Virus record (IMG/VR): IMGVR_UViG_3300025120_011018
Coordinates: 1-33,383 of that record
Reading direction: 5' to 3' (one strand)
DNA length: 33,383 nucleotides
DNA from: a virus
In this document: piece by piece, positions 1 to 33,383 of the stretch
How the letters are laid out: each line of letters starts with the position of its first letter
Position numbering within the stretch: position 1 is the first letter of the stretch
Position numbers and translations under genes: made by a program
The notes under the pieces: model-generated
The model's database searches: none
What the model was told of the DNA's origin: nothing
Seen by the model: only the letters and a program-made list of their open reading frames with translations

Positions 1-2
1 GA

Positions 3-347
3 TCGTACCATAAGTTTTTTGAAGAATTATACTTAGAAATTAGCGAAAATGCAATCGACCAAATTGCAGAATATATTAGAACACTAGACACTTACACACC
101 TGGATCTTTTGAAAGATTCGCAGAGCTAAGTGTTATTCAAGGACAACTTAAAGTACCGCGAGCAATGATAATGATGGAAGAACTGCTTGAGGACAACTAC
201 AAATTAGAGGCAATACTCAAACAATCATTTGAATCTGCACAGGCAGAGAAAAACAGAGGAATAGAAAATTTTATTGCTGAGCGTTTGGATGCTCATGCAA
301 AACACAGATGGATGCTGAAAAGTTTTTTAAAAGAGAGTAGAGAGTAA
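3..347 (+). CDS. dps: Dps/ferritin-like DNA-protection protein, 3' part only
   Basis: The open frame runs in from the left edge and stops at the TAA at 345-347; 114 residues are present and the N-terminal part, with the first ferritin helix, lies outside the window. What is visible reads like the C-terminal part of the Dps family: HKFFEELYLEI, then a long helix with IAEYIRTL, a TPGSFERFAELS segment, and a final helix with ERLDAHAKHRWML. Dps proteins are dodecameric ferritin-like shells that bind Fe(II), consume peroxide and coat DNA; the family's helix-bundle spacing is kept here. An internal ATG at 165 is in frame but would remove half the fold, so I do not take it as the start. The next gene starts inside the stop codon (TAATG). 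Family call is from pattern recognition; the ferroxidase residues of the missing part cannot be checked. Confidence 0.75.
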   Translation, partial: SYHKFFEELYLEISENAIDQIAEYIRTLDTYTPGSFERFAELSVIQGQLKVPRAMIMMEELLEDNYKLEAILKQSFESAQAEKNRGIENFIAERLDAHAKHRWMLKSFLKESRE

Positions 348-1390
348 TGGACGATAATAGTTTTGCAAGCCTAGTAGGTAAACTTAATCAAATAGACGCA
401 GGGCGTAAGCCACACGAACGACAATTTAAACCTAGTGACACACAGATCAAAGAAGGTATGAAACAAAATGATATGTCAAGTATCTTAGAAAGCATGTACC
501 GTGATACCCCATTCGAAAGTGCAAAACAAGTAAGTACCAAAGAGTTCAAGCCAGGTTACAAGCCAAAGCAATTACCAGCAGACTATAAAATGCCTAGTGT
601 AGGCCCAGTGTTAGGCACAACAAAAGATTTAAAAAATCCTACCAAAGGGTATCTTGTAGGTGAAGACGATGCTGATAATATAGTAAAAAAAATTGAAGCA
701 GACGGAGAATTTTTTGACAACATCGACTATGCAGACAAAATTGAAATGGATTCTGATGGTGTTGATATTGATATCAAGGACTATGACAAAAACGAATATG
801 ACCAAGAAGGTGCAAATGCAAAAGACCATCTTGCAAGAGCCGCTGATGCCGCTCTTGAATTACAAGGTATATTAGATGATGACGAAAATCTACCTGAATG
901 GGTGCAAGGAAAAATTATCAAAGCACTTGACTACTTAGACATTTCAAGAGACTACATGAAGCAAGAGCTTGGTGAATATGCTCCCCATTCAGGAGCAGAA
1001 GAATCATGGGATGGTGTAAATCCAACAACTGCTCAAACTGCTGGAACAACTAATCCTGGTTATGAAGGTCCAGTTGCACCTGAAGGCGAAAAAAATCCAA
1101 CACAGTTAACTAAAGTTACTAAAGAAGATAGCATTGGCAAAAAGAAATCTATTATGGATTACTTAGGTGATATTGAAAAAGCACACAATGAAGAAATGTT
1201 ATCAGAACCAGTAAAAACTTTTAAAACAGATGATGGCAAAGAATTAAAAATACACGGCAATGAAGATGACGGTTACCGTGTAAAAGTTAACGACAAAGAA
1301 TCAAAAAAATCTTTTGGAAAACTTGAAGATGCAGTTTTAGCATGTGAAACTTTTGTGCAAAGAACCAAAGATTATGCAAGTGAGAAGTAA
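347..1390 (+). CDS. Hypothetical charged phage protein
   Basis: This 347-residue protein is not recognised. It is very rich in Asp, Glu and Lys with no membrane segment or signal peptide. The middle (about 100-160) is strongly acidic, a helical stretch at about 160-210 contains AADAALELQGILDDD, a Gly/Thr/Pro-rich linker lies at about 220-255, and the C-terminal domain (about 290-345) has alternating short strands (DDGKELKIHGNEDDGYRVKV) followed by a helix, so it may be a small separate fold. The ATG overlaps the stop of the Dps-like gene by one base, implying translational coupling. Position before three other Lys/Asp-rich proteins suggests a set of virion-associated or DNA-packaging proteins, but that is only context. 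Confidence 0.6.
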   Translation: MDDNSFASLVGKLNQIDAGRKPHERQFKPSDTQIKEGMKQNDMSSILESMYRDTPFESAKQVSTKEFKPGYKPKQLPADYKMPSVGPVLGTTKDLKNPTKGYLVGEDDADNIVKKIEADGEFFDNIDYADKIEMDSDGVDIDIKDYDKNEYDQEGANAKDHLARAADAALELQGILDDDENLPEWVQGKIIKALDYLDISRDYMKQELGEYAPHSGAEESWDGVNPTTAQTAGTTNPGYEGPVAPEGEKNPTQLTKVTKEDSIGKKKSIMDYLGDIEKAHNEEMLSEPVKTFKTDDGKELKIHGNEDDGYRVKVNDKESKKSFGKLEDAVLACETFVQRTKDYASEK

Positions 1391-1402
1391 AAGGAAAAAC
1401 CA

Positions 1403-2632
1403 ATGAAAATTAATGAAGTTGCAATGCAAGAAGCTACACCAAACTATGAAGTGGATCCACAACAGTCGAGGTTGAGTGCTATTGCAGTAAAACTTATGGA
1501 TAAATCACAGGAAACTAGTGATGTAAATCTTGGTATAGCACTTGCAAGAGTTGCCACCCATTTACAAGATTACGGCAGTTCATTTGGTGCTAGAAGTATA
1601 CCGCAGTTGTTAGATATTGTAAACGGCGAAGGTGAGTACGCAGACCCAGATATGCCACAGGATAACAAGAATCCTATAAAGGTTACTAAAGAAAGCCTTA
1701 TGAAGATGATGGCATATGGCCAGAAGATGGTTGACAAAGAAGGCACTGTACAACCAGATCTCAAAGAAGATGATATTGCTGATTATGAAAAAGTAAATGC
1801 AAGAAAAATGCGTAAACGTCTAACAGATCTACGTTTTGACGTAGCAGATATTGAAAGCAATATCAGTGAACTTAGGCATTTAGACAACGGTGACTTAACA
1901 GATCAAGTTAGCACAATGATGAAATATTCAGCAGGCTTGTACTCAGTACTAGGCAGAGCAATGAAGATTGTACCTGTGTATGAAGGCGAAATGAACGAAG
2001 CTATTCCAACCAGTGAATTTGATTATGATTTAAAAAAGTTTTACGACAAAGTAATGGAACTTGAAGACGAAAACCAACACGGTGAAGTAGCTGAAATGCT
2101 TGTAAATCTGTATGGTACAAGTCCAGAATCAATGGTTATACGTGGTATTAACGGAATGCACAGTGCTCAAGGTAGCATCATGCCTGAACAACAAAGACTA
2201 CGTGATATGATCTCAAACAAGTACTACAAAAAACTACAACAAGAAGTTGAGATGTTGAAGAAAACTTCACCAGCATACACTATGAGAAATGAAGGTGTAA
2301 TATCTGATTTGTTTACCGCTACTAAAGATGAGAAGAGATTAAAGCAAAGAACTGGTGATACCTACGATGCCGCGATGCTTGACAAGCATACTAAAAAGTT
2401 TGAGAAGCAAGGTTTATCACCAGATGATGCACGTAAGTATGCATATAGAAAAGTATATGGCAAACCCTTAGGTGAAGGCAAGTTATCTGTTAACAAAATA
2501 CACAAAGCAGTTGATGCTGGCAAGTCTATGGATGCTATTGTTGGTATGTTTGCAGACAAGGGTACTACAAACACAGATGATATACGTAAGATAGTTAAAG
2601 ATTACAAATTCAAATCACGAATGAAGAAATAA
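1403..2632 (+). CDS. Hypothetical phage protein, 409 aa
   Basis: Start ATG at 1403 follows a good AAAGGAA ribosome-binding site. The 409-residue product is mostly predicted helix by eye: a helical N-terminal part with PQQSRLSAIAVKLMDKS, a coiled-coil-like stretch at about 130-200 (KMRKRLTDLRFDVADIESNI), an acidic helical region at about 210-295, and a basic C-terminal third with KKFEKQGLSPDDARKYAYRK and KFKSRMKK at the end. No catalytic motif, signal peptide or membrane segment is visible. Composition and placement match its neighbours, which supports one functional group; a structural, scaffolding or DNA-bound role would fit but is not shown. Confidence 0.6.
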   Translation: MKINEVAMQEATPNYEVDPQQSRLSAIAVKLMDKSQETSDVNLGIALARVATHLQDYGSSFGARSIPQLLDIVNGEGEYADPDMPQDNKNPIKVTKESLMKMMAYGQKMVDKEGTVQPDLKEDDIADYEKVNARKMRKRLTDLRFDVADIESNISELRHLDNGDLTDQVSTMMKYSAGLYSVLGRAMKIVPVYEGEMNEAIPTSEFDYDLKKFYDKVMELEDENQHGEVAEMLVNLYGTSPESMVIRGINGMHSAQGSIMPEQQRLRDMISNKYYKKLQQEVEMLKKTSPAYTMRNEGVISDLFTATKDEKRLKQRTGDTYDAAMLDKHTKKFEKQGLSPDDARKYAYRKVYGKPLGEGKLSVNKIHKAVDAGKSMDAIVGMFADKGTTNTDDIRKIVKDYKFKSRMKK

Positions 2633-2634
2633 AA

Positions 2635-3618
2635 ATGGCTATAGAAGAACGCAAATTAACAGGCGGCGAAAAGCGTAGCAAAGAAGCCAACTTCAAAAAA
2701 CTTAAAAAGAACAAGAAGGATTTTGTTGATCGTTATGGCAAAGAAGAAGGCGAAGGTGTAATGCATGCCATAGCCACAAATCAAGCCAAGAACGAAGACG
2801 CATACGATTCACACATGATGTACAAAGGTACAGAAAAAGAATACAGAGCTTTTAAGCCTAGTAAAAAAGACCATCACGATAGACTAATGAGTACTGGTTA
2901 CGATCACGATGATCCAGAGACCAAAAAAGTTGAAGAAGCAGATGTTACAAAAGGCTACATGGACCACATGAAGAAAGTTAACAAAGGTGAAATCAATAAG
3001 TATCCGATGAGAGGTAAAGGCAAGCCACTAAGTCAAGATAGAAAAGATGCATTGTTTGGTAAGAAGAAAAAAGATGCAGACTATGTAGAAGAAGAAAAAA
3101 AAGAAGGAACTTGGAAACCTGATCCTAAACTTAAAAATTTACGTGTAGCAGATATTCCGAGCCAATACGAAAAACGTAAAGCATATCGTGACAATCCAAA
3201 AGAGGATATAGGCGGCGAACAAAGTACTACTAACCAACGTACTCAACGTATGCTTAACTTGATCCGTGCAAATAATCCCTCTGCAAAAAATGACTTTGAA
3301 GCAATACTACTGTCACTTGCAAAAGCAAAAAAGAATTTAAGCAACGATGAAGATCAAGCAGATATAAATGCACTGCGTCAGGATGTAGATGGTTTAAAGT
3401 TACTTGTTAATCAAATGAAAGGCAAGGTTGATGGACTCAACGAGAGTGCTAGTTTAATTACTGAAGCACAATTTGACGAGGCTGCCGGTAAAAAGGATGC
3501 CTGTTATCACAAAGTAAAGTCACGTTACAAAGTATGGCCTAGTGCATACGCATCTGGTGCATTAGTTCAGTGTCGTAAAAAAGGCGCAAAGAACTGGGGC
3601 AACTCAAAGAAGAAATAA
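2635..3618 (+). CDS. Lys-rich phage protein with C-terminal Cys/Trp module
   Basis: This 327-residue, highly basic and acidic mixed protein starts two bases after the previous stop. Its N-terminal part (EERKLTGGEKRSKEANFKKL and GEGVMHAIATNQAKN) and its C-terminal module (KKDACYHKVKSRYKVWPSAY, then ASGALVQCRKKGAKNWGNS) look like small modules I associate with many marine myovirus proteins; the C-terminal module keeps two Cys separated by about 25 residues plus Trp and Tyr positions. Between them lie a Lys-rich linker and a helical segment at about 205-270 (SLAKAKKNLSNDEDQADINA). Function unknown. The module could bind nucleic acid or metal, but only two Cys are present, so a standalone zinc site is not evident. 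Confidence 0.6.
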   Translation: MAIEERKLTGGEKRSKEANFKKLKKNKKDFVDRYGKEEGEGVMHAIATNQAKNEDAYDSHMMYKGTEKEYRAFKPSKKDHHDRLMSTGYDHDDPETKKVEEADVTKGYMDHMKKVNKGEINKYPMRGKGKPLSQDRKDALFGKKKKDADYVEEEKKEGTWKPDPKLKNLRVADIPSQYEKRKAYRDNPKEDIGGEQSTTNQRTQRMLNLIRANNPSAKNDFEAILLSLAKAKKNLSNDEDQADINALRQDVDGLKLLVNQMKGKVDGLNESASLITEAQFDEAAGKKDACYHKVKSRYKVWPSAYASGALVQCRKKGAKNWGNSKKK

Positions 3619-3619
3619 A

Positions 3620-4006
3620 ATGTTACTAGAAGAATTATTAAGCGAAAAATGTTGGGACGGTTACGAGAAGAAGGGCATGAAAACCATGTTCGGAAAACGT
3701 GTACCCAACTGTGTGAAGAAAGAAGCAGTACAGCTTGGTCCAGATGGAAACTTAGTATTTGAAGACGACCTTGATGAAGATCTGAAAAAATGGTTCAAAG
3801 AAAAATGGGTTCGCTTTGGTCCTGATGGTAAGATACGTGGTGACTGTGCTAGGGGCAGTAAGTCAGAAGGCAAGCCAAAGTGTTTACCAAAATCAAAAGC
3901 TCAATCTCTTGGCAAAAAAGGTCGCAAGACTGCCGCCAATCGCAAACGCAAACAAGACCCAGACAAAAATAGACGTGGTAAGGCTAAAAACGTCAAAACA
4001 AAATGA
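3620..4006 (+). CDS. Small very basic protein with DUF6321-like C-terminus
   Basis: This 128-residue protein has an N-terminal module (CWDGYEKKGMKTMFGKRVPN then CVKKE) and a C-terminal half with FGPDGKIRGDCARGSKSEGK, PKCLPKSKAQSL and a Lys/Arg-rich tail ending KAKNVKTK. The second half resembles the small domain listed in phage and plankton proteins as DUF6321 (a memory-based assignment). Cys positions at 11, 31, 78 and 92 or so might form a metal site or disulfides. The tail composition suggests binding to nucleic acid. It starts at ATG 3620, one base after the previous stop, and its TGA overlaps the next ATG. No enzymatic motif is seen. Confidence 0.6.
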   Translation: MLLEELLSEKCWDGYEKKGMKTMFGKRVPNCVKKEAVQLGPDGNLVFEDDLDEDLKKWFKEKWVRFGPDGKIRGDCARGSKSEGKPKCLPKSKAQSLGKKGRKTAANRKRKQDPDKNRRGKAKNVKTK

Positions 4007-4245
4007 CTTGGCTTTTAGTTGCGTTGGTAACATATGCAGGTTCTCCAACACCTGATTTAAAAATACATGGCGGATTAAAGTTTCAAAGTTTTCAAGAATG
4101 CAATCGACATCGTTCTGCATACGAAGAAGCACTGACTAAGGAATTAAAACGTGTGTTTCCAAAAGTTGAGACAAGCACTATTAGATGCTTTGATAATGAA
4201 AGTATAGATAAAATGCGTAAGTACCTCTACGGTGGTGATAACTAA
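4003..4245 (+). CDS. Small hypothetical protein with hydrophobic N-terminus
   Basis: The ATG overlaps the preceding stop as ATGA. The 80-residue product begins with a short hydrophobic run (MTWLLVALVTYAGS) that could be a weak signal peptide or a buried strand, then a mixed soluble region with two Cys (about 33 and 66). No known motif is recognised. Its coupling to the upstream basic protein suggests co-expression. Confidence 0.5.
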   Translation: MTWLLVALVTYAGSPTPDLKIHGGLKFQSFQECNRHRSAYEEALTKELKRVFPKVETSTIRCFDNESIDKMRKYLYGGDN

Positions 4246-4249
4246 TTGT

Positions 4250-4411
4250 ATGACAAACTATGATTCACAAGATGCTACACGTTACACTAATGAATACCTG
4301 GCTCAAGAATATCGCAATGAAGCGGCTAATGCAAAATATAAGTTAGAGAAACTTCAGAAAGAAAATGAAGAACTTAAACTTAAAATTGCAGAACTTGAGC
4401 AACGTTCTTAA
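4250..4411 (+). CDS. 53-residue coiled-coil miniprotein
   Basis: A short frame from ATG 4250 to TAA 4409-4411 gives 53 residues. The last half is a clear heptad coiled coil with Leu/Ile at a/d-like positions (KLEKLQKENEELKLKIAELE). It fills the gap between the 80-residue gene and the glycosyltransferase with only a few bases on each side, which supports it being real despite its size. It may be a dimerisation or adaptor peptide; no function can be assigned. Confidence 0.5.
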   Translation: MTNYDSQDATRYTNEYLAQEYRNEAANAKYKLEKLQKENEELKLKIAELEQRS

Positions 4412-4413
4412 AA

Positions 4414-5112
4414 TTGACGCATCCTTTTATAACAATGCTACTGCCCACACGGAAACGTACTGCAATGGTAAAAAAAAGTGTGACCACAGTACTAGAAATG
4501 GCTACTGATCCTTCTCTAATTCACATAGCAGTAGCATACGACAGTGATGATGTAGAAAGCCACAAGTATTTTACAAGTAATCAATGGCAAATGCTAGTCG
4601 AAAACACCAGTGCAACACAAGAATCTCACAGTATAGAACGTATAGGATGGCAAGGTTTACACGAATACTATAATTACCTAGCACAGAACACAACAAGTGA
4701 TTGGTACTTTATTTGGAACGATGATGCATTAATGCGTACACAAGGATGGGATCAAGAAATACTTGCACACAAAGACTATAAAGGATTACTCAGCATGGAG
4801 TCAAATGGCAGGCGTCCTGATAGCACACTGTTTCCTTGCGTGAGTAAATTGTGGGTTGAAACATTTGGAATGATTGGTATAAATCCTGTTGATCAATGGA
4901 TTCAAGATATTACATATCCAATAGAGGCGTATAAAAGATTAAAAAGTACAATTTTTCACGACCATTACAAAACTACAGGTAATAACAACGACGAAGTCTA
5001 CCAGGAAACAAGTAAAACAAAAAAATTTACCAAACGTGCATACAAGACACCAGAAGTATCAGCAATGAAAACTGACTGGATAGAACGTTGGAAGGCAGTA
5101 TATGAGAACTAA
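4414..5112 (+). CDS. GT-A-like glycosyltransferase (paralogue of 31981-32835)
   Basis: The 232-residue product has a GT-A glycosyltransferase pattern: a first strand ITMLLPTRKRT, an AVAYDSDD segment, and the probable metal/sugar-nucleotide motif DWYFIWNDDALM at about 103-114, followed by a conserved TGNNNDEVY near residue 190. The same order of motifs occurs in the gene at 31981-32835 (VIWNDDAVM and TGNNND), so the two are paralogues. I take TTG 4414 as start because the first ATG (4435) would cut into the opening beta strand. Together with neighbours it probably modifies a phage or host glycan; acceptor and donor sugar cannot be read from the sequence. Confidence 0.7.
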   Translation: MTHPFITMLLPTRKRTAMVKKSVTTVLEMATDPSLIHIAVAYDSDDVESHKYFTSNQWQMLVENTSATQESHSIERIGWQGLHEYYNYLAQNTTSDWYFIWNDDALMRTQGWDQEILAHKDYKGLLSMESNGRRPDSTLFPCVSKLWVETFGMIGINPVDQWIQDITYPIEAYKRLKSTIFHDHYKTTGNNNDEVYQETSKTKKFTKRAYKTPEVSAMKTDWIERWKAVYEN

Positions 5113-5800
5113 GATAATTGTACTGCAAAGTAGTAGTATTTCAAAGTCAATGGCGGTGAAATGTATTGCACAAGCAAAAGAATTTGGTATTGATGCAGGA
5201 GTTTTTAACGGCATACATGGTGCTGATGCACCCGAGATACTTGCTGATCTAAAACTACGACAATACAAACCAAAAATGAAAGGCGGCAGGCTCGGAGTGC
5301 TAGGTTGTTTTCTAAGCCATTACTTCTTGTGGCAAGAGTGTTACAATTCACAAGAACCATTGATGATACTTGAACATGATGCGTACATGTTACGCCCCTT
5401 ACCAAAAAAAGTACTTAAACGTTTTCCAGATGTGCTGAAACTTGATAGTTTAGATCCGTACAGAAACACCTACAATGAAGAAATCAAAAACCAATCGCAA
5501 GAAGTACGTGTTTGGAGTTTACACGATAGAACTGACCATGGAAAGTATAAACACTACAGAGGATTGTATTCTATCGGCGGATATGGATATATTATTAAAC
5601 CGCATGCGGCTTTAGAAATAATTACACAATGTAAAAGGTATGGCTTTCGTCCTGCTGACCATATGATACACACGACTAAAAAAATTGATATACATCATAT
5701 TTCACCAAGTGTAGTCAGAATACATAAAAGCTATGACAGTCTCGAAACAATGAGAACAATGAGTTTAACACGCAATCTTGAGAAAAATAGTTCAAGATGA
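5102..5800 (+). CDS. GT25-like glycosyltransferase
   Basis: This 232-residue protein matches the glycosyltransferase family 25 (LPS-biosynthesis type) plan. An N-terminal strand (KIIVLQSSSISKSM) is followed by GRLGVLGCFLSHYFLWQEC (the GxxGCxxSH signature), LMILEHDAYML (the acidic metal-binding motif, here EHDA), and GGYGYIIKPHAALEII toward the end. GT25 enzymes transfer hexoses to LPS or protein hydroxylysine. It starts at ATG 5102 and overlaps the upstream glycosyltransferase by 11 bases, and its TGA overlaps the next ATG, so the three genes are translationally coupled. Likely cytosolic. Donor and acceptor are unknown. Confidence 0.75.
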   Translation: MRTKIIVLQSSSISKSMAVKCIAQAKEFGIDAGVFNGIHGADAPEILADLKLRQYKPKMKGGRLGVLGCFLSHYFLWQECYNSQEPLMILEHDAYMLRPLPKKVLKRFPDVLKLDSLDPYRNTYNEEIKNQSQEVRVWSLHDRTDHGKYKHYRGLYSIGGYGYIIKPHAALEIITQCKRYGFRPADHMIHTTKKIDIHHISPSVVRIHKSYDSLETMRTMSLTRNLEKNSSR

Positions 5801-6555
5801 AATTTCAAATACCAGCAGAAACTTTACTTAGGCGAGGGCAATACTTTCCTTATTTGCTTAAAAACTTTGACTGTATAACAGTTAATAATGAATCAGAAAT
5901 AGACCCTGACCGTATAGTTGTTTGGGGAGCACCATTTGACCAGTACATACATGATGCTATAAAGAAATTTCAATTGGATTACTTCTACATGGACAATGGC
6001 TATATTGGTAATTGGAATTACAAGAAGCCTTGGTATGTTAGAATATGCTACAACAATCTACAAAATGCTAAAGTAGGAACTCCGGGCAAAAGTCGTATAC
6101 AAACATTAGAACTAGACAGGTTTGAAGATTGGAATGCAGAAGGCGAATACAATTTGTTTATGACACCAATAGATAATAAATTTTTTAGTTGGTTTGGTAA
6201 AGATTACGACACATGGAGGAAAAATACTATTCAGCATTACCAAGATACAGGTGTGCCTCTAGTCATACGTGACAAGCCAGGCGGCCGTGCAAGTCGTTCA
6301 ATGCGTTTTGACGAGCTACCAGATATAATGCGTAAGGCTAAGAAAGTAATTACACATCATAGTATAGGAGCAGTAGAAGCACTGTGTTTAGGAAAGCCAG
6401 TTGAGATACTAGGAGTAAGTGCAGTAGAACATTGGCAGAATCAATTTGGGTTTGACCGAACACCAATGCTAGAACATATTGCACACTGTCAGTTTAGCAG
6501 AGATGAACTAGAAGATGGCACTGCTTGGAAAGTAACAATGGAGTATCAACAATGA
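5797..6555 (+). CDS. Capsular polysaccharide-type glycosyltransferase-like protein
   Basis: The 252-residue product has features of capsule polysaccharide (KpsC/KpsS-like, GT-B) transferases: an N-terminal Rossmann-like part with RIVVWGAPFD and YFYMDNGYIGNW, a central segment with VPLVIRDKPGGRAS, and a C-terminal ITHHSIGAVEALCLGKPVEI motif, which is the usual place where the nucleotide-sugar is gripped. It is short for the family, so it may be a minimal version. It sits between a GT25-like gene and a radical SAM gene and overlaps both, in line with a glycan-building operon. The family call is at fold level; the substrate is unknown. Confidence 0.55.
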   Translation: MKFQIPAETLLRRGQYFPYLLKNFDCITVNNESEIDPDRIVVWGAPFDQYIHDAIKKFQLDYFYMDNGYIGNWNYKKPWYVRICYNNLQNAKVGTPGKSRIQTLELDRFEDWNAEGEYNLFMTPIDNKFFSWFGKDYDTWRKNTIQHYQDTGVPLVIRDKPGGRASRSMRFDELPDIMRKAKKVITHHSIGAVEALCLGKPVEILGVSAVEHWQNQFGFDRTPMLEHIAHCQFSRDELEDGTAWKVTMEYQQ

Positions 6556-7541
6556 GATATCCAGCTCACTTTCCAGATGATCACCCAGATGATCCGCGTA
6601 CCTATGTTCCAAATATTGAATTTTATATTACTAATGTATGCAATATCGCTTGTCCTCAATGTAATCGCTTTAACGACTACAACTTTAAAGGGCATCAAAA
6701 ATGGAGTGACTACGAAGCAGAATATACTCAGTGGGCAACCAAGATTAGATTGCAAAAGATATGCATACTAGGTGGTGAACCGTTGCTGAATCCAACTATT
6801 GTTGATTGGATAAAAGGTATTAATCGATTGTGGGACAAAAAGGTACAAATTCTATCCAATGGTACAAGGCTGAATCATGTCAAAGGACTTTACAGAGCAA
6901 TGTTTTTTGAAAGCCCTTATCCTGGCAATGGTCTAGGTGAATTAAAAAATTGGATTGGAGTAAGTGTACACAATGCAAACGATCTTGAGCGCCATTTTGA
7001 GGAAGGTCATAAATTCTTAGAAGGCAATGTCAAGTTATACAATGGTACACGCAACGAAGAAAATGAACAAACCTGGGGTGCAGATTATGCTCTAGTGGAT
7101 GAAAACAGTGTAAGAGTGCATTATTGGGTAGAAAACCAGTTTACACAGTCAGCAGTCCAACGAGATCCTATGACAAACAAGTTTACATTACACAACAGTA
7201 TACCGCAACAGGCACACGACGAATGTGAGTTTGTTAATAGTATGTGTCATCATTTTATCAAAGCAAAATTATACAAGTGCGGACCAGCTGGTTTATTGCC
7301 TGAATTTGATAACCAGTTTACATTTGACATATCTAAATCAGATAGAAAAATACTACACAGTTATGAACCATTATCGGTACATGAATTTGCCCAGAGGGGC
7401 AAACAGTTCATAGATAGTATAGATGATGTAATTGATGGATGTAAATTTTGTCCAAGTAACCGAATGCCTCTGGAGACAATAGAAAGTTTGAACAAAAAGA
7501 GAAATTCAACAAGCAGTTTTACAGACGTTCAAAAAAAATAG
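6552..7541 (+). CDS. Radical SAM enzyme, twitch/SPASM-like C-terminus
   Basis: From ATG 6552 (overlapping the upstream TGA) the product is 329 residues. The iron-sulfur motif CNIACPQC (Cys 30, 34, 37) follows the strand IEFYITNV, and ILGGEPLLNP at about 72-81 is the GGEP SAM-binding motif; ILSNGTRLNHV follows. The C-terminal third has several more Cys (CEFVNSMCHH, KCGPAG and DGCKFCPSNR), suggesting a second cluster or zinc site as in twitch/SPASM-type enzymes. A longer TTG start at 6525 exists but lacks support. It is too long and differently organised to be QueE. Placed among glycosyltransferases, it may modify a sugar or peptide; the reaction is not known. Confidence 0.75.
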   Translation: MRYPAHFPDDHPDDPRTYVPNIEFYITNVCNIACPQCNRFNDYNFKGHQKWSDYEAEYTQWATKIRLQKICILGGEPLLNPTIVDWIKGINRLWDKKVQILSNGTRLNHVKGLYRAMFFESPYPGNGLGELKNWIGVSVHNANDLERHFEEGHKFLEGNVKLYNGTRNEENEQTWGADYALVDENSVRVHYWVENQFTQSAVQRDPMTNKFTLHNSIPQQAHDECEFVNSMCHHFIKAKLYKCGPAGLLPEFDNQFTFDISKSDRKILHSYEPLSVHEFAQRGKQFIDSIDDVIDGCKFCPSNRMPLETIESLNKKRNSTSSFTDVQKK

Positions 7542-7567
7542 CCTTAGGACCCAAAGAACTTAGGCTA
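7539..7567 (+). other. Hairpin at the radical SAM stop codon
   Basis: TAGCCTTAG (7539-7547) can pair with CTTAGGCTA (7559-7567), with one T-T mismatch and an 11-base loop. The stem begins in the stop codon. No T-run follows, so it is not a standard intrinsic terminator; it may protect the mRNA end or be part of the downstream structured leader. Confidence 0.45.
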
Positions 7568-7579
7568 GGGAGGGACCTG

Positions 7580-7629
7580 CCTTAGAACCGTGTTATCGCT
7601 ACCCCGGTTTTAAAAGTGCCTTACTAAGG
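7580..7629 (+). ncRNA. Possible structured leader RNA
   Basis: In the 98-base gap before the 7640 gene, CCTTAG (7580-7585) pairs with CTAAGG (7624-7629), and directly inside it AACCG (7586-7590) pairs with CGGTT (7605-7609) around a 14-base loop. The sequence GCCTTA occurs three times in this gap. The nested design and the lack of any small frame suggest a cis-acting RNA element ahead of the glycosyltransferase gene. I cannot match it to a known riboswitch class. Confidence 0.35.
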
Positions 7630-7639
7630 TTTATATTAT

Positions 7640-8743
7640 ATGCAACTACAATTAGATGGATCAAATAAGAACTGGGAAAACGATCACATGTTACATCCTT
7701 ATATGTGGCGTGGCATAGCAACCGATTGTCAAATTCCAAAAATGGAATGGATAAAACAATTTGGAAAAAATACTTATTGTGCTCTGTGGCAAAGGTGGCC
7801 TGGTTGTAACGACGTGCATAATCTGCCAACTGGATACGATTTGTATATTGTAAGTTTTCACTTGGAGCCAGTGGATGTACCTTGGTTATGGAAACAATCA
7901 AAAATAGATGCTCCAATTATAGTTCTATCTGACAATACTATATATAATTGTCCATTACCAGATAATGTTAGGCCCTATGTATTTTATTGGTGGCACGAGC
8001 AACTAGCATTGATTAACAAATGGTTTCCAAAAAAAGTTAACAAGAATATCACACATCAGTTCAGTGCCATATGTAATAGAATTAGTCAGTCTAAACTTTT
8101 AGTAACAACCGCCCTATTAGAATCAGATAGCCAGTGTATGATAAAACTCTCGCAATGGCAAGGCACAAGCTACAATCATAAAACTGGAAACAAAAAACTT
8201 GACAATCTCTTTGATATATTCTATAATAAATGGTATGGTAATGAGATTAAACTAGAAGATACAGGCAAGGGTTTTCATAACGAGCAACGTTATACATCGA
8301 ATCCATGGACAGACGTTTATCAGAGGTGTGCTTTGCATTTTACAAATGAAAGTTTTCATTACAGCTTACAACATGATGAGCTAGGAGTCTATGTCTATCC
8401 AGGGCCTTTTATCACAGAAAAGACACTTAAATGTCTAGCAGGTGCTACTGGATTTATACCTGTAGGACAGTTTGAAACATATAAGGCCTTACAGGACGTT
8501 GGCTTTAAGTTCGATTATGAATTTGATACAAGTTTTGATAATGATGCAGGAAACATTACTAGACTTGAAAGTATTGTAAATCTTTTTGAAGAACTTTCAA
8601 CATGGACAAAGGATGATTTATTTGCCGCAACTGAACAAAGCTCTAAATACAATCAAGAATATGTTTCATCACAGGATTTTTATAAATTCTGTGCTATTCA
8701 CAATAATAAAACAATAGAAAACTTATGTACAAAATTTCAGTAA
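7640..8743 (+). CDS. Glycosyltransferase-like protein with TEK motif
   Basis: This 367-residue protein ends with a region (about 250-300) containing YPGPFITEKTLKCLAGATGF and IPVGQFETYKALQDVGF, the pattern of phage and bacterial fucosyltransferase/exostosin-like C-terminal domains in which a TEK loop binds the nucleotide sugar. The N-terminal half is diverged (Trp-rich, with PTGYDLYIVSFHLEP). The same TEK block recurs in the gene at 24064-25128 (FCTEKSFKAFITRQIPLTVG), so the window holds two members. Start ATG 7640 lies after the structured gap; the end overlaps the next gene by 19 bases. A perfect consensus promoter lies inside the gene at 8199-8227. Probably a cytosolic enzyme acting on a glycan; substrates unknown. 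Confidence 0.6.
   Translation: MQLQLDGSNKNWENDHMLHPYMWRGIATDCQIPKMEWIKQFGKNTYCALWQRWPGCNDVHNLPTGYDLYIVSFHLEPVDVPWLWKQSKIDAPIIVLSDNTIYNCPLPDNVRPYVFYWWHEQLALINKWFPKKVNKNITHQFSAICNRISQSKLLVTTALLESDSQCMIKLSQWQGTSYNHKTGNKKLDNLFDIFYNKWYGNEIKLEDTGKGFHNEQRYTSNPWTDVYQRCALHFTNESFHYSLQHDELGVYVYPGPFITEKTLKCLAGATGFIPVGQFETYKALQDVGFKFDYEFDTSFDNDAGNITRLESIVNLFEELSTWTKDDLFAATEQSSKYNQEYVSSQDFYKFCAIHNNKTIENLCTKFQ
8199..8227 (+). promoter_or_regulatory. Consensus sigma-70 promoter inside a gene
   Basis: TTGACA at 8199-8204 and TATAAT at 8222-8227 with exactly 17 bp between them. It lies inside the 7640-8743 gene, about 500 bases upstream of the Rossmann gene at 8725. Both hexamers are perfect and the shape matches five gene-upstream promoters in this window, so it probably drives the genes at 8725 and 9416. 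Confidence 0.6.
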
Positions 8744-9414
8744 TTGGTAATGGTTTAGTTGGCAAAAGCATTGCTAAAACTTTCCATAATGTAACAATCT
8801 ATGGACGCAAAGACAATCCAGCTGAGCTTAACCACGATGTACTGATTATTGCCGCTCCAGGTGGCAATCGAATTGAAGTTGAAAAAAATGCAGACAAAGA
8901 CATGCTTGATTGTTATGCGTTAGTAAACACTATTAAAAAATGCATGTATAATTATTTAATTTATATTAGCAGTCGTGATGTACTTTACCCAACTGTATAC
9001 GGAAAAAATCGCAAAGTGCTTGAAAATTTAGTCTTAGAATTAGATAATAGTGTTGCATTACGTATAGGAAAAGCACTTGCTCCAGGGCTCTCCCGAAACG
9101 TATTGAATGACATTAAAACAGGTACATGGCTAGATAAAATAAATTTAGATAGTACTGATCAATGGTATCCAATCGATCGTATATTAGAAGATGCAAATAG
9201 TTTATTTGTTAGTGGATTAAAAACTGATATATTTTTAAGTTGTCCTATTTCAAACAGACAAATTGTCAACATGTATAAACCTAAACTTATAAAAAAATTA
9301 GCTAAAAATAATGTGCCTGTTCAACACAGAGATACACAACACAGTTCTGGTCACTACACTGTACCTGAATCAGATGTGTGGCGCATTTTTGACACATACT
9401 TTAAGGAGAATTAA
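8725..9414 (+). CDS. Rossmann-fold NAD(P)-dependent epimerase/dehydratase-like protein
   Basis: The 229-residue product opens with KISVIGNGLVGKSIAKTF, a GxGxxG-type dinucleotide-binding motif at residues 8-13, followed by a short NVTIYGR strand and LIIAAPGGNR. LIYISSRDVLYPTVYGKNRK at about residues 79-98 resembles the Ser...YxxxK catalytic arrangement of short-chain (extended) dehydrogenases, with Tyr and Lys in YGKNRK spaced differently from the canonical YxxxK, so catalysis is uncertain. It is shorter than usual extended SDRs. It lies between a glycosyltransferase and an SGNH hydrolase, suggesting a role in sugar modification. Starts within the end of the upstream gene. Confidence 0.6.
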   Translation: MYKISVIGNGLVGKSIAKTFHNVTIYGRKDNPAELNHDVLIIAAPGGNRIEVEKNADKDMLDCYALVNTIKKCMYNYLIYISSRDVLYPTVYGKNRKVLENLVLELDNSVALRIGKALAPGLSRNVLNDIKTGTWLDKINLDSTDQWYPIDRILEDANSLFVSGLKTDIFLSCPISNRQIVNMYKPKLIKKLAKNNVPVQHRDTQHSSGHYTVPESDVWRIFDTYFKEN

Positions 9415-9418
9415 AATA
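9403..9418 (+). promoter_or_regulatory. Shine-Dalgarno site placing a rare ATA start codon
   Basis: AAGGAG at 9403-9408 is followed after 7 bases by ATA at 9416, exactly where the SGNH hydrolase's first beta strand begins. No ATG, GTG or TTG lies at a proper distance; the in-frame ATG at 9374 and TTG at 9389 lie upstream of the site and would add an out-of-character extension. Confidence 0.6.
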
Positions 9419-10102
9419 GCAAAAGTTTTACTTACACTCGGTGATAGTTGGCCATTGGGTGCAGAATTGCCTGGTGCTCCAAAGCAACCATATGGACATT
9501 ACTTAAAAGAAAATATGCAATTTGATATACTCCGCAACTATGGTATGGGTGGTGCGAGTAACGAAGATACAATTATGCAACTATATGATTATATACACAA
9601 ACACTGGGCAAGTAATGATACCGTAACTGCAATAATACATCTGACCAATCCAGTTAGAAATAATGACTTTCCAAAAGCATATGATATTTCATCTGGTAAT
9701 TTTGACGTTCATGATGACAGCAGAAACCATTGGCCAAGTGATGTTAAACAATTTATACAAGAACTTATGCTACATTATTTTGAAGATAAGCATACAATAT
9801 TTCGCAGTAGTACAACATTAATTGCACTACAAACTTTATGCAACACACACAACATTGCGGATTATTACTTTAGTGGTTGGGTAAAATATAATACATGGTT
9901 ACCTGGTGTGGATTTAACAAAAATATGGAAAGCTGGAAAAGAGACTGCCGCTGACTGGTTTGGGGCATCTGGGCATAACGGAGAACACCTTACTGATGTT
10001 GAGTCAAACAAATATATAAAACCTAATTTTGCACATCCAAATGCACTAGGTCATCAACTTATTGCAGACAAAATGGAACAATTTATACTTGACAATCAAT
10101 AA
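9416..10102 (+). CDS. SGNH/GDSL-type hydrolase, probable ATA start
   Basis: The 228-residue product has block I of SGNH hydrolases, LLTLGDSWPLG, at residues 5-15 (Ser in GDS as nucleophile), a Gly-rich block II-like YGMGGASNEDT with the family's Gly/Asn positions, a TAIIHLTNPVR strand, and the C-terminal block V-like FAHPNALGHQLIADKM carrying the catalytic His. SGNH enzymes are esterases or acetyl-hydrolases acting on lipids or on O-acetylated glycans. Given the surrounding glycosyltransferases, sugar (de)acetylation is a reasonable inference. Frame analysis puts the natural start at ATA 9416, 7 bases after AAGGAG. Two further SGNH-type genes occur at 28447 and 29180. No signal peptide. Confidence 0.7.
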   Translation: MAKVLLTLGDSWPLGAELPGAPKQPYGHYLKENMQFDILRNYGMGGASNEDTIMQLYDYIHKHWASNDTVTAIIHLTNPVRNNDFPKAYDISSGNFDVHDDSRNHWPSDVKQFIQELMLHYFEDKHTIFRSSTTLIALQTLCNTHNIADYYFSGWVKYNTWLPGVDLTKIWKAGKETAADWFGASGHNGEHLTDVESNKYIKPNFAHPNALGHQLIADKMEQFILDNQ

Positions 10103-10117
10103 AAAATCTACTATAAT
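10089..10117 (+). promoter_or_regulatory. Consensus sigma-70 promoter before the replication genes
   Basis: TTGACA (10089-10094), 17 bp, TATAAT (10112-10117). It overlaps the 3' end of the SGNH gene and sits about 25 bases before ATG 10141, whose ribosome site AAAGGAG is at about 10127-10133. It should drive the DsbA-like gene, DNA polymerase and the coupled genes through dpdA. Confidence 0.8.
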
Positions 10118-10140
10118 AAGTCATACAAAGGAGTACTTAA

Positions 10141-10398
10141 ATGGCAACACAATTTGACGCGGAACAAAAAGCAAAACTAACACAAATCATAAACGAAGGT
10201 ATGGGTGTGATGAGTGAAGTAGAAGCACTCAATGAAGGACTAAGTGATACAGTAAAAGCAATTGCAGAAGAACTACAAATTAAACCATCAGTGCTTAAGA
10301 AAGCAATACGTATTGCACACAAAGCAACTTATACTGCAGAAAAAGAAGACCAAGAAGTATTAGAAGAGATACTTACAACTGCAGGAAGGACATTATAG
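10141..10398 (+). CDS. dsbA: DsbA-like double-stranded DNA-binding protein
   Basis: An 85-residue, highly helical, charged protein. The pattern AEQKAKLTQIINEGMGVMSE, then LNEGLSDTVKAIAEELQIKP and SVLKKAIRIAHKA, resembles the small T4 DsbA family (89 residues in T4), which binds double-stranded DNA near late promoters and tunes late transcription. Residues KPSVLKKAIRIAHKAT form a basic helix fit for DNA contact. The same gene commonly precedes or neighbours replication genes in marine T4-like phages, as here. It follows a strong consensus promoter and a good ribosome-binding site. The family match is by resemblance only, so the symbol is provisional. Confidence 0.6.
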   Translation: MATQFDAEQKAKLTQIINEGMGVMSEVEALNEGLSDTVKAIAEELQIKPSVLKKAIRIAHKATYTAEKEDQEVLEEILTTAGRTL

Positions 10399-10401
10399 TC
10401 T

Positions 10402-13062
10402 GTGAGTTATGTTGATGCACTATTTGACAGAGAAAAAGATAGAATACACGTTGTAGAACGTGTAGAAGGCAGGCGAGAATATAGAGAGTTTCCTGCTAGT
10501 TATTGTTTTTACTATGCTGATCCTCGTGGTAAGCATACTAGCATCTATGGACAACCTGTCAGTAGATTTGCAACACGTAACAACAAAGAGTTCCGTAAAG
10601 AATTACGCATTCAAAACGGAAAGGACATCTTTGAATCAGATATAAATCCTGTGTTTAGATGCTTTGAAGAAAACTACAAAGGCATAGACGCACCTAAACT
10701 ACAAACTGCTTTCTTTGATATTGAGGTTGACTTTGATCCTGTAAGAGGGTATAGTTCGCCAGCAGATCCTTTCAATCCTGTAACTGCTATCAGTATATAC
10801 TTACAGTGGATGGAGCAGTTGGTAACACTGGTTATTCCACCCAAAGCAATGAGCTGGGAAACTGCACAAGAAATATGCAACGAGTTTCCTAACACAATGC
10901 TATTTGAACGAGAAGAAGAACTGTTAGCAACGTTCTTGGACTTGATTGAAGATGCAGATATCATCAGTGGTTGGAACAGTGAAGGTTATGATATACCCTA
11001 TCTTGTAAACAGAACTGCACGAATACTAAGCAAGGATGACACTAGACGTTTTTGTTTATGGAGTCAACTGCCTAAGAAACGTACATTTGAACGTTTTGGA
11101 TCAGAGAATGTTACATTTGATACTATTGGCAGAGTGCATATGGACTATATGCAACTGTATAGAAAGTACACATATGAAGAGAGACACAGTTATAGTTTAG
11201 ATGCTATTGGTGAATATGAACTTGATGAAAAGAAAACTGCATATGAAGGTACATTAGATCAACTATACAATCAGAACTTTAAAACATTTATTGAGTATTC
11301 AAGACAGGATACTGCACTGCTTGACAAAATGGATAAAAAACTGCGTTTTATTGCACTAGCAAGTGAATTGGCACATGCAAATACTGTGTTGCTACAAACA
11401 ACAATGGGTGCGGTTGCAGTTATAGAACAAGCAATTATTAACGAAGCACATGAACAAGGCATGGTTGTGCCTAATAGAGCACAACGTCTTACAGATGATG
11501 ATACTGCGGCTGCAGGTGCTTATGTGGCATATCCCAAGAAAGGCATACATGAGTATGTTGGTGCCATTGATATAAACAGTTTGTATCCATCAGCAATTAG
11601 ATCATTGAATATGGCACAGGAAACCATTGTTGGGCAACTGCGTCCTATAATGACAGAAAACTATATCAAAAACAAAATAAACAACAAAGCAAGTTTTGCA
11701 ATGGCTTGGGAGGGCTTGTTTGGTTCACTAGAATACACTGCGGTTATGAAACAAGAACGTGGCACAGAGATTACAGTGGACTGGGAGAACGGCGAAGAAA
11801 GTGTACACAGTGCCGCAGAGATATGGAAACTGATATTTGATAGCAATCAACCGTGGATACTAAGTGCCAATGGTACTATATTCACTTATGAAAAAGAAGG
11901 TGTTGTACCCGGCTTACTTGCACGTTGGTATAGAGAACGTCAAGAAATACAAAAGAAATTGAGAGCCGCAACTGATCCTGATGAACGAGAGTTTTTGGAT
12001 AAGCGACAACTTGTTAAGAAAATTAACTTAAACAGTTTGTATGGTGCTATTCTCAATCCAGGTTGTAGATTCTTTGACAAACGTATTGGACAAAGCACAA
12101 CACTTACAGGCAGAGCAGTAGCACATCATATGGATGCTTTTGTGAATGAAACCATAACTGGCAAGTATGATCATGTTGGTGATGCAGTAATATATGGCGA
12201 CACAGATAGTGTGTACTTTAGTGCATACCCAATACTGAAGAAAGATATAGATGCTGGTACTATGGAATGGAACAAGGAAATTTGTATACAACTGTATGAT
12301 GCTATAAGTGATCAACTGAACGATAGTTGGCCAAGATTTATGGAACAGGCGTTTCATGTGCCAAGAGACAACGGACTTATTATCAAAGGCGGTAGAGAAC
12401 TTATTGCTGATAGAGGACTGTTTATTACAAAGAAACGTTATGCAGTAAACATATTTGACTTAGAAGGCAAGAGACTAGACATTCAAGGCAAGCAGGGCAA
12501 GATTAAAGCAATGGGCTTGGACTTAAAACGTAGTGATACGCCAAAGGTTATACAAGACTTCTTAATGACCTTACTAGTAGAAGTACTTGCTGGTGCCGGC
12601 AGAGAAAAGATAATTGAGATGATTAAAGCATTTAAGTTTGATTTTAAAGAACGTCCTGCTTGGGAAAAAGGTTCACCTAAACGTGTTAACAACCTAACCA
12701 TGTATAGCAAGAAAGAAGAACGCGAAGGAAGAGCAAACATGCCTGGACACGTTAGAGCTGGTATGAATTGGAACACTATGAAAAAGATGAACAGTGACAA
12801 CTACAGTCAAACTATTATCGATGGTATGAAAACTATTGTTTGCAAACTTAAATCCAATCCACTTAACTGGACTAGTATTGGATATCCAACAGATGAGATG
12901 CACTTGCCACAATGGTTTAAAGAACTGCCGTTTGATGATGCACTTATGGAAGCAACTGTGGTTGATCAGAAGATAGATAACTTGCTACATGTTCTTGAAT
13001 GGGACTTGGCAAGCGAAACAAATACTGCCAATACTTTTAATTCGCTTTTTGAGTTTGAATGA
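10402..13062 (+). CDS. 43: Family-B DNA polymerase (T4 gp43 type)
   Basis: The replicative polymerase: 886 residues, close to T4 gp43 (898). The 3'-5' exonuclease motifs are FFDIEVDFD (Asp106, Glu108), GWNSEGYDIPYL (Asp197) and YSRQDTALLDK (Asp303). The polymerase motifs are A, AIDINSLYPSAIR (Asp390); B, KKINLNSLYGAI (about 539-550); and C, YGDTDSVYF (Asp600 and Asp602). All catalytic carboxylates are kept, so both polymerisation and proofreading should work. I take GTG 10402 as start, four bases after the DsbA-like stop with GGAAGGA upstream. The stop overlaps the next ATG. Works with the clamp encoded at 14030. The gene is intact, with no intein or split, unlike some marine phage polymerases. 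Confidence 0.97.
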   Translation: MSYVDALFDREKDRIHVVERVEGRREYREFPASYCFYYADPRGKHTSIYGQPVSRFATRNNKEFRKELRIQNGKDIFESDINPVFRCFEENYKGIDAPKLQTAFFDIEVDFDPVRGYSSPADPFNPVTAISIYLQWMEQLVTLVIPPKAMSWETAQEICNEFPNTMLFEREEELLATFLDLIEDADIISGWNSEGYDIPYLVNRTARILSKDDTRRFCLWSQLPKKRTFERFGSENVTFDTIGRVHMDYMQLYRKYTYEERHSYSLDAIGEYELDEKKTAYEGTLDQLYNQNFKTFIEYSRQDTALLDKMDKKLRFIALASELAHANTVLLQTTMGAVAVIEQAIINEAHEQGMVVPNRAQRLTDDDTAAAGAYVAYPKKGIHEYVGAIDINSLYPSAIRSLNMAQETIVGQLRPIMTENYIKNKINNKASFAMAWEGLFGSLEYTAVMKQERGTEITVDWENGEESVHSAAEIWKLIFDSNQPWILSANGTIFTYEKEGVVPGLLARWYRERQEIQKKLRAATDPDEREFLDKRQLVKKINLNSLYGAILNPGCRFFDKRIGQSTTLTGRAVAHHMDAFVNETITGKYDHVGDAVIYGDTDSVYFSAYPILKKDIDAGTMEWNKEICIQLYDAISDQLNDSWPRFMEQAFHVPRDNGLIIKGGRELIADRGLFITKKRYAVNIFDLEGKRLDIQGKQGKIKAMGLDLKRSDTPKVIQDFLMTLLVEVLAGAGREKIIEMIKAFKFDFKERPAWEKGSPKRVNNLTMYSKKEEREGRANMPGHVRAGMNWNTMKKMNSDNYSQTIIDGMKTIVCKLKSNPLNWTSIGYPTDEMHLPQWFKELPFDDALMEATVVDQKIDNLLHVLEWDLASETNTANTFNSLFEFE

Positions 13063-14030
13063 TGGAATTAAGAAACATTGTAAAATACAAACAACTTGTG
13101 AATGTACTTGACACCATTGGTTTACGTGAAAATATTAAAGAACAATTAGATCAACTGTATACTAATCTAAGCACACACCCTTTTAATGCTAAAAACTTAA
13201 AAGAGCAAATTAGTAATAATCATCTTGATATACTGAAAATTTTAGATGGCATGTCAGGCAATCTAAATAAGTTCAAAGAAGAGCTTAATGCAGAAGTACA
13301 AGAACTTGAAAAACCATATTATGAAATGAGTAAAGAAATTTACAAAATTAACATTGCACAATCTTCTCTAGAAAAAATGGACCGTTATGTGTTTAAAAAC
13401 GTACTATTCAATGAGTCATTAGGCAACTTACTTAAAAGTCGTATTGCAAAGTACACTACTAATGTTGATCCTGGTTTACAATTAGGTCCTGGGTACGGAG
13501 AAATTACAAATCAACTCGTAAGTCTTAATCCATTGTACCTAATGGATGATAGTCCTGAAATGTTGAAAGAAATTAAAAAATGGCGTGAGCCTGCATATCA
13601 AAGGCGGCTTAGATATTACATTGTAGATGACACACACGTAGATCCTTTGCATGAGCTACCGCAAAACCAACTAGGTATAGTTATAGCAGTAAACTGGTTT
13701 AACTTTAAGCCTTTAAAAATTATTAGAAAATATTTAGAATCTATCTTAAGAGTGCTACGGCCAGGTGGCATAATTATTTTTACCTATAACAACTGTGATT
13801 ATCCAAAAGCGGTTGACAAAGTTAATGAAATGTACTATTGTTATACTACAAGCATAAAAGTAAAAGATGTGTGTATTCAGCTTGGCTATGAAATAATAAA
13901 CAGTTTTGACGAAGGTTATGACGAATTAGATATGGGTATAAGTTGGTTAGAAATTCAAAAACCAGGAACACGTAGTACTATAAGACTAGCAGAGACAATG
14001 GGCATGATTAAACAATTAGGAGAAAATTAA
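13059..14030 (+). CDS. SAM-dependent methyltransferase-like protein with coiled-coil N-terminus
   Basis: 323 residues. The first 110 or so are helical and charged (IKEQLDQLYTNLSTHPFN, ILDGMSGNLNKFKEELNAEV), probably a coiled-coil arm. The rest looks like a class I methyltransferase: LQLGPGYGEITNQLV (SAM-binding glycine loop), LYLMDDSPEMLKEI (acidic strand 2), a D-rich IVDDTHVDPLHEL, and ILRVLRPGGIIIFTYNN (post-motif III signature). It sits between DNA polymerase and sliding clamp and overlaps both. A nucleic-acid substrate is tempting, yet no NPPY/DPPY amino-methyltransferase or cytosine PC motif is seen, so the target is unknown. Confidence 0.7.
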   Translation: MMELRNIVKYKQLVNVLDTIGLRENIKEQLDQLYTNLSTHPFNAKNLKEQISNNHLDILKILDGMSGNLNKFKEELNAEVQELEKPYYEMSKEIYKINIAQSSLEKMDRYVFKNVLFNESLGNLLKSRIAKYTTNVDPGLQLGPGYGEITNQLVSLNPLYLMDDSPEMLKEIKKWREPAYQRRLRYYIVDDTHVDPLHELPQNQLGIVIAVNWFNFKPLKIIRKYLESILRVLRPGGIIIFTYNNCDYPKAVDKVNEMYYCYTTSIKVKDVCIQLGYEIINSFDEGYDELDMGISWLEIQKPGTRSTIRLAETMGMIKQLGEN

Positions 14031-14761
14031 TGAGAGACTTTTTACTAGACTTAGTTGAACACAGCTATGACTTAGGTTGTATTGACCTAATTAAAATTAC
14101 AGGTACAGATACTGATACAAGTGTAGATGGGCTAGCCGAAGATAAAAGTGTTGTGTTACAAGCAAAGTTTCATAAACCTGTTGCTGACTATATTGGGACA
14201 TTTGGTATGCCTAATTTAGCAAAACTAAAAATACTGCTTAACATAGGCGAATACAAGGAAAACGCAGAGATTTCTGTTAAACGTCAAGAACGCAATGGTG
14301 AACAGGCACCAGTTGGACTACACTTTAAAAATGCCGCAGGTGACTTTAAAAACGACTACAGGTTTATGGTTAGTGAAATTGTAAGTGAAAAGCTCAAAGG
14401 TGTTAAGATGAAAGATGTGCCTTGGGATATTGAGTTTGAGCCAACAACTGCAAGTATTATGAGATTAAAAATGCAGGCACAAGCAAATGCTGAAGAAACG
14501 ACATTTGAAACAAAAACCGAAGATGGACATTTAAAGTTCTTGTTTGGTGATCATAGCACACATGCAGGTGACTTTGTGTTCCAACATGATGTTGGCGGTA
14601 AGTTAACTAAAGCATGGAGTTGGCCTGTGCAACAGTTTATAGCAATTATGAACTTAACCGGTGACAAAACTGTAAGAATAAGTGACAGTGGTGCAACTAA
14701 GATAACAGTTGATTCAGGCATTGCAGTTTACAATTATATACTTCCAGCACAGAGCAAGTAA
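14030..14761 (+). CDS. 45: Sliding clamp (gp45-like processivity factor)
   Basis: 243 residues, near the 228 of T4 gp45. It starts with helix DFLLDLVEHSYDLGCIDLIK, has alternating strand patterns throughout, MPNLAKLKILLNIGEYKENA in the position of gp45's DLNGFLGILSLV-like strand-helix, and a C-terminal strand set ending GIAVYNYILPAQ. It lacks catalytic motifs, as expected of a trimeric DNA-encircling clamp that tethers polymerase and, in T4, activates late transcription with gp33/gp55. Location after gp43 supports it. The TAA overlaps the ATG of the DpdA-like gene, so clamp and base-modifying enzyme are translationally coupled. Identification rests on pattern and context and not on a signature residue. 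Confidence 0.75.
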   Translation: MRDFLLDLVEHSYDLGCIDLIKITGTDTDTSVDGLAEDKSVVLQAKFHKPVADYIGTFGMPNLAKLKILLNIGEYKENAEISVKRQERNGEQAPVGLHFKNAAGDFKNDYRFMVSEIVSEKLKGVKMKDVPWDIEFEPTTASIMRLKMQAQANAEETTFETKTEDGHLKFLFGDHSTHAGDFVFQHDVGGKLTKAWSWPVQQFIAIMNLTGDKTVRISDSGATKITVDSGIAVYNYILPAQSK

Positions 14762-16224
14762 TGCTGGTACAAGACAACCTAACTGATAAGCAAAGCGATT
14801 ATGCAATATTTTTGCCAGCAATAAGCAGTTTCTATGCAACCTATATTGGTGCAGAACGTTATCCAGACAAGGTCAAAAGCATAATTGGTGATAGGTTGCC
14901 TAAAGGTATTCCTAATATGGAAGCAATGAATTGGCTTAACAAACAAGAAGCATTGTTTCCTTACAAGTGGAGCCTATACAGTGCTGGACATGCTAACATG
15001 GATTTGACTGTGCATGTACCTAAAGAAGATATGGTACGTGGTAGAAGTGCTGATACACTTATGGTTGCTGACTCAGGTGGATTCCAGATTGCAAAAGGCG
15101 TATGGCCGGGTGCGTGGGCTGATACAAAAGACAAAGCAGCACAAAAGAAACGTGAAGCAGTTATCAAATGGCAAAGTGGTATTGCAAACTATGGTATGAC
15201 ATTGGATATCCCAACATGGACGTACTTGGATCCAAAAGCAAGTGAAGCATGTGGTATTAAAAGTTATCAAGACGCAGTTGATGCAACACTGTTTAATAAC
15301 GAATTCTTTATGGAAGCCAGAGGCAAAGATCTAAAAATACTAAACGTGCTACAAGGTTCAAATCACACAGAAGCAGATAGTTGGTATGATACTATGAAGA
15401 AGTTCTGTTCAGACAAGTATGACAAGCCATTTGATGGTTGGGGTATGGGTGGACAAAACATGTGTGACCTACATCTTATACTACGTCGTTTGGTTACATT
15501 AATACATGAAGGCTTGTTAGAAAAAGGTCAACATGATTGGATGCACTTTTTAGGCACAAGCAAACTAGAATGGGCATTGTTGCTTACTGATATACAACGC
15601 AGTGTTAGGCGACATGCAAACAATAACTTTACAGTAAGTTTTGACTGTGCATCTCCTTTCTTAGCAACTGCAAATGGACAGGTATACACAAGACTCCGTG
15701 CAGACGACAGAGGTAAAAAATGGAGTTACTTGATGGAAGCCACTGCTGATAATAAAAAGTATGCATATGGTACAGATAAGTTTAGTGATGTTGTAATGCG
15801 TGATGGCATACATGAACGCTTTGATGATAGTCCAATCAGTGCTGGATGTACTATCGGAGATATTTGTAAGTATGGCCCAGGTGATCTAAATAAGATTGGC
15901 AAAGAAGGTGCAACCAGTTGGGATAGTTTTAGTTATGCACTGCTTATGGGACACAATGTATGGCAACACATATATGCAGTACAAGAGTCAAACAGGCTGT
16001 ATGATCAAGGGATCATGCCTAGTATGCTAGTAAACGATACCTTTACAAAGATTACTGTACGTGACGTAATAGATGAGGTGTTTGCACAGAAAGACCTAAA
16101 CAAGAGTATGAACTTGTTAGACAAGCATAGCAAGTTATTAGATAGTGTAATTGGCGGATCAAGAGGCACAACTGGTAAAAAAATTGTCAATAGTAAAACA
16201 CAATTTAATGCATTATTTGATTGA
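14761..16224 (+). CDS. dpdA: DpdA-like DNA 7-deazaguanine transglycosylase
   Basis: 487 residues of tRNA-guanine transglycosylase (TGT) superfamily. VADSGGFQIAKG at about 102-113 is the TGT DSGGFQ motif (Asp104 as active-site acid); LNVLQGSN at 194-201 and GWGMGGQN at 226-233 match the substrate-pocket LQG and GG segments; TVSFDCASPF has Asp295 in the nucleophile position. The TGT zinc site (CxCxxC...H) is reduced to Cys363, Cys369 and His398. Such phage-type proteins (DpdA) exchange guanine in DNA for a 7-deazaguanine such as preQ0 and so resist restriction. It overlaps the sliding clamp by one base, and FolE (25736) and a QueD-like gene (30909) in the same window supply precursor steps. A tRNA-modifying role is less likely given these neighbours. 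Confidence 0.8.
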   Translation: MLVQDNLTDKQSDYAIFLPAISSFYATYIGAERYPDKVKSIIGDRLPKGIPNMEAMNWLNKQEALFPYKWSLYSAGHANMDLTVHVPKEDMVRGRSADTLMVADSGGFQIAKGVWPGAWADTKDKAAQKKREAVIKWQSGIANYGMTLDIPTWTYLDPKASEACGIKSYQDAVDATLFNNEFFMEARGKDLKILNVLQGSNHTEADSWYDTMKKFCSDKYDKPFDGWGMGGQNMCDLHLILRRLVTLIHEGLLEKGQHDWMHFLGTSKLEWALLLTDIQRSVRRHANNNFTVSFDCASPFLATANGQVYTRLRADDRGKKWSYLMEATADNKKYAYGTDKFSDVVMRDGIHERFDDSPISAGCTIGDICKYGPGDLNKIGKEGATSWDSFSYALLMGHNVWQHIYAVQESNRLYDQGIMPSMLVNDTFTKITVRDVIDEVFAQKDLNKSMNLLDKHSKLLDSVIGGSRGTTGKKIVNSKTQFNALFD

Positions 16225-16249
16225 CATCAATACGTTTTTGTTATATAAT
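16221..16249 (+). promoter_or_regulatory. Consensus sigma-70 promoter before 16275
   Basis: TTGACA (16221-16226) overlaps the TGA stop of dpdA; a 17-bp spacer is followed by TATAAT (16244-16249). The ATG at 16275 follows with GAGGAAT as ribosome site. It separates the replication block from the next operon. Confidence 0.8.
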
Positions 16250-16274
16250 ATAAACTTAATAATGAGGAATACCA

Positions 16275-17009
16275 ATGAACGTTAAAATCGACGAACCGCA
16301 ACAGTCTGACAAGGACATGGATGAAGCAAGAGTTCATGCTGAAACACAAGAACGTTTGTTGCCCGGCATGCAATATGGAGCATGGTTACAATGGTTTCAT
16401 CGTACGTGTAATCCAAGAAACTATTTAGAAATTGGTGTAAACACAGGCAGAAGTTTACAGTATGCCTTATCGCACACTCCATGTATTGGCATTGATCCAA
16501 ATCCTGTACTTGAATACGAACTATCTGATTTAACAAAAGTTTATACAATGGACAGTGATAACTTTTTTGCAAACGAAAATGTAGAAGAGTTGTTTAATGA
16601 TAAGATTGAACTTGCATTTATTGATGGCTTACATCATTATGATCAAGTGCTAAAAGACTTTATAAATGTTGAAAAGCACTCAGACAAAGATACAATAGTT
16701 TTGTTACATGATATCTATCCAGTGGTACCAGAGACTGCAACACGTGAATGGAATACATTTTACTGGGCTGGTGATACATGGAAGTTCATGCATGTACTGA
16801 AAACATATCGTCCTGATTTGACTGTGAGAACTATTCCAACGTTTCCAACAGGCTTAGGATTTGTACACAACTTAGATGCAAACAACACAACACTAGAAGA
16901 TAACTTTGAAACTATTTTAGCAGAATTTGACAACAAAGTATATGATCTAAACAATTCAGTTAACCTAGTTGAAAACAATCCTGAGGAAATTATTAAGTGC
17001 CTAAGTTAG
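16275..17009 (+). CDS. Class I methyltransferase (Methyltransf_24-like)
   Basis: 244 residues. NYLEIGVNTGRSLQYALS (about 46-63) is the SAM-binding EIGxxxG loop, CIGIDPNPVLEYE the acidic strand-2 end, and ELAFIDGLHHYDQVLKDFIN (about 112-131) the family's FIDGLHxYDxV motif with metal-ligand type Asp and His, followed by VLLHDIYPVV. This is the class often found with polysaccharide or cephalosporin-hydroxylase-like clusters, and it acts on small molecules or sugars more than on DNA. A strong promoter and ribosome-binding site precede it. The frame overlaps the next gene by 13 bases. Substrate unknown. Confidence 0.75.
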   Translation: MNVKIDEPQQSDKDMDEARVHAETQERLLPGMQYGAWLQWFHRTCNPRNYLEIGVNTGRSLQYALSHTPCIGIDPNPVLEYELSDLTKVYTMDSDNFFANENVEELFNDKIELAFIDGLHHYDQVLKDFINVEKHSDKDTIVLLHDIYPVVPETATREWNTFYWAGDTWKFMHVLKTYRPDLTVRTIPTFPTGLGFVHNLDANNTTLEDNFETILAEFDNKVYDLNNSVNLVENNPEEIIKCLS

Positions 17010-17506
17010 ACTATGACAATATTGAATTGTTTACTGGTAAAGAAGTAGAACATACGCCTGCATTTGGTATGCAAACATTGTTTGTAAACGGTAAAACACA
17101 TGTAGCAGAAATACTTGAACATGCAACTGAACATGTGTATTTAGGTGCCAATCATTGTAAAATAGATGTTGACAATTGGGAAGAATTGCAGTATTATAAC
17201 AACACAATAAAAACACTATTGAAAAAAGGTTATTGGGTAACATTTGACTACGAAGCACATAACCACGATGTAATGTTATCTGCACTTGATGTTAGCATTT
17301 GGAAACACAAAAAATTTATTCCAATGCTAAGTGTACATGTGCCAGATATAAAAACAAGTAACCTAAACCTTACTGTTAAAATTGCTGATGATGTGTTCAA
17401 TGGCAACAATGGCGGTGTATGGTGCATGGATGTAAATGATATGACTGCACAAAAGTTTACACCATGGAAAGACTACACAAAAGATGAAGCACTTACCTAT
17501 AAATGA
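16997..17506 (+). CDS. Conserved marine-myovirus-type hypothetical protein
   Basis: 169 residues from GTG 16997. The sequence FGMQTLFVNGKTHVAEILEH, then ATEHVYLGANHCKIDVDNWE and GYWVTFDYEA, looks like a protein I have seen repeatedly in marine T4-like phages near replication genes, but no function is attached to it. No membrane segment or signal peptide. A possible internal promoter (TTGACA at 17169, TATTAT at 17192) lies within it. Its alternation of strands and helices suggests a small alpha/beta fold. Confidence 0.6.
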   Translation: MPKLDYDNIELFTGKEVEHTPAFGMQTLFVNGKTHVAEILEHATEHVYLGANHCKIDVDNWEELQYYNNTIKTLLKKGYWVTFDYEAHNHDVMLSALDVSIWKHKKFIPMLSVHVPDIKTSNLNLTVKIADDVFNGNNGGVWCMDVNDMTAQKFTPWKDYTKDEALTYK

Positions 17507-17525
17507 GCTACTAACAGGAGCACGT

Positions 17526-17942
17526 ATGATACAAGAAGATCGTAACATTATTGAAACAAACAAGTCAAATGCAAGTAGAAAGATATGGGTAACATTTCAA
17601 AAGGAAGGCTTACATAAGTATCCAGCCGCACTTGATGATCCTATGTTAGCAACTGGCGACGAATTTGATGTAAGTTTTTTAGGTTATATTCACAGACACA
17701 TATTCAAGTTTAGAGTAGCAATAGAAGTGTTTCATGATGATAGAGATATAGAGTTTATACAATTTAAACGTTGGTTGGAAAAACTATATACAGAAAAAAC
17801 ACTAGAATTAGATTACAAAAGTTGTGAAATGATAAGTGATGATTTGTATACACACATAGCCGCTAAATATCCTGGTAGAGCCGTAACTATCGAAGTAAGT
17901 GAAGATGGTGAAAACGGTTGTGAGGTTAATTACAACAGGTAA
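17526..17942 (+). CDS. Hypothetical protein, possible T-fold (PTPS/QueD/QueF-like)
   Basis: The start at ATG 17526 follows AGGAG at 17516-17520; a longer frame from 17484 is possible but lacks such a site. The 138-residue product has KIWVTFQKEGLHKYP, then YIHRHIFKFRVAIEVFHDDR (His56 and His58), DIEFIQFKRWLEKL, SCEMISDDLYTHI (Cys100, Glu101) and VTIEVSEDGENGCEVNY. The order resembles the T-fold plan: HxH strand, V-DF-LK segment, a helix with an anchoring Glu, and a final strand with E...G..Y. I infer, weakly, a pterin/deazapurine-type T-fold; the protein is common in marine myoviruses and otherwise without function. Confidence 0.55.
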   Translation: MIQEDRNIIETNKSNASRKIWVTFQKEGLHKYPAALDDPMLATGDEFDVSFLGYIHRHIFKFRVAIEVFHDDRDIEFIQFKRWLEKLYTEKTLELDYKSCEMISDDLYTHIAAKYPGRAVTIEVSEDGENGCEVNYNR

Positions 17943-17947
17943 CAATA

Positions 17948-18235
17948 ATGATTTGGGAGACATTTGTATTATGCTTGGTAATCTTATTATGTATAGTGGC
18001 GGCCATGAGTATAGGCCTCCTGAGAGGCCTACGTGTAAAAGGCAGTTGCGGTGGTGCTACAGGCGTTTGCTCTGTATGTGGCAAAGACAATGCAAAAAAG
18101 CCAAGTAGACTAGAACAAATGAAGAAAGATCCTAATAGACGTATTGACAGTGACGACATGACTGAAGTTGAAAAAATGGATGCAGGTTTCACACATGGAA
18201 CTTATAATATAAACGGCAGAGATGTGGACTTCTAA
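17948..18235 (+). CDS. nqrM: NqrM-like Na+-NQR maturation protein
   Basis: 95 residues. Residues 5-25 form one membrane helix (FVLCLVILLCIVAAMSIGLL), followed by a basic GLRVKGSCGG and Cys34, Cys41 and Cys44 in SCGG...CSVCGK. This is the plan of NqrM (DUF539): one helix, AM-x-IG, KGSCGG and a Cys cluster. NqrM is needed to place the iron between NqrD and NqrE of the Na+-pumping NADH:quinone oxidoreductase. The C-terminal tail (LEQMKKDPNRRIDSDDMTEV) is longer than usual and acidic. It would sit in the host inner membrane. In a phage this would be an auxiliary metabolic gene. It is directly followed by guaC. Confidence 0.7.
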   Translation: MIWETFVLCLVILLCIVAAMSIGLLRGLRVKGSCGGATGVCSVCGKDNAKKPSRLEQMKKDPNRRIDSDDMTEVEKMDAGFTHGTYNINGRDVDF

Positions 18236-19273
18236 ATGAGAATAGAACAAGATATAAAACTAGACTACAAAGACGTATTATTTAAACCAAAACGCAGTAC
18301 ACTCGAAAGTCGACGTGAAGTGCGTTTAGAAAGAACTTTTAACTTTCACAACAGTGGACAACAGTGGGTTGGTGTGCCTATTATGGCTAGCAACATGGAT
18401 GGCGTTGGTACGTTCTCAATGGCTAAAGTTTTACAAGAACACAAAATGTTAACAGTTATCCGTAAGCACTACAGTTTAGAACAGTGGCAAAAGGCCAAAG
18501 GCGTAAAGATGCAATACGTAAGTGTTTGCACAGGTACTGCGGCCATATGGAACGATGATGCAGTTGATTATCAAACAATGCGAGCCGTACTTGCAATGTA
18601 TCCAGATATTCCATTTATTACTGTTGATGTTGCTAATGCTTATCACGAAAACTTTGGACACTTTATAGCAAGACTTAGAGATGAGTACCCTGATAAAACA
18701 ATTATTGCAGGTAATGTTATCACTGGTGAGATGACTGAAGAACTAATCATACGTGGTGCTGACATAGTAAAGTGTGGTATTGGTCCTGGATCAGTATGCA
18801 CCACAAGATTAATGACTGGTGTAGGTGTTCCGCAACTGAGTGGTATAATTGAATGTGCAGATGCCGCAAACGGTATCGGTGGACACATTGTTGCTGATGG
18901 TGGTTGTGTATATCCAGGTGATGTTGCAAAAGCATTCGGAGCAGGAGCACACATGGTAATGCTAGGCGGAATGTTAGCAGGATCAGATGAATCAGAAGGC
19001 AAAGTGGTAGATGGCAAAATACAGTTTTATGGTATGAGTTCTGATACTGCAATGGAAAAGCACGGCAATCGCAAGGATGGTTATAGAGGTGCAGAAGGCA
19101 AAGTCGTTGAACTACCGTACAAAGGCGCAGTTGAAAAAACTGTTACTGAAATACTAGGTGGTGTAAGAAGTGCATGTACCTACATAGGTGCAAGACGCAT
19201 CAAAGACATGCCAAAGTGTACAACATTTGTACGTTGTTTACAAAATGTAAATGATGTGTTTGGTAGACAATAA
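18236..19273 (+). CDS. guaC: GMP reductase
   Basis: 345 residues, near E. coli GuaC (347). The TIM barrel of the IMPDH/GMPR family is seen: DYKDVLFKPKRSTLESRREV at the N-terminus (GMPR signature), VPIMASNMDGVGT, VKCGIGPGSVCTTRLMTGVG with the catalytic Cys188, HIVADGGCVYPGDVAKAFGA for phosphate binding, and IQFYGMSSDTA (about 262-272). There is no CBS pair, which favours GMPR over IMPDH. GMPR reduces GMP to IMP with NADPH and releases ammonia. In a phage with deazaguanine genes it could shift purine pools; direction and purpose are inferred. Starts right after the NqrM-like stop, overlaps the next ATG. Confidence 0.9.
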   Translation: MRIEQDIKLDYKDVLFKPKRSTLESRREVRLERTFNFHNSGQQWVGVPIMASNMDGVGTFSMAKVLQEHKMLTVIRKHYSLEQWQKAKGVKMQYVSVCTGTAAIWNDDAVDYQTMRAVLAMYPDIPFITVDVANAYHENFGHFIARLRDEYPDKTIIAGNVITGEMTEELIIRGADIVKCGIGPGSVCTTRLMTGVGVPQLSGIIECADAANGIGGHIVADGGCVYPGDVAKAFGAGAHMVMLGGMLAGSDESEGKVVDGKIQFYGMSSDTAMEKHGNRKDGYRGAEGKVVELPYKGAVEKTVTEILGGVRSACTYIGARRIKDMPKCTTFVRCLQNVNDVFGRQ

Positions 19274-19494
19274 TGGCAGAAGAAAAATTCACACACAAAG
19301 TTGACCCAAGAATAATTCATGCAGATCAACGTAAACAAGATACAAGAAGAGATGCTTGGGATAGAGACTACATGCCTGCAGATTATGTAAAGCCTGAGCC
19401 AAAGACCAACAAGCAAATTTCCAATGCGGCACCAGTTTTGGTGTTTGCTTTTTTCTTTGTTTGCATTTTAGTCATGATTGATTCGATTGCCTAA
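19273..19494 (+). CDS. Small single-pass membrane protein
   Basis: 73 residues. The first 50 are polar and charged (EEKFTHKVDPRIIHADQRKQ), the last 20 a hydrophobic helix (APVLVFAFFFVCILVMIDSI). A tail-anchored inner membrane topology is likely. The ATG overlaps the guaC stop (TAATG). No function recognised; a holin is not suggested because only one segment is present and it is at the C-terminus. Confidence 0.55.
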   Translation: MAEEKFTHKVDPRIIHADQRKQDTRRDAWDRDYMPADYVKPEPKTNKQISNAAPVLVFAFFFVCILVMIDSIA

Positions 19495-19497
19495 ATA
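19491..19497 (+). promoter_or_regulatory. CTAAATA, late-promoter-like element
   Basis: CTAAATA at 19491-19497 overlaps the upstream stop codon. It resembles the T4-type late -10 element TATAAATA recognised by gp55-type sigma. It lies next to a consensus sigma-70 promoter, so the glycosyltransferase gene may be transcribed both early and late. Confidence 0.4.
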
Positions 19498-19498
19498 C

Positions 19499-19527
19499 TT
19501 GACACAGTCCAATAAGAATAGTATAAT
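19499..19527 (+). promoter_or_regulatory. Consensus sigma-70 promoter before 19551
   Basis: TTGACA (19499-19504), 17 bp, TATAAT (19522-19527). ATG 19551 follows with ATAGGAG as ribosome site. It is the only 50-base gap between 17948 and 25670 and opens the second glycan operon. Confidence 0.85.
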
Positions 19528-19550
19528 AAATCATAACATAGGAGTAATAC

Positions 19551-20765
19551 ATGCGTAAACTTTTCTACATGGGTCTTGAAAGTTATGAGGCACGATATAC
19601 ACTACAATTAACTGAATGGAATCGACGTGTGTTTGATCGCAGAGGGCTTGATGTCGTATATGTTCCAGGAACAACTATAGATGATACTAAAAGTATTAGT
19701 GTTGGACAAGTGTTAGATGCACATGGACGCAGTTACTTTGGTATGAGTCAAATAATGAATCTAGTACAGATGATGCGTAACGGCGAATGTACTGGAGAAG
19801 ATGTGATTTACTTTGAAGATATGTTTCAACCAGGTATTGAGAGTCTGCCATATATCATGGATCAGATTCCAAGTAACCAAAGACCCCAAGTGTATGTACG
19901 CTGTCTTGCCCAAGCAATTGATCCAGATGATTTCGTACATGTTTGGGGCATGTCAAAGTGGATGGGCTTATATGAGAAAATGGTATGTGAGTTTGCCACA
20001 GTCTTGGCTACCAATGAAGAAATGGTAGCACATATGAAGATTGCTGGTTGGGAGTCACCTATATACAATATCTCAGGCTTGGCATTTGGCAAGCAGGAAG
20101 TTCAAGAAAGGTTGGGCATGAGGATAAAGCCTTTTCATGAACGTGCTAATAGAATTTGCTTTAGTGCTAGATTTGATCAGGAGAAGCAACCAGACTTCTT
20201 TATGGATCTAGTAGAACGATATAGTGAACAGTATCCTAGACAACAAACATTTGCAATACTACAAGGTGGTCCATTGCGTAGTAATAATGAAAAGTATATT
20301 GAACGTGCAAGAGACTTAGAATCTAGAGGTATACTAGAAATCCATGAAAATCTAAAGAAGCATGAATACTATGGATATCTAAATGAAAGTAAAGTATTAT
20401 TTAATTGTGCATTACAAGATTGGGTAAGCAACACTGTAAGTGAAGCAGATGCACTAGGTTGTAATGTATTATATCCAGCATACAGAAGTTTTCCAGAAAC
20501 ATTTGCAAATGATCCAGATAGATTATATGTGCCTTGGAGTATAGATGATGCTGAAAATAAGTTAACTAACTTATTGAGAAATCCACATCATAATATGGGC
20601 TTAATAAGCGACTGGACAAATGGCACTATTGATAGAGTAATTGATATTATGGAAGGCAATGGTGAGCAGTGGTTACGTAGTGGCAATAGATACAGGGATC
20701 ATGTTGCAGGTGCAAAATACAGTGTTGTTAAAATTGAAGAACCACAACGTGGATTATTTGAATGA
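19551..20765 (+). CDS. GT-B glycosyltransferase
   Basis: 404 residues. The C-terminal half carries a GT-B sugar-nucleotide domain: NRICFSARFDQEKQPDFFMD (start of the donor domain with the GR.D.KQP-like signature), a helical QTFAILQGGPL, ESRGILEIHENLKKHEYYGY, and VLFNCALQDWVSNTVSEADA with the EADALG motif in place of EAMA.G. The N-terminal domain (MGLESYEARYTLQLTEWNRR) begins the acceptor-binding part. This is the GT4-like type that adds single sugars. A promoter precedes it; its stop overlaps galE by four bases (ATGA), suggesting that GalE supplies UDP-galactose or a similar donor. Target glycan unknown. Confidence 0.75.
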   Translation: MRKLFYMGLESYEARYTLQLTEWNRRVFDRRGLDVVYVPGTTIDDTKSISVGQVLDAHGRSYFGMSQIMNLVQMMRNGECTGEDVIYFEDMFQPGIESLPYIMDQIPSNQRPQVYVRCLAQAIDPDDFVHVWGMSKWMGLYEKMVCEFATVLATNEEMVAHMKIAGWESPIYNISGLAFGKQEVQERLGMRIKPFHERANRICFSARFDQEKQPDFFMDLVERYSEQYPRQQTFAILQGGPLRSNNEKYIERARDLESRGILEIHENLKKHEYYGYLNESKVLFNCALQDWVSNTVSEADALGCNVLYPAYRSFPETFANDPDRLYVPWSIDDAENKLTNLLRNPHHNMGLISDWTNGTIDRVIDIMEGNGEQWLRSGNRYRDHVAGAKYSVVKIEEPQRGLFE

Positions 20766-21715
20766 AAACTGTTGCAATTACAGGCGGTGCTGGCTACATA
20801 GGCGGACAAACTGCTATTTACTTTAAGGAACAAGGTTGGGAAGTTACTGCTGTAGATAGACATAATTTACCAGAAAGACTTGAGCCATTTGTTGACAAAT
20901 TTCTGCATGATGAGTTTCAAAGTCAAGATGCACTACAAAAATATGCACACGTGGATAGTATAATTCACTGTGCGGGATCTAGCCTAGTTGGTCCAAGTAT
21001 AAAAAATCCTAGTCAATACTATGAAAACAATTTTATTGCTACAAAATGTATGCTTGATCACTTGTGTCAGTATGGATATCATCCTAAGGTTGTGTTTAGT
21101 AGCAGTGCCGCAGTATATGGTAATCCAATTGCAATACCAATCTCTGAGGAAGATCCTAAGTTGCCTATATCACCATATGGGATAAGCAAACACATGGTTG
21201 AACAGTTGTTAGAAACATACAGTGAAGCATATGGCCTCAACTATGTTGGCCTACGTTACTTCAATGCCGCAGGTGCTGACCCAGAAGGTAGACATGGACA
21301 AGAAAAATCCGCTACACACATTATTGCACGTGTGATGGAAGCAATTAAAGAACAAAAACAGTTTACACTAAATGGCGTAGGCTTAGCAACTGAAGACGGT
21401 ACCTGTGTAAGAGACTATGTACATGTTGCTGACATTGCAAAAGCACATTTTTATGCACAACAAGAATGTGTTGTGCCTGACTTTTATAATTTAAGCACAG
21501 GAATGGGTGCAAGTAATTTAGAAATATTACGCAAGTGTTGTACTGTCAGTGATAGCAAGCCAACCGCAGTAGTAGAAGGGCCAGGACGCCCAGGTGATCC
21601 TGATATACTAGTGGCTAATAATGCAAAATTTTACAACACCTGTCAATGGACAAATAACTACCATGTAGATGATATAATTGAACATGCATGGAAGTGGTAC
21701 AATCGTGAACTTTAA
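20762..21715 (+). CDS. galE: UDP-glucose 4-epimerase-like NAD-dependent epimerase
   Basis: 317 residues, near typical GalE length (about 330). GGAGYIGGQTA at residues 8-18 is the NAD-binding GxxGxxG, SIIHCAGSS the usual strand, FSSSAAVYG at 112-120 has the catalytic Ser region, and PYGISK (Tyr139, Lys143) the YxxxK. LRYFNAAGADPEGRHGQ and VRDYVHVADIAKAH are the GalE hallmarks. GalE interconverts UDP-glucose and UDP-galactose (or the GlcNAc forms). Here it follows a GT-B enzyme in the same operon and would feed it. The end overlaps the next gene by 11 bases. Substrate preference cannot be read. Confidence 0.9.
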   Translation: MKTVAITGGAGYIGGQTAIYFKEQGWEVTAVDRHNLPERLEPFVDKFLHDEFQSQDALQKYAHVDSIIHCAGSSLVGPSIKNPSQYYENNFIATKCMLDHLCQYGYHPKVVFSSSAAVYGNPIAIPISEEDPKLPISPYGISKHMVEQLLETYSEAYGLNYVGLRYFNAAGADPEGRHGQEKSATHIIARVMEAIKEQKQFTLNGVGLATEDGTCVRDYVHVADIAKAHFYAQQECVVPDFYNLSTGMGASNLEILRKCCTVSDSKPTAVVEGPGRPGDPDILVANNAKFYNTCQWTNNYHVDDIIEHAWKWYNREL

Positions 21716-22451
21716 AAGTGATATACTTGCAAAATTAAAAACATTTGACATTGAAAAACTTAAAAAAGAATACAGTAGTCATCCTGAATACGGATTAATT
21801 AACATACCTGAATTTTTACCTTACCATGTTGTGACTACCTGCACTGGCGAATTATCGAACTTACCCATTGAAAAAATGAAGCATTTTACACGCAAAGGCA
21901 GTTGTATGTATGAATGCAATGATCTTACTATCACTCCATATCAAGATAAACTTGTACATGCTTTAAATAGCACACAGTTTATAAAATGGTTAGAACAACT
22001 TACAGGTGTACAAAAACTAATACCAGACCCACATTTAATCGGTGCTGGATATATGAAAAGTTTTAAGGGCGATACATTACAAGTACACACCGACTTTAAC
22101 TGGGTAGAAGAAGTTGCACTTAATCGGGCAGTAAGTGTTATAATTTATTTTAATAGAGGCTGGCAAGAACAATGGGGCGGAAGTTTAAATTTTTATGATA
22201 CAAAACGCGACAAGATATATTCAAGTGTTGCTCCTGCCAGTGGCAATATGTTAGTGTGGACTTATAAAAATTTAGTATATCACGGCTATCCAGATCCAAT
22301 AGATTGTCCGCTAAATGAATCTCGGCGTGGTATTAGACTATTCTATCTCACAAGTGATGCTAAAACAGACCAAAAGAATCCTCCGCACAGAAGTTTATAT
22401 TGGTTTGATAAACAAAAAGGACTTCCTTATGACGAACGTTCTAAAAAATAA
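21705..22451 (+). CDS. 2-oxoglutarate/Fe(II)-dependent oxygenase
   Basis: I take GTG 21705 as start (248 residues); an alternative TTG at 21678 adds nine residues overlapping galE. The jelly-roll signature of 2OG-Fe(II) dioxygenases (prolyl-4-hydroxylase/PhyH type) is seen: LQVHTDFNW with His128 and Asp130, WGGSLNFYD (GG.L), VYHGYP with His193, and RRGIRLFY with the Arg that holds 2-oxoglutarate. The metal triad is complete. These enzymes hydroxylate proteins, sugars or small molecules. Position in a glycan operon suggests a sugar or lipid target. It overlaps the next gene by 23 bases. A second, different 2OG enzyme is at 27594. Confidence 0.8.
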   Translation: MNFKSDILAKLKTFDIEKLKKEYSSHPEYGLINIPEFLPYHVVTTCTGELSNLPIEKMKHFTRKGSCMYECNDLTITPYQDKLVHALNSTQFIKWLEQLTGVQKLIPDPHLIGAGYMKSFKGDTLQVHTDFNWVEEVALNRAVSVIIYFNRGWQEQWGGSLNFYDTKRDKIYSSVAPASGNMLVWTYKNLVYHGYPDPIDCPLNESRRGIRLFYLTSDAKTDQKNPPHRSLYWFDKQKGLPYDERSKK

Positions 22452-23187
22452 TTTACTATGGATACAGCACACACCAGGTGCCGCAGGAAGAATACTTTTA
22501 ATTTGTTGCACAACCAGTGATGCAGTAGGGGACTGGATAGATAATCCTCTCCCAAACCCAAAACTATTTGCACTTAAACATTTCTGTGTTTCTAATAGTT
22601 CTGACCACATGAACAACGAACCGCAGACTCCTTATGTAACCAACTGGTATACACGCAATGTTATTTTTAATCGCGGCGATGATTTTACCAAACAACAAGT
22701 AAAGACACATTTATTACAAGATCCTTTATCTAAAAAACATCTAAGCGAAAATAAACTAATTGCCAATGTGTACCAAAAGCCTTATATTCCAGACTGGGCA
22801 CGAGATGAAAAAATTATAACAGTTTGTGCAGATGATGAAAGTATGCCGTGGTTGATAAATCGACGAAAAGAAGTTTTTTACGACTGGAAAGGCAAAACTG
22901 TTGAATTATTAAGATACAGTCCTACTGGCGGCCCTATTTACGGACATGCTAAAAATTATGATCCTGTTAAATATATCTACCAATACACTGACCAAGATAA
23001 GTTTGTAAGTTGGGACATGCAAAAGGAACTGATAACCAGTGGACCTGGTCTAAATATAAAGTTAAGTAACTTATTGAATGGCAATCTTGAAGCTATGTGG
23101 GATCAAATCGATGATTATTTGCCGTTGCCAATTAACCGAGCATGGTGTAATATACTAATGCAAACATGGAGAAACAGATGGGTATAA
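22429..23187 (+). CDS. Hypothetical protein with HTPGAAGR motif
   Basis: I choose ATG 22429 (252 residues): upstream residues of the longer frame lie in the previous gene. The N-terminal LLWIQHTPGAAGRILLICCT resembles the opening strand-loop-helix of sulfotransferase or P-loop-like proteins (HTPGAAG in place of a phosphate loop), a type I have seen in marine phages, but the rest (RNVIFNRGDDFTKQQVKTHL, EKIITVCADDESMPWLINRR) is not recognised. A sugar- or sulfo-transferase in this glycan operon would fit; not shown. Confidence 0.5.
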   Translation: MTNVLKNNLLWIQHTPGAAGRILLICCTTSDAVGDWIDNPLPNPKLFALKHFCVSNSSDHMNNEPQTPYVTNWYTRNVIFNRGDDFTKQQVKTHLLQDPLSKKHLSENKLIANVYQKPYIPDWARDEKIITVCADDESMPWLINRRKEVFYDWKGKTVELLRYSPTGGPIYGHAKNYDPVKYIYQYTDQDKFVSWDMQKELITSGPGLNIKLSNLLNGNLEAMWDQIDDYLPLPINRAWCNILMQTWRNRWV

Positions 23188-24062
23188 CACCTACATTGCC
23201 TAATCTCAAAGACAAACCATACGGTGGTGCATGGAGTATACATGATAGCGAAACTGTAGATTATGTAAGTTTATCTGAACCAGCTCCAAAACCTAATGTA
23301 AAGAAATTCTTAAATGATTATGCATATTGGATGAAACAAGGACATACATTAGAAGGCATAGACAAGTATAAACACTTTGCATTTGCAAATGGGACCACAG
23401 AAGTGTTTGATAAATTTTATATGCAAAACACACATAGACGTTTGCGTTTGTGGAAAGGTGAATACTTTTATCATCAAATAGTAGCACGTGAAAACTTCTA
23501 CAATAATTTTGCATGGATAGATGATGGTCCTATACTTGATATGGATGTGGTTGTAGTAAGTCTGCCATTTGCAAACACCGGAGGCATTCCAGAAGACTTT
23601 GATACAATTATGCAACTATGTTGTTATAGAAATGTAAATGTATTAATTGATATGGCGTATATTAATATTAGCAAACCAATTGAAGTAAACTTAGATTACG
23701 ATTGCATTAAAGTTATAGCAACAAGTTTAAGTAAAGTATTTCCTGTAGAAACACATCGTATTGGAATGCGCCTTATGAAGGATTATTTAGATGATAGTTT
23801 ACAAGCATATGTTGATCAAGCAACTCCATACGTGAATTTAAATAGTGTGACCCTCGGCCAAGAACTAATAGAAGAATTTCCTAACGATTTTATTGTTAAT
23901 CGTTACAAAAGTAAACAAATAGAATTTTGTAACCAACTAGGTATTACACCAAGCGATTGTGTTATATTTGGCATAGATGAAACTGACAAGTATCCTGAAT
24001 ATAAAAGAGGCACTGCAACAGGTAGACTTTGTTTCAGTAAAATCTGGGATGGGAGATGTTAA
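23178..24062 (+). CDS. PLP-dependent aminotransferase-like enzyme
   Basis: Start ATG 23178 has GGAG at 23169-23172; ATG 23166 is also possible (four residues more). The 294-residue product has the fold-type I aminotransferase plan: FANGTTEVFDKFY (small domain and phosphate-binding Gly/Thr), VVVVSLPFANTGGIPEDFDT, VNVLIDMAYINIS with Asp158 and Tyr161 holding the PLP ring, and IATSLSKVFPVETHRIGMRL where Lys186 is the Schiff-base lysine. It is shorter than usual (about 380), lacking the N-terminal arm and part of the C-terminal domain. It may transfer an amino group to a sugar or be a sugar-related enzyme of the glycan operon. Substrate unknown. Confidence 0.7.
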   Translation: MGITPTLPNLKDKPYGGAWSIHDSETVDYVSLSEPAPKPNVKKFLNDYAYWMKQGHTLEGIDKYKHFAFANGTTEVFDKFYMQNTHRRLRLWKGEYFYHQIVARENFYNNFAWIDDGPILDMDVVVVSLPFANTGGIPEDFDTIMQLCCYRNVNVLIDMAYINISKPIEVNLDYDCIKVIATSLSKVFPVETHRIGMRLMKDYLDDSLQAYVDQATPYVNLNSVTLGQELIEEFPNDFIVNRYKSKQIEFCNQLGITPSDCVIFGIDETDKYPEYKRGTATGRLCFSKIWDGRC

Positions 24063-24063
24063 A

Positions 24064-25128
24064 ATGCTGATAAGCAAATTAGGCCGGTCGACACAGTTAC
24101 TTGCTGATAATTTTAATAAAAAATATAACGCATACCGCATAGATGTTTCATCTCAAACTAACAATCAAATTAATGACCTGCTGGATAATATATCAATTAA
24201 AAAAGATACTGTGGTTGTGAGTTGTCAAGATGTTTGGCGAAGCTATGATCATGAGCAGGCAATATTTAACCACCCTGCGTTGCAAGGAAAAAGGGTTATT
24301 ATCAGCACTGCGGGTTACTATAATAAAAAATATACTAATCTACATTACCATATTTCTATTCCAGAGTCGTATTATCTCAGGTCGTCTAGAAAGGAAGAGT
24401 TTATACCATTGTCAAATAATTTAGGCTATGGATTCAGTTGTCTAAATAATAGAACAAGCACTGATAGATTTATACTTGGGTACAGTCTTTATAAAAACAA
24501 ACTTTTAGATAACATGATATTTACACAGAACTACATTGAAAGTGATTTTGAAAACTTAGAATATAGTGAATCTCCGGATGGTATTGTTAAACGAGATATG
24601 TCGGCATTTGATATAAAAAAATTTTATGAATATAAAAACCTACTTCCTATGAGACTAGATATGCACAAAGATCTTGGAGAAATCAACTTTAAATTTTTTG
24701 ATAACAAAGAAGGTTGGGAGATTCCGTTTGAACACCCTGCATTTGCAAATGCTTATTGTTTTATAAGTGTAGAAGGAGCCATAGAAGAATATCCATACTC
24801 TGAAAATATAAATTTGCCATTTTGTACAGAAAAGTCATTTAAAGCATTCATAACAAGACAGATTCCATTGACTGTTGGTGCACGTGGCCACTATGCTTAT
24901 CTTAAAAGTTTAGGCTTTGAAATGCTGGAAGATTTTTTGCCAGCAGGCTACGACAATATGCCATTTTTGCATAAAGTAGATGCTATTGTATCCACTGTTG
25001 CTAAAGGCAAAAATTATGTAAAAGATTATTATTTTAAAAACTTAGAGAAAATCAAACACAACTATCAATTAGTACACAGTCAAAAGGTAGAACAATTGAT
25101 AATGCAAAGAATCGCCGATATCTTATGA
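24064..25128 (+). CDS. Glycosyltransferase-like protein with TEK motif
   Basis: 354 residues from ATG 24064; the longer frame upstream is inside the previous gene. The C-terminal block FCTEKSFKAFITRQIPLTVG and KSLGFEMLEDFLPAGYDNMP (about 275-320) repeats the motif of the 7640-8743 gene, the hallmark of a fucosyltransferase/exostosin-like C-terminal domain. The N-terminal half (TVVVSCQDVWRSYDHEQA and VIISTAGYY) looks like a Rossmann-like acceptor domain. It lies downstream of GalE, 2OG oxygenase and aminotransferase genes. Probably a sugar transferase; substrate unknown. Confidence 0.55.
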   Translation: MLISKLGRSTQLLADNFNKKYNAYRIDVSSQTNNQINDLLDNISIKKDTVVVSCQDVWRSYDHEQAIFNHPALQGKRVIISTAGYYNKKYTNLHYHISIPESYYLRSSRKEEFIPLSNNLGYGFSCLNNRTSTDRFILGYSLYKNKLLDNMIFTQNYIESDFENLEYSESPDGIVKRDMSAFDIKKFYEYKNLLPMRLDMHKDLGEINFKFFDNKEGWEIPFEHPAFANAYCFISVEGAIEEYPYSENINLPFCTEKSFKAFITRQIPLTVGARGHYAYLKSLGFEMLEDFLPAGYDNMPFLHKVDAIVSTVAKGKNYVKDYYFKNLEKIKHNYQLVHSQKVEQLIMQRIADIL

Positions 25129-25670
25129 CAGAAGTATATGATTATGATTACTGGTTTAATCAAACTGCAAGTCATGGGAATGTATTTGGCTATGGACCTA
25201 AATATGTACACAACCAAATAATAAGCGAAATAGTATTTCAATTAGATCTACCCGAGGGTAAAATAGTCATGTTAGGTTCTAATAGATGCCACGGACTTGG
25301 AATGCTATGTGACCATTATGGTTACGACAAGGTAATAGGTTATGATTTATACAATCCAACTAATCACAAATGTGTAATCACAACTAATTTTTTACACTAT
25401 AACGAAAGTGTAAAATGTGCATTTATTTTAAATGACATAGGTAATTTTGAACTAACTCCGCAAGCCAAAATATATGCACAAAAGTGGGCCGCTAATAACA
25501 CAGTAAAAGATGGTTTTATATTAGGAAGTACAAACGGAAATAGAGCAGGATATAAAATTGAACAAGATATGGCCAGCAAAGGATTTGAAATTATTAAATT
25601 AACAAATTTTTTGACGCAAGATATACCAAAGTGGGCACTTGAAAATTATGTTTTATATAAAAAAACTTAA
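25125..25670 (+). CDS. Rossmann/methyltransferase-like small protein
   Basis: 181 residues; ATG overlaps the upstream stop (ATGA). KIVMLGSNRCHGLGMLC (about 46-62) resembles a SAM-binding strand and glycine loop, and VIGYDLYNPTNHKCV a strand-2 acidic end, with ILNDIGNFELTP as a possible motif IV region. That suggests a class I methyltransferase, but the glycine loop is weak (GSNRCHGLG), so a Rossmann-like protein without SAM activity is an alternative. Last gene of the operon before the FolE promoter. Confidence 0.5.
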   Translation: MTEVYDYDYWFNQTASHGNVFGYGPKYVHNQIISEIVFQLDLPEGKIVMLGSNRCHGLGMLCDHYGYDKVIGYDLYNPTNHKCVITTNFLHYNESVKCAFILNDIGNFELTPQAKIYAQKWAANNTVKDGFILGSTNGNRAGYKIEQDMASKGFEIIKLTNFLTQDIPKWALENYVLYKKT

Positions 25671-25679
25671 CCATTTTAA

Positions 25680-25708
25680 TTGACAACCACCTAAATAACC
25701 CATATAAT
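25680..25708 (+). promoter_or_regulatory. Consensus sigma-70 promoter before folE
   Basis: TTGACA (25680-25685), 17 bp, TATAAT (25703-25708). The 17-bp spacer itself contains CTAAATA at 25691-25697. ATG 25736 follows with TGGGAGAA as ribosome site. Confidence 0.85.
25691..25697 (+). promoter_or_regulatory. CTAAATA, late-promoter-like element
   Basis: Lies inside the spacer of the folE sigma-70 promoter. It resembles the T4-type late element; the overlap would let early and late polymerase forms use nearly the same place. Confidence 0.35.
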
Positions 25709-25735
25709 ATACATTGTCTAACTGGGAGAACATAT

Positions 25736-26425
25736 ATGACAACTTCAGAAATAATAGCAAACAGACTAAAAAAAGCAAACAAAAGATATTGGGCTGGTGA
25801 TAACATCAGTGGGTATCTGCATGATGGTGAAAAAGAAGCACTTATAGAAGAACTTACACCAAAGTTTGAAGCAGTGTTAGATGGCTTGGTGATTGACAGA
25901 CATAACGATCCTAACAGTATGGACACAGGTAGACGTCTAGCAAAAATGTACATCAATGAACTCATGAGTGGTAGGTACAATCCTATGCCTAATGCAACTG
26001 CATTTCCTAACACAGACCAAGATGCATACAAAGGTTTACTAGTGGTGCGTAGTGAGATCAAAAGTATGTGTTCGCATCATCATCAGCCAGTTTCAGGTGT
26101 TGCATACATTGGAATACTTGCCGCTGAACAATTGATTGGATTAAGCAAGTACACAAGAATTGCACAGTGGTGTGCAAGAAGAGGCACACTACAAGAAGAA
26201 CTAAACAACGACATTGCCAAAGAGATTATGAGAGCAACTGGTAGTGAAGATGTAGGTGTTTATATACAAGCAACACATGGTTGTTGTGAAAACAGAGGCA
26301 TAGGAGCTCACAGCAGTTTAACACAAACAACTGTGCTTAAAGGTGCTTTCTACAATGAGATAATAACCAAGACAGAATTTATGGATAATATCAAAATGCA
26401 ACAACAATTTGCATGCGGAAATTAG
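25736..26425 (+). CDS. folE: GTP cyclohydrolase I
   Basis: 229 residues, near E. coli FolE (222). SMCSHHHQPV (Cys112, His114-116) and HGCCENRGIG (His181, Cys183) give the zinc and catalytic residues (E. coli Cys110, His112, His113, His179, Cys181). IGLSKYTRIAQWCARRGTLQ is the family core, HSSLTQTT the ending. FolE opens GTP to 7,8-dihydroneopterin triphosphate, the first step for folate and for 7-deazaguanine (preQ0). With a QueD-like gene at 30909 and DpdA at 14761 it most likely serves DNA 7-deazaguanine modification. Driven by a strong consensus promoter. Cytosolic decamer or similar, as in the family. Confidence 0.95.
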   Translation: MTTSEIIANRLKKANKRYWAGDNISGYLHDGEKEALIEELTPKFEAVLDGLVIDRHNDPNSMDTGRRLAKMYINELMSGRYNPMPNATAFPNTDQDAYKGLLVVRSEIKSMCSHHHQPVSGVAYIGILAAEQLIGLSKYTRIAQWCARRGTLQEELNNDIAKEIMRATGSEDVGVYIQATHGCCENRGIGAHSSLTQTTVLKGAFYNEIITKTEFMDNIKMQQQFACGN

Positions 26426-26432
26426 TACTGTA

Positions 26433-26439
26433 CTAAATA
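26433..26439 (+). promoter_or_regulatory. CTAAATA, late-promoter-like element
   Basis: CTAAATA at 26433-26439, eight bases after the folE stop, is the only promoter-like element in this gap. The transcript would begin just ahead of the hairpin-containing leader of the solute-binding protein gene. Confidence 0.45.
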
Positions 26440-26445
26440 CCAATC

Positions 26446-26501
26446 TAGAGCTGAACCTGCTCTGTAACCCCCGGGTGAAGCATTTTAGTTAAAGAACACC
26501 C
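26446..26501 (+). ncRNA. Possible structured leader/riboswitch before the BMP gene
   Basis: AGAGC (26447-26451) pairs with GCTCT (26459-26463) around a 7-base loop TGAACCT; after GTAACCCCC, GGGTG (26473-26477) pairs with CACCC (26497-26501) around an A/T-rich 19-base loop. CCCCC can also pair with GGG, so alternative folds or a pseudoknot exist. It lies at the 5' end of the leader of a secreted nucleoside-type binding protein, the classical place for a metabolite-sensing RNA. I cannot match it to a known class. Confidence 0.4.
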
Positions 26502-26523
26502 ATCAATTAGAAAGATAAAATTA

Positions 26524-27591
26524 ATGAAACTACTTAAATTATTGATAGTTGCACTATCAGTTATGTTTTTCAGTGTTGCACATGCTGGAGATAAAATTAA
26601 AGTAGGATTTATCTATGTTGGCCCTACAGGCGATCATGGATGGACCTACAGACATGACATTGGACGTCAAGATGTTGAAAAACATTTTGGTGACAAGGTT
26701 GAAACCACTTATATTGAGAGTGTAAAATACGGACCAGATGCTGAAAGAGCAATCAGGATGATGGCTCAAGAAGGTGCAGATATTATATTTGCTACAAGTT
26801 TTGGTTATATGGATCCTATGTTAAAAGTTGCAAAAGAATTTCCAAATGTAAAGTTTGAACATGCAACTGGTTATAAGCAAAGTAAAAACATGTCCAGTTA
26901 CGGATTAAGATTATATCAAGCAAGACATGTACAAGGTGTTATTGCTGGTATGATGACCAAGACTAACAAGATTTGTTATGTTGGTGCATTTCCAATTCCA
27001 GAAGTTATTCGTGAAATCAACACATACTACTTAGGTGCTAAGAGTGTAAATCCAGATGTTGACATTGACATTGTATGGGTAAACACTTGGTATGATCCAG
27101 GTAAAGAAGCACAAGCGGCTAAGGTTATGATTGCAGAAGGTTGTGATATGGTTGCTCAGCATACTGATTCACCAGCACCATTACAGACTGCAGAAAAAGC
27201 AGGTGTACTTGGTTTTGGTCAAGCAAGTAATCAATATAAGTTTGCTCCTAAAGCTCAGTTGACTGCAACTATTGACAACTGGTCACCATACTATATTGAT
27301 AAAGTACAAGCAGTCATTGATGGTACATGGAAGAGCGGTGATTACTTTGGGCATATGAAAGATGATGTTGTGCAAATGGCACCATTTACTAACATGCCAG
27401 CAGAAGTTGAAGCCTTTGCACAAAAGATCAAAGATGGTATAACTAACGGCAAGTACTTTGCATTTACAGGGCCAATCAAAGACAACACAGGTAAACTACG
27501 GTTGAAAGACGGCGAGATTGCCGACGATGGTCATCTTAACAGTATGATGTACTATGTCGAAGGCATTGATGCAAAAGTGCCAGGAAAATAA
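26524..27591 (+). CDS. Secreted BMP/PnrA-family solute-binding protein
   Basis: 355 residues with a clear Sec signal peptide: KLLK, hydrophobic core LLIVALSVMFF, then SVAHA as a likely cleavage site at about 21. The mature part is the BMP family (PF02608-type, PnrA/Med): KVGFIYVGPTGDHGWTYRHD, ADIIFATSFGYMDPMLKVAK, a DMVAQHTDS segment binding the ligand, and TIDNWSPYYIDKVQAV. BMP proteins bind purine nucleosides in several bacteria and feed ABC transporters. No lipobox Cys is seen, so it is periplasmic and not lipid-anchored, as in Gram-negative members. Phage-encoded periplasmic binding proteins are unusual. The leader carries hairpins and a late-type promoter. Ligand not determined. Confidence 0.85.
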   Translation: MKLLKLLIVALSVMFFSVAHAGDKIKVGFIYVGPTGDHGWTYRHDIGRQDVEKHFGDKVETTYIESVKYGPDAERAIRMMAQEGADIIFATSFGYMDPMLKVAKEFPNVKFEHATGYKQSKNMSSYGLRLYQARHVQGVIAGMMTKTNKICYVGAFPIPEVIREINTYYLGAKSVNPDVDIDIVWVNTWYDPGKEAQAAKVMIAEGCDMVAQHTDSPAPLQTAEKAGVLGFGQASNQYKFAPKAQLTATIDNWSPYYIDKVQAVIDGTWKSGDYFGHMKDDVVQMAPFTNMPAEVEAFAQKIKDGITNGKYFAFTGPIKDNTGKLRLKDGEIADDGHLNSMMYYVEGIDAKVPGK

Positions 27592-27593
27592 AC

Positions 27594-28454
27594 ATGATAC
27601 CAGTAATTGATTACAATAGTAAAACAGTACTGGAAGAGATACGCGAAGCCTACACTACAGTAGGCTTTGCAGTATTTCAAGATGCACTGGCTGATAATGA
27701 TCAGGATGCCATGAAAGAATGGTGGGCACTGATGAGAGATTTCTTTGAACAAGACCAGGAAACTAAAAACAAATACAAATATCAGAATGCAAACAATCTC
27801 GGTTATAGCATTGTAGGTGCAGAAAATGTTGACCCAACTGCTCCTAAGGATATGAAAGAAAGTTTTAATTACAACAATACACGTATGCCGGAAGAGCTTT
27901 GGCCAACAGGCATAGATAATTTTAAGCATCTTGCATTACAGTCAATTGATATTGCAGATCGACTTACATTAGACATCTTGGCTAAATTTGATCTTATACT
28001 TGATAGCGATACAATCCTAGTTGATGCACATAGAAAGCCTTACAACACAACCAGAGTAATACACTATCCAGCAATGCGTCCTACACTCGATAGACAAATG
28101 CGTATTGGCGAACATAGCGACTACGGCACAATTACACTACTATGGCAAATTGATAGTGTACCTGGATTAGAAGTTGAAGATCTAAAAGGCGAATGGCATT
28201 CAGTTCCTTATGTATGGAATGGTGTAGTAGTCAATATTGGTGATCTTTTACAACGTTGGACAAATGATTATTTTAAAAGCACAAGACACAGAGTGAACAA
28301 TAGTTATTGTCATGTCCCAAGACACAGTATGCCACACTTTGTAGATCCGCAACCAGGCACTATAGTAGAAAATTTGTTAAAAGAACCTAATCATTATGAT
28401 CCAATAGAAAGTAAAGAATACTTAATGTGGCGATTAAGCCAAAGCTATGGTTAA
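27594..28454 (+). CDS. 2OG-Fe(II) oxygenase (isopenicillin N synthase-like)
   Basis: 286 residues. N-terminal DIOX_N-like part (IPVIDYNSKTVLEEIREAYT, VGFAVFQDAL), then the jelly roll: GEHSDYGTITLLWQ (His174, Asp176), RHRVNN (His232) for iron, and PRHSMPHF (Arg243, Ser245) for 2-oxoglutarate. All key residues are kept. The family includes IPNS, ethylene-forming and thymine/nucleoside or amino-acid hydroxylases. ATG lies two bases after the BMP-gene stop, so the pair is co-transcribed; a nucleoside or purine-like substrate would fit the neighbour, but this is inference. It overlaps the next gene by 8 bases. Confidence 0.85.
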   Translation: MIPVIDYNSKTVLEEIREAYTTVGFAVFQDALADNDQDAMKEWWALMRDFFEQDQETKNKYKYQNANNLGYSIVGAENVDPTAPKDMKESFNYNNTRMPEELWPTGIDNFKHLALQSIDIADRLTLDILAKFDLILDSDTILVDAHRKPYNTTRVIHYPAMRPTLDRQMRIGEHSDYGTITLLWQIDSVPGLEVEDLKGEWHSVPYVWNGVVVNIGDLLQRWTNDYFKSTRHRVNNSYCHVPRHSMPHFVDPQPGTIVENLLKEPNHYDPIESKEYLMWRLSQSYG

Positions 28455-29178
28455 CACTAAGCAACGACTTATAATTTTTGGTAGTAGCTGGTTAGTTGGT
28501 GTATGGGAAATTGTTAATCACAACCAAATATCAATACAACATCAAGGTGTAGCCGAACTTTTAACATCAAAGTTTTACACGGTTAACAACAGTGTAAAAG
28601 GTACAGGTCCATTTCAAGTACTCTACGGTATCAGGCATTATCTTGAAACATTTCTTAACAAAGATAACGACATAATACTGATTGGTATGGCAGATGTTGA
28701 ACAAGCGAATCAAGCAGACAAATTCCATGTAGATTATAAAGATATACTCGATAAATCTACTTCATATTATGAGTTTCATCAACAGATACGCGAAATATTT
28801 TTTATTAAAGCACAAATGCTGGCAGAAATTTATAACCGCACTTTTTACTTTATAGGAACCAGTACAGACATAATCGACAACATGGATGCATATCCAAATC
28901 TTAGATTACTCGTTCCTAGTTGGATACAACTGTGTAAACAAAGTTATATTCCGAGATATGTTCCATTAATTATTAATCCAGATATTGTTGAATTTGCAAA
29001 AACTAACAATCGTCCAGAGATCTGCGATGAAATTTTTGATATCAGTGATAAAAATTTTACAGATTTTCAAAGCCTTATGGAGTCTCGATGTTTTCAAAAT
29101 TCAAAGGCTTGGGGAGATTTTCACCCTAACTTGCAAGGACACAAACTGCTTGCCGAAGAAATTTTACGAAAGCTATAA
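28447..29178 (+). CDS. SGNH-hydrolase-like protein, altered block I
   Basis: 243 residues. IIFGSSWLVG replaces the usual GDS with GSS, keeping the Ser; NNSVKGTGPFQVLYG is a block-II-like loop; WGDFHPNLQGHKLLAEEIL at the end has the DxxH-like His. The Asp of GDS is thus missing at block I, while the C-terminal block is good. Either a divergent SGNH esterase or an inactive relative. It starts inside the 2OG oxygenase and is followed one base later by another SGNH protein. The role may be glycan acetylation. Confidence 0.6.
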   Translation: MVNTKQRLIIFGSSWLVGVWEIVNHNQISIQHQGVAELLTSKFYTVNNSVKGTGPFQVLYGIRHYLETFLNKDNDIILIGMADVEQANQADKFHVDYKDILDKSTSYYEFHQQIREIFFIKAQMLAEIYNRTFYFIGTSTDIIDNMDAYPNLRLLVPSWIQLCKQSYIPRYVPLIINPDIVEFAKTNNRPEICDEIFDISDKNFTDFQSLMESRCFQNSKAWGDFHPNLQGHKLLAEEILRKL

Positions 29179-29179
29179 A

Positions 29180-29767
29180 ATGGAAAAATTAATATTGATA
29201 GGTGACAGTTTTGCAGCCAGTACCCATAAAGATAGCTGGACAAAAAATTTAAAAATTGTCACTGATAATCTAAGCACAAACGGAAGTAGTGAATATCGTA
29301 TTTGGAAAAAAATATGCACCACCGATTTTACACAATACGATTTTGCAATAATTGTACATACTAGTCCAAATAGAATCTATACTAGAGATAATCATTTATA
29401 CCCCAATGGACACAGTCATTCTCAAAGCGATTTAATCTATACTGATCTCAAAGCCAAACGTGGTAACCCTTTTGCCGATGGAGCCATTTGGTGGTTTGAA
29501 AATGCATTTGATATTGAGCATGCCGAAGACATGCATCAATTACTTGTTGCTGATTGCGTTGGAAGAGTAACAATACCATGTGTGCATCTAACATTTTTTG
29601 ATTTAAATTTAGATAATGTAATTAATTTTCATAAAATTTGGCAAAGACAATCTGGAGATATAAATCACATGAATGAAAATGGAAATAAAATAGTAACAAA
29701 AAAGGTTGACTCTATAATAAAAACGTTGTATAATAACACTATTAACAACGAGGCAAGCGATGCATAG
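29180..29767 (+). CDS. Small SGNH-hydrolase-like protein
   Basis: 195 residues from ATG 29180, one base after the previous stop. LILIGDSFAAS at residues 4-14 has the GDS nucleophile, FAIIVHTSPNRIYT may be block II-III, and GDINHMNENGNKIVTKK holds the catalytic His region (DxxH). It is short for the family and lacks a clear Gly block II. A consensus promoter for the next gene lies inside its 3' end (29706-29734). It is the third SGNH gene in the window. Function: probable esterase/acyl hydrolase; unknown substrate. Confidence 0.55.
   Translation: MEKLILIGDSFAASTHKDSWTKNLKIVTDNLSTNGSSEYRIWKKICTTDFTQYDFAIIVHTSPNRIYTRDNHLYPNGHSHSQSDLIYTDLKAKRGNPFADGAIWWFENAFDIEHAEDMHQLLVADCVGRVTIPCVHLTFFDLNLDNVINFHKIWQRQSGDINHMNENGNKIVTKKVDSIIKTLYNNTINNEASDA
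29706..29734 (+). promoter_or_regulatory. Near-consensus sigma-70 promoter before the HIT gene
   Basis: TTGACT (29706-29711), 17 bp, TATAAT (29729-29734). Only the last base of the -35 differs from consensus. It lies inside the end of the SGNH gene, 26 bases before ATG 29760, with ACGAGG as weak ribosome site. Confidence 0.75.
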
Positions 29768-30143
29768 TGTAGATACGTTAGAAGTGGCAAAGCAAGAGGG
29801 CAGAGCTCCTTGGACCGATGTGCAGTTAGAAACAAAAGAATTTGTTGTATACAATGATGGCTTTCCGGTTTCGCCAGGGCACACACTAATTGTGCCTCGA
29901 GAATCAAACATGCAAAACTTGCTTCGTTGTTTCAATTATGCAATGCAAATGGGTAATGCAAACGTTGAAGGGGAAGGTAATGAAATTACTGGATTTAACG
30001 TTGGTATTAATGTAGGTACTAGTGCAGGTCAAACTGTAATGTATCCTCATGTGCATTTAATTTTTAGAAGAGACGGCGATACAGAAGATCCTACAGGCGG
30101 AGTTCGCAACGTCATACCAGGGAGTGGCAACTATGGCAACTGA
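29760..30143 (+). CDS. HIT-family nucleotide-binding protein
   Basis: 127 residues. DVQLETKEFVVYNDGFPVSP then GHTLIVPRE is the N-terminal HIT core, and TVMYPHVHLIFRR at about 92-104 is the histidine triad HxHxH with the first His replaced by Tyr (Tyr95-Pro-His97-Val-His99). His97 is in the nucleophile place, so hydrolase or transferase activity on nucleotides could remain. HIT proteins split AMP-lysine, dinucleoside polyphosphates or sugar nucleotides. Own promoter; overlaps the acidic gene. Possible role in nucleotide handling. Confidence 0.75.
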   Translation: MHSVDTLEVAKQEGRAPWTDVQLETKEFVVYNDGFPVSPGHTLIVPRESNMQNLLRCFNYAMQMGNANVEGEGNEITGFNVGINVGTSAGQTVMYPHVHLIFRRDGDTEDPTGGVRNVIPGSGNYGN

Positions 30144-30900
30144 TGAAGAATTAATTGAAGCAATAAAACGTCCAGATAGATACTATCACGTAACCATTGG
30201 CGGTTATGGCGGCGAAACTACATATACACGTATATCACAAGCGGCATATATGCATTGGGCTGATAAAGAAGAAAGTGAATTAGAAAGTTATATGGGTAGC
30301 CCAGAAAGTTACGTTGAAGATGAAGATCCAGACTTGCCAGCAGAAGCAAACTTTTTATACAATGCAGAAGAAGAATACTACCATGACTGGTATGAAGCAC
30401 CAGATGAATTAGAACATGGTTGGGGTGTAGACATTGATAGCAGTTGGATCACTGTCGAAGAACGTGACGGTGAAGAATATCAAAGCAAACATCTTGCCGA
30501 TATAGTTGACACAGTTGATACTCCAGTGTATATTAAAGATAACAATATAGAAAAAGACGAAGGTGAACTTGATCTTGATGCACTATTGTACCCAAATGGT
30601 CACTATGAAGAAGATGATGAAGATGGTGAAGAAGGAGAACCAAAGCCATTAGATGATGGTACTGTTCCAGAGCCATATGTGTTTTATGGTTGCAGTGCAG
30701 AGAAAGGTACATTCTTTGATGGCGTTGTACACGTAGATGACGGAAGTAAGTTTGATGCAGAGAAACTAAAATTCTTTGTTGAAGCACAACCAAACGGTGA
30801 TACTATTATTTCAGAAGTAACATACAATGGTGAAGCTATTGATAACAACGGTGGAGACACCACAGGCAAAGGCTATTATGCAAGTGTCTGGGATTGGTAG
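30133..30900 (+). CDS. Acidic hypothetical protein
   Basis: 255 residues from ATG 30133 (a GTG at 30124 is in frame too). Very acidic, with a repeat-like EEDDEDGEEGEPKPLDDG stretch near residue 160 and a C-terminal domain PYVFYGCSAEKGTFFDGVVH. YYHVTIGGYGGETTYTRISQ at the N-terminus suggests a small strand-rich fold. I recall proteins of this kind in marine T4-like phages, without a function. No membrane segment. An internal TTGACA/TATATT pair (30506-30534) may help express the queD-like gene. Confidence 0.55.
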   Translation: MATDEELIEAIKRPDRYYHVTIGGYGGETTYTRISQAAYMHWADKEESELESYMGSPESYVEDEDPDLPAEANFLYNAEEEYYHDWYEAPDELEHGWGVDIDSSWITVEERDGEEYQSKHLADIVDTVDTPVYIKDNNIEKDEGELDLDALLYPNGHYEEDDEDGEEGEPKPLDDGTVPEPYVFYGCSAEKGTFFDGVVHVDDGSKFDAEKLKFFVEAQPNGDTIISEVTYNGEAIDNNGGDTTGKGYYASVWDW

Positions 30901-30908
30901 GAGAAAGT

Positions 30909-31364
30909 ATGGCGTACTTTAGTACAAAAACATATGGACATAACATTGGACTTAGTGCAGTGTTTAGACAACCGCATGCGGATCATTCGCATTGCAAATA
31001 TTTACATGGTTATAGTTTAGGATTTAAGTTTACCTTTGCATGTAGCAGTTTAGATAATAAAAACTGGGCAGTTGACTTTGGTGGATTAAAGCCATTAAAA
31101 AAATGGTTAGAAGATACATTTGACCATAAACTTGTGCTTGATGAGAATGATGATAAACTGCATCACTTTCATGTATTAGAAGATGCAGGGCTATGCCAAA
31201 TAACAATACTAGATGGTGTTGGTGCAGAAATGTTTGCCAAACATGCATACGATTTTGCTAATAAACTTATTACCGAACAAACAGACAACAGATGTTGGGT
31301 GCATTCAGTTGAATGTATGGAACATGGTGCAAACAGTGCAATTTACAAAAGGATTACAACTTAA
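30909..31364 (+). CDS. queD: QueD/PTPS-like 6-carboxytetrahydropterin synthase
   Basis: ATG 30909 follows TAGGAGAAA. 151 residues of T-fold type. Matching the family: [20 protein letters not shown] then GYSL (Cys29, His33), [15 protein letters not shown] (Asp56), TFDHKLVL (Asp72, His73), and [13 protein letters not shown] with Glu138 in place of the catalytic Glu. Two usual zinc ligands differ: the first His is Phe19 and the second His of HGH is Tyr35. His23, His26 and His28 may replace them; the pattern recalls a phage-type QueD group. QueD makes 6-carboxytetrahydropterin from dihydroneopterin triphosphate, the product of FolE. It should serve preQ0 synthesis for DNA modification. Overlaps clpP by one base. 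Confidence 0.8.
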
Positions 31365-31981
31365 TGGCTTTAATACCAATGGTGGTGGAAACCACTAGCA
31401 AAGGCGAACGTGCATACGATATCTATAGTAGACTGCTAAAAGATAGAATAGTCATGCTTAATGGGGTAGTAGAAGATCAAATGGCTAACAGTGTAATTGC
31501 ACAACTATTGTTTTTAGAATCAGAAGATCCTGACAAAGATATATTACTTTATATAAATTCGCCAGGTGGTCAAGTAAGTGCAGGACTTGGCATATACGAT
31601 ACTATGCAGTTCATCAAGTGTGATGTCAGCACAGTGGTAATTGGACAAGCATGTTCAATGGGTAGTTTCCTAGCAAACGCAGGTGCCGCTGGTAAACGTA
31701 TTGTGTTACCAGAATCGCGTACAATGATACACAGGGTAAGTTCAGGCACACGTGGCACCTCCGGCACAGTACACGTACAAGAGCTACAATTTGAAGATGC
31801 TATACGTAGTATGGAGGAGTCAAAAAAAGTTAACAGAAGACTTACTGAATTATATGTGCGTCATAACACTGCTGGCAAAACGTATGAAGAAATGGCAGAA
31901 ACAATGAAGTTTGATACATTTTTAACTGCACAAGAAGCAGTTGAATGGGGACTAGCTGACAAGGTAGTGGAGAACAGATAG
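31364..31981 (+). CDS. clpP: ClpP-like serine protease
   Basis: 205 residues, normal ClpP length. Ser98 in [19 protein letters not shown], His123 in [11 protein letters not shown] and Asp184 in [20 protein letters not shown] form the triad. Handle-domain residues [20 protein letters not shown] and [14 protein letters not shown] are kept. It begins [20 protein letters not shown], the family's axial loop and hydrophobic-pocket region. Phage ClpP may act with host ClpX/A, mature virion proteins or alter host proteolysis. No ATPase partner is in the window. ATG overlaps the QueD-like stop; it shares the last base with the next gene's GTG. Confidence 0.93.
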
Positions 31982-32835
31982 TGCAACTTGAAGCAACTAA
32001 AAATATATCCATGCTAATGGCCACACGTGGTCGTCCTGAATTAGCATTTAAAAGTATGAAGAGTTTAATTGATCATGCTGATAATGTAGATGAGATAGAA
32101 TTCTTAGTTGCAATAGACAATGATGATAGTGCAAGTCATGATTATTTTACAAAAACCATTGTTCCTTGGTTTGAAGAAAATGAATATGATATTCTACTAA
32201 TGAGTTTTGATAGAATGGGATATGCAAAACTACATGAATATATGCGACACTTAGCACTGGACAGTAAAGGTGCATGGTTAGTAATTTGGAATGACGATGC
32301 TGTTATGGATACTAAAGATTGGGATAAAGAAATTACAAGTTATACAGGACAATTTAAACTGTTAGCATTTACAGATAATCATAACCAACACCCATATAGT
32401 ATTTTTCCAATATTACCAAGAGAATGGTTAGTGCTATTTGGAACCTTAAGTCCACAACAGGCAAACGATGCATGGGTATCACAGGTTGCATATGTTAACG
32501 ATATATTTCAACGTATAGAAACTTCAGTTACACATGACAGACATGACCTAACAGGTAACAACAATGATCAGACTTTTGCAGAGAGGCAATTTTTAGAGGG
32601 TGATGAGACCAATCCAGAAGATGCATTTCATCCTGCTATGGTTAACCTAAAAGAGCATTATTGTGACAAAGTATCCTGGTATTTAAAACGTATAGGGCAA
32701 GACACTGGACGTTGGGATCGTGTGGTACGTAAAGAAGTAAAGCCTTTTGCACTTATGCATGAAAACGATCCAAATAAGCATCTTGGAACGTTTGTAAAAC
32801 AAAAAGACGGAACAACAATAAACGTGAGGAAATAA
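31981..32835 (+). CDS. GT-A-like glycosyltransferase (paralogue of 4414-5112)
   Basis: 284 residues from GTG 31981, sharing a base with the ClpP stop. ISMLMATRGRPELAFKSMKS opens the GT-A fold, FLVAIDNDDSASHDYF gives the first acidic motif, and AWLVIWNDDAVMDTKDWDKE the DDA metal-binding motif; TGNNNDQTFA follows late. The same motifs in the same order occur in 4414-5112, so these two are paralogues (duplication or repeat acquisition). The C-terminal 60 residues (DKVSWYLKRIGQDTGRWDRV) are extra and basic. Probably transfers a sugar in the cytosol; target unknown. Confidence 0.7.
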   Translation: MQLEATKNISMLMATRGRPELAFKSMKSLIDHADNVDEIEFLVAIDNDDSASHDYFTKTIVPWFEENEYDILLMSFDRMGYAKLHEYMRHLALDSKGAWLVIWNDDAVMDTKDWDKEITSYTGQFKLLAFTDNHNQHPYSIFPILPREWLVLFGTLSPQQANDAWVSQVAYVNDIFQRIETSVTHDRHDLTGNNNDQTFAERQFLEGDETNPEDAFHPAMVNLKEHYCDKVSWYLKRIGQDTGRWDRVVRKEVKPFALMHENDPNKHLGTFVKQKDGTTINVRK

Positions 32836-32836
32836 A

Positions 32837-33383
32837 ATGAAAAAAATATTTGTTACATGGCATGACGTTCAAAGGCAAACACAAGAAATACTACGCCAAA
32901 TGCAAAAGGAATCATGGAAGCCAGACTATATTGTTGGAATTACACGTGGTGGATTAAATCCTAGTAACTTGTTAAGTCAATACTTAGATATCACAATGTA
33001 CACACTCGATGTAAGACTACGTGATGGTAAGCATGTTCCTTGCGAAAGTAATAAAAAACTTGCAGAAATTGCATTTGGTATGAACAATGGCAAAGCAAGT
33101 GGGTCTCGTTGGGACGTAGGACAACGTAAGAAAATATTGATTGTTGATGATATTAACGATTCAGGTGCAACTATCAATTGGATTAAACAAGATTGGGAAC
33201 GTACAATTAAACGTGCAGTAGGCGACACAACTGATATTGGTTATGTATGGGATACCATTTGGAACCAAACTACGAAGTTTGCAGTTTTATTTGATAACAC
33301 TGCAAGTGAAGCAGAGATTGGTGTTGACTATTCTGCAGAAGAAATTAACAAAGTAGACGACCCAAGTTGGATTGTTTTTCCGT
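32837..33383 (+). CDS. Phosphoribosyltransferase, 3' end missing
   Basis: Starts at ATG 32837 with GAGGAAATAAA upstream; 182 residues lie in the window and the frame runs off the right edge. The fold is type I PRTase: KPDYIVGITRGGLNPSNLLS (first strand and loop), a flexible region with LDVRLRDGK, and ILIVDDINDSGATINWI (about 97-113), the PRPP-binding motif with two adjacent Asp. It resembles xanthine/hypoxanthine-guanine PRTases, which turn a purine base into its nucleotide. With guaC and folE it would support purine handling. Which base is used cannot be said from this part. Confidence 0.8.
   Translation, partial: MKKIFVTWHDVQRQTQEILRQMQKESWKPDYIVGITRGGLNPSNLLSQYLDITMYTLDVRLRDGKHVPCESNKKLAEIAFGMNNGKASGSRWDVGQRKKILIVDDINDSGATINWIKQDWERTIKRAVGDTTDIGYVWDTIWNQTTKFAVLFDNTASEAEIGVDYSAEEINKVDDPSWIVFP

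Follow-up and report, generated by a model that had tools for sequence, protein, structure and literature searches.

Introduction

SDHAF4 (DUF1674, PF07896; PDB 8DYD and 8DYE) is an assembly factor of complex II. In human SDHA-SDHAF4 structures, its terminal residues D107 and F108 enter the active site and bind SDHA H407/R451, with D107 mimicking a dicarboxylate; changes at this end impair binding and block the displacement of SDHAF2 (PMC10784507). Both residues are strictly conserved among SDHAF4 homologues (PMC10784507). NqrM (DUF539, PF04400), the second system considered here, is a maturation factor of NQR in which a single N-terminal helix is followed by GSCGG and, downstream, by a cysteine pair (CxxC or CxC).

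Phage takeover of photosynthesis and of nucleotide metabolism is well known. To our knowledge, takeover of respiratory-complex assembly is not a known phenomenon, and our literature search found no paper on it. Here we describe a 95-aa phage protein that may let a virus adjust host respiration. Its gene lies in a 33,383-nucleotide stretch of viral DNA (IMG/VR record IMGVR_UViG_3300025120_011018), referred to throughout as the window.

Results

The 95-aa ORF at 17948-18235 (+) starts with an ATG at 17948, runs through its stop codon to 18235 and encodes MIWETFVLCLVILLCIVAAMSIGLLRGLRVKGSCGGATGVCSVCGKDNAKKPSRLEQMKKDPNRRIDSDDMTEVEKMDAGFTHGTYNINGRDVDF. The initial annotation, which was made from the sequence alone, read it as an NqrM-like maturation factor. 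The ORF is confirmed exactly where that annotation placed it, and the single membrane helix, the AMxIG motif (AAMSIG, residues 18-23), KGSCGG (residues 31-36) and the Cys-x2-Cys pair (C41 and C44) are all present.

17948..18235, + strand: coding sequence of 95 aa, joining an NqrM-like domain to the phage C-terminal Asp-Phe module (ORF and relatives)
17951..18028, + strand: single membrane helix, residues 2-27 (AF2 model; aligns with the NqrM helix)
18038..18055, + strand: KGSCGG motif, residues 31-36 (its GSCGG varies neither among the phage proteins nor in NqrM)
18068..18079, + strand: C41-S-V-C44, the CxxC of alphaproteobacterial NqrM (SAR116: CSVCNKD)
18236..19273, + strand: GMP reductase/IMPDH family gene, abutting 3' neighbour (PF00478, 233 bits)

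The upstream ORF ends at 17942, leaving a gap of 5 nt before the ATG. Any function shared with the adjoining GMP reductase/IMPDH gene is putative. An AF2 model of the protein has a pLDDT of ~90 over residues 1-20 and places a terminal hairpin, at low confidence, in the tail.

Direct searches with the window protein found no match in Pfam, NCBIfam or isolate phages, and a PHROG search returned three matches, all above E 0.06. Because the protein alone matched nothing useful, a family was built from IMG/VR, where two scans recovered relatives on ~40 viral contigs at 44-99% identity. A profile scan of bacterial genome contigs found no bacterial relative of this family, and a PDB profile search with it gave no meaningful match. 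In the family alignment the N-domain is conserved and the ends are exchangeable; G32-S33-C34-G35-G36 and C44 are invariant, and C41 is nearly so. The relatives on ~40 contigs, these invariant motif residues and a tail dN/dS of ~0.04 exclude a chance ORF, and 17948-18235 is a genuine gene.

The relatives lie in several unrelated neighborhoods, some of whose gene labels were assigned by eye: DNA polymerase and clamp, a primase/helicase region, terminase, ClpS/nucleotidyltransferase and an Amt-like transporter. A phage-encoded ClpS adaptor is found near the NqrM-like gene in several contexts (L065:4770-5084, PF02617, 103 bits; L005:7408-7716, by eye), and an ammonium-transporter-like ORF, also labeled by eye, is directly 3' of it at L026:188-1378.

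The tail had initially been described as an unusual, extended and acidic one. Its length is borne out; its acidity is not, since ~10 D/E are balanced by 9 K/R in residues 51-95, leaving no net acidity. What was taken as an odd extension is a distinct phage module, which occurs as a stand-alone gene elsewhere and whose place is taken in sister phages by an SDHAF4/DUF1674 peptide.

18104..18232, + strand: phage C-terminal module, residues 53-95 (separate ORF in L066; 122 viral relatives)
18191..18232, + strand: terminal peptide THGTYNINGRDVDF, SDHAF4-like in register, with the Asp-Phe end (D94-F95)

L066 has a tail-less NqrM-like gene and, ~200 bp downstream of it, a second gene of 62 aa that encodes the window-type tail separately. 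This tail has 122 relatives in IMG/VR, and the best 80 of these 122 are mostly stand-alone small proteins; in the stand-alone forms it follows short, basic and apparently amphipathic N-termini. Nearly all of the relatives end in Asp-Phe. The comparison of 49 distinct tails shows this end in every one, a count that left out tails not ending in DF (one such is known, in L323/L325, ending in DFS); these 49 DF-ending tails also have R, K, G, T, N and G, each at its fixed position, without exception. Purifying selection on the tail is strong (dN 0.058, dS ~1.5).

The window protein ends as SDHAF4 strictly does, in Asp-Phe. Scored against an SDHAF4 matrix (PSSM), its tail reaches 5.4, compared with a maximum of -11.3 among 920 control ORF C-termini, and 28 of 200,000 shuffles of the tail's own letters reached that score. 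Profile comparison of the window-type tail with SDHAF4 (hhalign) gives a weak match, 16.5% over 11 columns, in register, with a score of 16.0 against a shuffle maximum of 14.3. The window protein has no DUF1674 match over the 23.5-bit cut-off, and the PEPTRYGDW core is absent from its tail, which has THGTY. The similarity to SDHAF4 is confined to the last 11-14 residues, and these comparisons do not prove that the two tails share an ancestor.

Three sister phages (L024, L030 and L065) have the same NqrM-like N-domain with the tail RPEPTRYGTWESKG[TR][DE]VDF. The SDHAF4/DUF1674 peptide carried on this domain, PEPTRYGTWESKGREVDF, is unmistakable: L024 (23.6 bits) and L065 (29.0 bits) pass the DUF1674 cut-off, the L065 tail matches the human SDHAF4 of 8DYD/8DYE, and the PEPTRYGDW core is found as PEPTRYGTW in the sister fusions. 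Window-type and SDHAF4-type tails do not co-occur in 25 records, an exclusivity that lends weak support, given the incompleteness of the records and the rarity of either tail. Isolate-phage searches with both tail types gave no match.

SDHAF4-type ends are present on 53 viral contigs; many stand alone, in dozens of marine contigs, and others are attached to different proteins. In L276, L267 and L259, both domains score over their Pfam cut-offs in one frame.

L276:2782-3078: SDHAF4/DUF1674 tail fused to a CHCC zinc finger (complex-I-type)
L267:2428-2943: SDHAF4/DUF1674 tail fused to an A-type Fe-S carrier
L259:1928-2482: SDHAF4/DUF1674 tail fused to a NUDIX protein
L257, L244, L262, L279: SDHAF4/DUF1674 tails fused to carriers of no known kind

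The L276 protein matches human SDHAF4 at 8e-8 and also, weakly, NDUFS6. A sample of the contigs with SDHAF4-type tails is of phage origin by neighboring genes (DNA polymerase, UvsX, helicase, exonuclease, tail sheath, terminase). An IscU/NifU-like scaffold gene (L267:4216-4602) lies on the same contig as the SDHAF4-tailed Fe-S carrier. On L065, a CHCC zinc finger (L065:5831-6004; NDUFS6/complex I type, PF10276, 39.6 bits) is directly 5' of the NqrM-SDHAF4 fusion, and L065:8505-9557 encodes a second kind of solute-binding protein, TctC-like by eye, with no Pfam match at E up to 1.

Because the two tails are swapped on the same carrier, we take the window tail and the SDHAF4 end to be putative functional equivalents, and the exchange suggests complex II no less strongly than NQR. 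The explanation that we favor, tentatively but as a quite plausible one, is that the 95-aa protein is a membrane-anchored, NqrM-derived Cys domain that would present an SDHAF4-like peptide to host complex II. It is also conceivable, if rather unlikely, that the NqrM-like part is a mere membrane anchor and that the tail has a partner other than SdhA, such as another flavoprotein or a phage factor. The occurrence of the tail alone, behind short basic N-termini, would fit such a partner, as would the short reach of the SDHAF4 similarity. Against it, three distinct viral contigs have a bona fide SDHAF4-type peptide at the same carrier site, which would not be expected if the partner were random, and the phage's own DNA polymerase, with a potential clamp-binding C-terminus, ends otherwise (...FNSLFEFE).

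The kinship of the front half with NqrM was examined against 12 reference sequences from annotated records, most of them adjoining nqrF or apbE.

17948..18097, + strand: NqrM-like N-domain, residues 1-50 (hhalign 98.6-99.0%; BLASTP to SAR116 NqrM)

The phage family matches annotated NqrM at 98.6% (hhalign, score 82.4), whereas whole-column shuffles of the phage alignment score at most 32.6. The median score falls to 50 when the helix alone is scrambled and to 43 when the Cys loop alone is scrambled; both therefore contribute to the match. When SAR116 NqrM is added to the reference profile, the match rises to 99.0%, and the phage family is closest to the NqrM of SAR116 bacteria: identity to SAR116 NqrM is 52% over 50 residues for the relative L021 and 41% over 51 residues for the window protein (BLASTP). 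The window protein shares with NqrM the single N-terminal helix followed by GSCGG, and C41-x2-C44 corresponds to the downstream cysteine pair. A profile search against DUF539/NqrM, proposed initially as a check, bears out the relationship for the family and not for the single protein: relatives at the location of this gene match PF04400 (best L021, 20.0 bits; curated Pfam cut-off 22 bits), and the window protein has no PF04400 match. Matches to MauE (17/25 members, helix region only, all under cut-off) were taken as noise, and zinc-finger and FlgM matches were likewise under cut-off.

The fourth cysteine of NqrM, that of CPEPC in gammaproteobacteria and of LxCxR in alphaproteobacteria and SAR116, is present in 11 of the 12 reference sequences (L078 deviates) and in nearly all SAR116 NqrM. 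In our alignment, this cysteine and the NqrM C-terminal half are absent from every phage relative. Homology of the N-domain to NqrM is established by these profile comparisons; the full protein is not assigned to NqrM, because the fourth cysteine and the C-terminal half are missing. The identity first suggested thus holds for the N-terminal 50 residues and not for the whole protein. Neither nqr nor apbE lies beside the gene in the window, where its neighbors are an unidentified ORF and the GMP reductase gene, and the same is true of the other phage contexts inspected.

The source is a marine, T4-like (jumbo-related) phage that probably infects SAR116 alphaproteobacteria. Its polymerase is nearest to those of the Phosso/Atu_ph07 jumbo phages of alphaproteobacteria, and one relative of the 95-aa protein sits on a 328-kb contig. 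The SAR116 link, which we consider probable, rests on one transferred gene.

26524..27591, + strand: Bmp/PnrA-like periplasmic substrate-binding protein, host marker (PF02608)

This protein has ~87% amino-acid identity to five SAR116 genomes (81% nucleotide identity) and is kept in sister phages at 90-96%. The likely hosts carry SdhA, SDHAF4 and, in part, NQR. NqrM is encoded in two of the five Bmp-matching genomes, and one of these two has nqrM with apbE and the full nqrABCDEF set, the genes being identified from their sequences; of 121 genomes from SAR116's order, 25 have an NqrM match and 96, many of them incomplete, have none. SdhA is over cut-off in 5 of 6 SAR116-type genomes, and SDHAF4/DUF1674 is present in most SAR116 genomes examined. 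The nqr genes, a search for which in likely hosts had been proposed initially, are thus present in some of them. Neither a cysteine cluster without an NqrM match nor a host clade without NQR was found, because the N-domain is homologous to NqrM and SAR116 includes genomes with both NQR and NqrM. The window may also contain a 7-deazaguanine set, noted by eye, at 14761-16224, 25736-26425, 30894-31364 and 6525-7541 (labels: tRNA-guanine-transglycosylase-like, GTP cyclohydrolase I-like, QueD-like and a radical-SAM-like ORF); the tRNA-guanine-transglycosylase-like protein has no Pfam match at E up to 0.01.

With such hosts, the gene could encode an NqrM proper: by supplying NqrD/NqrE with iron it would keep up or raise the activity of the host's sodium pump, with the tail in an accessory role. 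The clear N-domain homology, the nqrABCDEF-apbE-nqrM set in the likely host clade and the presence of NqrM in 25/121 genomes of the order speak for this, as does L226:2204-2706, where a 4Fe-4S-type ferredoxin gene comes directly after a tail-less NqrM-like phage gene and overlaps it by 4 bp. We nevertheless judge it unlikely, given the fourth cysteine and C-terminal half missing in all phage relatives, the 96/121 order genomes (many incomplete) with no NqrM match, the absence of nqr/apbE as neighbors in the phage contexts inspected, and an amino-acid constraint far stronger on the tail than on the N-domain.

Assignment to the FeoB-associated proteins (PF12669), or to some other unrelated group of small, generic, Cys-rich membrane proteins, is very improbable: L028 reaches 17.7 bits (E 0.0044) and 6/25 members match weakly, but every score is under the 27-bit cut-off, GSCGG and the helix spacing agree with NqrM, and a profile comparison of 28% against 99% for NqrM (hhalign, with two FeoB-associated sequences only as control) disfavors this identity.

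The dS of the N-domain is unusually low, which we traced to codons 20-49 (18005-18094). Third positions here are 80-97% identical in most relatives, compared with 53-83% in flanking genes, and GC content is 51% against 37% for the window.

18012..18031, + strand: hairpin TAGGCCTC-CTGA-GAGGCCTA, 8-bp perfect, GC-rich, inside codons 20-49

Among relatives, the hairpin takes the form GGCCTC-CTRA-GAGGCC. The conserved segment is common to phages of differing gene contexts, being absent from L021 and only partly present in L014, and its conservation would be explained by recent spread of the segment among phages or by a nucleic-acid constraint. For all the third-position identity and the GC-rich hairpin, it is highly improbable that an overlapping gene or nucleic-acid element, and not the protein, drives conservation: an overlapping reading frame was rejected because stop codons interrupt it in L001 and L066, the protein is preserved through different codons in L021 and L014, the fold z-score is only -0.7, and the segment is found in this gene family alone.

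Discussion

Our preferred explanation, presentation of an SDHAF4-like peptide to host complex II, can be outlined as follows. Residues 1-50 would provide an NqrM-derived helix and an iron-binding-type cysteine motif (GSCGG...CxxC), and residues 53-95 a phage Asp-Phe module that would do the job of the SDHAF4 C-terminus. We infer that the helix would lie in the host inner membrane and that the Arg/Lys-rich side would face the cytoplasm, where the cysteines and the tail would also be. The Asp-Phe terminal peptide could then enter the dicarboxylate site of host SdhA, as it does in SDHAF4, and the docked peptide would hold or steer SdhA at the membrane, such that complex II assembly or activity may be altered during infection. 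This alteration could go in either direction, as inhibition or as promoted membrane assembly. Anchoring would be the task of the NqrM-like part, which may in addition carry iron or make contact with NQR.

We further put forward, more guardedly, the possibility that marine phages use a portable, SDHAF4-mimicking C-terminal peptide, with Asp-Phe as the dicarboxylate mimic, to seize host SdhA, grafted on varied small carriers: the NqrM-like membrane anchor here and, in other phages, a zinc finger of the NDUFS6 type, an Fe-S carrier or a NUDIX protein. In that case, one phage gene would link the NQR side of the host's respiratory chain to its complex II side. If the tail binds SdhA, phages would have turned the active-site plug of an assembly factor into a transferable tag, offering a direct handle on viral redirection of the TCA cycle and of electron flow in SAR116, an abundant clade. 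The system would also test which part of SDHAF4 suffices for function, because evolution has cut out and grafted its C-terminal 20-36 residues several times.

The protein can be compared with several known systems. FeoB-associated proteins (PF12669) are likewise small, with a single helix and cysteines downstream of it, but have no GSCGG and match poorly by profile. NqrM shares the N-terminal helix, AMS[IL]G and [KQR]GSCGG, and the alphaproteobacterial NqrM also shares the CxxC (CSVCNKD in SAR116, CSVCGKD in the window protein). Unlike NqrM, the phage proteins have a loop ~5 residues shorter without the fourth Cys, a C-terminus exchanged for a phage module, a score under the Pfam cut-off and no adjoining nqr/apbE. 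With SDHAF4, the window tail shares the G-x3-D-F chain end and an aromatic residue 10 residues from the terminus; it differs in having no PEPTRYGDW, a conserved upstream block of its own (R-x-D/N-S...EKMDxGF) and a membrane helix as anchor. The DUF1674-tailed proteins of other marine phages (L267, L276, L259 and L257/L244/L262/L279) differ in that their carriers are soluble or enzymatic rather than NqrM-like membrane proteins and their tails are nearer to SDHAF4 than that of the window; they too carry an SDHAF4-type C-terminal peptide on differing small proteins. In the sister phages, a true PEPTRYG[DT]WExKGRxxDF tail of SDHAF4 is joined to the same NqrM-like carrier.
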